The translations under genes and the position numbers were made by a program. The notes beneath the pieces were generated by a model. That model ran no database searches. It saw nothing but the letters and a program-made list of their open reading frames with translations, and was not told where the DNA came from. Below, one piece after another: positions 1-64,000 of a stretch of 64,000 bases of DNA. This stretch comes from Paracyclopina nana (lineage: Eukaryota > Arthropoda > Copepoda > Cyclopoida > Cyclopettidae), in NCBI GenBank assembly GCA_019096065.1, contig JAGUCH010000001.1:558001-622000 (forward strand), in the 5' to 3' direction. The first letter of the stretch is position 1; each line of letters opens with the position of its first letter.

Positions 1-281
1 AAACTGGGAGTTTTCAAGGTCTAGCTTTTTCATTATCATATTGACTTGCAAATCTTCAATCTGATATTAAATATCAATCCAATTTTGTTAAATTCAAATG
101 AGGCAAAAAAGGAATGGAAAATAATTGAACTTTAGAAAGCAAAACAGAGTCCTGATTTTTGTGAATGGAAAAATATCTTGTTGGGAGAGCATCTGCAATA
201 CAATGCAAAATGCAAGTCCTTCTGCATATGTTGCAAGAATTTTGCTGAATGCAGAAATCATTTCACTCTCATTGGTCAGTC

Positions 282-1664
282 ATGAAAGCCAATTCACATC
301 TAGAAAGCAGGCAAAATTTCATACTGAAAGGACTTACTATATTCCTTTTACTGGGTTTTCTTTGGTCAATGCTCTTGATTAAGACAGAATCACATACAAG
401 GCCTCCAATGGCACTAAGGTAAGTATAAAAGGTGATTCGGTTGGAATTCTTCGCTTACTTATTACCCAGCTTTCTTTATTTGTTAGCCGTGCAGACACAA
501 ATGTGAAACAACTTGAATCCACAAAAGTGACCAACCTAAATCTCCAATGCAAGCCAAAATCGGACATAGTCTTCCTCAAAACTCACAAATGTTCAAGCAG
601 CACAATTCAGAATATCCTAATGAGATTTGCGCAGAAAAGTGACCTAACTTTGGTACTGCCAAAGCAGCAATACTACTTACGTGAATTAACAACTGGTTTC
701 ACAATTAACTCAGTCACTGACACTCTGTGGTGGAAAGCCAAGTTAAAGCCGAACATTTTCTTGTTGCACGCTGTTTACAATGAAAGAGAATTCGAAAAGC
801 TCTTTGGAGATAAGTTACCATTCTACTTCAGTATCCTTAGGGATCCTGTTTCGCTATTCATTTCATTCTGGGACTATTACAACCTTTCACAATCCAAATT
901 GTTCAAAGGCTGGAGCGTGGAGCAATTTGCCTTTTCCCAAGAAAAGCCCAATGTCCAGAAGTTATTTGGAGGAGCCAGATTTAAGGATACACTTTTGGGT
1001 GATTTTGGCATGGACAATCGAGACCTTTCAAACATGACCAGAGTCCAAGAAAAGGTTGCCCAGGTGGAAGGCAAGTTTTCATTCATGATGTTTGTGGAGC
1101 GCTTTAGAGAGTCTGTGGTGCTGTTGAAGCACCACTTATGCTGGTCCTATGAAGACATGGCTAGTTTAAGGCTGAATGCTATAGACCCTGCCAAAAAGTC
1201 TTCAGTCTCAGCTGAGGCCAGAGAGCAGTTAAAACTATGGCTGAACAGCTCATACATCTTCTACAACCATTTCAAGGTACACAAATTTTAAAGAGTTGAA
1301 TTTTTTCTGTCAAAATATCATTTGCAAGGCCAAGTTTGAGAAGGAGATTGAGGACTTTGGAGCAGATCAGATGAAGGAGGAGCTTGCCAAACTTGATGCA
1401 GTGAATCAACAGGCAGAGGAGTCCTGCCAAGTTGAATTTGTGGATGGGAAGACCTTACCAGCAGGAGACAGGCCCTATGGGCATGGGGTTTTGGGCTATA
1501 AGATTCATGGAACTGATCCTCAGTGCCAATGGCTTGCCATACAAGAGCTGAAGTATGTTGATATCATGAGGAAGCATCAAGAGGCCAAAGCAGAGTCAAT
1601 CCTGGCTGAAGAAAGCTTGACACCTGAACATTTAGCAGAGCTCTCCAATCAAACCTCAGGTTAA
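282..1664 (+). CDS. Galactose 3-O-sulfotransferase-like enzyme (Gal3ST family), 3 exons
   Basis: Predicted Golgi type II membrane enzyme that would transfer sulfate from PAPS to the 3-hydroxyl of galactose on glycolipids or glycans. Exons 282-418, 487-1276 and 1329-1664 join in phase and encode 420 residues, the usual length for GAL3ST proteins (about 420-430). Exon 1 gives a short basic N-terminus and one hydrophobic anchor (ILKGLTIFLLLGFLWSMLLI). Exon 2 starts with the 5'-phosphosulfate-binding loop (FLKTHKCSSSTIQNIL) and later has the 3'-phosphate-binding segment (YFSILRDPVSLFISFWDYY). Donors are AAG/gtaagt and AAG/gtacac; introns are 68 and 52 bp. The start was chosen because it alone adds the anchor and reaches the 418 donor in phase. 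The C-terminal exon is Glu-rich and less conserved. The family call is strong; the exact acceptor sugar cannot be told. Confidence 0.85.
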
Positions 1665-2077
1665 AAAAAAAGTTCATGATTGGCATTTGATTGCATGTCA
1701 TACATTCATGAATGGGAAAAAATAGTAGTGGCAATGTGTTGCAGACAATTGCCATAACTCATAAATCTTTCAAATGACTTGTGCAAATTTATTGATTCCA
1801 CATTAAATTCGTTATGTAGACATTTTAAGTTGAGGCATTAGTAATAGCTGGAATTGACTGGTTTTTCATGAATCCATGAAGAAAAACTGTATAAATGAGT
1901 AATTCATCTTCTTTCAAATTATTGTATTATTTGCAAAAGGTTGACTCTGTGTTTAAGTGGATTTGTTGATATAGGAAGTACATTGATTTTCACTCTAGTT
2001 ATGTTCAGTTCTTTGTAATGAATATTCTCCTAATTAGTTACTATTAAAAACCATATATTGATTTTCACTAGTTCAAC

Positions 2078-2640
2078 ATGGGCTTTCGAAGTGTTCAATC
2101 AGCCTGGATTTTTTTGATTTTGTTGCGTTCTTCTTCAGAGCAAGAATTAGCTCCAAATGGAAACTTTTACTTCTTTGGTGGAAGAGGTTGTGGAACCAGC
2201 CAAGAAATTAGATATTTCAATGAAATGCCGAAAGACTCTTCTGATCTCAAATGTGCTTTTGTGGCAAGAACAAAATTTAACAAATCAGCTGACAAAGGTG
2301 ACGCTTCAAAATAAAAATTAACGAGCTTTTTCTATGATTATGATGTTTAGTAATCGGATGTGAACCTGCTCTTGTGGATTTTACAACATTCAACAATTAT
2401 CAAAGGGTGTTTAACGTGGAAAGCTTTGGAAAATGTCGATATTATTGCCAAAACCATGAGCATTGTGAATTCTTTGCTTGGGTCAATCCTGCAACTCATA
2501 CAAAATACCCAGGACTTAGATCTGATTGTTACCTAAAGTGGGATCTTATTGGACCCATGAAAATCGCAGAAGCTGTTGGAATCGACTCCAACTTCAGAGA
2601 TTGCAAAACTGTGCAAGAATTGCAAGACATGTTGCCTTAA
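2078..2640 (+). CDS. Small secreted Apple/PAN-domain protein, copy 1
   Basis: Two exons, 2078-2297 and 2351-2640, spliced in phase 1 (CAAAG/gtgacg; gtttag/taatcgg) give 169 residues. The N-terminus is a signal peptide ending near SSSEQ. Exon 2 holds one Apple/PAN-like module with six cysteines, including the core CRYYCQNHEHCEFFAW and a later CYLKW. Apple/PAN modules bind proteins or sugars outside the cell; no enzymatic residues are visible. Exon 1 has two further cysteines around GRGCGTSQEI. The gene is the first of a tandem trio (3310-3868 and 7557-8115) and is the most divergent at its splice junction. The biological ligand is unknown. Confidence 0.75.
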
Positions 2641-3309
2641 TTGCTCAAAACTGATCATTTCAATAGCCAGAAATATTTTCCTTCTTAAATACCAATGCTT
2701 CTCAATATCTTTGACATCACATGCTTATTTTGTCTCATGCTTAATCAAAATGTCTAAACAAAATAAACAAAAGTGATAAAATTATCAAGTAAGAAAATAT
2801 CAAAGTAGGATTGCTTTAGGTGGCAAAAATCTGCTAGGAGAGAAAATAATAAATTGATATTAGCAAGCAAAATGCAAGATATTTTGATCATTTTAAAATT
2901 TCATTAGAGGTTGGCAAAGCATTTTGACAATTTTTAATAAAACCTTGTATTATTTAATGGGTTTACTTTTTGCACCTAAGGTAAAATATTCCTTGTTTTC
3001 TAGATTTGACTCTATACCTCTTTACCCTTGCCATAATTGCTTTGATTGAAAACAGTCAACAATGCAATACCATTTACCCAGACTAAAAAGCTAAAATGGA
3101 CAATTGTATAGTATTTTACTTGAGCTAATGGATAACAGAGTTTGGAGAACGTTTGGCAGTTAAATGAATTTAAAAATGGCTCTTTGAGATAATAACAAAA
3201 AATGAATTTAGGTACTGAAGGTTTTTTTTTCTTTTAGTTCTGGCACTTATGAATATTCATAGGTTCCCACATGCTTCATATTATATGAATTGATTGCCAC
3301 AAGTTCAAC
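2641..3309. other. Intergenic AT-rich spacer
   Basis: No supported gene. The last ~240 bases are the 5' part of a duplicated block that recurs upstream of the third Apple/PAN copy. The shared motif GAATATTCATAGGTTCCCAC lies about 40-60 bases before each ATG and could be promoter-proximal. Confidence 0.5.
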
Positions 3310-3868
3310 ATGGGCTTTCGAAGTGTTCAAACAGCCTGGATTTTTTTGCTTTTGCTGTGCTCTTCTTCAGAGCAAGAATTGACTCCAAATGGAAACTTTT
3401 ACTTCTTTGGTGGAAGAGGTTGCGGAACCAGCCAAGAAATTAGATATTTCAGTGAAATGCCGAAAGATACATCCGATCTTAAATGTGCTTTTGTCTCAAG
3501 AACAAAATTTAACAAATCAGCAGACAAAGGTAAGGCTTAATTAAGAAAAAACATAAATTGCTTAATTCTCTTCATTTCTAGTAATTCGATGTGAGAATGG
3601 TTTTGTGGATTTTCCAAAATTCAGCAATTATCATTTAGAGTACAATGTGGAAAGCTTTGGAAAATGTCGACATCTTTGCCAAATCCATGAGCATTGTGAA
3701 TTCTTTGCTTGGGTCAATCCAGAAACTTTCACAATGGACCCAAAACATCACTCTGAATGTTATTTGAAGTGGAATCTTCAAGGGCAGCTAATAACTCCAG
3801 CAGCTGGAGTTGAAGCAAACTTCAGAGAATGCAAAACTGTACAAGAATTGCAAGAAATGTTGCCCTGA
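3310..3868 (+). CDS. Small secreted Apple/PAN-domain protein, copy 2
   Basis: Exons 3310-3529 and 3582-3868 (donor ACAAAG/gtaagg, acceptor tttctag/taattc) encode 168 residues. The layout matches copy 1: signal peptide (WIFLLLLCSSSEQ), a short GRGCGTSQEIRYF region, then an Apple/PAN module with CRHLCQIHEHCEFFAW, ECYLKW and a final cysteine in FRECKTVQELQEMLP. Exon 1 and the intron are almost identical to the third copy at 7557, and sequence upstream (about 3070-3309) is also shared with about 7335-7556. The duplicated unit is therefore larger than the gene. This copy has no visible defect. Confidence 0.75.
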
Positions 3869-5065
3869 TCATTAACCACAACAATTGTTTTTAAATCATG
3901 TATGCGCATGATTTTTGCTCAGCTTAGTTTGAACATTGCTTGAATAAATAGAATTTGACTGCAGCAATGAATGTCAATTATAGTTTCTGCAATAGACATT
4001 CATTTTCACTAGCATTCTAAAGGAAATACCACACTTTTTATTAGACATAATAAAAACCCTTGTACACAATGACATAAGGCGTGCTAAAAATTACCATCAA
4101 AAAGGGCCCAATGGGTAAAAGAATTTCACATCAAAAATTAGCCCAAACTGCTCTGTGGGGTAAAGCTGACAAAAAAAGGTTCAACATCAAATGCCAAAAT
4201 AAAAAACCTTGAGTTTGTTTATCTAGTTTCCAAAAATGTAAATACAGGATGCAGCTCAAAAACTGCTGAGATTAAGTAAAAAAATGGGCTGAATTGGCTT
4301 TGGGGCTGCTCAGTGCAGTGGTTAAAAATGCCGCTTTCACACTCATCCCAAAAAAGTCGCAAAATCGACGTAGGGCATCATTTTTCGGACTCCTACCCTT
4401 GGATCGACAACGGATCGTCCCTGGATTGACTACGACGAACCGGCCTTGCATCGACTATTACCACGGACAGTCCCCAGATCGACGAGACGGATCATCCTTG
4501 GATCGACTGTTAGAAATTGGTTAGACAAGAATAACGAACTGTCCTTGGATCGACAAGATGAAGTGTCCTTGGATCGACTATGAGAACATACAATCATTAT
4601 ATCGTCCAATAGATCGGACTCCTACTCTTGGATCGACAACGGATCGTCTGTGGATAGACTACGACGAACCGGACTTGGATCGACGAGAGGAATCGTCCTT
4701 GGATCGACAATCAGAAAACACAGTCCTCAGATAGACCAGAACTTACTGTAATTAGTTAGACTAGAAAAACGATCTGTACCAGGACAGACAAGACAAACCG
4801 TCCTAGGACCGACTACGAGAACGCACAGTCCTTGGATCGACAAAACAAATCGTACTTAGATCAACAAAGTGTCTTTCTAGAATGTTTTGGAATGTATAAA
4901 AACATTTTTTTTTATATATTTCTTGTAATACCAGGTTAGCTCTAGTGTATCCAGGGACTGTTTGTTATAACAGTATATCCAAGTCGATCGAAGTACGGTC
5001 GTCCAACAAATCGTCCTTGGCTAGACGAAAGACGGGTAGTACTTGCATCAACAGGCCGAATCAGC

Positions 5066-5220
5066 AGCCCGGTTCCAACAACAAAATAAGTATAGTATAA
5101 GTGCGATTAACCAGTATAGTATGGTACAGCTGAGCGCGCGAGCTAGCAGGCACCATACTATACTTATAAGTATAAGTAAGGTGTCCATACTATACTGATT
5201 TTCATTGTTGGAACCGGGCT
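5066..5220. mobile_element. Miniature inverted-repeat element nested in the left foldback arm
   Basis: Perfect 16-bp terminal inverted repeats (AGCCCGGTTCCAACAA at the left, its complement at the right) flank a 155-bp AT-rich palindromic core rich in TATAGTAT. The trinucleotide AGC occurs directly on both sides (5063-5065 and 5221-5223), consistent with a 3-bp target duplication. Non-coding. Confidence 0.8.
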
Positions 5221-5693
5221 AGCCTTGGATTGACTGGTAAAACATACTGTACTTGCATCGACAGGTCATGTGACTTGAGGCCTCATTTTTGTGTAAAATT
5301 TTCAAATACAAGGAGTATAATAAGGAGTAGGGAAACCTTAGATATGCAGGGCATTAAAACGCATCATATTTTATTTTTAGAAATCTCTGAGAATTTGCTT
5401 TGATGCCTTTTTGATTAAAGTACATTGATTAATACAAGTAATCCACAGGTACGTTGATCAAAGTACTCAGGTAAAAATGTTACCGAAAAACCCAATATCA
5501 ACAGAAAGCCAGTAGACTATAAAATAGATGACAAATTATACCTTAAGGAAAACCTTCGCAGAATTCTCAATAACCAACCTCAAAGTTTTGGGAAAGTCTT
5601 ATGTGGTAAAACTTTGGACCCCTCTCACAGCCATATGAAGCAACTTTTATCTACCCATTTTTTGGACATTGTTAGGCCCCTAATGCCCTGTTC

Positions 5694-6090
5694 ATGTATT
5701 AAGAATGCCTCAAGGTATGGAAAAAATTGTCATAAGGAAAAGTGAATCTGTAGCTGACTGCCGCTCTACAAGTTCAGCTTGGGGCCGAGCAGCGTTTTTA
5801 ATGGCAATTTTTGCTATTTTGTCTCATGGTTTTCAGCATATTTCAACGCAAGCTATCATTCATCATGTTTCTTTCATAAAAGATGAAATTTTACCTTTGG
5901 TTTTGCTCAAAAGGACTCAAATGTGGAGCACTTAATAGCCAAAATTAGATTTGTTTGCTTTCAAGTTGGTTTAAAGTCGATCTGATTTTTTAGTGTCAGC
6001 TGGCGCTTGTCATAAGACAATTGTTCTCCTTTCCTTGAGGTGTTTTTCGTGCATTTTCCTAAGGAGTTTGGGGCGTACATGAACAGGACA
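5694..6090. mobile_element. Miniature element, TGCCCTGTTCATGTA termini
   Basis: The left end TGCCCTGTTCATGTA and the right end TACATGAACAGGACA are near-perfect inverted repeats 397 bp apart, with TAA on both sides as a likely target duplication. A second member with the same ends lies at 41532-42056. A 3-bp TAA duplication would suit a PIF/Harbinger-type non-autonomous element, but this is inference. It forms the core of the 4.3-7.15 kb foldback element. Confidence 0.7.
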
Positions 6091-6352
6091 TAAGGGTGTC
6101 TTTGCAAATGGGATTAAAGTTGTCATCTTGCATGCCCACTGTGCTCCAAGGGGCAAAATGCGAATTTTAGGGGTTAATTTTGGAGCAAAATTGAGGGAAC
6201 TTCCCCCGGATGAATTTTGTTCATTTTTTGCACAGAGTCAGTCAAAGATGAGTACTTTCAAATAAAAAAATAAAAAAAACTGTCCATGATTGTTTGGAGC
6301 CAGATATTGTCCGTCACAACATATTATAATTATAATAAAATTTCATTTTTAG

Positions 6353-6497
6353 GGCTCATTATCTTCCGCGTCTTTGATCGTAGCATGGTTGCGGTTGTTA
6401 TCGGTTCTTATTTACTGACGAGGTTGCAATGTCAATAAATAAGAAGCGATAACAACCGTAACCAAGCCACGATCAAAGACGCGGAAGATAATGAGCC
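6353..6497. mobile_element. 145-bp near-perfect palindromic miniature element
   Basis: Terminal inverted repeats start GGCTCATTATCTTCCGCGTC and pair over most of the length, leaving a ~25-base centre. TAG flanks both ends (6350-6352 and 6498-6500), which fits a 3-bp target duplication. It has no coding capacity. Transcribed, it would form a long hairpin. Confidence 0.8.
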
Positions 6498-6647
6498 TAG
6501 GTTATGAATCTGAAGTCTGTAAAACAGAAAGTTATTGAAAATTCTGCGAAGGTTTTCCTTAACATGTCGATTATAAAACAGACCCTTTTGTAGTCAAAGT
6601 ACTGGCACCCAAGGAGAAATATGGCTTATTCCTTCAGTATATTCTGC

Positions 6648-6871
6648 CAGTCTGTCGATCCAAGGACAGTCTGTTCTGCCAGTCTGTCGATCTAAGGACA
6701 GTCTGTTCTGCCAGTCTGTCGATCCAAGGACAGTCTGTTCTGCCAGTCTGTCGATCAAAGGACAGTCTGTTCTGCCACTATGTCGATCCAAGGACAGTAT
6801 GTTCTGCCACTCTGTCGATCCAAGGACAGTCTGTTCTGCCAGTCTGTCGATCCAAGGACAGTCTGTTTTAG
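6648..6871. repeat. 32-bp tandem repeat, about 7 units
   Basis: Right arm of the foldback element. Regular 32-bp units share the core GTCGATCCAAGGACAGT with one or two changes each. Units are far more uniform than in the left arm, suggesting recent local expansion. Looser copies of the core run on to about 7140. Confidence 0.9.
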
Positions 6872-7556
6872 TCGATACAGGGAGAGTTTGTTGCTGCATT
6901 GTACAGTACGTTCTAGCTGTCGATCCAAGTACGATCTAGTCGACCCACATCCTGCTAATTCATAGTAGTCGATCCAAGGACTATCAATTTCATTGATCTA
7001 ATGACTTTTTGTCTTCATAGTCGATCCAAGGACGATCCGTCTTGTCGATCCAGGGACTATTAGTTCTGTCTGTCTATCCAAGGACGATCCGTTGCAATCC
7101 ATATAAGGATAGTATGTCCTAGTTGATCCAAGTACGGCTGCCCAATCTGAGTTAGCATAGATTTGGACTTGTTTAATATTGACCACAGTTGTAACTTCAC
7201 TTTTTTTTGGTCTGTGTAATGATCATATCCGCATTAACTATCAACAGTTCATAAATGCTTCATATTTTCCAATATTTTGTAAGAAGAAGGTGAACAGAGC
7301 CAAGATGATAATTGCTTAATTTAAAAAAAGTTAACTAAGGAATACCATTTTGCAATTGTATAGTGTTTTACTTGAGCTAATGGATAAATGAGTCAAGAGA
7401 AATTTTGGCAGTTACCTGAATTTAAAAGTCTCCTTGATATTAATAAAATAATGAGCTGAAAGTTTTTAAGGTTTTTTCTTTTATTTCTTGCACTCATGAA
7501 TATTCATAGGTTCCCACCAACTACATATTATATGAATTGATTGCCACAAGTTCAAC

Positions 7557-8115
7557 ATGGGCTTTCGAAGTGTTCAAACAGCCTGGATTTTTTTGCTTTT
7601 GCTGTGCTCTTCTTCAGAGCAAGAATTGACTCCAAATGGAAACTTTTACTTCTTTGGTGGAAGAGGTTGCGGAACCAGCCAAGAAATTAGATATTTCAGT
7701 GAAATGCCGAAAGATACATCCGATCTTAAATGTGCTTTTGTCTCAAGAACAAAATTTAACAAATCAGCTGACAAAGGTAAGGCTTAATTTAAAAAAAACA
7801 TAAATTGCTTGATTCTCTTCATTTCTAGTGATTCGATGTGAGAATGGTTTTGTGGATTACCCATTAGTTGGCAATTATTCAACAGTGTATGGCACGGAAA
7901 GCTTTGGAAAATGTCGACATCTTTGCCAAAACCATGAGCATTGTGTATTCTTTGCTTGGGTCAATCCAGAAACTTTCACACAGAGCTTAGCGAGACACTC
8001 AGAAAGTTATTTGTAGTGGAATCCTAAAGGGCAGACATTAACTCAAGCAACTGGATTTGAAGCAAACTTCAGGGAATGCAAAACCAAACAAGAAATGCAA
8101 GACTTGTTGCCCTGA
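7557..8115 (+). pseudogene. Apple/PAN-domain gene copy 3, broken by a stop codon
   Basis: Exons 7557-7776 and 7829-8115 mirror copy 2. The frame is open except for TAG at 8014-8016, where copies 1 and 2 have AAG (Lys) in the conserved YLKW motif. The cysteine just before (SECYL in copy 2) is also changed to serine (SESYL). The original stop TGA at 8113-8115 is still in frame, so the stop is the only disabling change visible. The resulting product would lose the last Apple cysteines. Either a recent pseudogene or a truncated allele. Confidence 0.8.
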
Positions 8116-8751
8116 CTGCATCAAAATGATGGCACTATTTAATCACAACAATTGATCTGATATTATCTATGCACACTTGAATAATTTGCGCTTTGCTTTA
8201 TTTGAACATTGAATAAATTGAATTTGGCTGTTCAAAAAATTCAGCGCCCTCATGCGGCAATTTAAAGCATATAACGAAACTTCGGTATCATTTTATAATG
8301 CAAGTCACTCTATAATTCTGGCCTTCTATAATGTGACCATATTTTAAGCCATATTTTGCCTGTAAATCAAATTTTTATGTAAATGTCAGGCTGGCTTTTA
8401 GGCAAGCCAATGCATCAATCAAAGGTGTTCCCAGAATGGCGTTACTCACAAAAAGTGGCTAAATAATCTAAAAAGTTGGCTCTTTTCGGCCTGATTGTAA
8501 AAAACAGTGAAAATCGCCGATTCGCTTCCCTTTAAGCCAACTTATATGCATTTTTCTGTGCATCAAGTTTAAGTGTAAAAATAAACTGAAATACGGGCTA
8601 AAATTAGCCAAAATTCTATTTTTCACACTGTTTCTCAGCTTAATATTGGTCATAACATAAAACTGTATTAAAGCTTTGGTCCGCTTAAAAAATTGAGTGA
8701 CTTTTTAATTGTTTTAAGATAATTTTCAAAAGTGTCTTCCGGATTTGAGGT
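8116..8751. other. Intergenic; left flank of retroelement insertion
   Basis: No gene supported. It ends with AGGT (8748-8751), which is repeated at 17985-17988 and is the target-site duplication of the LTR element. Confidence 0.5.
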
Positions 8752-8996
8752 TGTAGTAGGTCGAGATATACTACTGTGACTTATCCAGCCACTACTCGTA
8801 TCTAGGCTACGTCAAGCGGGGACGGGCCTGGAGGCTAGCAGAGGTCAGTCTTGGGGCCGCAGACAACACGTGTCAATGCGGTGAATTGATTTCCTTTTCT
8901 GATGATCACACTATACTACTCGTTATACTACCGCGCGCCCGAGGCGAGCGCGCGCAGCGAGCGGTCGACCCGTAGGCCGACACGCTCCCTGCTACA
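8752..8996 (-). repeat. 3' LTR of copy A
   Basis: 245 bp, matching 17740-17984 except for two positions that I can see (in GAATTGATTTCCTTTTCTG versus GAATTTATTTCCTTTACTG). On the minus strand the purine tract GCGTGGGGTGA lies just before it (8997-9007) as the probable plus-strand primer site. The inverted GCGCGCCCGAGGCGAGCGCG and nearby GC blocks could fold in the R region. Confidence 0.93.
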
Positions 8997-9014
8997 TCAC
9001 CCCACGCTAGAAGG

Positions 9015-11389
9015 TTACTGTGTCCTCGCAGTGACGGGTTGAGTCAGGTCTAGCAGGGAGCCTCGAGGGGGACCCTCCATGGCGGGAGCGCTGGGCTGGG
9101 TCCCATTCGCGTCAACCACGCGTGCCTGGGGAAGTGTCTGCTGCAGGACCCCGTATAGATCCGTGTATTGCTGATGAATCGTACGGATCTGGGCCTGGAG
9201 GTCCTGATATGCTTGGGTCTCCTTGTCGGGCCGCGTCCACCGGCGGAGAGCCTTGAGGGGCGATGTCGACTTGTCCGGGGCATCCAAAGGGTCTTTCTCT
9301 CCCGTTTCCGAACCATCTTGCACGGTGAAGTCGCTGAGCTCGGTGGCCGCTCGTTCTCGGTGGTCTCGCTTCCAGCGGGGTCGGCGCCGGAAATCCGGGT
9401 GGCCATCATCCTCATCGTCGTCGCCAGGGAACAAGGGTCCGTCGTTACCCAGGTTGGCTACCATGCGCCAGGGGAGTTCGACAGCCATGAAGGCAGTGTG
9501 CCACAGGCCATACATCAACCACCACCCAAGCCCCCGGCGGCGATACAGGATAATCATACGGATGATAGAGCCTAGGATGATCTTGATGAGGCCCAGGATC
9601 ACCAAACCTCCGGTCATGTAGCTCCAGTATTTCCCCACGGTCGAAAAGAAAGGGATGAGGGCGTTGCCCACCTGGTCAACCATCATGTCGATGTCGTCCT
9701 CGGACCAGAGGGTGGTGGCCCCCGATCCGCGTGCGAAGCTGTTCCTCAGGACGTTGGACGTCAGAGTGGTGACCACGGCCTCGCGCGCGTGGTACAGCTG
9801 CAGGTAGAGGGCGTGCTCGGCCTGCTGCTGGGCGGAGTAGATACCCCCTCCTAGGCCCCGACCAATCTCGTAGGGGCGTCCATGTTGTCGATCGGAGGTG
9901 GGGTCCAATTGCGATGGCGGCGTGCAGGAGTGGATGCTAGGAGTAGCGCACATCCAGTGTCCCTGGATCCTCCACTTCACAGGCGTGATGGCGTCGCAGG
10001 GTATGATGCTGGGCCGGTCCACCAAGATGAAAGAGAGGGGATCCGCGAACCGGGAGTGGTTCCCGACCAACACGGGGATCTCCTGCGTGCAGTTAGGGAA
10101 GGCACGCGTCATGGCCTGCATCGGGTAGCAGCTGGTGATGTAGGCAACCGCCCCAGCCCGGGTGACCAAATGGCCGGGCCCGTGGGAGTCGAGCGTGGCG
10201 TAGGAGGACCCACCGCTGGCCATGTCCTGCAGCTTGGTGTGCAGGATGCTCCGCTCATTCTTGCAGATGAGGTCCTGCAGGAATTTGAACCGGTCGTCGA
10301 GATGCAGGGCGTGCTCGGCGTGCAGGAAAGCCAGTTGGGTCTGCACGTGAGCGTGGTGGACCTCTTCCGTCAGGTGGGTGGACGCGGCGATGGGAGCTTC
10401 GCCCGGGCGGAGAAGGACGACTGCAAAGTCCTCAGCTGAGTCCGGAAGACCCGCCGCTGGCAGGTCGACTGGACCCCCTTAAGGACGAATCCTGCGTACC
10501 TGGATTCCTCCTCGCGGGCAATCAGGAGCAGATCCCCCACCTGACCTAACATGGTGGAGTTCTGGTGCGGGTATAGTGAAGCTGGCCCTTGATAGACCTC
10601 AGAGGTCTCTTCCATGCAGGTGGTGTCATGAGCTTCCCATACCATGGTGCCTTCGAGCGTGTCGTGGACGATCTTGTCCCGGTAATTGGCCACGATGTGA
10701 TTATCGAACACCACTCGTCCAGAGCTGGTGTGTAGTTTTCCATAGACAGCGGTGACAAGGGCGTCGATCCGGGTCTGCTCGTAAGAGCGGTGATACATGA
10801 CACCGTTGTGGCTGAATGACATGGTCCTGCATCGGTGGTCTCCGTCAAGGCCTCCTCGAGAGAAGTAAGCCAGGTTGGCGGGCACGTTGAGGGTCACATT
10901 CACCCGTTGGCCCTCGACGATCAGGTAGCCCCGTTCCACCGCCTTGCGGCAGGCCTGGGGCGACACGGTATAGGGCTGGTGGTAAGCAACGATCTGAGTC
11001 CCGTAGCTGACGCTGTCGAATCCGCATCTGGTCACTTCGCGGGTCAGGGTCACGTGGCAACGGTGGGCGGCGACGGGTTTGGTCGTCGCAGTCTGCAGCA
11101 CCTGCGCGGTGATGTTGACAGCCGATTCATAGGTGGTGCCGATATCATCGCATTCGTCCGGGTCATTCAAGTCGACGCTCTCGTGGGTTGATTTTGGTGA
11201 CTCGCAGTCGAACACCGTGAAGGTGGCAGCCGGGTCTTCAGGTGGTCCGTCTCCTCCTTCCTGTAGAGCAGGTTGAGGCCGGGGTTGTGCGCTCGGCACC
11301 TCGAGTAGTAGAGTGAACGTCATCAGTATTGTGAAGTACATTGCTTCTGGAAAAGAGAGTAAAGGAAACGTGTTGACATGCTGCCTCAT
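9015..11389 (-). pseudogene. env: Envelope glycoprotein gene (env) of copy A, one frame change
   Basis: ATG at 11389 opens a signal-peptide-like start (MYFTILMTFTLLLE slightly downstream), followed by a Cys-rich ectodomain. The first frame runs to about 10436 and then continues in another frame to the stop at 9015-9017. Comparison with copy B suggests loss of one base near 10436. The C-terminal half has a long hydrophobic segment (GGLVILGLIKIILGSII), then a juxtamembrane YRRRGLGWW motif and a long Arg/Asp-rich cytoplasmic tail with a repeated-acid block. The pattern of cysteines and the post-membrane motif recall glycoproteins of chuviruses (negative-strand arthropod viruses), known to have been captured by retrotransposons; that assignment is from memory and unverified. 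As it stands no full-length protein could be made. Confidence 0.7.
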
Positions 11390-11529
11390 TATTGTACACC
11401 TGCCGGTTTGTGCTGCTATTATTTCTTTATTAATTGCGCTTTCTTTCAAGCCGCAGAATTTTCAAAGTATACTTAGGGGGGCCCCCAAAATTTTGCGGCC
11501 GTCTTTTCGTTGTGCTGCTCATTCTTTTA

Positions 11530-14500
11530 CTATTCTGTGCTTGAAGCACTGCTCGAATTTGTTGGTGTAGCAAAATCATCATTTTCAGAATCGCTCATTT
11601 CAGGCAGTGGCCTGAATTGTGGCATCGTGACCGTAGGCTGTGCTACCAGGGGTCTGTATGGCGGCATATTGATTGGTGCCAGCGGAGGTAGCTCTGGATC
11701 TGGTTGATCTGATTTTTGGCCTGAGCGTGATCTTGTTCTGGTTGCAGGAGATGATGCTCCATGGGCAACTTCAACTTCGGCCCCCAGGAAATCTGCTGTT
11801 TCTTGTTGCAGCATTTCCGCCTGGGTCCTACGTTTGCGGTACCGTGCTTCCCGAGGTGACGGTGCTGATACCGTTTAGAAGTGGCGGTTGTTGGGAGCTC
11901 GATGTTGTTCTCGCTGTCGCCTTCATCATCGGAAGGGAGCGCGACATCTTCAGCGAACTCATCACCTCGCATGGATAGATCTGCATTGGCTGGCGGCGGG
12001 TTGCCGGCATTGCCATCGTGGGCATCTTCCGCCGTTGCCCGGTACAATTTGAGCCTGTCGATCGAGACGACCTCGGACTTCTTTCGAATCCATGAGGGGT
12101 CAGGCAAGATCTCGAAGGTCACGTCGTTGACCTTCCTAAGTATGGTCCAGGGGCCTGACCAGAAGGTTTGGAGCTTCTTGGAGATGTGGCGGGCCACGGT
12201 GGGCGTGTACAGCCACACCTGTTGCCCCGGGACATACGTCGTTTTGTCCTTGTGGTAGGCCATCCGTTGTCGGTTGATCGATGTGGCCATGTTCTTTCGG
12301 GCCCATTCATGGGCTGCCTGGATTCGAGCCTTGAGGGCCTGGGCAACTTGCCCGGCCTCAGAGGCCTCTCTCAGAAGTGGTTGGGGGTCTCCAAACAGAA
12401 GGTCCAGTTGCGAGGTGGCAGGCCGCCCAAATAGCAGTTCATACGGGGCGTAGCCGGTCATGCGGCATTTGGTGGTGCGCATGATGAACAGGGCGACGGG
12501 CAGTACTTCCTTCCAACGAGATGGTCGCCCGCAGACCAGTTTGGCCAGGAGGCCGTTGAGGTCCCGGTGGGCCCGTTCAACCCAGTTCGACTTAGGGTTG
12601 TAGGCCGGCGTGGTGGAGTGCCGGACACCTAGTGCTTTGGCTACTTGCTGGAACAGGGCGGCGGTGAAGTGGGTGCCCCGGTCAGAATGGAGGTTCTCCA
12701 TTAGCCCATATCGCGGGATGATCTCTGAGGTCAGGAACCTCACGGCGGTGTCAGCGTTGGCCGAGGCGCATGGGAAAGCCTCGATCCATCGGCTGAAGAG
12801 GTCGCGTACGGTGAAGAGGTACTGATGTCCGTCGACAGGGGGCTTGAGGGGCCCCACGTAGTCGATGGCGACCCTTTGCCAGGGATAGCCCGCCCGGTGA
12901 GAATGTAGTGAGTGTCGTTGGTCCGCGGTCTCCGGCTGATGTTTCTGGCAGGTGCGGCAGGTAGCGGCAACTCGGGTGGCGTTAGGCATGTAGAACCGGC
13001 GGGAGACCCGGTCAACAGTGGTGTCTCTGCCCTGATGGCCCATGGTTTCGTGAATGTGCCTCACTAGCCCCTCTTCCGAGGATCGAGGAACCACGACCAG
13101 GTGGCGAGCCTCTCGGCCTTGTCCTTCTTCCTTCTTGTACCGAAGGAGGCCTTGATCATCCAGGTAGAGGCTGTCAAAGAGGCCCAGCAGGATCTTGCCT
13201 CGATGGGAGGCGGCCTCTTTGTGCTCAGGGCTCGGTCGGCTCTGCTGGCTGATCAGTCGCCGCACCAGTTGCAAATCCTCGTCCTCCGTTTGCCCCTGGA
13301 TCCACTCGGCGGGGTTGGCCATGTCCAGGGCAGCCTCGGCCGAGGCTATCATCGCTTGGACGCCCGCGCAGCTCTCATTGGACACGTCCGTGCCCTCGGT
13401 GTCGGTGACGTGCTCGGCGCGACTCAGGGCGTCGGCGTTGGCGTGCTTGGTTCCGGCCCGGTGGACGACCTTGAAGTCAAACTGGCTGATGGTCTCCAAC
13501 CACCGGGCAAGCATGCTACGGGGCTCCTCCATGGTGCGAATCCATTGCAGAGCGGCATGGTCCGTGCGGAGGATGAAAGGCCGATATTGGAGGTAATACC
13601 GCCACTTGCGCAGCCAGATGATGACGGCAGCGAGTTCCCCTTGGGTGGCGGAGTAGTTAGCCTGGCTCCGTGTCAGCTTCTTGGCCCCAAAGAGGATGAC
13701 TCGCTCCTTTCCCCCTTGTACTTGCGACAGGACGGCCCCCACGCACTGGTTGTCCCCGCTCCAGTCGGTATCCAGGATGAATGGCTGCGGGCTCTCAAAG
13801 TCGGGGAAAGCCAGGATGGGCGCCATGCACAGCCGCTTCTTGAGCTCCTCAAAAGCGGCAACGTATTCCAGCGGGGGTTCGAACTCGGCGGTATCGGGAA
13901 CGTCTTCTTCCCGGCTGAGTTTGTCCGTCAAAGCCTTGGCGACCTTCTGGTAGTCCTTGATGAAGGACCGGTAATAGCCGCACTTTCCCAGGAAGATGCG
14001 TAGCTGCCGCCGGGTCCGTGGCAGGGGCCACTTCTTGACCACGTCGATGTACTCGGGGACCACAGAGAGGCCCTCAGGAGTGATGACGTGCCCCAGGTAC
14101 GTGATGCGACGGCGGAACAGGTGGCATTTGGATGGTTGCAGTTTGAGGCCAGCCCGTTGGTGGGCGTCCAGTACCCGTTGCAGGTGGCCGAAGTGGGATT
14201 CTACATCGCGGCTGTGGATCAGCACGTCGTCGAGGTATGGCAAGGCAATGTCGTATGGGATCCCTTCCAAGACCCGCTGGATGAGGCGCGCATACGTTCG
14301 GGGCGCGTTGGTGAGGCCGAACGGCATGTAGGCGAAGGCGTACGTTGAGTGATTGGCTGCGAATGCTGTCTTCGGGATGTCCTCGGCCCTCACGGGAACG
14401 TGGTGAAAGGCTCCCGTCGTATCCAGGGTAGAGAATACTTGCGAGTGCGCCAGCCGATTGAGGTTATCCCGAATGTCGCCAATGGGATGCGTGTCGACGA

Positions 14501-15746
14501 TGGTTACCTTGTTCAGTGCGCGGTAATCTACGCACCACCGGGTCTTCCCATTCTTCTTGGTGACCGGAACCAGCGGCGCGCACCAGGGCGACTGAATAGG
14601 GACGATGATGCCTTCCTGGAGCCATTTCTGAACTTGTTCTTCTAGCGACTTCTGCAAGTGCGGGTTGATGGGCCGCCGGCGGATGTTAATGGGCTGAGTA
14701 CCCGGGATGATATCGATGCGGTGCTCGGCCAAGTCGGTTTGGCCCGAGGACCCATCGAGGCTGAAGGTGTCCTGGTATTGTAGCAGCAGGGCCAAGGTGC
14801 GAGCCTTTAGCTGAGGGGTGCTCAAGATGTCGTTGTTTTCTAGGTCGAATTCTTGAATGAAGATTTGGGCCATCTCGGCCGTGTACTGGCCCTGCGGCCG
14901 GGTTTGGGCCCCCTCGAGCTTGGCTACGTAGCTTCCAGCTGCCAGCTTGGCCACGGTGGGTACTCGCCTCAAGCCTTCAACTTGCCCGTACCGGGTGTTG
15001 TTGTGGATAATGAGAGGCTCTGCGGTAGTGTTGATAACCCCGACAACGCAGTTGCCCTTTTCATCTGGTCGGATGAGGGCTCGCTGCCAGGGGTGCAGCT
15101 CAGTGGCCTCCATGAAGTCCCCTGATCCTTCAACAATCCCATCGATGTGCGGCGATCGGGTCCAGGTGGGGATTTTTGCGGGAATGGCGCAACAAGACAT
15201 TGGCCCCACTGTGGTTTCACCCCGTATGTAGACGGCATGGATGTTGATTGCGCGACTGTCATTTTCATTAAGTGTCCCCCCTGCCAACTTGATCATTCGT
15301 CCTCGAATGCGGAGCGAGTTGGCACTATGTAGCTGGTCGATGTCGTGGGCTTTCATGAAGGGCCCCGACAGGTTGACGTCCATGGTGAGGTTAGCTATGA
15401 CAGCTGGTCGAAATAGGAAGGGTTGCGGGTAGGTGCCAATGTGAAGCATCAATGGCTTTGGTACCTCGCCGAGTATTTCTAGAGATTGATTTTGGCCCGC
15501 TGTGTTGACAGTTTCTCCTATCAGGGGCGCAAGTTGAGCTTTTGTGAACCCTAATTTGGTTGCAAGCGTGGAGGAGATGACCGACCTCCACGTATTACCG
15601 CTGTCGATGAGTGCTCTTGATTTGACATTGTTGAGGCGTATTGGAACTTCAGATACGTATGATTTATTAATGTTGGAAATATGGGCGAGGAATGATCGGG
15701 CCTTGTCAGATGTGAACGTGTTTGGTGAGGTGATGGATGGTTCCAT
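11530..15746 (-). CDS. pol: Pol polyprotein (protease, RT, RNase H, integrase) of copy A
   Basis: A long open frame from ATG 15746; the -1 frame is also open upstream across the gag stop, so it is probably made as Gag-Pol. Domains by residue: aspartic protease with ALIDSGN near 48; RT about 350-530 with YLDD near 504; RNase H with ILDTDWSG and RTDHAALQW; integrase zinc finger (H..H..C..C) near 900-940; DDE residues in AIDYVGP, HSDRGTHF and WVERAHRDLN. The catalytic core is intact. After about 11870 the conserved tail (around AEMLQ, shared with copy B) is found in another frame ending at 11530, while the original frame runs to 11643. A small indel has thus changed only the C-terminal tail. Confidence 0.93.
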
Positions 15747-15751
15747 TGATG

Positions 15752-15785
15752 GCCGGTCCCTTAGGACCGGCTGGCTCCGTTTTTT
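15752..15785 (-). promoter_or_regulatory. -1 ribosomal frameshift signal, gag/pol of copy A
   Basis: On the minus strand, the slippery heptamer A AAA AAC (15785-15779) is in the correct gag frame (CCA AAA AAC). A 7-nt spacer (15778-15772) follows, then a perfect 8-bp GC-rich hairpin GCCGGTCC/TAAG/GGACCGGC (15771-15752). The gag stop TAA lies in the hairpin loop. A -1 shift enters an open frame that runs directly into pol. Confidence 0.85.
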
Positions 15786-16693
15786 GGCGCCTCCCAGGTG
15801 TAGGCGTCCACGGGGGCACTGGCCACATGTGCGATGGCCGCGTTGCGATATTTATTATATTCTTGGGGCGAGACCGGCGGGGCGGCGTGGTATGGATTGT
15901 TATTGCCACGCCCGCGGCCGCCACGTCCCCGGCCCCGGAATCCTCCTCGCCCTCGTTGGCTGTTCGGGCGTTGGTTGGTGCATTGAGCCTTGAGATGGCC
16001 GTAGCCGCCGCAGCCGTAGCATCTCATGTTAGCCTTGTCACCTAGAGCGGCGATGATCTTGGCGACGTCGGGTTGGTCTGGGGTGCCCTCTTGGGTGATT
16101 TGCATGATGCCCCCTTGCCCCAGGGGGTTGGCCTTGCCGCCGGCTAATCCTACCAGGCACTCCTTGGAGGATGCATTGGAAGCGGCCTCCGTCAGCGTAT
16201 CATATTTGCTGGCGATTACCAGCCAGCGTGTCTGGGGGTCCCGCAGATTGATAGTGAACTTCCTAATGACCTCTGGATCCTTGTCGACCTTGGCGCACCG
16301 CGGTGCATCATTGGCGAAAGCCCTCAGGTAGAGCGACTTGAGGCGTGCCGCCCAGGTCATTACGGATTCATGGGGACCCTGCGCGGCGGTGTCGTATGCC
16401 ACCCTGGCGGCCTCTTGGGCCGACTCGTCCACAAAGGCCTTCTCAAGGTCGTCGAGGTAGTGCTTGTAGGTGTACGTATTATCGCCCGACTTCTTGTCGA
16501 TGGAATTGATCATTTCCAACGCAAGGCCGACAATAGATGCCTTGATCAGCATCTTCTTGGTGACTTCAGGCTCTATCGAGTCCTAGCGTGGGGACTCGAT
16601 GTGCATCCGCCATTGCTGGAAGGAGCGGCTGTCCGTCTCGCGGAGCAGTTGGAGTTGTTGAGGCCGACGCTGAACAGCAGCGTTGGCTCTCAT
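15761..16693 (-). pseudogene. gag: Gag of copy A, interrupted by an in-frame TAG
   Basis: Capsid-nucleocapsid protein. From the probable ATG at 16693 the frame is open except for TAG at 16585-16583, in the capsid region; an internal ATG at 16552 opens the remaining 263 residues. The C-terminal part has a CCHC zinc knuckle (CYGCGGYGHLKAQC) and an RGRGGRGRG-rich nucleic-acid-binding tail. The sequence around the stop (FQQWRMHIES... DSIEPEVTKK) aligns with copy B capsid (KWLTFRLHVE...), so coding likely continued through it. Frame relation to pol is -1, as in copy B. Confidence 0.75.
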
Positions 16694-17721
16694 TTGGCGG
16701 TTGACCTCAAGGGCCACTGCAGCAGCTATATCTTGTGGTGGCTGGGCCTATGCGTGGGGGAGAAGAGTGAGCTTTCGGTCTTTTGTGAGAATGTGCTATT
16801 ATAATTACCATGGTGGTCTACGATTCAACAATGAAGTGAGTTGTGATTACTGTTAACTGGGGGAAAGCCCGAAAGGAACTGATGGCTATTCCCCACCAGC
16901 GCGGTCTTATATATCCGCCAACGCGCTCGCAGGTCACTGCAGAGGGTTGTGGCGTGACATTTATTGATTGTTTACTGACCACCGAAAATGCCACGCTGGT
17001 GTCACATTTCTCATTATCGTTTATTTGACCGTGACCCGCACGTGGTGACCAGCTTTAGCTTCAGTGGAATCCTGATAGCTCGCAGCTGTTGATCCGCTAC
17101 CGGTCATGTGGTCACCACGCGGTCATGAGCTTCTATCCTCCTTCTCCACCCCTTTATTTGTACATTGTCATGGGGTGGCCGGCTCCAGCATTCACTGAAA
17201 TCCAAATGATTTGCGACTGGTGTTAGCAGCCCCGACCATTCGGCCATTGTCCCCCCATAACAATTACTATTTGATCACCTGCAGTTGGAATTTGCCCGTG
17301 AGTTGACCGGCCCTAGCTTAACTAGGATCTACAATGATTTGCACCAGCGTTGGCCGGGCTGACCATTCGGCCGCTGGCTCTCACGGACAATCCCTTTGAT
17401 TGTTATTTGATAGCTTTTTGATTGTTTGCAGCTGCAGCTATTGCAGAGTGATCTTTGCCCTTTTGCTCTGGTCTGAGCTTCAACTTTTTACATTTTTAGC
17501 CACCACTATTTTACTTTTTATAGTCAACTGCCTTTTATGCTCTCAGCATTAATCTCTCTTTACTTCGTGGCTTGCACGTAGGTTCATGTTCTGGCAGTTG
17601 ACTTGAGCATGATATTATTTGAGCAGCACTATTATCCCTTTTGTACTTATTGTGTATACTTAGCACTTATAGCTTCCGGCAGGATGTACTTAATGGGTAG
17701 TGGAGTGATGAAATCACAGGT
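16694..17721 (-). other. Long untranslated leader of copy A
   Basis: About 1 kb between primer site and gag. It contains degenerate direct repeats of about 120-130 bp, marked by GACCATTCGGCC (17235-17246 and 17357-17368) and by GATTTGC close before each. Such leaders often hold packaging or ribosome-entry elements; nothing here proves either. Confidence 0.5.
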
Positions 17722-17737
17722 CCAACGACCCGCGCCA
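17722..17737 (-). other. Primer-binding site of copy A
   Basis: TGGCGCGGGTCGTTGG begins two bases inside the 5' LTR on the minus strand. TGG start and position are typical of a tRNA primer site. Copy B shares TGGCGCGG. It does not match the 3' ends of the tRNA genes in this window, so the primer tRNA is not identified. Confidence 0.6.
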
Positions 17738-17739
17738 TC

Positions 17740-17984
17740 TGTAGTAGGTCGAGATATACTACTGTGACTTATCCAGCCACTACTCGTATCTAGGCTACGT
17801 CAAGCGGGGACGGGCCTGGAGGCTAGCAGAGGTCAGTCTTGGGGCCGCAGACAACACGTGTCAATGCGGTGAATTTATTTCCTTTACTGATGATCACACT
17901 ATACTACTCGTTATACTACCGCGCGCCCGAGGCGAGCGCGCGCAGCGAGCGGTCGACCCGTAGGCCGACACGCTCCCTGCTACA
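17740..17984 (-). repeat. 5' LTR of copy A
   Basis: 245 bp, TG..CA ends, near-identical to 8752-8996. It is followed on the plus side by the target duplication AGGT. Confidence 0.93.
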
Positions 17985-18168
17985 AGGTCACTTTTACCAG
18001 AGTCAATTTTAAAAAAATCCGTTAAAGTAAAAATTAATTCACTAATTTTAAGATTTGAAGACTTAAAAAAAATGAACTTGAAAAACTTAGGCTCAGCTCG
18101 AAGCATCCGAGGCTTAAGGAAGGTGATGACAACTTGGACGCCTAACTAAATATTTTTAAGAGACTGAC

Positions 18169-19341
18169 CTGAAGCTTCAGTCCTTGTCTGCCATAAGATT
18201 GTACAAGAAAATCACTGAAGAATTCATTGCTTGCAATTGATCCATCTTATGCAGAATCGAAGGCGACAAAAATAAGGTGAAATCCGGATTGAAACACGGC
18301 GCGCCGGTCAAAACTCTGGCAGCCTCCAGCATCACAGCCACTCCCGACCCATTGTCGTTGAAACCTGTGGAATTGGCCACAGTGTCCCAATGAGCACCAA
18401 GGACAAAAGGCCGATCGCGTCGGGTTCGCCAGTATTTTCCTGGCAAAATGCCGATTATGTTGCTTCCACTGATGATCGGCGAGTTCTGAAAAATTCCGCG
18501 AAAATCGGAAAATTGTAAACAAAAACAAAACGAGTCAAGCGCGCGTTACCAGAGCGTGACAAAATATGGCAAAATAGCTCATAAACTGGCTCTTAATAAC
18601 AATTTTTGGCCATTATGCAACTAAAAGCTGTACTAGAAACAAAAATTAAAGGTTTTTTTTATGATTATTATTTATGAACTGTCACATTTTGAAATGAAGA
18701 TTTTGAGTTGGTTTTTTTTTACCTCAACAATGGAGCCTTTTAGTTTTGCAAAGGCTTTCAGGGGTATTTCATGGTTGAAGTCATGGATGGTGATGACAAG
18801 TCCAGACCTGCCCAATTTCTCATAAATGTAACTGCCCACATTGTCCCTTGCCATGGAATCAGCCTGGACATTTCTGGGCAAGTTGAAGACTTCCTCCATT
18901 GAAATCCGGATGATGTCCTCATTTGGCACCAACAGATTGTCATCCTTGATCTCACCCAGGATGGCCTGTTCCTGGCTGAAAATGGCCTCAGTCATGTTCC
19001 TGGTGGAGATGTCCAATTGGTCAAAATCCACTTTATTAGACACACTCAGCAGGTCTGGAGGCAAATCCAGCCTTTTGAGAGGAATATGGACATTATATCT
19101 GAGACTGGGTGGCACCAAAGTCTTCTTGGCTGGCATGAAGAACATCTCCACATAATCCCTTTCCATGCCAGGCTGGTACTGAGCCACATTCACTTTGGAT
19201 GTGGTCAAAAATAATGGGGCACCTTTTCCAAAAAAAAAATTCAAACCTTTTGACAATTCCTTTAAAAATATTCTCACCCTCAGATTCCAGCACCAAAAGT
19301 AAGTGGCACCAAAAAAGGAACAAGCAATTTTGGCCTGTCAT
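18169..19341 (-). pseudogene. M28-family zinc metallopeptidase gene, broken and 3'-truncated
   Basis: Exon 1 (19341-19278) encodes a signal peptide (MTGQNCLFLFWCHLLLVLE). Exon 2 (19222-18723) encodes the N-terminal region with ARDNVGSYIYEKLGRSGLV. Exon 3 (18485-18169) starts NSPIISGSNIIG and carries M28 zinc-ligand motifs GAHWDT and GFNDNGSGVAVMLEAAR. Then the frame breaks: a one-base loss near 18272 is needed to reach the expected DFTL/IFVAFD block, and the next conserved Glu position of the family (FD.EE.G..GS) is TAA (18247-18249), followed in frame by DGSIASNEFFSDFLVQ. The exon ends at a good donor (CTTCAG/gtcagt) whose length is in phase only if the lost base is restored. No downstream exon is seen; retroelement copy A begins 185 bp away. 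Probably a dead gene. Confidence 0.7.
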
Positions 19342-19639
19342 ATTGAACTGAAAATTTTGCCACTACTGCAGCAGCAGCCAAATAAGCAAAGGAGGTGTGT
19401 ATGTATGAATTGAGGTGTTGTTGATGGTATCACACATTATTTTCCTCTGTGCACACTCCCTGGCTCGGCTTAGCTAGTTGGTGACGGTGACGATTTTGAC
19501 ACGACTCTCTCTCAGAAGAAGAAATGGCATTTTTTGTCAACACTCAACTTAAATTATGACCGAAGCTATTGTTGGCATTTTTGGGCAGTCTCAAGCTCAG
19601 AGAGCTTTAACGCGAAGCGGAGCGCTCGCCCAGCAGCGG

Positions 19640-19683
19640 TTCTCTTTTGAGTAGCGCTTTAGATAAAAAAGAGCGACCAGATT
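19640..19683. repeat. 44-bp inverted repeat, left copy
   Basis: Matches the reverse complement of 21175-21218 with one mismatch (core GAGTAGCGCTTTAGATAAAA). The pair flanks the last three exons of the SLC35F gene, 1.5 kb apart. It may be two scattered copies of one miniature element. Confidence 0.7.
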
Positions 19684-20233
19684 TGGACGCTTCTAATGAG
19701 GAATTGCTGCTGTTTTTCATTGTTCTTTGTGTGAGAGATTTGCCTTCCTTTCTGGTATAACCCAGCCACTATCTGATCTAGATGTTTTCCAACTGGCACA
19801 AAGTTGTATACAAGTTTTTTTTTGCACTTCCACAGCTTGAAGAAAAAGGAAAATATTTCAAAAAGTACAATCATTTAAAATTCTTAAGACATCACTTGTA
19901 AAAGTGGGCCATCAGGGTGAAAGTTTAGTGCATCATTTTGCTAATTTTCTGCCTTGCTATCACCCTTGCAATCATCTTAAAATATGCATTTTTCATCTCA
20001 GCTGCAAAAAAGAAACCAAGGAGTGGCAAAGCTAAGCTCTTTTTTGTTGTTGTAACCTTTTAGAAAGTGGTCAACAGTGGTGCATTTGTCACAAAACAAC
20101 AATAAATGACATCATTTCTTCTGCCAAGTCATCTCTAAGAGCAGCCAAAAATAAAAAAGTACAGGATGACCCTAAATTTCACTTGTAATAAAAATATTTA
20201 TTTCAGCCATGATCCAATGTATTTTTTGTGCTG

Positions 20234-23200
20234 CTAAATCATCATCATATGATCCAAGTGAGGACCTCCATTCATTTTGGCATGAACCTGAAATGAAAAA
20301 AGGGTATGTACCAAATTAAATCTCATTTTTTTCAGGAATTCAAACCTGCACTGAGTTTGGGGTGTAAGTGACATCTTTCAGTGCTGATAAGGGCAACTTT
20401 GAGCCATTGGAATTCAAGCTGGTTTGTGATGAGTGTGAACCAGCTGAATTGCTGAGAATTTTGCGCCCAGAGTTGAAGTCCTCTTCACAAAACTTGTCAC
20501 TAGAAAACAAATCAATTTTAGTGTGTTGTCAAGTGGGCTAGTTTGGACCACTTACTGGTTGTGCACGTCAATAGGTACTGGAAACAAGTGGAAAATGAGC
20601 AAACCCAGCCAAACCAGTGAAATGGAGATGAAATGCATTGGATTGAACTGCAAGCAAAAAAAAACATGTTTAAAGGCATTTAGCGGAAATATTTACACTT
20701 TTTCACTCAACCTCTAATTTTGTTTTAGAACTAGACTCTCAAATCAAGCCAATTTTAAGTTTGATAAAAATATAATACAAATCATATATATATATATTTT
20801 TTTTTGTATATTTTGACTAAAAGTAGCCAAGCCATTTTTACTGTAAAGGCACCAGACAGGTTTTTTTGTTGTGGATAAAAGCTTCCTTTTGTTCGTGAAA
20901 ATTTTATAATGAGACAACAAAGGCAAATTTGGCGGAAAAAATGTGAAAGCTTCTGCCAGAAAATAGTTGAAGGGAAAAAGGGATTATCCTTTTTAGGTCT
21001 GGTGCATTTCCTTGTAGGGAAAAAGAGCCTTTTTTATTGGTAGAGTACATTACTGGCCCACTTCTGGCTGCCTTTTTCGTGCCAGACGGAATTATGATGA
21101 AGTGAGTCCTTTTCCTCATATTGCTAACATTTTCACTCACAAAAATGCATGTAATGTAGCTCCAAACAAAAAGCAATCTGGTCGCGCTTTTTTATCTAAA
21201 GCGCTACTCAAAAGAGAACTGTTGCTGTTGAGCCAATCCTTTTCGGGTTACAGCAACTCATCCAAGGGCAAAAATTACCAGCTAGAGCTTCATAGACAAC
21301 AGTATCATAACAAATACGCACCATCTACCTATAATTTACAAGAAACACTTGGGAGTTGAGCTCAAAATCAAGTTAAATTCTAGTGAGTCGAGCCACTTTT
21401 TTTGGGGGGCGAGTAATTACTAAAAATGGTTGCTTTTATTTCACTTAAACCAAATATTAGGACTCTAACATCTTGATATTGCAGATTTAAAACCATTTTG
21501 TTTTTGCGTCAAGAAGTAATAGTTGTAAAAGTTTGATGAAGCTAATTTGCTCGGGTCTTTGTTTCGAACCATTTCTCGAATCCAGTTTCCTTTTTTTCGC
21601 GCTGCATCAGCCGAAACTCTCAGCTGTTGCCCAAAGTTGCCGCTAGGATCGCTCTACACCAATGTTTTTGTTATGATACTGAACGCTATTCACCTTGTAT
21701 CCAAAGAAGACGATTCCAGCCACGATTGCGTAGTAGTCCGAGGCCAAGAGGCTCAAGTTCAAGGCCGTGGCCGAGGTCATTTTGAGCAAGTAGGGAAGGA
21801 ATGAGTAGTAGGCAAATTGAGCAATGACAAAAGCCACCAAAAGAATGCTCACTTCCCACAGCTCCCACTTGATATTGACCACTTCTTCTCTTTCCAGTAA
21901 GGACCTTAGGTGTCAGCTGAATTGATAAGCCTTGAAAAAACATTTGTTATTGTTTACATTTGGGCAGCTGTGATAATTGAGCCGAAGAAGCCAACCAGTC
22001 CAAGATACTCGAAATTGTCATAATTTTGCACTGAGTGCTCCAATCCCACGTGGCAAATTCCAGTGAGGAAAGCGCCACCTAGTGCCAACATGTCTCCAAC
22101 CAGTCTGGTTTTCCCTGCAGGAAAAAAATGTCTTAAAGGATTTTTTAAGTATACTTTTTGGATTTAGAAAATACCTCCAGATGAGACTCCTCCTTTGCCA
22201 TCTTCTACATCAGACCAGACTAAAACAACCACAGACATCAAGCCCAAAGCCATTCCACCGATGTGTGTAAGTCTATAACGGGCTCTTAAAACAGACCAGC
22301 TGAGGATTAGCACCGTGGGAATTGAGAAGCAATCCAGTAACTGAAACAAACGAGGTAAAAGCCTAATGTGATGTTCATCTGCTGGCAAAACATTATCTTA
22401 AAAAAAAAACTTCACATTTCTGGGCTTTGAAAAATTCCTTTTTTTAAGAACCTTAATTCACTGCAGTGAAATAATCTTTAAAATGCCATTTGTAGTTTGT
22501 ACTTATGTCCAATTGCATTAAGGGAGGAAGGAGTTTTTTTAAGTATTTTTTTCCAATTTCCAAAACCTGACAAAAACACAATTTTTAATAAAAATGTATG
22601 AAATAGCCTTCTTTGGCTGACTTCATTAATTTATTTTTTAGGTAAAATGCATTAAATAAGTTACACTTAAGCAGAAAGGAAAAGGTGTTCAAAGCATATT
22701 TTTCAATTTCCAGTACAGAAAAACAAATTGTTTTCTGAGTAAAAAAGAGCAAAAAATTCCTATTTTCCTTAAAAACAAGCATTTTAAAGGTAGATTTTAG
22801 CCTTAAATGACCATGTTAAGCCACTTTTAAGAATTTCAGCTAGCAAAAATAAGGTGGACTGGTAGGACAAAAAGTTCCAGGCTTCAATGCTAATTATGCA
22901 AATGAGCCCTGAAATAAAGTTGGTTTATCAAGTCACACTGAAGTAGTAGTGGAGTCCCATAATTAATCCTAATTTGTGTGGCCCTATCTTTTCCATTGAA
23001 TCAAGATGGTGGCCTCAAATGCTCTTAGGCAAATTGCTGCTTTTGATTTTTTACCTGCACACTGGTTAAGGTGGTGTAATGGAAAGCCCTGTGAATGAGG
23101 TAATTAGCTTCAACATCAACAACAGCAAGGAAAAAGTAGCGAAGGCCTCGAGCCTTGAAAACGCTCCAAAGAGAGCCATTCTTCCTTTGACAGCAAAATA

Positions 23201-23621
23201 ATGACAAATACGTCACAGCCAGCACCACATAAGTGCCCAAACTTTGCCCTGAAAAAAGAAAAAAAAAATTTGAGTTGCGCCGTCCGGGACTCGAACCCGG
23301 GTCCCAAGAATGGGAATCTTGGATGATACCCTTACACTAACGGCGCACTGGTTATTGGTTGACCTTGCAGTAGTGTTTATAACGAAAGTGGGGCTTTCTC
23401 TTTTTAGTATTAGTGGTGTAAAGCTCACCAGTTGGTATTTTCACGTTGTAATTGTCCACGAGGATTTGACATAACACAGTTATGGTGCAGAGTAGGAGGC
23501 AAATCAGCTGCCCGAGCAATATGCTCTTCCACACTTGACTGCAAGGGAAAAAAGGTATCTTTTAGTCCCACTGTGGATATCATGGTAACAAATTGTACCT
23601 AATGGTATCTTGTCGAGACAT
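20234..23621 (-). CDS. SLC35F1/F2-type solute carrier (drug/metabolite transporter fold), 9 exons
   Basis: Exons 23621-23599, 23538-23429, 23248-23055, 22340-22175, 22114-21958, 21904-21694, 20647-20556, 20499-20346 and 20287-20234 all join in phase and give 386 residues, close to the ~375 of animal SLC35F2. Family landmarks: an N-terminal membrane helix (ILLGQLICLLLCTITVLCQ), VVDVEANYLIHRAFHYTTLTSVQ, LLDCFSIPTVLILSW, and PYLLKMTSATALNLSLLASDYY. About ten hydrophobic helices are expected. The C-terminal ~70 residues are polar. Substrates of this subgroup are poorly known (F2 imports some cationic drugs). Most introns are 50-75 bp; the one at 21693-20648 is ~1 kb and that at 23054-22341 is ~0.7 kb. 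The final intron uses a weak gtttga donor. Confidence 0.87.
21175..21218. repeat. 44-bp inverted repeat, right copy
   Basis: Partner of 19640-19683; lies inside the large intron (21693-20648) of the SLC35F gene. Confidence 0.7.
23276..23346 (-). tRNA. tRNA-Gly (anticodon CCC)
   Basis: Seven-base acceptor stem GCGCCGT/ACGGCGC, T-arm GGGTTCGAGTCCC, and anticodon loop TTCCCAT, giving CCC. It lies in the intron between exons 2 and 3 of the SLC35F gene, on the same strand. Discriminator base A at 23276. Confidence 0.93.
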
Positions 23622-24644
23622 GGCATTGTATTTTTTATGGCATATCCTAGCTCTGTACTGGATAGGGCACAAAAGAGGATTACCTTGTACCTGTCATTTC
23701 CTGTGCTGCTAATGCAACAAGACCTGCTACAATCTGGCCTTCTTTCGCCTCTAATTGTACTTTCTTATCGTACTGCATTTCGAAGTAAGCCGTATTAAAA
23801 AACAATTAGATTGCCAGCAATTGTCGAGCATTGAAAGGGTGTGGAAATCTTTGGAAATCTCCAAAGGCACAATTGGACTTTGCTTGTTTACAAAACATTG
23901 CTGGTGTGAAAGCCGCTCAACTCTCCCCAATGAAATGAATCGATGCAAAATTCCTACTTTCCCAGCATCGTTTTGATAGATCCTAATACTTTCAACAGAG
24001 GGCTTTCTTTTGAAAAAAAATCTTCTTCGTCTGCATTGGGTGAATATCGATTTCTTCCTCCAAGAGAAGGAGAAGTTGTGCTCTGGTTGTGGGGGAAAAG
24101 AAGGGAAAAGTTACCGCCATTCAAATGCTCACCAAATTGTGTCCAATATTGCGTACCTTTTTCATAATCCGCATGGGTGATTCTGCTCACGCTCGGAATT
24201 TCATGCTATTTCATCGACCATGATCACGTTTGATCTTCCCAGTTTCAGATGTTGTAAGAGGAACTTTTACAATATTCAGTCCGCACACAAAAGTTAGCGG
24301 TTATTGTCAGAGCTTCTGTTTTGTACACAACTGCTTCTCAATTGGAGCTTTGCAGATTTTCAAAGATTCTCAGACCCGCACAACTTTGGCCAATCTCTAA
24401 AAATATGATTGTTTTTTTTTCAAGTAGCGACATTTGTCAAAATAAAGAAGGCGACAAAAAGAGGAAGAAAGAGCAAAATCTGAGGTCCCATGGGAGGCAT
24501 AAATTCAAGTGCAGCTCAACAACAAAAGTTGAGCCATTCAAAAGTTGGGCCAAAAACAACCAAGGTGCGTGATTTTTTAATGGAGGTCACTCCAAAGTAT
24601 TCTTAAGGCAGCTGGTTTGGGACTTAGGACATTTATGTGAGTCT
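23622..24644. other. Region upstream of SLC35F, no gene found
   Basis: Only short frames without splice support. It must hold the SLC35F promoter. It ends with GTCT (24641-24644), the target duplication of copy B. Confidence 0.5.
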
Positions 24645-24844
24645 TGTAGGGGTTCGAACACTCTGAGACCTACGCGTTACACCTTACTAACTTATAGCTT
24701 ATAAGACTCCATCTTAGTTGGAAGGATATATGTCGTCGAGCTGTTTGCTCGCGCATAGTCGTTTATTTACTGCTGTACAATTGTAGTGCTACCGCACGAG
24801 AAGGAGGCGAGAGCGCAGGTACGCAGGCTCGGGATCCTGCTACA
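24645..24844 (-). repeat. 3' LTR of copy B
   Basis: 200 bp, identical by eye to 34624-34823. The purine tract AATAGGGGGAAAT just before it on the minus strand (24845-24857) is a good plus-strand primer and overlaps the env stop codon (24853-24855). Confidence 0.93.
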
Positions 24845-24852
24845 ATTTCCCC

Positions 24853-27313
24853 CTATTGAAGCGTGGCCGTGTCCTCACGGCGCAATGCTGGCACCCTATG
24901 TCGGGGGGATCCCGTGGCCGGAAGTACAGGGGAGATAGGTGGGCCGGCGGTCGCTCCTCCTTCCATCGGTGACTTCAGGGGCGTCGAGGTTGCGGAGGCC
25001 ACAGTATTGGGCGCCGGGGCCGAGGGGAGCACAGCCATAATGTAGTTATGCATGGTCTCGTTCTGCCTCGCCAGCGCGTCGACCTGTGCCTGTAGGTTCC
25101 GGTAGAGGCCGTCTTGTTCTTTAAATAGAGCCTCCTTCATGCGTTGGCGGAATCCAGACCGGCGGGGTCCATCGGTTTCTCCTGGTTCTGCGACCCCGTA
25201 CTTAGGGGGTGCCTCGTCGTCATCTTCTTCGTCTCCGTCGCTGAGGGCGGCCAGTGAGTACGCCTCGGGTCCTTCCTGGTTCCGAGGTCGGCGCCTGCCG
25301 CGTGTCGGGGGTTGATCCTCGTCATCGTCGTCCCCGCCAGGGAACAGGATCTGGTCGTGCCCAAGGTTGGTAAGCATCCGCCACGGCATTTCGACCATAA
25401 GGAAGGCTGTATGCCACAGAGCCAAGAACATCCACCAACCCAGTCCGCGCCGTCTGTACAGGATGATCATCCGGATGACGGCTCCGAGGATCAACTTGAT
25501 CAGGCCGATGGTGATGAGAGCCCCGGTGAAGTAGGAATAATACTTCCCTACTGAGCTGAAGAAAGGAATAATTGCGCTGCCGACATGATCCACCATTTGA
25601 TCAATGTCTTCCTGTGTCCATAGCGTAGTCGACCTGCTGCCCGTGATAAGCGAGTTGTGGAGCACGTTACTAGTGATGGTGTTCACCACGGCCTCCCGAC
25701 TGCTAAACAAGTGGAGGTAGAGGATATGGTTGGCCCGCTGTTCCGCCGAGAACACTCCACCCCCTAGTCCTCGACTGATGTCGTAGTGTCCGCTCCGGGG
25801 AGCCGCGTCCGACATGGGGTTGAGTTGCGTAGGGCAATACAGGCGTGGATCTGGGGGTGGCACACATCCACTGATTGTGGATCTTCCATTTAATCGGGGT
25901 GATGGAATCGCATGGGACCACGCTGGGCCGGTCAGTCAGCACAAAGGAGAGAGGGTCCGCGAATCGTGTCTCGTTGTTCACCAGCACGGGAATCTCCTGT
26001 GTGCAGTTCGCAATAGACCTGGTGACGGCTTGCACCGGGTAGCAGGAGGTAACATAAGCTACAGCCCCGGCACGGGTGACTAGATGGCCGGGTCCGTGGC
26101 TATCAAGGGTGGCGTACGATGGCGAGGAGCCGGAAGCCATACTCTGAAGCTTGGAGTGCAGGATCGATCGTTCGTTCTTGCAGATAAGTTCCTGGAGGAA
26201 CTTGAATCTGTCCTGAATATGCAGCGCATGCTGCGAATGCACGAATGCCAGCTGTGTCTGTATATTCGCACCGTCCATGTCCTCCGGGTGAAGGTACTTG
26301 GCTTGGAGGGGTCCATCCCCGGGTCCCACGATCAAGACAGCGAAGTCGCGGAGCTGAGTGGTGAACAGCCGCCGCTGGCACATGGACTGCACGCCCTTGA
26401 GGACGAATCCCGCGAGCGATTCTTCTTCGTGGGCGAGGAGGAGCAGGTCTCCTAGGTGGCCCGCGTTGCCGCTGAAGCTGGACGAGTTGCGGTGAGGGTA
26501 CAGAACGGCCGGCCCCTTGTATACTTCGCTCAGTTCATCTTCGCAGCGGGGGGTCTTGCGCTTAGGCCACACAATGGTGCCTTCGGCGTCGTCCTGCACG
26601 ATCAAGTCCTGGAAGTTGGCTGTAAGGTGGTTGGAGAAGACCACCCGCCCATTGGCCGTGTTTAGCTTCCCGTAGATCGGTTCCACCAGCGCGTGGATCG
26701 TGGTGGTTTCATACGATTTGTAGAATGTCACGCCACCACTGGTGAAAGTAGTCGTCGTGCACTTGTGGTCCTTATCGAGCCCACCCTTGGAGAAGTACGA
26801 CAGGGACATGGGGGTATTGAGCGTGACTTGGACCTTCTTATCCTCCACCAGCAGGAAGCGTTTCTCGGCGGCGTCTCGACAGGCTTGCGGCGTTACCAGG
26901 TAGGGCCTATTTACATCGGTCATTTGACTCCCATAACTGATGCTATCGTATCCACAGCGGGTAACTTCCCGCGATATGTGCACTCGGCACCGGTATGCCT
27001 TGACGGAGAGGGTCGAGGCCGTCTGCAGTACCTGAATCGTGATATTAACCGGCGACTGGTAAGAGCTGCGAATATCTTCACAGAGTTCAGGCTGGCTCAG
27101 GTCGATAGCTTCGTGCATGGCATCTGGATGCGCGCAGTCATAGGTGGTGAACGAGGTCACCTTGGCGTCTGGGGTGTACAAATCGGCTGGTCGTGGTGAC
27201 TGCCCCGGGAAGGCTGCTGCTTGGGCCACCTCGTTGAGGAGGATCCAGTAGCTGTATCCAAAGAAGACGAGGAGCATCAGCGTGGGACTGCACAAACAAT
27301 GACCTGGATGCAT
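24853..27313 (-). pseudogene. env: Envelope glycoprotein gene (env) of copy B, one frame change
   Basis: ATG at 27313 starts a hydrophobic leader (LMLLVFFGYSYWILL), followed by a Cys-rich ectodomain similar along its length to env of copy A. The frame changes at about 25860 (the two frames overlap 25703-25863), then runs to TAG at 24853-24855. The second part has the membrane helix (GALITIGLIKLILGAVI), YRRRGLGWW motif and an acidic, then proline-rich cytoplasmic tail. Same inferred origin as copy A. The breaks in the two copies are at different places, so the ancestral genes were intact. Confidence 0.7.
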
Positions 27314-27633
27314 GGTGGACGTAGTACGTAGTGGTGAGCTAGTGTACACTTTATAAACACTTTATAAATTCCCTTCGCTAGGAGGTAGTTGGTTATTAAC
27401 TCAGACTGCAAGAGAGAAGGTAAATGATTATTATATGCTTGTTTGTCTTGTTAGTGTTTGCGCCCGAATGTCATGGTTTATATAGCATGAGCATGTGTTA
27501 ATAATGCAGTTATGATACATATGTGATATGAAATATGACATGAATGTGGCATAAATGTGTGTGCACCCCCCCAAACTTTGTCATGAGGGAGCAATATTGG
27601 TGCGTACTATAGTCTTTTTACACTTGGTTTGTA

Positions 27634-30600
27634 TTAGTCCTGGAACACGTCGTCGCACGTTTCTGCGGTAGCTGCTGACGGTGCCGACGATGATGTTGAG
27701 TGAGAGGCCTCTTTGATTGGTGACGGAATGGTCGGTCGAAGAGGTAGTGGCCGCGGTTCTAGCGGTGGGAGCAGATACCTAGTTGCTTGATGCACGGTTG
27801 GCGGGTTGGCCTGCAAATGCTGCAGTGGCAACGTATCCTCGTCGGTCGTGCTTTTCCTGTCACCGCTGCGTGTTTTGGATCTAGACCGTTTGGTGACCGC
27901 CTCTGGTCCGCCTAAGAATCGCTCGGTGTCAGCCTGCAACATTTCTGCATTTGATCGTCGTTTCCTTTTCACCACTGTGCTAGTGCGCCTGGGCTCATCA
28001 TCGTCTGTTGGAGGGCTTGGCAGTCGCGGAGTATTCTGTGGAGACTCATCATCCGGTGAGGATGGGCGTTCATCCGGATCGGATGGATACCGGGTGCAGT
28101 CATATTCAGGTATCGTGGGGTCGTCGTTGAAGGCCGGGATTGGGTCATCTCGGGCTTCTGGGAACCCATATTCTCTGTCCGTCGGGGCCACCGCATATTC
28201 ATAAGGCACAGCGAGGTCATTAGCGGGCTCTGCCGCGACTTCATGTTGTGGGTCCGCGAGGAATTCGGCGGATTCGTCGCCTAACATGGACAGATCCAGA
28301 TCCTCAGCCGGTGGTGCAGTAGACACGTTGCCTTGATCTTGGTCAGGTGGGATGTACAACTTAAGGCGGTCTACCGAGACGACCTGGTTTCGAGCTCGAG
28401 CCCAGGACGGGTCTGGTGCTATTTCGTAAGTGAGCTCGTTCACTCGTTTTTCGATTGTCCAAGGTCCCGTCCAGAAGGTTTGTAGCTTTTTGGAGATGCG
28501 TGGAATAACCTTCGGGGTGAACAGCCACACTTTCTGTCCCACTATGAACGCACGCTTGTCCATGTGGTAGGCCCGTCGTTGTCGCTCGATCGAGTTTGAA
28601 ATGTTTTTCCGTGCCCATTCGTGCGCCAGTTGTATTCGCTCCTTCAGCTGCTTGGCGAATCGGCCTGCTTGCGTGGCCTTTGCTACAGCCGGCTGCGGGT
28701 CCCCAAAGATCAAGTCCAGGTTGGTCGACGGTTGGCGACCGAAAACCATTTCATATGGTGCCATGCCCGTGGAGCGGTTTTTGGTGGTACGGAGGACGAA
28801 GAGGGCGAAGGGAACGACCTCGGCCCAGTCCGCGTATCGACCCTTGACCATCTTCCTGATGAGCTCGTTGAGATCCCGATGCGCCCGTTCGACCGGGTTG
28901 CTGCGCGGAGGTTGTATGAAGGAGTAGTGGTGGCTTGTATCCCAAGGGCCGCGCATACTTCCCGCATGAGATGGGCCGTGAAGTGAGTCCCTTGATCGGT
29001 GTGTAGTCTCTCTGGAAGGCCAAATCTAGGGATGATTTCGGTCGTCAAAAACCGCACGGCTGTTTCAGCATCATTGGAACCGCACGGGAAAGCTTCGATC
29101 CATTTGGTGAAGACGCACTTAGCAGTGAACAAGTAGCGGTGACGGTTCGACGAAGGCTGGAACGGCCCTACGTAGTCGAGGCTCAAGATCTGGAACGGGT
29201 AGCCCGCGTAATGCGATTTGAGGGTGTGCAATTGATTTTTCTGGCCCGGCTTGGACCGCTGGCAAAGAAGGCAGGACTTGACGACTTCATCGGCCAGACG
29301 CGTCATGCCTGGGAAGTAGAAGTGCTGAGCTGCCCTGTGGACCACGGAGTCGCGCCCTTGGTGTCCCATGGTGTCGTGTACGTGGCGGAGGCTGGCTTCC
29401 TGCCACTGGCGGGGCACCACCAGTCGCGAGGTTTGCCTCTTCCGATCCAGCAAGCGAAGAGCACCTTGCCGATCCATGGTCATGGAACTTAGTTGTTCCA
29501 GTAACACGCGACCTCGAGGTGATGCGGCGTTGAGGTTCTCCTGCGAGGGCGATTGTTTCAGTCGGACTAGCTGTCTCAAAAGGACCAGGTCGTTGTCCTC
29601 CTCCTGGGCCGCAGCCCACGCTTCCGGCTTCGTGGGAATCAGCTTGAGATTAGCCACCCGGAAAAAGTCATCATCAGAGACGTCTGAGCTGATATGGTCA
29701 CCCCGCTGTGCCAGGTGGGGCGCTCGGCTGAGGGAATCTGCGTTGCCGTGCTTCACTCCCGCCCGGTGCACCACTTCGAAGTCGTAGTTGGAGATGGTGT
29801 CGAGCCATCGGCCCAGCATTCCCGTGGGCGCTTCCATGGAGCGGATCCAGAGGAGGGCCCGATGGTCAGTGCGCAGGATGAAACGGCGGTGTTGCAGGTA
29901 ATACTTGAATTGCTTGATGAAAATTATTACGGCCACCAGCTCGCCCTGATTAGCGGAATAGTTGCTTTGAGCGGCGTTCAGCTTCTTGGCGCCGTATAAG
30001 ATGACTCTTTCCTTGCGATCTTGGACTTGGGAAAGGACCCCCCCAACCGCCCTGTTTTCTTGTGAGAAATCCGTGTCCAGGATGAAGGGGTTAGGCGAGG
30101 AGAAGTCCGGATAGGCCAGTACAGGCGCAGAGGTCAGCCTCTTCTTGAGCTCGTCGAAAGCGGCCAGGAACTCCGGGCTGGGTTGGAAAACATGGTTGTC
30201 GCTGGTGCCGTCGTCCTTGGAGAGCTTGTCCGACAGGGGCGCCGCGACATGTTGGTATTTCTCAATGAAGGATCGGTAATAATTGGCCTTGCCAAGGAAG
30301 ATACGCAGCTGCTTCCTGGTGTTAGGCAAGGGCCATTCACGGATGAGGTCAATGTAGGCTGGCATGACCTCGAGGCCCTGAGGAGTGACAACATGCCCCA
30401 AGTATGTCACTCTGGATTGGAACAGGTGACATTTGGACGGCTTCAGCAGAAGTCCTGCTTTCTCGTGGGCCTGCAGCACCAGACGCAAGTTGCGGAGGTG
30501 GGACTCGAAGTCGGTTGAATGGACTAAGCAATCGTCGAGGTATGGCAGGGCAACGTCCCATGATATGCCCTCCAGAACCATCCTATTGAGGCGGCTGTAT

Positions 30601-31985
30601 GTCTTGGGCGCATTGGTGAGGCCGAAGGGCATCTTGAGGAAGGCGTATGAGCCGTCTCCTGTGGAAAAGGTGGTCTTCTCCACGTCCTCTGCCCGAATGG
30701 GGACCACGTTAAAGGCACCCACCGCGTCCAACGTTGAAAATACTGTGGAGCGGGCCAGTCGGCTGAGGTTGTCCCTGACGTCTCCGATGGGGTGTGAGTC
30801 GACTACAGTGGCCTTGTTGAGTTCCCTATAATCTACGCACCATCGCAGCGTGCCATCCTTCTTGCGGACGGGAACGAGAGGCGCGGACCACGGCGAAGTG
30901 ATGGGCGTGATGACTTCTTCATCCAACCACTTCTGGATCTGTTCCTTCAGGGACGCCTCGAGGTTCGGATTGATGGGTCGTCGACGGATGTTGATGGGCC
31001 TTGTCCCCGGCTTGAGGTCTATGGCGTGCTCGACCAGTGTGGTCTGCCCTGTGCGGCCGTCGAATGAAAAGGCTCCGACGTGGGCCGCGAGCAGGGTGGC
31101 GGCTTGAGCCAGCCGCTTGGGGTTCTCCTTGAGCATGTCGTTCTCGTTCAGCTTGAAGGTGTCAATGATAAGGTTGGCTTGCTCGTAACGGCGCTTGGCA
31201 TCGGACTCCGACTGCTTTCGGCTGGTACTATGGGTGGTGACCGGCGTGCGCACCGCGTGCACCGAGGGAGTAGCCTCGGTTCCACTGGGGCCCTCGTTTT
31301 CTTCGTAGACACGGAGGGTGCCGTAGGTCACTCCGCCCTTAAGGCGGAGCGGGTGATCCAGGGGGTTCAGCACCCCAACTGCCAGGCTGCCGCCGGCCCG
31401 CGGCTGGACTAATGCAATGTTCCAGGGTGCCAGCTGCGTCTGCGCGGCAAACTGGGGCTCTGCCTCGAGGGCAGCGGCCCGCGTGGACCCGTGGGGCCAG
31501 TGAGGGGCTACGGCGGCCACCAGGGTGACAGTGCGGGCTGGAATATTGACGGGCCGCAGAATCCGGATTTCGTACTCTTCCTGATCCTCAGCGGGTTGGA
31601 GAGCGCCCACCAGCGGGATCTGCTTCCCGTGCACGCGCAGGGTCCCTTGGGAGTGGAGCTGGTCGATGCGGTGGTGGCTCAAGAAGGGCCCTGACAAGTT
31701 GAAATCCATGGAGAGGTTCTGTACCACTGCGGGTCGGATAGAGAAGGAGTGAGGGTGATTACCCAGCTGCACTCGCAGTGGCTGCCGTAACTCCCCCAGG
31801 ACCTGGAGGCGTTGCTGTGCGTGGGCGGTGCCCACCGCGGGCATGTCGAGCATGGGCCGGAGACCGTGTGGAAGAACTCCAAGTCGGCGGGCAAAATTCT
31901 CGGAGATGCACGTGCGCCAGCTGTTGCCGCTATCGACCAGGGCCCGGGCTTTGATCTTGCCGATGCGGATCGGGACTTGGGCCAT
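27634..31985 (-). pseudogene. pol: Pol polyprotein of copy B, frame change in integrase
   Basis: From ATG 31985: protease (ALVDSGNSW), RT with YLDD near residue 480, RNase H (ILDTDFSQ, RTDHRALLW), integrase zinc finger (HDTMGHQ ... CLLCQRS), and the first two DDE residues in SLDYVGP and HTDQGTHF. Near 28910 the frame changes, just before the third catalytic residue (VERAHRDLN), which is in the second frame (28956-27634). That frame carries the rest of integrase, a chromodomain-like or linker region, and a long acidic Pro/Ser-rich tail ending with a block (NAEMLQADTERFLGG) also found in copy A. The -1 frame is open upstream into gag. A one-base indel is the simplest reading. Confidence 0.85.
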
Positions 31986-32042
31986 GAATTGTTGATGGCT
32001 GGCGATGTGGTCGAGAGCTGCTAATATGGAGGAAGGTGAGGG

Positions 32043-32084
32043 GACCCGGCTGGAGCTCTCTACAACCGGGTCGAGTCGTTTCCC
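32043..32084 (-). promoter_or_regulatory. -1 ribosomal frameshift signal, gag/pol of copy B
   Basis: Minus strand: slippery heptamer G GGA AAC (32084-32078) in gag frame (CCG GGA AAC), a 5-nt spacer GACTC, then stem GACCCGG (32072-32066) pairing with CCGGGTC (32049-32043); a T.G and a T-A pair extend it. The gag stop TAG (32062-32060) is in the loop. The -1 frame is open into pol. Confidence 0.8.
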
Positions 32085-33424
32085 GGTGCCGCATCATCCG
32101 AGGCCTCGGATTCGGGTTCTTCCTTGGGCTTGGCCTCGTAGATTTCATTGACTCGAGACCTTTTGTTGATCTTGCCCGACGAGCCTTGCCGATCGGAGGT
32201 CCTTTTCTGGTCGGAGGCGCGCCTTCGTCCTCGACCTCGGGAACTCTGTCCTCGAGCCGCCTGGTCCTTGTTGAGGGAAGCTGCGTGAGCCCACTTTTCG
32301 ATCTTGGAGTCGTAGCGGCCATTACGCTTGTCGGAGTCGAGGGTCCTGCATTCGCTCTTGCGATGACCCTTACGCTCGCAGTAGAAGCATACGATCGTGG
32401 AGTCGTCGCCGGCTCCGGGGATCATGGCGGCGATGCGGCCCTTACCTTGCCCCAACGACAACCAACATTCAGCTTGACTGGCAGCTTCCAAGGCGTCGGC
32501 CATGGTGGTGAATTTGTGCCCGGCGATGCCCATGACCACATCCTTGCGGTGAAGCTTGGTCACAAACATACGGATCAAGTCGGGGTAGGTCTCGACCTCC
32601 TTGGCCAGCTCAGGCTTGGCGCGGACGAAGATGCTGCGCAGTCTAGCGTGCCATTGGGGAATCCCTTCATCAGAGCGCTGATGGGCCGTTTCGAGGGCTA
32701 TACGGGCCACCTGGGACGACGTAGCGGTGACGAAGAACCTCTCATAGGCGTCGAGCAGGTGCTTGAGGGTGAAGCTTTCGTCCGTCAGGAGCAGATCTAC
32801 CTCATTGATAGTACGAAGTGCCGCGCCCACCATGGCATGCTTAACCTCCAGTTTCTTAGTGGCCTCGGTGTCCTTGGACCCCAAGAAGGTGGCCTCCACA
32901 TGAAGGCGGAAGGTGAGCCACTTGTCAGCTTCCGTGTCCTCGAACTTTTCGAGTTTGCGCTTGCGCCCGGAACGAGCAGCGGCGTTTTCAGCCTCGAGAC
33001 GGCGGGTGTTGATCTCCAGGAGCCGTAGCTCGGCCTCCTGTTTGCGGGCCTGTGCATCCGCCTGCCGCTGGGCCTCCATGGACTTCAGGAATTGCAGCAG
33101 CATCGACTGCGACAGCCCCTCAGTGTCGGGGTTGGCGCCAGCCGGGTCGGTCTCAGTTGGTTGGTTTGGCGGATCCGCCCTAGCCCCGGACCCGGGGCGA
33201 GGCCTGGCCCCAGTGGCGGCGGCCGATCCTTGGTTCCGCGGAAACCCAAGAGGGTCTAGGCCAGGACGGCTCCCGGCGGCGGCCCCGTGGGCCCCGAGGG
33301 TGCTTAAATCGGCTTCGAAACGTTGTTGGAGCCCGGCGGGGTGTGGCCCCAACTCGTGGCTGTCTGGGGACGCCCCGAGCTCCTCGTTTGCGGAGGTGTG
33401 AGGAGGAGATCGTTCGACAGGCAT
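32060..33424 (-). CDS. gag: Gag polyprotein of copy B
   Basis: Intact frame of 454 residues from ATG 33424. The first ~130 residues are Pro/Gly-rich, followed by an Arg/Glu-rich helix (QAEAELRLLE-type coiled region), a capsid-like part (residues ~160-330), one CCHC zinc knuckle (CFYCERKGHRKSEC), and a basic Arg/Ser tail. It forms the particle and binds RNA. The stop codon lies in the frameshift hairpin, so both Gag and Gag-Pol can be expected. Confidence 0.9.
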   Translation of the reverse strand: MPVERSPPHTSANEELGASPDSHELGPHPAGLQQRFEADLSTLGAHGAAAGSRPGLDPLGFPRNQGSAAATGARPRPGSGARADPPNQPTETDPAGANPDTEGLSQSMLLQFLKSMEAQRQADAQARKQEAELRLLEINTRRLEAENAAARSGRKRKLEKFEDTEADKWLTFRLHVEATFLGSKDTEATKKLEVKHAMVGAALRTINEVDLLLTDESFTLKHLLDAYERFFVTATSSQVARIALETAHQRSDEGIPQWHARLRSIFVRAKPELAKEVETYPDLIRMFVTKLHRKDVVMGIAGHKFTTMADALEAASQAECWLSLGQGKGRIAAMIPGAGDDSTIVCFYCERKGHRKSECRTLDSDKRNGRYDSKIEKWAHAASLNKDQAARGQSSRGRGRRRASDQKRTSDRQGSSGKINKRSRVNEIYEAKPKEEPESEASDDAAPGNDSTRL

Positions 33425-34602
33425 GATGAGCGAGCGACGGCTGCATAAGTGAAAGAGGTTGATTTCAATGCCCTAGCGTAGCAAATAGAGGAATAATTAC
33501 CAAGAATGGCGTAAAAAGCGCGAGAGCAGGGTGTAGCAACTTGGAGCAAATCCAAAGAACTGTGACTTTTCCCCTGGTACTCGATCTTTATAGCCTCTCT
33601 TGTCCCCTATGCAGCGGCCGCTCACCCGCAGCATCCGTTGTAATTCTCCGACCCTCGGGGATCGTTTTAGCGTAGCAATTTAGAATTGTTTGTGCGATCC
33701 GGTCCCCGATAGGAGATGTTTTACGATCGTTAACAAGAAGGTTGTTTGGAGCGAATGCTGCGCATTTGAGCGTGATGGCTTTTAGTGCGTTGACAGACAA
33801 TCCGCTAATTGCTCTGCACATGTGAAGCGCAACATGCAGCCCCCATAAAGGGGCCAGTTTATGGCTTGCTTGTACTGCTCTCTTGCTTTGATGCAGGATG
33901 GCCAATGCTTCTCTATTCACCACGGCAATTACGCGTGGAATGCATTGGAGCAGAGCAGCATTTAGTGCCTTGGATTGCAGTGATTTGGTCTCTGCCCTGA
34001 GGGGGGGTTGTGACCCGCCCGGGCGGCCGGAGGCCGCGGCCTCGGGCCAATGATCGTGCATGAGCGTGGCCGACCGGCAGTTCGCTGCGCGGTATTCCAA
34101 TTAAGTTGGGAGCATGAATGAGCGATATATTGATCAACTTAGTCACATTTGGTTTATTGGCATTCGCGATGCGTGTACAGTGACCGATTATTACTAGTGG
34201 CTTGTTGCATCCTTCTGCAGAGTGATGCGGCGCCGACTATGTAGCGCGCTTCCGGTGGTCCGGGGTAGGTGGCCTCTTCTCAAGGGCACCCCAGCCTCGA
34301 CGCGGAAACGGTCCTGGTGTTTGGAACCAGGGGGCACAGCATCCGCACTCGGTGTCTCGGGGGACGACGCGGGTGGCGGGATCTGCTGCCCAGGTTGCTC
34401 CCTCTCGTGAGCTTTTGGTAGCCTCAGCCACCGTAGCCTCAGCGAGGGTGAGGTTGATGTTCGTGGCATACTTTCAGCCGGAACGCACTAATATTGTTGC
34501 TTCCTATTCCCGGTCTTATTTGGTCGTTGTCGGAAACAACGACTTCCCCAGGGATGGAGGCGGGAGCGAAGGTGTCGCGTGTTTTGCGGTACTCGAAGAG
34601 TT
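33425..34602 (-). other. Long leader of copy B
   Basis: About 1.2 kb between primer site and gag. It contains a 170-codon frame (34100-33588) and a 91-codon frame (34469-34194) without recognisable domains; these may be upstream frames or chance. No repeat structure as in copy A was seen. Confidence 0.45.
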
Positions 34603-34620
34603 GTCCTCAGCACCGCGCCA
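34603..34620 (-). other. Primer-binding site of copy B
   Basis: TGGCGCGGTGCTGAGGAC begins three bases inside the 5' LTR. It shares the first eight bases with copy A and then differs, as if primed by different tRNAs with the same acceptor end. Confidence 0.55.
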
Positions 34621-34623
34621 ATT

Positions 34624-34823
34624 TGTAGGGGTTCGAACACTCTGAGACCTACGCGTTACACCTTACTAACTTATAGCTTATAAGACTCCATCTTAGTTGG
34701 AAGGATATATGTCGTCGAGCTGTTTGCTCGCGCATAGTCGTTTATTTACTGCTGTACAATTGTAGTGCTACCGCACGAGAAGGAGGCGAGAGCGCAGGTA
34801 CGCAGGCTCGGGATCCTGCTACA
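34624..34823 (-). repeat. 5' LTR of copy B
   Basis: 200 bp with TG..CA ends, identical by eye to 24645-24844; followed on the plus side by target duplication GTCT. Confidence 0.93.
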
Positions 34824-34827
34824 GTCT

Positions 34828-35766
34828 ATGGCCTTCCCAAGGCGCTACTTGGACAGCCATGGTAATAATCGTTGTAATTTATAAGCCTGGCAGACTATGA
34901 AAATTGCATCAAGCAAAATTGGAAGAAGAAGAGGAAGCTTCTTGTGTGTCAAAAACTTTTTACAGCCTATAAAAAGTTCCAGGATATCCTCCATCTATGG
35001 TATGTACATTTTTTTTGTTCTGGACCCTGCAATCTCCTCAGAGATCCATTTCACAAGGAGCTGAGAGGAGCAGCACAAAAAATTGGCACTTTTATGCTGC
35101 TGCAGCCATAATTTAAAAGTCAAACTTCTTTCTTTCAGTCTCCCCTTATTTTTCCTTTGTAACTGAGGTGGGTGAAATCAGACAATGTCAAGAGTGCTTT
35201 TGCCATATTTAATGAAATTCCACTGGTAATTTTCAAACATGGGTTATATGTGATCTTGCCAGAAATGTTCTTGCAGATAAGATAGCTACACTACAGCAGA
35301 AAGACTACATAAAATATATGCCCTAAGGTAGCCAGTTCTACAAGGGAGGACTTTAAAAGGAGATCCTCTACATTGGTTAATACTTGGACTTGCTGTTATT
35401 GGAGAAAGCCCTGACTACTTAATATCTTTGCTTAACATAACATTTCATTTCAAGGCTGAATTATGTCATGATTTTAGGCCAAAAAGTATAGAGCTTTCTA
35501 GAATCAAAAGCAAAAAAGGCTGGCTCCCATATCACATCAAAAGTGAAACTAGGCTTCATTTAGTGTTGTAGACAAAACCGGATACGTGACAAGATTACCT
35601 AATTGAAAATCAGCCAAGGGTAGATACAAAGTTGGTATAAAAAAGGTTCATTTGTGTCTCTGTTCCTCTGCAGCTCTTTTTTTTTACTATGAAAAGTTAC
35701 ATGTTGTAGCTGTTGAAATTGAAATAAAGCCATAAAAGTGAAAAATTGAGAAAAGAAATAAAAAGT
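34828..35766. other. Intergenic, nothing recognised
   Basis: AT-rich with short frames only and no splice-supported exon. Confidence 0.5.
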
Positions 35767-35839
35767 TGGAGGCGCCGGGTATCGATCCCGGTACCTCTCG
35801 CATGCTAAGCGAGCGCTCTACCATCTGAGCTACGCCCCC
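35767..35839 (-). tRNA. tRNA-Ala (anticodon AGC)
   Basis: Cloverleaf with acceptor GGGGGCG/CGCCTCC, D-arm GCTCAGATGGTAGAGC and anticodon loop TTAGCAT; T-loop is GGATCGATACC. One of four copies identical in this window. Confidence 0.95.
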
Positions 35840-37192
35840 TTTCTCCTTTGTAAGGACTAATTATTTGTGGTTTTATACTGTATGACAAATGACTTTGGAG
35901 CCTGAAAGGAGCTGAAATAAGCTCAATAGAGCAATTTTTTCTCCCTCCATCTTTTGAGAGCTTGTGTAGTAGCTCTCATCTATTGAATCATAAAGATATC
36001 TTTCTAGATTGAAAAACCTTCCTACTTGTGCACTTCTGCATTCAGTGGTGGTCACTCCTTTTTCTTTCTTCTTTTTGGCGAAAAAAGGGGGAAATAAGAG
36101 AGCAATTTGGGAGGAGCACATGGCAACAGATGTTTCCTTATTTGTTTACTACAAGTAGAAGTATAAATTACTGTAGTAGTAGTTCATCTGGTATTGCTTT
36201 CCGAAATATGCCACTATGAGATATGGATACTGCTAAGTGGAAGTAAGCCTGGGAAATTTTCCAATAATTCGCCAAAAGGTAGCGTTTATGGCCAACTTTG
36301 ACTTTTCACATTCGAATAAATCATGATGATCATCTGCATAATATTGGTGGAAAGTTTGCCCGAAAGCCATCTTTTGCTGCTATCTTTCTGACAGCCACAG
36401 CAAGGATTTTCTTAGGCACTTTCCACCATTTTAGATTGCCTAGAGTCTAATCCAAAAAAATATTTTTTTCTTTTTAAAAAAATATTATGGCTATATTCAT
36501 TTAAAAAAAATGCAATTTTCAAAATCTAAATATTTAAAAAAATCTAAATTGCCAAAACACTTGGACTTTTCTTGTTTTTTTATTCATTTATAAAAGTCTA
36601 TAAATTCGTCTTTCAGAATTTTTAAAAAAATCGATTCATTTTCAGTTGTGAAAACCTTGAATTCCATTTTTTTTAAAATAATACATGGTAGAGCAAAAAA
36701 TAAATTTCATTTTATACATTTTTATAATAAAAAAAGAAAGATGATGCATTTTTTTCAAAAGCTTGAGTTTCAAGTAAAAACTGAATTTGTAATGGCTCAT
36801 TTTTTGCAGATCAGTCTCTAAGTACGGGAATACACTTGATGCAAATGCAAGTGTTTCCAATTTCACGGCGCTTGCTCATATCTCTAGCTGTAGTTTAATG
36901 TAAAAAAGTGGGCTTAATTCTGGGCTTTTGCCACTGGCTGTTTTGGTGGTTAAATGTCTCCCAGAACTACAACACGCATAAAAATGGCCCTCATTCGTCA
37001 TTCTAATGTCACGATGCAGCCCTAGAGCAAAGCAAGAAAAAAGATGGAAGAAGGCTTTTCACATATTCATCCAAACTTCTAGCACTGCAACGAGGACAAA
37101 GTTCGAAGCCCACAAGTTTCCACACTTAATGCATAATTCAAGCATCAAGGATCAAAATTATATTTGTTTACAAATTGTGCATTATTAAGAAC

Positions 37193-37263
37193 GCATCGTT
37201 GGTTCAGTGGTAGAATGCTCGCCTGCCACGCGGGCGGCCCGGGTTCGATTCCCGGACGATGCA
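37193..37263 (+). tRNA. tRNA-Gly (anticodon GCC)
   Basis: Acceptor GCATCGT/ACGATGC, D-arm TGGTTCAGTGGTAGA, anticodon loop within CGCCTGCCACGCGGGCG gives GCC, T-arm CGGGTTCGATTCCCG, discriminator A. Confidence 0.95.
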
Positions 37264-38221
37264 ACTTTTTTCTTTTACTTCCTAGCTCCTCAATTCCTTG
37301 GGGAATGCCATACTGTGCTAAAGCACTGTAGGGTAAATTTCTATAATTTATATAATAATAATAATTTTCAAATAAAACTCTAGAGGGGGCAAACTTCTGT
37401 ATTTGATAAGTTATTTAAAAAATTATGAGAAGCAAAATAGTCCACTGTGGATTGTAGAGAGTGACAACACACCTAGGGAAATCTTAATTTAATTTCCTCC
37501 AATTTGGACTGTAAGTCTAAAAAATACTTCAGCAGCCTTTTAATGAAAAATACACCCTCTATTTTTCTTTACTGCTACAATTTTCTGACAGTTCACACTT
37601 GACAAACGCCATTTTTCATCATTTCTTTTATGTCTGGCTTTTTTCAGCTCCATTACTTTCAATTGAACCCTGTGGATTTCACCACACTGAAAATGAGGGG
37701 TTTTTTTTACTTTTAAATAGCTGTAAATCCCTTACTTTGCCTACGAAATGCATCTGGGTTTAGGTGGAAAAAGTGCATTTGCTCAAAGAGCCTACAAATA
37801 AGCCTGAGATGACGAATATAGACTTACAGGAGGCTTTCAAAGGTACTAAAGAGATCTTGAAAGGAAGAAGTATTTTATGCAATGAATACAAATGGAATAC
37901 TTACACTCTGTGAATACATGGACAATACACATTAGACCTTCTTGTCTCTTTTCCTTCACTTTACTTCCTATTTTTTAAACACTTTCAGCTTTTAAACTTT
38001 AGGCTAAAACCTTAAGTTTAATCAAATCATGATTATAAGTCGAAAACCTAAAATGTGAGTCATTTGTCTAACAGTTTTAATACATACATAATAATTCATA
38101 GACCTTCTTGTCTCTTTACCTTCACTTTATTTCTAAACACATTCAGTTTTAACTTAAGCTTAATCAAATTGTAATTTAAGTAGAAAAACTATCAAAAAAC
38201 AGAAATGTAATTTTTAAGTAA
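37264..38221. other. Intergenic, short direct duplication only
   Basis: No gene. A segment around CCTTCTTGTCTCTTTTCCTTCAC (37938 on) recurs in diverged form near 38103, so a ~165-bp tandem duplication is likely. Confidence 0.5.
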
Positions 38222-38294
38222 GGGGGCGTAGCTCAGATGGTAGAGCGCTCGCTTAGCATGCGAGAGGTACCGGGATCGATACCCGGCGCCTCCA
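38222..38294 (+). tRNA. tRNA-Ala (anticodon AGC)
   Basis: Same 73 bases as the copy at 35767-35839, opposite strand. Flanking sequences differ. Confidence 0.95.
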
Positions 38295-38799
38295 AATTTT
38301 TTTCCCTGCCGTTAAATTAACTTGTGAAATTGCTTCATTTTCAGCATGAGCACCTCAACCTCAGTGAGCATGAAAGCATGTTTTGTTTTTTTTTGGCTCG
38401 CGGAATAATTTATTCTGCTCAAATTGGAAGCAAAAAATGGCTTCCATTAAATCTTGAGAGCATTTTCCACCCATATAATAGCAGAATTTATGCGTCAGCG
38501 AGCTTGAAAAGGTGGAAACAATTGGCCCTGGCATTATTATTACAAATGACCCCAAAAAATAATGTGTGCATTTACTTTATGCCAAAAAAATACAGCGCGT
38601 GAAATGGAAGCACACACACAAACAAAAAAGGTCCCATTTACGCAAAACTTTGCGCATTCACACAATGGCTATTCCATTGGAAAGCCACCTCAGTATTTCA
38701 TGCATTCAGCGAAAAAAGCGCCAAACTTTGCCGCGGTTTGAATTCTAGTCATTTTGTGTTTTTGTAAACTTTTCTGCACACGTCAGAGTGCTTTATGCA

Positions 38800-39600
38800 A
38801 TTGTAACGCGTAACGGTATTTTTCGTAACTCAGCCGTAACGTCATTGCGCATCATAACTCGTAACGCACGTTCCGTTATGGCGTGTCTCGTGAACGCGCG
38901 TCACAGTATTTACCATGTAGCGCGTAACGGTGCGTCCCCTTAAAAACGTGTTGAAATGTAGCGCTTGACAAGTCTTGTTACGGTTATGTTATGGAGCGTC
39001 CAATCAAAATGGTCAAGTATCGTCACATTGTTATGGTCACGGCATTAACGTAACGTCACGTTACGGCGCATGCCCTGTCTATATGGTGCCTAAAAGTACA
39101 TCAAGTCTTGTCATGTTGTTATGGTCACATCATTTGCGTCAAGTCGTCTCTCATGATACTCAGCCTGAATGTATGTTAAGTCTCGTTTCAGTGTTATGGC
39201 CATTACAATAACGTCAAGTCGCGTTACGGTACATCCCTGTCATGTCGCGTTACGGTACATCCCTGTCATGTCGCTTCATGGTATATTGCTTAGAGTGCTT
39301 ATCAATTTTAGTCAAGTTACGTTACGGTGCTTCCCGTCAGTATGGTCACAGCCCGTATCCGTAGCATCCTAGTGCGTCACATCGATTTAGGTCAATGCGC
39401 TTCAGTCAACGTGAGTCTGTCAAGACGCGTCACGGTGGTGAGTGACATCATATAACGTCACGGAGCGTCCCGTCACGTTATGCTGTGTTTACTAAAGTAA
39501 ACAGTGTTACATGCCGCGTTAATAATGGCGCGGGTAACTAGCTCACAATGTAACATAACAGTAACAGAACAGACATGAGCCGTCATACCAAACGTTACAC
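38800..39600. repeat. Degenerate CpG-containing repeat cluster (CGTTACGG)
   Basis: Dense, imperfect repeats of GTCACGTTACGG-like words and their complements (for example TCGCGTTACGGTACATCCC twice at 39220-39260, TTATGGTCAC at about 39030 and 39120). Spacing is irregular, 30-80 bp. CpG is frequent against an AT-rich background. No coding content. Confidence 0.75.
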
Positions 39601-39619
39601 TCTAAACTGACTCGCAGGC

Positions 39620-40184
39620 AGAACCCATCTACACATTATGAGCCCTCATACGCCAAAATAACCCTCAGTGAAGCTTATTCGTTGTATCAATAGTTCAGTT
39701 TATGTCATTACCAAAAGGAAATTTTCCCAAGTTTTCTCAAAGTTATTGTAACATGTTAGCACTCCTTCGTTTTACCCAGGTTGAGTTTATGTCGTTATGT
39801 AACATTTACTTCAGTACCACTTATGTAAAAAAAAAATTGAAAAAAGTCTAAGGTGATACAGAAAGTTGGTGTTTTTTATTTTACCAGGGTGTCAAGGCAA
39901 TAGAACATAACGACTTAAACTCTATGTTGATACAACATATAAGTTTCACTGAGAGTTTTTTTGGTGTTTGAGGGCTCAAAATATTTGGTTGGGTAGGTAA
40001 CATTAACTACCTTGCCATCTAAGTAAAATAAAAAACACCCATTTTCAGTTTCACCTTCGATTTTTTTACATAGGTGGTAGAGCAGTAAGTGTTACATAAC
40101 GACATTAACTCAACATGGGTAAAACGAAGGCGTGCTAACACGTTACAATAACTTTGAGAAAACTTGGGAAAATTTCTGGTCGGG
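39620..40184. mobile_element. Nested foldback miniature elements related to the 42.2-50.9 kb transposon
   Basis: Two overlapping inverted-repeat pairs: 39620-39710 with 39890-39997, and 39710-39890 with 40010-40184. Ends resemble CCCAACCAGAAATT (39984-39997 as GGTTGGG; 40171-40184 as CTGGTCGGG). The stretch about 39885-39997 aligns with the right end of the large transposon (50780-50892), including CATAACGACTTAAACTC versus CATAATGACATAAACTC. Non-coding. Confidence 0.75.
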
Positions 40185-40255
40185 AATGGCCTAACTTTGC
40201 AAGCGTGGCGCTAGATTCTCTAACTGCAATGTGAGCAATGGGAGATGCTTCTTAC

Positions 40256-40722
40256 CTTTGAGTGAGGCCACTGAAGGAGTTTTTTAGCCTCCAACTGAGG
40301 CTTCCACTTCTGCACACACAACAACACCCTTTTTTGGCCTGATCTGGCGCAGTAACCTCAATGGCATCTTCAATGCAAATCTCCAAGCTTCTGTCAAAGC
40401 CATAATTGGCATGAATGGAGGAAGAAGTGGAAGTGGAGCTCCCAGCTGAGGAGGAGTGGTGCTGGCTCATTTGAGTGTGGGCCTGCTGGAGCACGCCCAC
40501 AATGGAGCCACTCCCCCCACCCGCGTTGAGGGGTGGGCGGGAGGAGAGTTCTGGTGAGTCTGCCAAGAGAGCTGCCCGCCTCCTTTGGTCATGTGGAGTC
40601 ATTAAAAGGCCATTTGGAGGCAAGCTTGGCTCCAGATTTGATGAGGGTGGAATTGGTGCCAGCTCTTCTGGACTCAACTGCATGGCTCCGGACCCTCCAC
40701 TGAATTGATGTGAAAGCACAAC
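40256..40722 (-). CDS. Internal exon of an unrecognised protein
   Basis: An open 467-bp block with a good acceptor (catttcag/GTTGTG) and donor (CTCAAAG/gtaaga), phase 0 in and phase 2 out. It encodes about 155 residues: a Pro/Ser/Gln-rich low-complexity part (PEELAPIPPSSNLEPSLPP; a serine run), then FDRSLEICIEDAIEV and a Cys-rich KKGCCCVCRSGSLSW. The CCCVC cluster could be palmitoylated. Flanking exons were not found, and the downstream intron holds the foldback elements. No family assigned. Confidence 0.55.
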
Positions 40723-40759
40723 CTGAAATGGCATAAATTGTTTACTATTTTCTATCCTC

Positions 40760-41095
40760 GTGACATTGCAGACCTCGCAGCTGCTCGGCCACGCAAAATT
40801 TCACTCGGGGGCTCAACTGGATAGATGAACTAACATAGAACTTAAATTGAAATAAGCCTGTTTGAATCTAAAAACTTGTATCCATTCTACTTTTGGCTAT
40901 TTTTGTGCTCTTGAAATTACTGACCTCGCAATTGCTCGGATACATAAAATTTCACTCGTGGGCTCAACTTGACTGTTAACCTATATTGAAAGGATCTATA
41001 AACTTTTGCCTATTCTACTTTTGACTATTTTTCTCCTAGTGAAATTGCTGACCTCGCAACTGCTCGGCCACGCAAAATATCACTCGGCAGGCTGG
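40760..41095. repeat. Triplicated 130-150 bp unit
   Basis: Three diverged copies of a unit marked by GACCTCGCAGCTGCTCGGCC ... AAAATTTCACTCG occur near 40772, 40921 and 41049. They lie just upstream of the exon at 40722 on its strand. Confidence 0.75.
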
Positions 41096-41531
41096 TAAAA
41101 GAATGAATTTTAGGCATTTTTCTTTTGTTTTTGGCCTCAATGAGTGATGCTTTGGAGCCTGAAGACTGCATAGATCAGCATAGAATGCAAAAGGGGTCAA
41201 CTTTGGTGGCTTAATTAAGTTGCTCCCAACAAGACTGACTACTGCAAATTGAGTTAGCTGAGAGTCGTAGAAGTTGGCATAAGTTTGCAAAATTGGAAGT
41301 GCTCCTCCTACTTTAAAATGTTTAAAGTTGTCAGGAACACCTGGAAATTCTCATTTTGCAGATTGAAACTTTCTTTGCTCAACAATTGGAGTCAGATATC
41401 CATTGCTGTGTGCAAATTTCTTTGAGTTTGCAAATACCTATAGAAAATTAGTGCGTATTTTCTGGGGCTTTGATAGCTGTTATGCGACAAGACTTGCCGA
41501 GACTCTCTTCTGTTTGATCAGGAGAACGATG

Positions 41532-42056
41532 ATGCCCCGTTCATGTACAGCCACATATATCAACAATATTTAAGCTACATTCTCATTTTTTACAGCAGCC
41601 AATCCAAATTATATATTTTTTTAAACTACAAGTGAAGGTTTGAAAACATTATGCTCTTTCATCATAATTGCATCTAATAAGGCTAATTTTTCCATATTTT
41701 GTTACAAGTTAAAGATTAAATTAATAAAAATAATGCTTTATTATCCTAACATAAGCTACTAAGGCTCATTTTCTCAGCTGTTGTAATTTTGTAATTGAAT
41801 ATATTTGAAATATTAGAAATAATGCTTTTTCATGCAAATTAAACTCATTATAAGGCTGATTTCCTCAGATTTTGCAATTTAGCAGTTGCACAAGTTAATA
41901 TCTAAAAATATAGAAACTAATGCTTTCTCATCCAAGTTGAAATTAATTGTTAAAGATTATTTAGAGCAAATAATTAGTCTGATATTTTGAGCAGCTTTAG
42001 TTACATTGAGAAATTTTAATTAAATTTGATTTTAAGTACGTAGATGAACAGGGCAT
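41532..42056. mobile_element. Miniature element, second member of the TGCCCTGTTCAT family
   Basis: The left end ATGCCCCGTTCATGTAC and right end GTAGATGAACAGGGCAT are inverted repeats matching the element at 5694-6090. The interior is AT-rich and unlike the first member. No clear target duplication. It stops about 140 bp before the large DNA transposon. Confidence 0.65.
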
Positions 42057-42199
42057 CTGTTGTCAAGAGAGGATGGCACACTTTTTGTGATCTCCCTCCA
42101 CAGCATTGTCTGATGTCGAGTGGCTCAGTGCAGCATAACAAGAGAAGAAGCATCAAAGATTGGCTTCACCGATATAGTAGTTTTACCACCACACATCCA

Positions 42200-42213
42200 C
42201 CCAACCAGAAATT
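42200..42213. repeat. Left terminal inverted repeat of the DNA transposon
   Basis: CCCAACCAGAAATT, perfect complement of 50879-50892. Confidence 0.85.
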
Positions 42214-42913
42214 TCCCAAGTGTTACATAGGTTATTATGACGTGCTCAAAATCCTCCTTCGTTATTAAGACGTGTTTAACGCATATTGGGACGTAATAAA
42301 CTTGAAGTTTGACAAATAAAAATTCATCTATGTTTTTTTACCGTTATTAGAAGTATATAACCTTACAGTGGCTATCTTTTAATGACACTGCTCCAACCTT
42401 GAGTTAAATAAACGTTACTAGAATTATGACACGCCATAAGTTAGCGAGCTTCTTCATCTCTTAGAAACGGTATAGCTAATACTTAATTTTTTTTAAATTA
42501 TTTATTATTTATTTGTTTTTGAGCCTTTTGAAAATAATGCCTTTTTGTCAGATCAATGCCTGAAACGTGAAATGCTTCATTTTTTCAAAACTTGTACTTT
42601 GTGCTTGCACCATCATTACACAGTTTTTTTACCGTTTTTGTAACAAAAATAGTAAATTTATTATTGAAAAAATAATGATTATTTAAATTTTTTATTACCA
42701 TTTTATAACAAAATGTGTTATTTATCGATAAGATGATAATATAACACACAAGTCAGTGCACTCATGAATGTCTGCAAACAACTATTTCAAAACACTTTCA
42801 TTTATTTTTCACAAATGATACACAGAAATACATCATGAATATTGATTGCAAATACATAAGTTTTTTCATCGTTTTTTTTCAGTGCACGTAATTGAAATAG
42901 AAATAACACACAA

Positions 42914-45001
42914 TTAAGAGTGCAGTGCATCAATGGGAATTGCAATCATAAGTCTGCCGTCTTTAATTGCTTTTCCTGCAATGTCCTCTTTTTTTATGGT
43001 GACTGTTTCATGATGATATTGCTTGAACAATTCCACACCAATGACAGAGTAATTAAGATTTGGGACATCAGCATTCCGGTACTTTGCAGTAATAATCTTT
43101 TGGCAGTTGTAAGATGTCTTATCTATAACCCCGACAACCTCATAAAAACACCTATCATTAGTGTAAATGAGATTGTCCTGGCGATTGGCTCTTGACAGCT
43201 TCAGATTGATGTTAACCGTTCTTTCGCAGTGGTGATGAGATATACCTGCTATTAACGACTTATGCATCACTTGCTTTGCAAAACTCTTCGTGTTGTTCAC
43301 AATTAGTCGCTTGATCAGCCCATAGAAGCTCTCAAAGGGCTCAGCAGAGATGTCACTTAGTCGATGACGTTTCCTTGTCTCTCTCAAGTGTGAAAAAAGA
43401 TGCAAGTTGAATGAGCACTTGTCCTTGCCAAAAACATTTTCGTACATAAAGTAGAAAGTCTGCATCATCTCCGACAAGTTCACTTTCTTGCAGATTTCCG
43501 AGTACATCTTATCATTGAAGAAGACTGACCTCACTAAATAAGTAAAGTAGTACCATACTTTTCTGAACTTTCGATTTTGTTCCCCAATAAGTGAGCGTCC
43601 AAAGTTCAAGAATCCTGCCACCGTTATTGCAAGGTACTCACTTGATTTAAAGTGAATTAACCCTTTCTTCATTGAGCGAGGACGGCGAGTAAACTCAGAG
43701 GGAATGCGCAGTTTGGTCCATTTTGCATCAAATTCAGCCATAAGTTCCAATGTCTGACCACTGTAGCAACGACTGCCAGATCTTCTGGGATTGATTATCT
43801 CCAAAATCATGTTTCTGGCCATGCCTAACAGGAGATTATGCATTGGCTCAATCGGAATACTTTCAATCAGATCAAAGTCTTCAATGGCTAGAAAAGGGGA
43901 CTTTCCATTGATGCCAAATGTGGCAGCATCGTTGATGTCCCGCCCTAATCTTTTGTCAATTTGGACCAGGTCCACATGTTTCAGCCACTCCTGCATACTT
44001 CGATGCTGATAAGACATAGTTGTAGGTGGAAACACCATTTTTTTAAGGTATACTCCAACTGCAAGGCATCTGTCACATGAACAGTACCCAGCGTGACCCT
44101 TAAGACACTTCAACTTAGACCTTGCAGGAGAATCAGCTACAACCACGTTCAGCTTAAATCCATCATTTTTTCCTTGAACAATCATCGTTTCAACACAGTG
44201 ATTCAAATCCATTGTGTGACCATCTCTGTATATGAACGCCCCAGCAAGGTACACAGTTTGGCAACCATAGAACCTGATGCATGGGTAAATCCATCTTGTC
44301 TACACCAGAGTTTGACAATGGCACACCATCAACAGCGAGATCATACTTTTCCTTAACTTAATCTTTCTGTGCTTGTGCGTCTTCTTATGGAACTCCCAAA
44401 TATCGTCAATGCTCGCAGTGGTCCATTCGCAAACTTTCTCATAATCAGATAATGGAAACGTTTTTTCAGGGTAGACCTCACACTTATGGAAAATGTGCTC
44501 ATCAGTGTCTTTGTTCACCAGCTCTAATTCCATTTGGACATTTGGCAACTCTTGCTTAATGCGATTCAAGATTGTTTTGAAAGATTTCATTTTTCTGTCA
44601 AGTGACATTGATCTAATGAAGTTCCATATATCATCAGCAGCTTGGTTTGACACACCATGGCGTGCAACAAGAGCCAGGTAGCGTTTAGCTGTCATATCGT
44701 TTCTTAGCAACAAGTCTTCCATTTTCTCTTCTTCTTTGTGTGCCCGAATCAATTCAGTAAGGGTGAATCTGTGAATTGATATTGAACTGAAAGCATTGCA
44801 CAAATCACTGTCATTGAAGTCTGCATCCTCTGGTAAGTACACCTCTCCATCATCATCCGAGCCCTAAGAATAATTATATAGTTTTTATAACGTTATTACT
44901 GTGTGCAAAGCATAAACACTTACTGAAGACATTGATTGATCGTCGATCTGCAATTCGGCAATGGCATCGTTAGCTTCATTTTCACCATCACTCAGGTTCA
45001 T
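42914..45001 (-). pseudogene. EnSpm/CACTA-like transposase, reading frame disturbed
   Basis: Exons 45001-44924 (or further upstream) and 44863-42914, intron 60 bp. It resembles the animal EnSpm-type transposases: VDGVPLSNS, then VVADSPARSKLKCLKGHAGY with CSCDRC, ESIPIEPMHNLLLGM, and IPSEFTRRPRSMKKG followed by SSEYLAI. The D/PAR, C..C and MH motifs are those conserved in that family. The frame is lost and regained within 44290-44360: VDGVPLSNS lies one frame off, and the main frame has TAG at 44302-44300. Upstream, TGA at 45019-45017 separates it in the same frame from an acidic 162-codon stretch (45505-45017). So either two compensating indels plus a stop have arisen, or the sequence has errors. 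Probably inactive as read. Confidence 0.75.
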
Positions 45002-45016
45002 AGCAGTATCACATTT

Positions 45017-45505
45017 TCAGATGGATCCTTTGGCAATGGCATTAGTTCGCTCAACAGCACCTTCCTTCTGAGTGAAAGACAATTTCATTCTCTTGAAGAA
45101 TGCATATTCCTCATCACTCTCAGTCTCCAAATGATCTTTGCTTTCATTGCTGCTTGAGGATGTTGAATCACTGCTGCCTTTGTACTCCCAGTCAAATACC
45201 ATTTCCTGAGCGCATTGAACTTCTTCTTCGCTTTCATCACGCTCACCTTGAATTAACGGTGCAACCACGTTGTTCATGTTGTCTTGGCTGGCTGTCAAAT
45301 GGTTTGCCATCATTTCATGTAATTGACTCTGCTGAGTCAATGGCTGCCATTCGTGATCCATCTCCAAGTCAAGTGTATTGCCAGCATCAACATCATTGTC
45401 ACGTGTGACTGTGCTGGAAAGGTGCAACTCTCTTTCTTTTCCTTCTTGGGTCGTGCCACCAATGCTCCTTCTAGTGTAGTCATCCACACAATCATTCCAA
45501 TCCAT
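45017..45505 (-). CDS. Acidic open frame upstream of the transposase
   Basis: 162 codons, Asp/Glu/Ser-rich, ending in TGA in the same frame as the transposase N-terminal exon. It starts MDWNDCVDDYTRRS. It may be the true N-terminus of the transposase cut off by the stop, or a separate small protein. No domain seen. Confidence 0.45.
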   Translation of the reverse strand: MDWNDCVDDYTRRSIGGTTQEGKERELHLSSTVTRDNDVDAGNTLDLEMDHEWQPLTQQSQLHEMMANHLTASQDNMNNVVAPLIQGERDESEEEVQCAQEMVFDWEYKGSSDSTSSSSNESKDHLETESDEEYAFFKRMKLSFTQKEGAVERTNAIAKGSI

Positions 45506-45614
45506 GTTGCCATCATAGTTCGCCAGGGTGGTTCTTAATGTCGATCAACAAAAAAACTCTTTTTCATAGAATATTGGAAAGAGTCACCATTTTTGAGCCA
45601 CCATGTAGAAATTA

Positions 45615-46013
45615 TCAGTTTCTACGATTGATAACATCTGTTAGAAGAACAGTGTTGTTAACAACCTCCGTTACTGTGACATAGTTAGAAGGTAGACGAT
45701 CAGCTTCCTTGAAAAAATTGCGTGCGCCAGTTAGCAAATTTTTTTGGGCTCCAGTAGTGGTGGCATCAATCAAGTCATCATTTTCAGTGCCAATCACACC
45801 TTTTAAACCACTGGAAACTTTTTGAAGAATGTCAACCTCAATTGGTAGTTGATTGCCATCCATTCTAAGCCTGCTGTTAGCAGCTTCACCTAACTTCTTT
45901 GATTTTTCGCGTAATTCTACTATGAGCTTATCAAGCTCCGCTTTCTGCCTGTAGCGTTTCATCCGCTGGGCATGGCGTGTTCCATTTGTTCTTCTTTTTT
46001 CATTGCCTGCCAT
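45615..46013 (-). CDS. Small basic protein of the DNA transposon
   Basis: 132 codons from ATG 46013, which follows a good acceptor (cattttcag/CCGCAAACATG), so a non-coding first exon is likely in 46.1-46.3 kb. The start is strongly basic (KRRTNGTRHAQRMKRYRQKA) and followed by a helix (ELDKLIVELREKSKKLGEAA), a layout like a basic-region DNA-binding helix. Could be an accessory binding protein, or the 5' exon of the transposase transcript. No family recognised. Confidence 0.5.
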   Translation of the reverse strand: MAGNEKRRTNGTRHAQRMKRYRQKAELDKLIVELREKSKKLGEAANSRLRMDGNQLPIEVDILQKVSSGLKGVIGTENDDLIDATTTGAQKNLLTGARNFFKEADRLPSNYVTVTEVVNNTVLLTDVINRRN

Positions 46014-46397
46014 GTTTGCGGCTGAAAATGAAGTGTCGACATTTTCAAGTATGCAAACGTAGAAAACATCGGTGACTTTCAAAACGTTGCAAATTTTGTT
46101 TGCAAATTTTAGCACATAACTTAGGAAAAGTAGTATTATCAACAATTTATGATGCATGCTTACCTTAATTGGTGTTAATTTTATTATATAAATATTTCTC
46201 GTTTAGGCAGGTTGCGAGTGTAGCGTGCCAATGCGTTGTTTTCCGTCAAATGAGGAGGGCGACTATATAGAGCGCCGGCCGGCAGTCAACTGACTCAGTC
46301 ATCGATGCGCCGCCGACGGAAGTGCACGCACCTACCTGAACAGCTGCACAGTGACACCTTATAAAACATCGTTTTTACACCGTTTCTTTGGGGTGAA
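46014..46397. promoter_or_regulatory. Probable bidirectional promoter of the DNA transposon
   Basis: The gap between divergent starts at 46013 (minus) and 46398 (plus). It has a GC-richer patch (GAGCGCCGGCCGGCAG) and TATATAGAGCG plus TTATAAAACATCG, either of which could act as a TATA element. One copy of the element's GTTTTTACACCGTTT motif sits at about 46370. Confidence 0.5.
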
Positions 46398-49300
46398 ATG
46401 TCTAAATCACCTAGTGAAGATGGAAGCGTCCACACTTCCCAAAGTACCTCACCTCACGAACCTGACGACAAGAGGAAGTATGATGCAGTCATAATCGCCA
46501 AAATTGAGGATGATCCAGCGTTTGCCGTTCTGCCACTTAGTGTGGTCTTTGATGACGGCAGAAGTCTCTCAAAATTGTTTGGCTTCGACCCAAGCAAACC
46601 TTTGGATTCTCTGAAGCGAAGCATAAGGAAATTTGCTACTCTTGAGGGGCAGGAGATCGAATTCAGCATCTTTATGAGGATTGAAGCTGGTAATATCTCA
46701 GTTTGACATGTTATATTGCCTTTTTGAAAAATGCAAGTCATCATAACAATTAATTTTTTACACAGTTTTTATGCCGTTATTTAAGGGTATACCTTATATT
46801 TCAGGCTCTGCAAACAACGTTATTTCGAAATTTGTTCGTGAATTCTCATCCGAGATTAGAAAATGCAAGGGACGCCACCGATATGCTAAATACGACGAAC
46901 TGGTCAATTTGAATCGCGACAAGATTAGCAAGAATTACTATTGCGTGCCGAGGACAAAAAAGACGGATCCACAAGTGGCTTCATCGTCAGCAACTGGTGT
47001 ACATGGAACAAGGTCAGCCAATATCCGCGTTGAAACAACGACCGACTCAGAGGCTCAAATGGATCCATCACCTGCAATGCAGCCATCATCTGCTCACGTC
47101 CTACAAGTAGCTGCAGCGAAAGCTAGAAAGGAGGTAATAACTAAAATGTGGTTTACAAGTAAACGTTGAAAACACGGTGTAATAACTTATGTTTTTAGTT
47201 ATCCGAGAAAAGATCATCTCAAATTGTTGAGTCAGACCAAGATTCGGATGATTTTCAAACACAGGAGAAAGAACCACGATCAAGGCCACTGCAGAAGAAA
47301 GATGCACCGGCAAAGGCTACACCTGTGAAAGCAAAGGCAGCTTCCAAGGGAAAGACACCTGCTAAAGGCAAGACACCAGCCAAAGTCAAAACCCCTTCTA
47401 AAGCTACTGAGCCGGCCAAAGCAAAGACGCCTGCAAAAGGGAAGACGCCTGCAAAAGACAGCACTCCTACAAGAAAGTCTGCTCGCAAGCCACTACTCCA
47501 GTTCACGCCTCTGAAGATATCAACTGTGCCATCTATTCGCCCTAAGGCACCTCCACCAAAACTTCCACCTAGGAATAAAAGAACGATTTCACCGGCATCG
47601 GTATCATCAGAAGGTACACCCGCTAAACACGCCAGAATAACGGAGGACTTTGATGATGATAATGAACAAGTTGTTGAGGCTCCATCAAGGGAAGAGCCTA
47701 CTGCTGCTGAAGAACATGAGACTCCTGCATCACAGACTGAGACACCTGTGACTCCAGCAACTTCTAGGCCTTCAGCTCAAAATGAACAGTTGCTGCAGAC
47801 TTTCGCCAATCCCTCATCAGGAACTGAGGAGACATTTCAACATCATACATTCATTGGATCTCCAACGACTACGCCAACATTTATGCCTGATGCTCCTGGG
47901 CCAGCCCCCATTGTCGCTGCAGAGCCAAGTCTTGGCCAAGGATTCATGGCTGAGCTGAAAATTTTCATTAAGGTTAGTTTGTCGTTTTTTTACCGTTTAC
48001 TGTGTAGTAACTGCTTATTATTTTAGGACACCATTGTTGCGGAGAACGCCAAAATTACTAGGCGTCAATACAAATTGTATGCTGTCTTGAAAGAAGTAAA
48101 GACGGAAAATGCAAGGCTTAGAGCATCGGTCAACGACCTCATTGCATCAAATTCGAAGATCTATGACAAGATCAAGCTAGTGGGTGACAGTACTGCAGAG
48201 CGAAAGGGCACAATTGCAACACTCCTGCTACGCTTTTTCCCTATGGACATTGGTGGAGAATTCGCTGATATCTTCTTGGGATGCAATTGGGTGCAAAAGC
48301 ACTTGCCGTCGCTCATTGCAAGGCAAATTGAGCTTTTGAAGAAAACGAGCGTGAATAAGCAAATTGGCAATGGCGTGATGCATTTTCTGTTCAGCCCATA
48401 CATGATCTCCCATTTCATTCTCGGTGACACTAAGAAGTAAGTACATTGTATACCCTGAAAAAACAGTGTAACCACTTAACAAATTTATAAATTGCCTAGG
48501 AGTCTACGATCTCTCAAGCCCATCAACAGACCTATTCCAAGAGGAGTCACGCGTGTAATCCTGCCATCTGTTGTTGAAGTCATGAAGAAGAGGGTCACGC
48601 TTGAAAGCAAGGACGACAAAGAAAACGTGAAGCTAGTTCGTGCTGGTTTCTCGGATCTTTTTGGAAACACCTGCGTTCAACATTTTTGAATCAGCTAGCT
48701 GAATACTCAAAGGACTCCAATGACTTCATGCGTGCTGCATACATGTGCGACAAAGTCTTCTTTGAAGCCAACAAGGTATATTGTTTGTGAACCTTGCAGT
48801 AACGTTGTAATAACCTAATGTTATTTAGCACTTCTTTAAACCTGGCACAAAATTCTACACTGAGAATGAGCACCGCGATGTCATGCTGAAACGGGATCAT
48901 GTCAAGGAAATGGTTGAGAGGGAGCAATGTGGACTTGTAAAGAAGGAGAAGAAACGAAAATTCATCTCCCCTCAAGAAGCAGTGATGGAAATGCGACTCA
49001 ACGTTGGTCTTGATCAGTTGACTGCTCGACAAACCATTGAGTACATCATTGATGCTGTTCGGGAGGTTGGAGAGAATGTTGACAACCTCATGTTTGACAG
49101 AGATTGTGGTGTCAAAAATGTAAGTACACTTAATCGTTTTTATAACGTTGTTATACTATTTACTTGATTTACACCTCATAACAGTTGGATGCGCTGTACA
49201 AAACTGTGTTGGCTGAAAAAAAGCTTTCTTGGGAAAAGGAGGGACAGCAAGCCCCTCAGAGGCCAAATGACTCTCCAGTCATGAATGTTCAAGGATTTCC

Positions 49301-50068
49301 ACCGGTATTCAGAGAGGAGAACCCAAAGGCTTCGACATCTGGAATAAGACCCTCCATTAAAGCAATCATTCAGGAGAGGAATGAAGAAATTAACTTCCCA
49401 GAAAGGAAAGCTACCACCAGCTCTTCCAACAGTGGCGGATTGATGATTGTTACGGAGGCTGAAGATGACGAGAGCGTGTTTGGTTCAGCTGAAAAGAAAA
49501 AGAAGAAAGTGGTTCAAAAGAAAGGCAAAGATAAGAAGAGGCAAACTTCAAAGGTACATATTAGGTGAACATTGTAATAACGGCATAATAACGTCTATAT
49601 TTTAGGTCGACGATGGCGAGCTTGAGACAACTTCTGAGGATGAAGGAGATATGTCTATTGATGACCACACTAGCGAAGAAGGTTCTGATGACGAAGCGCT
49701 TGCTGAACAGCTCAATCCACAGGCTGAAGAAGAAGAGGGACAGCCAGATGAGACTGAGACAGCCCAAGAAGAAATGGCAGCTGCACTTGAGCAGGACAAT
49801 ACTGCACCAGAGCATGAAGCCATTGAGGGTGAGCATGACAATGACGGTGATGAAAATCAAGTATGCTTGGCCGAAACACATGAACAACAAGAGGAGCAGC
49901 AGCACGAAATGCCCTCTGAAATTTCTGAAGAAGACAGTTCAACCACGGTAAACCCCGAACAAACGTCCAATGAACCTAGTAATCCACCAGTGAGTCCCTC
50001 ATATTTATCCATTGACATTTTCTCCTTTTTAACTAACCTTTTCATTTCCTAAGGTTGATGATCAATGA
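46398..50068 (+). CDS. Large accessory protein of the DNA transposon, 9 exons, unknown function
   Basis: Exons 46398-46689, 46805-47133, 47199-47972, 48027-48436, 48500-48775, 48829-49119, 49185-49553, 49606-49989 and 50054-50068 match splice consensus and phase, except one frame change in exon 5 at a T-run (about 48688). About 1,046 residues. N-terminal ~220 residues are globular (VVFDDGRSLSKLFGFD; KCKGRHRYAKYDEL). Then come a Lys/Pro/Ala repeat region (KGKTPAKGKTPAK), a coiled-coil-like helix, a conserved-looking block (FFPMDIGGEFADIFLGCNW; RPIPRGVTRVILPSVVEVM) loosely reminiscent of BEN-type DNA-binding modules, and a very acidic C-terminus. CACTA elements often encode a second DNA-binding protein (like plant TnpA); this could be its counterpart. 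Not recognised as any known family. Confidence 0.65.
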
Positions 50069-50878
50069 ATGAAACGACAATATTGAAAGGATGGCACCTA
50101 CATATGATGCAGCTTTGGAAATTCATCAACATTCGAACAACTGCCCACATAAGGGCGAAATTATGACAGTGATGAGGAAATAGTCAAATTACATAATTTA
50201 TTTGTTATATGCCAATTACATTGATTATTAAATACAAATGATATTGCCGATTACATTCAGTAATCAAATGAATGAATGCGAAAAAGAAAATAAATCCTAC
50301 TTTTTTATCCATTACTACATAGTTTACTGCTTAATAACTGTATATCAACTTAGTTTATATTACACAATTTAAGAAGGTAAAAGGTTATCGTAACAAATAC
50401 ATATTTAATTGATATACTGTAATGTTTATGAACCGTTATACCTAAGGAAACAAAGAAATATTTTCCAGGGTTTCTGTAAGTTGACTACGTGATAAAAACT
50501 GTTAGGTCAAAAGTGGAAAAAGCAATGGGTTAAACTTCAAACTAAACACTAACGTATCATTGGAAGAAAACATGTACGTCATTTTGGCGAACTACAGAGG
50601 TGAAACTCTAAAACCTAAATGACGTTTACAAATACATAGCATTTTAAAAGTAAACATTGTAAAAACCTTGAAAAAACGTCTATGTACAAGGTCAGCCAAC
50701 TTATATTTTTTCTCCACCCGATACTGAGGGTGGAATAAAGGTTTAAATACCTAGCACATCATAATGAGGTCAATTTTTTCCAGGGTTGCAAGGCAGTGTG
50801 TGTTACATAATGACATAAACTCAATGTTGATAAAACGTGTAGGTTTCACAGCAGTTATTAGGACAAAAGGGGACTTAG

Positions 50879-50892
50879 AATTTCTGGTTGGG
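50879..50892. repeat. Right terminal inverted repeat of the DNA transposon
   Basis: AATTTCTGGTTGGG, perfect complement of 42200-42213. The preceding ~110 bp are shared with the foldback elements at 39.9 kb. Confidence 0.85.
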
Positions 50893-51039
50893 CAACCTCT
50901 AAGTGGACAGCTAATCCTTTAAGCGCTTGACGTCGAGCCTTAGAAATCTTCAGTGATAACAAAAAGCGCAGCGCCAAATTGTACTACTGTCTGGTTTCTC
51001 CATCCTAACCTTTGAAATTATTAATGCATCCAAGTGTTT

Positions 51040-51650
51040 AATGTGGTGTGCTCAGTGTTTTCGAGGTGCACTCAGCGTTTTCAAGGTGTGCTCAGCGTTT
51101 TCAAGGTGTGCTCAGTATTTTTTATGTGTGCTCAGTATTTTTTATGTGTGCTCAGTATTTTTTATGCGTGCTCAGAGCTTAATAGGGGTGCGTAAGGGTT
51201 TTTGAGACATGCTTAGTGTTTTCAAAGTTGTGCTCAGTATTTTTTAAGTGTGTGCCAGGTTTTTAAAAGAGATATGCTCAGTGTTTGTGAGGTGTGCTCA
51301 GCGTTTTAGAGGTGTGCTCAGTATTTTTGTATGCGTGCTCAAAACTTAAAAGGGGTGCATAAGGTTTTTGAGACATGCTTAGTGAGTTGTGCTCAGTAGT
51401 TTTTAAGCGTGTGCCAGGTTTTCAAAAGAGATATGCTCAGTGTTTGTGAGGTGTGCTCAGCGTTTTCGAGGTGTGCTCAGTATTTTTCATTTGTGCTCTG
51501 AATTTTATATGGGTTTGTAAGGTTTTTGAGACGTTATGCTCAGTGTTTGTGAGGTGTGCTCAGTGATTTTGAGGTGCGCTCTGTCATTTGAAGTGTGCTC
51601 AGGTGTTTATTAAGGTGTAGTTAGATATTTTTTAGGTATGCTTGGTGACT
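51040..51650. repeat. Degenerate minisatellite, GGTGTGCTCAGTGTTTT type
   Basis: Some 20-25 loose units of about 20-28 bp based on GTGTGCTCAGTATTTTT, with longer higher-order repeats (the block with GAGATATGCTCAGTGTTTGTGAGG at about 51270 and 51430). Non-coding. Confidence 0.85.
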
Positions 51651-52624
51651 CTGAAGCATACTTGGTCAGCATACCAAGTGTCTCTGAAGTGTTTTTGGAT
51701 TTTATTAGGTGCTTGGTGCATTTGTGCGGTTTGCACGTTTGCTCTGCATGTTCGAAAACTGCGTATTTGCAATTAATGCGCAGGTTTAGTCTTTCACCAA
51801 AGTCACCATATCTTCTGATTACTCCAGAATCAATATAACTGATATCGTTTCCGACGTTGAAGGATATGCATGAAGAAAAATATTTGATTGAGTTTTGGGT
51901 CCTCTGTAGTGGTGGCTGACTCAAAATTGAATTTCAGATAAGGATTCAATTTGAAAACTTTTCATTATTTGATAAGGCATCTAGCCTGGTTGGTAGTAGT
52001 GGCCTTGATGAGTTGGATTTGTATGCAAATCAAGGAAATTAGGAAATTAAATGATGCTTAAGCCCATTCCATTGAGAGCTTAATTCCAAATGCTTGTGCC
52101 ATTACCCCACAAATTGAGACTGCTTTTAGAAGAAGGCTTTCAGCAAATAAATCATGTGCATTGTCAACCCAAGATTTATGGTCAAATGAGCATTACTCTC
52201 AGAGCTCTCTTTAACCTTGAGCACTTAACATTTTTATGTCAATTACCATTGGGGAAAATGGTAAATGGTAAATAAGCCAAGCTAGAATTGCACCTGACCA
52301 ACATTTCTATGGGACAAAAAGCCATTACATTTGGGGCTCTTGGGATAAGGCTTACTATGACCACAGCAAGCCCAGGCATCAAAACTGCACTGAATGCTTG
52401 GAGGCAAACCAAATTTCCCCTCAGAAGTATTTCCAATTATCTCTTGGTGCCTACAAGCTCTTCTACAGCTTCCTCCCTTCTTCTTCTTTTGTTGATTGTG
52501 AGGTTGTCAACAACAAAAGGGGAAAACACCTGGTCCAATTTGGCAAAGACACCTAAACCCATGCAGTAAATACATATTGGGCTACAGTCATTGACAAGTC
52601 TTCCTTTACTGTTTTTTTTGCTTT

Positions 52625-53560
52625 TGAAAGCAAGCTGAGTTAAGGTGAGATAAGTCGAGGTAAGCTGAGTCAAAGTCAAAGATAGCTAAGTTAAGTACAA
52701 CTAAGTTAATGTAAGCCGAGTTAAGGTAAGCAATCTAAAGGTAAGCTGAGCTAAGATGAGCTGAGTCAAGGTAAGCTGAGTCAAGGAGAGCTGAGTCAAG
52801 GAGAGCTGAGTCAAGGAGAGCTGAGTCAAGGAGAGCTGAGTCAAGGAGAGCTGAGTCTAAAGAGCTGAGTCAAGGAGAGCTGAGTCAAGGAGAGCTGAGT
52901 CAAGGAGAGCTGAGTCAAGGAGTGCTGAGTCAAGAAGAGCTGAGTCAAGGAGAGCTAAGTCAAGGTGAGCTGAGTCAAGGTTAGCTGATTCATGGTGAGC
53001 TGAGTCAAGGTGAGCTGAGTCAAGGTGAGCTGAGTCAAGGAGAGCTGAGTCAAGGAGAGCTGAGTCAAGTTGAGCTGGGTCAAGGAGAGCTGAGTCAAGG
53101 AAAACTGAGTCAAGGAGAGCTGAGTCGAGAAGAGCTGAGTCAAGGAGAGCTAAGTCAAGGTGAGCTGAGTCAAGGAGAGCTGAGTCAAGTTGAGCTGAGT
53201 CATGGTGAGCTGAGTCAAGGTGAGCTGAGTCAAGGTGAGCTGAGTCAAGGTGAGCTGAGTCAAGGAGAGCTGAGTCAAGCTGAGCTGAGTCAAGTTGAGC
53301 TGGGTCAAGGAGAGCTGAGTCAAGGCAAGCAGGTCAAAGCAAGCAGGTCAAAGCAAGCAAAGTCAAGTGGAGCTGAGCTGAGTCAAAGAAAACTAGAGAC
53401 TAGTTGAGTCAAAAAACGCTCAGCGAAGCATAGCTGAGTCAACGAAAGATGAGTGAAAGGTGGCTGAGTCAAAATGGCTGAGGTAGGTTCACCTGAGTTA
53501 AGATAAGCTAAGATAAGTTAAGGTGAGCTGCATCAAAGTAAGCAAGGTCAAGGTCAAGCA
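52625..53560. repeat. 15-bp minisatellite GAGCTGAGTCAAGGA
   Basis: The central part (about 52740-53330) is an almost unbroken 15-bp tandem array of GAGCTGAGTCAAGG(A/T) with few changes. The edges decay into looser AAGCTGAG/GTCAAGG words. The period is a multiple of three, so frames stay open, but no start or conserved protein is evident. Confidence 0.92.
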
Positions 53561-53599
53561 CCATCAAACTGTTATGAGCATGCTTAAGGTAAGCTGAGT

Positions 53600-54305
53600 C
53601 AAGGTAATGTGAGTCATAGTTACCCAAAGTGTACTTTCAAGCTAAGAAGAGCATTTTGAGAGAAAAAACTTGAGTTTGCGAGGATTTGTTTGGCTTCACC
53701 AAGAGCTGGAATCTAAATGAGCTGCAAATTGAGTTTAAGTGAGCAGAATCTGCTTCACATTCAACTTGGAAATGAAGAGGGCTATTTAAGAAGCTAAGCA
53801 CATCTCTCCTTTGAATGGGACAACTTGAAAAAACTTTTTTTCCCCCAGGAAATGGCTCCCATGATCATCACCATGCTAATAATATTAATTAAGTCAAGTA
53901 CAGCTGTGCTATAGTTGTGCTATATTGGAAAAGTGCCAAGCACCAACTAGCCTCTCCTCTCTGATGTGAGAAAATGCAGCCATTATTACTTCAGTCTAGA
54001 CTTGTCCATAATTGATAATATTGTAGTGAATTCCTCTCCTTCAAGAAGACTGCAGCAGCCAACTTGGTTCTTAATGCATCTATGCGGAAAATAGCTGGAA
54101 TCTGGATTTGGCCAATGCTGCAGTACCCAAATTTAAATGCTGGACTGGAAAGAAGTGCATTTGGTGCTTAAAAGCCCATCAACACTGCCAAGAAAAAGTC
54201 TACTTAATTCAATTGCACTTTCTTCAAGGCTCAGAGAGGCAAAAATGCACTTTTTAATAAATGCAAGAATAAATACAAAGTCAAAATGGCATTATTTTCA
54301 ACTAT
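53600..54305. other. Intergenic, nothing recognised
   Basis: No splice-supported gene. Ordinary AT-rich sequence between the minisatellite and a tRNA gene. Confidence 0.5.
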
Positions 54306-54378
54306 GGGGGCGTAGCTCAGATGGTAGAGCGCTCGCTTAGCATGCGAGAGGTACCGGGATCGATACCCGGCGCCTCCA
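54306..54378 (+). tRNA. tRNA-Ala (anticodon AGC)
   Basis: Same 73-base sequence as the copies at 35767, 38222 and 63169. Confidence 0.95.
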
Positions 54379-57300
54379 GAATTTTTTTCTGTTTTGTGAT
54401 AGAGAGTAAACTCATAAATCTTGAGCAAAAGAAAATTGGAAACTGAGAGAGAAAAAGGGAGCTGAAAGGCAAGAGGAAGAATCACTTTCAGTAAAGAATA
54501 CAGAAAGTGCCTGCAAAAATGTATCCAATGTCCAGAGAGGCTCAATAAATGCAAATTGAGTTTTATGGGACAACATGCTGTCGAGGTTAATGTCGTGAGA
54601 ATTTGTGTAGTAGCATAGATATCCAATTCTGCAAGCAGGAAGTTAAGGCCATCGACACTCAATACTGAAGAAGCCCGGATGTGACCTTCGAAGGGCCCAA
54701 AAAGCAACATTTGCCCATGGATATGTTCAATTTCCTCCAAATGGTGCAACCCCAATTTGCAAGATGGCCAAGGATAGTGATATGCAATATGTATCCATTG
54801 TCGATACAATTACACTCAAAGTCTTGTCAATGACGATACTTTTTGAAATACAGTTGGTGAATTAACAAGTCATCTCAGAAGCACTTGTGAAAGGTATGAC
54901 CAGATCAAAGCAAGCTACCTTGAGAAATCTGCCACAATGGAAAAACATCAGTGTGCAGTTACCTCAAATATCTTTGATCGATCATCTTCTTGACCACAAT
55001 GCTTTCCGATTTGTACCCGACATAATATAGATGAAGGCCATATGCATGATCCTGATGATGAATTCTTGGGAGGGAATGCATCATTATTAGGGTGGAACAT
55101 CAAGCCTATCTAATCATTATTTGGCAACTTTCCTTCGACATAGTACAATGAGACAAGGTCAGCATTTTGGCCCTCCATAAAATCCAATCTACTATCTCCT
55201 GATATGTCCTTAATATAGGGTCAAAAACTTGGCAAAGTTGACCTGCATAGATTCTCATTTGACGCCAATGGCACAAGGATAAGAAGTGTTATTGAAAAAC
55301 TGCTCACTGATGATAATCCAACTTGGCAGATTTATTCAGGTTGCTTGCTCCAATTAAAACACACCTTGCACAAGTGTAACTGTGGTGATTAGTCAGTTGC
55401 TCAGTTGTCTCACAAAAAGTGTCGTCTCTCACAAAACCAGCCAATTTGGGAGAAAATGTTCAAAATAGCATGGCAACACATAAAAGCTCTAGGGCATGTT
55501 TAACCCCTCATTTAGCCTTATAGTGCATATGGATGTTCTCAATTCAAAGCTTGCCAGTGAAGAATGGAATTTTCTCACCCATTCTTCCAGCTCAGACATG
55601 ATCAGACTTCCTTTGCTACATATAATGGATCAGCCCCACAAAAAAGTTGGTCTCAGCATTTTTAATGATTCCCATAATAGGGAAGAATGATGGTGGTGGT
55701 ATTGATCAAGACAAAACATAATTTGGTGGTAAATATCTGAGCAAATAAATAGTGAGCATAGCCGAGGCTCTACAAGTATTACCAGGATAAAAGCATCAAT
55801 CAAAAAATGTAATACAACCATGATAGTATTTGTGGCATGCTACAAATAAATTCCTTGGACTCTGCTCCTTACCTGGTTAGTATGAATCATTTATGGAGAA
55901 GTGCTGCACATTTCACTTTTTGGCACAACCAAGAAAATGCCTTGCTCTGGTTACCTCTAAACCATGACTGATACATTTATAAGGGAGAAGCTCTGAAGCG
56001 CTCCACTGTGGTGAGAGCTAGGAGAAGAAAATCCCAATTTGGGGAGATTCCCCCTCATATTGCAACAACTACATATACAAAAGAAAGCGCCTTTTTCAAG
56101 GCAAGTCAACCAACTTTTTTAGCCTTACTTTTTGCCTGGCTTGACAAGCTTCCAGTACCAAGATGTCACGCAGAGGGAATTGTCAACATCTTTTCAAATG
56201 TTAATTTGGGAAATGGGCAGTGCTACTTACTATTGCATAATCCCCTTGCCCAAGCAAGCTTAACTTTTAAAGCATCTTTAAAAGTGCTCAAAAAGCTGCA
56301 ATTCGATGCATTTTTCTGCTGCTTTTCTTGCATTCTTTAACTACCTAATGATTTCCATGCTCAAGGTAGGAAAGCATTTTCAGCTAGAAAAATGGTGACC
56401 AGTGCAGTGTGATTTCAACTTTTCCCTTTTTTGGCTGTATTACATCATCCATGTAGTCAAGCTCTGATTTGGAGCCTTTAGTCACCCAAAAAATGTCTTC
56501 GCTTATTTTGATTGATCACAGTATTGTGCTACCATATATGGCTACAGATCAGACATATTGTGCTATAGTCCTTTTGTGGTTGGTAGACCAAAACAAAAAA
56601 TGACCATGACTTCTTTACTAAGGGGAGAAAATAGGGATTCTTTATTGCCTTCTTAACTCACTTTTTAATGACTTCATTTCCCTTTGTTTGTTAGGTTAAT
56701 TAAGTGGTTGCCTCTGCAACTGTACCAGCAGGTCTTTATTACACATATGTATCTTCTGTATTTATACATAAATTCTCAACACAAATGTAGGTAGTGCTAC
56801 TGAAGTGGAATACAATGTCACATGGTTCTCCCATGGTAATCTGTATTAAGGAAACGTGGAATGTATCCATGGCTGTATCGGTGAAAGTTGGATACGTTTG
56901 CACGTATTGTCGCTTTCCCTAGTCCAATACATGTGCAGTGCCTATCTTACATACCAATGTCATCACATAGTGTGTGTGTTCTGCTATGCATATCTTGGTA
57001 ACAATATCAAGTGTTATATACCCTAAATGTACTTTAATAGCATAATTATTGCATTGATTGCCTAATCGCTTCAAAGCTGGGCCAGATGGCGCTACTTGCA
57101 ATATTCTGTTTTTGAAAAAAATCACCCTAAATCATCAGTAACAAAAAGAATAAAATAAACATTTTGTGTATTTATGTCTGGAAGAATACTTTCAAGTGAG
57201 CATCTCATACAAAAGTACAAAAACATGTCCAAATTGTCATCTTGTCCATTAAGAAAAGAATTGTAACAATGTCTTGATGCCCATTAGGCTCTGTTGTGAT

Positions 57301-57882
57301 GGAAATGCACATAATCACAACCAGATATATCCATGAAAATAAGATGCTGTGTTTTGAGAACAAACCTTTTCAGCTGTAAAAAATGATCATACCCCAAAGC
57401 AAAACTTGCTTCTTGACTAAGCATTTCATGCATGCACATAAAATAGCACTCTATGTTTTAGTGTCAAAACAATAGCAGCAAGTTATGTGATGTGCTAGCA
57501 CTTAAAAAGGCAAAACCTTTATGTCTAATAACCTTTTTTGAACATTATAGCACTTTGAAGGTTGCAGAAACAATATGAGGCAGTAAGTTGAGAGTTGGAA
57601 CTTTTTAGGAAACTTAGTAAAGTTCAGCTTTCTTTTTCTCTGTTCCTAGTTTTAGCATTTATCTCACAGCCATGCCCCCATGAAAAAAGTTGGCTGAAAT
57701 AAACTGGCATTGTTTAAAGCAAAAGCAACTAACTAAGCAACATGCCAAACAACGGTTTAATTTGGCACCACAAATAGTTTCCTAGGAGACAAATTACCTA
57801 AGTACATTTTTCTTCTGAGTTTTTGGTTAGCATAAATATCATAATGAGAGCATTAGTGTTAAAAGCTCAGTTGTAGAACTGG
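54379..57882. other. Intergenic 3.5 kb, no supported gene
   Basis: Several short frames (for example 56008-56340 plus; 54809-54400 minus) lack splice support or known motifs. The minus frame near 54.5-54.8 kb (YRQWIHIAYHYPWPSC) might be a fossil of a gene or element, but nothing confirms it. Confidence 0.45.
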
Positions 57883-59121
57883 TTAATTTGATTGTCTTGG
57901 TGTTCTGGGATTAACATTTAAGAGGTGTATCTTACCAATACATTTACTTACGTGAAAATTTGGTTGTTTGTATCATTGTTAGTAATTCTTGCATTAGCCA
58001 CAATTGGTGCATCAGCACAAGTAACTAGCAATGATTAGAAATGATAACTTCAATTTAAGAAGGGTTTATCCAGATTTTTCTTTTACTTGGTGGGATGCAA
58101 TATTTTGTGGATCTTTCATGGTATCCATCATCAGGTGTATTAGCTAGCCAAGGTTGCATTGCCGAGAGCGGAATAAGTTTACATGAACTGTCCCACTTGC
58201 GAGTCCAAAAAATACAGTTGGGATTTCCAAGGCACAGATTAGCACATCGAGCAGCTGTTCCAGCTATCCTCGATACAATTCCATGAGAATTGGCATCATA
58301 TCGATAGTTGTCTAACTCCTTGATCACACAATTAGGCCATTCTGAAATTTTATCAAACTGCTGTATGCTTGAAGCAGAAGTTATAGGAATATGTATTTTA
58401 CCAGGAATACATTTCACCAGGCAAAAATGTCGCTTGTCACTATCGCAGTGCTCAGTCTCTATTTTAGAATCGCTCTTGAACTTGGCACAACCCTTGGCAG
58501 TGTCAACTTTTGCACTACCAAACATCCAGTCATATAAATACATTGCTGAATTGTCATCTCGATGTGCAAAAGAACCATTGCATTGGCCAACTTGTTGGCA
58601 ATTATCCCTTGCATTTGCAGTCAACTTGAGGTGCAAATAGTAATCTTTGTCACTTCCTTTCCTGGCTTCATAAGATTAAGTAATTAGATTGATGGCTGAA
58701 TAATAACAACTAGAATTGTCTTACCTTCTGTGAAGGCTCCATAATCATCAGCATTTCTAATTTTGGCTGGCCAGTGACCTGCATTGGTACATTTGTCTTC
58801 TTCAAAATTTCCCTTTCCTGAGGAAATGTAATATTTTCCTTTCACCATGTGGACCTCAGCATCATCAAGATTGTTTGTGGAGGGCCATGAAGTGCAAGTG
58901 TCAGTAACTAAAAAATTTTGTATCAAGAACTTGATCTACATGGATGATCATATTTATAAAATTTGAGCTTACCAAAATCCTCAACAATTATCTGTGGAGC
59001 TAGTGTGGTAAATCTTATTGAAATACAAGCAAATACAGTGAATTGCAATATACTTACAACAAAAGTTAAGAGTGAGGTAAATTGTGAAATATAAAGTGTA
59101 TTTTGCCTTGTCCATGTCCAT
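57883..59121 (-). CDS. Secreted C-type-lectin plus Apple/PAN protein, tandem copy A
   Basis: Seven exons: 59121-59058, 58999-58973, 58907-58725, 58665-58402, 58341-58087, 58024-57952, 57904-57883; all phases agree, 295 residues. Exon 1 is a signal peptide (YTLYFTIYLTLNFC), exon 2 a short linker (PQIIVEDFG). Exons 3-4 form a C-type-lectin-like domain (GHWPAKIRNADDYGAF, YYLHLKL, then C..C ending HFCLVKC). Exon 5 is a six-cysteine Apple/PAN module (CVIKELDNYRYD ... CANLCLGNPNCIFW ... CKL). Exon 6 (TCADAPIVANARITNNDTNN) resembles the start of a Sushi repeat but has one cysteine. The last exon is tiny and less certain. No EPN/QPD sugar-binding motif was spotted, so ligand type is open. Confidence 0.8.
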
Positions 59122-59165
59122 GTAAAAGCTGAACCCTATTGAAACTGCTTTTTGGTTTTGTTGCA

Positions 59166-59180
59166 TTCACCTTGGTTACC
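59166..59180 (-). promoter_or_regulatory. Shared promoter-proximal motif, copy A
   Basis: Plus-strand TTCACCTTGGTTACC, 45-59 bases before the ATG. The same word (TTCACCC(T/A)GGTTACC) precedes copies B and C at similar distance. Confidence 0.5.
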
Positions 59181-59626
59181 TGTAAGCCAAATCTTGGTGT
59201 CCAAAACCAAGATTTGAGGTTAGTTGAGCACGAGGGCTCCAAAGAAATCAGGAACTTTTGGACATTTGGGGCTGATCCACTCCATTGTCAATAATTAAGC
59301 ATTCAATGGCAAAAAGTAAAATACTGGTGGCCAGAACAAGAATGCAATGGCTTCATAAATACTTCATGCATTGTCCAATTATTGCACTGTCATCAATTAT
59401 GGCATTATCAAGAGATGGTTAATTAAAAATTCCCTTTTTAGCTTAATGTCTCTAAGTTACCCAGTCCATATTATGTAAGCTTTATTTAGTTTAGGAATGC
59501 AAGCAGAATGTCCCTAATTTTTGTGATCTGAGGCAATACTTGTTTTACGTTCAACTTAGTTAATTAGGTATTTTAGCACATTCTAGGTACTTTAAAGATC
59601 TGAGACTTACTGAAAAAGAAAGTGGC

Positions 59627-60874
59627 TTAATAAATCAATTTTAGCTGAGCAATCACAAGAGTTACAAAAATTGGTCTTGGTGTTCTGGTTAAACTAAAAA
59701 TGTTGTTCAAGTTGAAGCTTGAGCAATCCTAGCAGAACTTACGTGTGCACTTTGTTGGTGGTATCATTATGAGTGATTCTGGTATTTGTTACTGTTGGAG
59801 GATCACCACAAGTGACTATAAAAAAGAACAGGTTTTTTTGCAATCATGGGTGAATTAAGTACAAGTTAAATCCTACTTGGTGGAATGCAATATCTAGTTG
59901 CTCTCTCATGGTAGTCAGTGGATACAGGATTAGACAACCAAGGTTGGACAGCAGATAATGGAATAAGTTTGCATGAACTGTCCGATTTGCGAGTCCAATA
60001 AATACAGTTTGGATCTTGTCGGCACAGATTTGCACATAGAACATCTGATGTCGCTGTTTTGGATACAATGCTAGGAGAGTTGACATCATACCTATAAGTA
60101 TTCGACTCCTTTATCACACAATTGGGCCATCCTGAAATCGAGCATTGGGAGTTCAGAAAAGTATGATTTCCCAATACATTATTTCATTACTAGGAATACA
60201 TTTCACCAGGCATAATTGTCGTTTGTCACTATAGCAACTCTCAGTTTCGATTTTGGTATCTCCTTTGAACTTAACACAACGCTCAGCAGTGTCAACTTTT
60301 GCACTATCCATCCAGTCATACAGATACATCTCTGAATTATCATCTCGATGTGCAAAAGAACCATTGCATGTGCGAAGTTGTTGGCAATTATCCCTTGCAT
60401 TTGCAGTCAACTTAAGGTGCAAAAAGTAATCTTTGTCTCTCCTGGCTAATTTTAAAAAACAATTTCATTACATTTTTTCATATAAATTACTTTGTTTACC
60501 GCTCTTGTAGGCTTCAAAATCGTCAGGATTTCTTATTTTGGCAGGCCAGTGGCCATTACATCGACTCTCAGAAAATCCGCCATTATTTGTTGAAATGTAA
60601 TATTTTCCCTTAAGCATGTGAACTTGGGAGTCATAACCAGTGGAAGGCCAATTAAATGTGCATGTATCAGTCACTAAGAAAGCCAGTTATAAGTGTGATT
60701 TTAACCTTGCTTAAACTGAGTCTCACCAAAATCCTCCACAATCAGTTGAGAAGCTATGTCAGTCAAAAGCTTTCAAATCATGTAGCAGAAAACTTGATAC
60801 ACTTAATAATACTTACAACTTTTCTGGACTAAAAGGAAAATAGCAATGTATTTGAAAGCACTCTTGTTATCCAT
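59627..60874 (-). CDS. Secreted C-type-lectin plus Apple/PAN protein, tandem copy B
   Basis: Exons 60874-60817, 60753-60727, 60673-60500, 60445-60191, 60131-59877, 59815-59743 and 59684-59627 give 299 residues with the same exon plan as copy A. Signal peptide FKYIAIFLLVQ; linker SQLIVEDFG; lectin-like domain from VTDTCTFNWPS to CLVKCIP; Apple module CVIKESNTYRYD ... CANLCRQDPNCIYW; then TCGDPPTVTNTRITHNDTTN. The predicted last exon is hydrophobic (PIFVTLVIAQL), which could make a membrane or lipid anchor, but it is the least certain exon. Exon 4 uses the donor CCTA/gtaatg. Confidence 0.8.
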
Positions 60875-60928
60875 GTCTTGTAGCATTCTGAAGAGGTGAA
60901 ATTAAAGGTGTTGGTGCTTCGCCAATAT

Positions 60929-60943
60929 TTCACCCTGGTTACC
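60929..60943 (-). promoter_or_regulatory. Shared promoter-proximal motif, copy B
   Basis: Plus-strand TTCACCCTGGTTACC, 55-69 bases before the ATG at 60874. Confidence 0.5.
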
Positions 60944-61579
60944 TGTAAGCAATCACAACCCTGCTTGGTTGCTTCATTATTTCTTAAGCAGAATACAATG
61001 ATTGATACAGTTTTGGGCTGATCTACTCCCTTGCTTCATAGACAGGTTTCAGCACAGCCAAATAAATTGCTCATCACTTATTGAGCAATTGAATTTTTCA
61101 TGAAGTTTGTGACCAAAAGTATCCAACTGGATATACTGGATACATCAGCCCAAATTCATAAGTATTCACTAGCAAACCTCTACTAAATTGGCTATTAGAC
61201 ATGTTATATGGCCTAATTGCGAGATTTACCAAGAAAAGTTCAAATGAGCCAGCTAGGATTTCACCTGCACACAAGCATTTTGTGGAAAAGTAGAGAAATC
61301 TTTATTTTCATACATTTTTTCTCATATTACTAGCCTGAATAGAAACATTGTTTGTCTCATAAATCCAAGTGCTTCAAATCACCATTAAATCATTTGTCAG
61401 CATTTCTGTAAGCTTCTCCCTAAATGGCCAAACCTGTGAAGAAGAATATTGATTTTTAAGATGTTATATAGTTCTAGGTGACAAACAACTTACACAGTTT
61501 TAGTACAGCAAAATACTTACAAGGCATCATGAAATGTGTAAGGATATTATTTACCTATAATATCTGATTTTTTTGGGCT

Positions 61580-62883
61580 TCAACACTTTTGCAAACTTAT
61601 AATTATTAGCAATTTAATAAGCATAATGCAAATGATAAATAGTAATTTTCTTGGTGTTCTGGTTTCTTTAATACCTCATTAAAATTCCCATCAAGTATCA
61701 ACTTGATCAATCTTTGATAAAAGTAGTTAGTAAAAGGGCTTACGTGCAAATGTTGTTAGTTGTATCATTTACAGTAATTTTAGCATTGACTACAACTGGT
61801 GGATCAGGACAAGTAACTTGAAAAAAGATGAAAGTTGCAAATCAGTATATTTTCAGAGTTAGAAATCAGCTTTACTTGGTGGAATGCAATATCTTGAGGA
61901 TCTCTCATGATATTCAGTGGATACAGGATTTGCCAGCCAAGGTTGGACTGCAGACAGTGGAATAAGCGTACAAGAGCTGTCTGACGACTTTCGAGTCCAA
62001 TAAATACAGTTTTTATCTTGCAAGCACATATTTGCACATCGAACATCTGATGAGGCTGTTTTGGAAACAATATGAGGTGATTTGGCATCATACCGATAAG
62101 TCCTATCCTCCTTTATAACACAATTAGGCCAAGCTGAAATTCATATCGATATAATCAGGAACAAAGTATTTCTAACAAATACATCAGGCGTACCAGGAAT
62201 ACATTTCACCAGGCATAATTGTCGATTGTCAGAATTGCAATCCACAGTATCAATTTTGGTATCATCTTTGTACTTGACACAACCTTTGTTGGTGTCAACA
62301 TGAGCATCAAACATCCAAGTATACAAAAACATGTCTGTATTGTCATCTCTGTGGGCAAATGAATTATTACACCAAGACAAATCATTGCAGCCATCATTGG
62401 CTGTCGATTTCAGCTTGACATGCAGGTAGTATTCCTTGTCCCTATTCACTGAGAGAAGTAGTTGAACAAAGGCAAAAACTAAGCAAATAAATGCTGTTGT
62501 ACAACCTTTTTCATAAGCTTCAAAATCATCATAGTTTCTGATTTTTGCTGGCAAGTGGCCTATTCTGGTGCATTTATCTTCTTTAAAATCTCCTTTCATG
62601 GAAGAAATGTAAAATTTCCCCTTCACCAAGTATGCCACATAATATGGCAGATTATTTGTTGAGGGCCTATCAAATGTGCAAGTATCCTCAACTAAGTAAA
62701 AAAAAGTCCTTTTTGGCTTGTCCATTCATGCTTACTTATGGAGCTTACCAAAGTCTTCCACAATCAATTGAGTTGCTGAAATGATGCTTTGATAAATTAA
62801 AGAGATGTACTAAGACTCCAGCAATCACCTTCATGTATTATAAGGAAAATCAGAAGGCTGAATTTAAGTGTTCTCACAATCAT
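61580..62883 (-). CDS. Secreted C-type-lectin plus Apple/PAN protein, tandem copy C
   Basis: Exons 62883-62829, 62775-62749, 62691-62506, 62448-62194, 62133-61876, 61816-61744 and 61658-61580 give 310 residues. Signal peptide LKFSLLIFLIIHEG; linker TQLIVEDFG; lectin-like domain (GHLPAKIRNYDDFEAY; QLCLVKCIPG); Apple module (CVIKEDRTYRYD ... CANMCLQDKNCIYW); then TCPDPPVVVNAKITVNDTTN. The last exon is long and very hydrophobic (KLLFIICIMLIKLLIIISL), a possible C-terminal membrane segment. Exon 3 uses the donor AAAAAG/gttgta. It is the first gene of the cluster in the direction of transcription. Confidence 0.8.
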
Positions 62884-62949
62884 GTCTAGAAATGCTCTGA
62901 GGACTGCTGAAGGTCTGCCAAATTCAAGTCGTAGCTTAGCAATTAGTAT

Positions 62950-62964
62950 TTCACCCAGGTTACC
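62950..62964 (-). promoter_or_regulatory. Shared promoter-proximal motif, copy C
   Basis: Plus-strand TTCACCCAGGTTACC, 67-81 bases before the ATG at 62883. Confidence 0.5.
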
Positions 62965-63168
62965 ATTTGTCCACATTCAGCTTTGAGGAAAAATACGTTG
63001 CTCCTCAAGCTATGAGGAAAGCTTCAATAAATTTAATCAATTAATTTGTGCCAAGCAGTTGCTAAAAGTTTAATAGTGTTTTGACCGAATGTTTCAGACG
63101 TCAGACCTATTTTGAGCGCTGAAATTTACTAGTTAAATACTTTTTAGGAGTACAACATAATATGAATC

Positions 63169-63241
63169 GGGGGCGTAGCTCAGATGGTAGAGCGCTCGCT
63201 TAGCATGCGAGAGGTACCGGGATCGATACCCGGCGCCTCCA
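63169..63241 (+). tRNA. tRNA-Ala (anticodon AGC)
   Basis: Fourth identical 73-base copy. It ends 28 bases from the stop codon of the protease gene on the other strand. Confidence 0.95.
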
Positions 63242-63268
63242 ATTTTTTTATTTCTGTTTCAACACAGC

Positions 63269-64000
63269 TCAGCACAGTGGAATATTGTTGACTTGCCATC
63301 CGAATCCACAGTGGCCAATATTTGCCTTGATTTTGAAGAAGCCACTCTCGCCAAAGTTCTTGCCCCAGGAATTCTTCACTTGGAAGTAATCCTGTCCATT
63401 TTCAGTGCCATAGCCAACCACAAGGACAGCATGATTGTTTCGGTTCCTGCAATGGAGGAAATTGGTTGAAACCAGGGCTTTTTGAGAGCTTTTAGATGTA
63501 GGGGGGCGTTAACTGAAAAAGGAACATTGCTCACAGCACTTCCTTTTTGAATTAACGCACCCCCGAACTGAAAAGGCCTCAAAAAGCCATGATTATCTAG
63601 AATTTTCCATAGCTTACGTGCATGAGGTTCCACCATTTTCAGCATTGCAGCAGGAATTGCTCTGAAGGACTCCACTTGAGTAGCTGCCCAAGGGTGAGGC
63701 ATCCAATGTGGTGACAACTGGTCCATTCTCCCTCACCAACATTTTCAAGTCATATTCATTGGTGCCCCAAATGTACAATTGATTAGTGACAGCATGTCCA
63801 GTGTAGTAGCCTTTAAAAATATGCCACTTTACATCTGATTTCTGGTGAGACAATTTTAAAAGAGCTTACAATTTTGCTGAGCTCTGCAAGAGTGATCAGA
63901 TGCTTGGTATGGATAGCAGTTTTCATTTTGGTGATATCCTCCAGCTTCATTGACTAGGTAAGCAAAGTAGGCTTGTGGCCAAGCTCCTGGCATCCAAAAG
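63269..64000 (-). CDS. Papain-family (C1A) cysteine protease, 3' part only
   Basis: Three 3' exons: beyond 64000 to 63870, 63834-63618 and 63446-63269. They encode the second half of a cathepsin-L-like mature domain: [36 protein letters not shown] with SGV, then the catalytic His in [11 protein letters not shown] and catalytic Asn in [14 protein letters not shown]. The active-site Cys exon and the propeptide would lie beyond the window. The acceptor at 63835-63836 was chosen because it keeps phase; one 7 bases earlier does not. Function: lysosomal or secreted protein degradation. Intact as far as seen. Confidence 0.88.

Follow-up and report, generated by a model that had tools for sequence, protein, structure and literature searches.

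Copy B, one of the two retroelement copies (A and B) considered here in the 64-kb window (the whole stretch of DNA that was analysed, 64,000 nucleotides), carries at its gag-pol junction a cassette which, judged from its sequence, is very likely a -1 programmed ribosomal frameshift signal that joins gag to pol in a Ty3/gypsy-type element. At this cassette a fraction of the ribosomes would, very probably, move back by one letter and so come to read the enzyme gene. Signals of this type are well known, and copy B adds a new member to them.

Architecture of copy B

Copy B is a Ty3/gypsy-type (Metaviridae-like) LTR element, with LTRs, a short target duplication and the order reverse transcriptase (RT), RNase H and integrase. 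The 5' LTR (34624-34823, minus strand) and the 3' LTR (24645-24844, minus strand) have the same sequence of 200 nt (TGT...ACA), and a target site duplication of 4 bp, GTCT, is found at 34824-34827, with its other copy at 24641-24644. The gag frame runs, stop to stop, over 32060-33472 (minus strand) and ends with a UAG at 32062-32060; a zinc-knuckle-like CX2CX4HX4C is visible in its translation, Pfam gives a sub-threshold match to PNMA, and in a protein search with gag none of the 7995 scored candidates was found at E <= 0.001. The pol frame (28710-32093, minus strand) is in the -1 relation to gag, is open from 32093 and overlaps gag by 34 nt on this strand. Pfam recognizes in pol, in this order, RVT_1, RT_RNaseH, Integrase_H2C2 and rve; a protease part is presumably also present in copy B pol, and a sub-threshold match to Asp_protease_2 was obtained for copy A. 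Pol of copy B ends early, at 1127 aa, and 1485 aa are open in several other copies. Of 7999 candidates scored in the protein search with pol, 219 proteins were matches; among the best 120 of these, the top full-length ones are 35-42% identical.

Both elements contain an env-like third gene, in two overlapping pieces each (copy B, 27361-24856; copy A, 11461-9015; both minus strand), which is matched by the Pfam family PF24664, Monjiviricetes_fusion (copy B, 1e-56 and 6e-13; copy A, 2e-40 and 2e-27). The available part of PMC10084718 states that there is no clear evidence for Gypsy elements capturing a Jingchuvirales glycoprotein, and the env-like gene of copies A and B deserves a look for this reason. 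The window also holds four dispersed tRNA-Ala(AGC) genes (35767-35839, minus strand; 38222-38294; 54305-54379; 63169-63241) and a frame at 383-1288 with a match to galactose-3-O-sulfotransferase, which suggests that the host is an animal.

The putative frameshift cassette

The heptamer GGGAAAC (32078-32084; minus strand, as for all parts of the cassette) is read G GGA AAC in the gag frame and thus lies, in the zero frame, inside the overlap with the -1 frame. It is followed by a 5-nt spacer (32073-32077), by the 5' arm of a stem, S1, of 10 pairs (32063-32072), by a 10-nt loop (32053-32062), the first triplet of which is the gag stop UAG, and by the 3' arm of S1 (32043-32052), which is coding in pol only and the silent sites of which are frozen (see below). 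An initial annotation had described G GGA AAC and the 5-nt spacer, both of which were borne out by our check of the sequence, as well as a stem of 7-9 bp; the stem is present, but it has 10 pairs, the seven pairs of the annotation plus U-G, U-A and G-C. When the gag and pol frames of copies A and B were scanned for in-frame X XXY YYZ heptamers (Y = A or T, Z not G), exactly two were found in 3264 codon positions, both at gag-pol junctions; GGGAAAC is the sole in-frame slippery heptamer of its kind in the gag and pol frames of copy B. The 5-nt spacer and the 10-bp stem place a stable structure within the distance of about 5-9 nt downstream of the heptamer that is given for -1 frameshift signals in the available part of PMC5009743. 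The 41-nt hairpin segment has a folding energy of -20.1 kcal/mol, which none of 200 dinucleotide shuffles equalled (z -3.8), and for a longer segment of 81 nt one of 200 shuffles folded as well (z -2.6). Synonymous re-coding of the pol codons after the stop gave an equally good fold in 43 of 2000 cases.

The steps by which -1 frameshifting proceeds are established and, transferred to copy B, would be as follows. The majority of ribosomes would translate gag and terminate at the UAG. With the P and A sites on GGA AAC, the hairpin five nt ahead, at the mRNA entry site, would oppose unwinding, and in a minority of cases the tRNA pair would slip in tandem one base back, from GGA AAC to GGG AAA. 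Ribosomes that had slipped would proceed into pol, giving a Gag-Pol fusion as a minor product, and the fraction that slips would set the Gag : Gag-Pol ratio. For copy B itself we infer the occurrence of slippage, its efficiency, the details of the tandem slippage and the role of a plain hairpin, not a pseudoknot, as the stimulator.

Conservation of the cassette in the B lineage

The window's own genome (G000; 92 Mb in 10 contigs) was searched for further copies. The pattern GGGAAACGACNNNACCCGG, which describes the GGGAAAC cassette, has 97 exact matches in the genome, against none for the same pattern read backwards. With the protease-RT part of pol as the query, i.e. with the cassette excluded, 97 matches were obtained, of which 40 diverged loci (L045-L084), 63-81% identical over the matched part, were taken. 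GGGAAACGAC is kept in 36 of these 40 loci, the cassette itself having played no part in their detection (those without it are L065, L068, L078 and L080), and 35 of the 36 have UAG as the gag stop; two closer copies, L033 and L039, are also without GGGAAACGAC. Over the 80 B loci found by similarity, the heptamer is kept in 74 and both frames are open around it, by the definition used in our script, in 66; the other 20 of the 100 B-lineage loci (L127-L146) were picked by the heptamer pattern and are left out of the retention counts. The genome searches scored the best candidates only (40 of 127 and 94 of 507), so that copy numbers are lower bounds. Many of the B copies are near-identical. Natural indels in the heptamer occur, as seven A in A copies and as an extra A or a lost GG in B copies (L092/L106, L104, L068, L033). 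The L106 locus has an open frame of 1742 codons, against 1443 in many others, and we take this long frame as gag and pol fused in one frame.

Selection on the RNA is seen better at silent sites than by covariation. Pol codons were aligned from the heptamer on in 15 representatives (17 sequences minus L066 and L131, pol of the latter being broken after about codon 44), and pairs sharing the same degenerate amino acid were compared; the representatives are related, so that pair counts are not independent events. At pol codons 9-13 (32057-32043), which cover the end of the loop and the 3' arm, 0 of 281 comparisons showed a synonymous difference, against 436 of 924 at codons 14-24 and 3114 of 6652 from codon 25 onward (about 47% beyond the stem), and none of 81 five-codon windows downstream was as low. 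Ten consecutive columns, codons 4-13, are free of silent change; of the 92 informative columns that begin with codon 14, 6 are silent-invariant, never more than 2 in a row. The silent-site constraint extends to the final base of the stem and no further. Protein constraint fails to explain the frozen codons 9-13, because the amino acids there change among the representatives. L066, which is not among the 15, has one silent change in the 3' arm, by which a G-U pair is kept. Within the L048/L049 clade alone (six rows, L066 included) there are 5 silent differences in 70 comparisons, with 2 of 81 windows as low, a weak comparison. The cassette is thus conserved beyond what coding needs, and the pattern shows purifying selection at the RNA level that ends with the stem. 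Since each lineage is present in dozens to about a hundred genomic copies, silent sites can delimit a gag-pol frameshift element almost to the base, without an experiment.

A separate observation concerns pol codon 18 (window 32030-32028, minus strand), which is CTC in 13 of the 15 representatives; no other Leu codon is used (0 of 78 pairs differ), and the neighbouring codons vary. In copy B of the window this codon is TCC; in the L048/L049 clade it falls within a CCCUC that could pair with GAGGG in the loop. This near partner, GAGGG with CCCUC, was counted over the cassettes as a second stem and is unsupported as a general feature.

Covariation of S1 was assessed over 31 distinct 90-nt cassettes, a set that omits L084 and L134, which indels had shifted, and to which L078, with a changed heptamer, was added. 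S1 is paired in 93.2% of the 310 cells, against 21-62% when the pairing is slid. Relative to the commonest form no pair is altered on both sides in these 31 cassettes, and the covariation score was reached by 117 of 500 shuffles; the stem hardly varies. The covariation analysis suggested in the initial annotation, as run on these cassettes, speaks neither for nor against the stem: no measure exceeds the shuffles, and there is too little variation. The pair 20-35 is U-G in 13 rows, U-A in three, C-G in two and U-C in 13; it is U-C in the L048/L049 clade, so that the outer stem there has 7 bp. The hairpins of relatives are less clear than that of copy B, with 13 (L047), 10 (L064), 58 (L049) and 84 (L045) of 200 shuffles as good; two S1 pairs are broken in L045.

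Alternative explanations

Conservation of the cassette might reflect protein coding in two frames together with recent common descent, with an accidental heptamer and stem; both frames do code for the 5' arm and the heptamer, and near-identical copies are numerous, but the 3' arm is coding sequence of pol alone, the amino acids of codons 9-13 change and their silent sites do not, though about half of the comparisons just beyond differ, and the same geometry is found in related lineages, all of which makes this account highly improbable. We give a very slight chance to another RNA role for the hairpin, such as dimerisation or packaging, with the overlap bridged in some other way. The loop of copy B does contain a 6-nt palindrome, GAGCUC, through which such a role could be exerted; however, the palindrome is gone in L047-like and L049-like relatives that retain the heptamer and the stem, and the position of the hairpin 5 nt after an in-frame slippery heptamer would be left without explanation. 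That Gag-Pol is made by transcriptional slippage, and not by ribosomal frameshifting, is scarcely credible for copy B: the run of six A in copy A is prone to changes in length, seven-A genomic copies being found at 2 of the 33 A-lineage loci (27 have six A), but GGGAAAC contains no long homopolymer and the hairpin is conserved at the ribosomal spacing.

A rival to the plain hairpin, within ribosomal frameshifting, is an H-type pseudoknot as the stimulator, a possibility that we regard as doubtful. The loop segment 32060-32054 (GAGAGCU) could pair with 32019-32013 (AGCUCUC; 32013-32019, minus strand), the candidate partner for a second stem, S2, of 7 bp; with the 5-nt spacer and S1 of 10 bp, the crossing loops would be of 2 nt and 23 nt. 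The 7-bp match is perfect, and at least 7 Watson-Crick pairs arose in 1.1% of 20000 synonymous re-codings of downstream pol (2.6% with G-U allowed). Apart from the L048/L049 clade, relatives mostly retain the partner, with 6-7 pairs, and where the loop base is G the pair is G-C in L064 and G-U in L131; the available part of PMC3835772 tabulates GGGAAAC sites whose pseudoknots are similar in size, for example a CAEV row that we read as spacer 4, S1 10 and S2 7. Against this, S2 is broken in the L048/L049 clade, which is large and the commonest diverged one in our sample, and the silent sites of its 3' arm vary (56, 63 and 63 of 105 at codons 21-23, in the 15 representatives). When the comparison is confined to the 10 representatives that do not belong to that clade, 18 of 90 pairs differ at codons 22-23, and an equally low figure is reached by 10 of 76 comparable two-codon windows; the covariation score of the pseudoknot was reached by all 500 of 500 shuffles. 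A second stem, as expected of an H-type pseudoknot stimulator, is thus not conserved across the B lineage; copy B by itself could still form a pseudoknot.

Related cassettes in the same genome

Copy A has the heptamer AAAAAAC (15779-15785, minus strand), read A AAA AAC, followed by a 7-nt spacer and by a hairpin of 8 bp (15752-15771, minus strand), the UAAG loop of which holds the gag stop. None of 200 shuffles folded as well as this hairpin, and 205 of 2000 synonymous re-codings did, which is a weak test. An 8-row reverse-transcriptase tree places copy A as the sister of B (support 100/99). That copies A and B share one architecture with a different heptamer and stem, as first proposed from the two copies, holds on the sequence. 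The AAAAAAC cassette pattern, which also matches the seven-A copies, has 51 exact matches in the genome and none when read backwards. At six A-lineage loci no silent difference is seen in 45 comparisons of the 3' arm, against 23 of 128 at codons 11-20 and 272 of 854 at codons 21-98; the sample is small and the contrast weaker near the stem, and, the comparison being ungapped, L114 and L115, which are out of register late in the alignment, may inflate the last figure.

Lineages C and D, with 25 loci (L118-L121, L124 and L147-L166), have T TTA AAC UGG, then the stop and then a hairpin, with pol following in the -1 frame; the UUUAAAC cassette pattern has 72 exact matches, again with none for the pattern read backwards. 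The gag stop within the loop, which the initial annotation had seen as part of a kept design, is a feature of copies A and B but not of these UUUAAAC lineages, in which the stop is located in the spacer. The broader proposal, that a kept design with changed letters would reflect selection on -1 frameshifting, draws support from the silent sites, from the 97, 51 and 72 pattern matches against none backwards, and from the RT tree. In a further gypsy-type lineage (L122 and L123; 2 of 2 loci) an in-frame UGA followed by C is present at the gag-pol junction, where stop-codon readthrough is possible; the pol of L123 is interrupted by a further in-frame stop downstream. L125 and L126, which are related to these two loci, are open through the junction.

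We suggest, tentatively and as a scenario that is possible and not the probable one, that radiating gypsy-type lineages of one, presumably animal, genome swapped the heptamer (GGGAAAC, AAAAAAC, UUUAAAC), each time with a newly built stimulator, and that other lineages rely on a fused frame or, possibly, on readthrough of UGA; in the B lineage the second stem may have moved from the far to the near partner (GAGGG with CCCUC, in the L048/L049 clade), with stem 1 and the heptamer frozen. If this is true, the replacement of heptamer and stimulator would amount to an experiment in recoding performed by evolution. The presence in one genome of related lineages that differ in heptamer and stem offers a good natural comparison, by which replacement without loss of the Gag : Gag-Pol ratio becomes testable.

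Comparison with known systems

A close parallel in design is PEG10/Edr, which, as described in the available part of PMC2800197, shares with copy B the heptamer GGGAAAC, the spacer length of 5 nt and a gypsy-derived gag with a protease motif after it; its stimulator is a pseudoknot, whereas in copy B only the hairpin is supported. RF01090 (Edr/PEG10) is the only Rfam match in a stretch of 301 bases, where it falls over the cassette (32084-32037), with 17.5 bits against a cut-off of 45 and an E-value of 0.91, i.e. at chance level. The copy B cassette is not filed under RF01090, since 17.5 bits is below the gathering threshold of 45 bits; at E <= 1, no Rfam match was obtained in L045, L047, L049, L078, L118 or L119, nor at copy A. 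The retroviral GGGAAAC sites (MPMV, SRV-1, FIV, CAEV) in the available part of PMC3835772 also resemble copy B in the heptamer, the short spacer and the downstream structure; they are tabulated with pseudoknots, whereas the second stem is not conserved in the B lineage. GGGAAAC, AAAAAAC and UUUAAAC are named, with G_GGU_UUU, among the shiftiest heptamers for mammalian ribosomes in the available part of PMC5009743, which also recounts a 2003 survey of animal LTR retrotransposons in which 28 of 51 elements had gag and pol in the -1 relation. As far as that part of PMC5009743 describes these gag-pol sites, nothing essential sets copy B apart from them; what the present genome adds is three heptamers in related lineages, together with enough divergence for a silent-site test.
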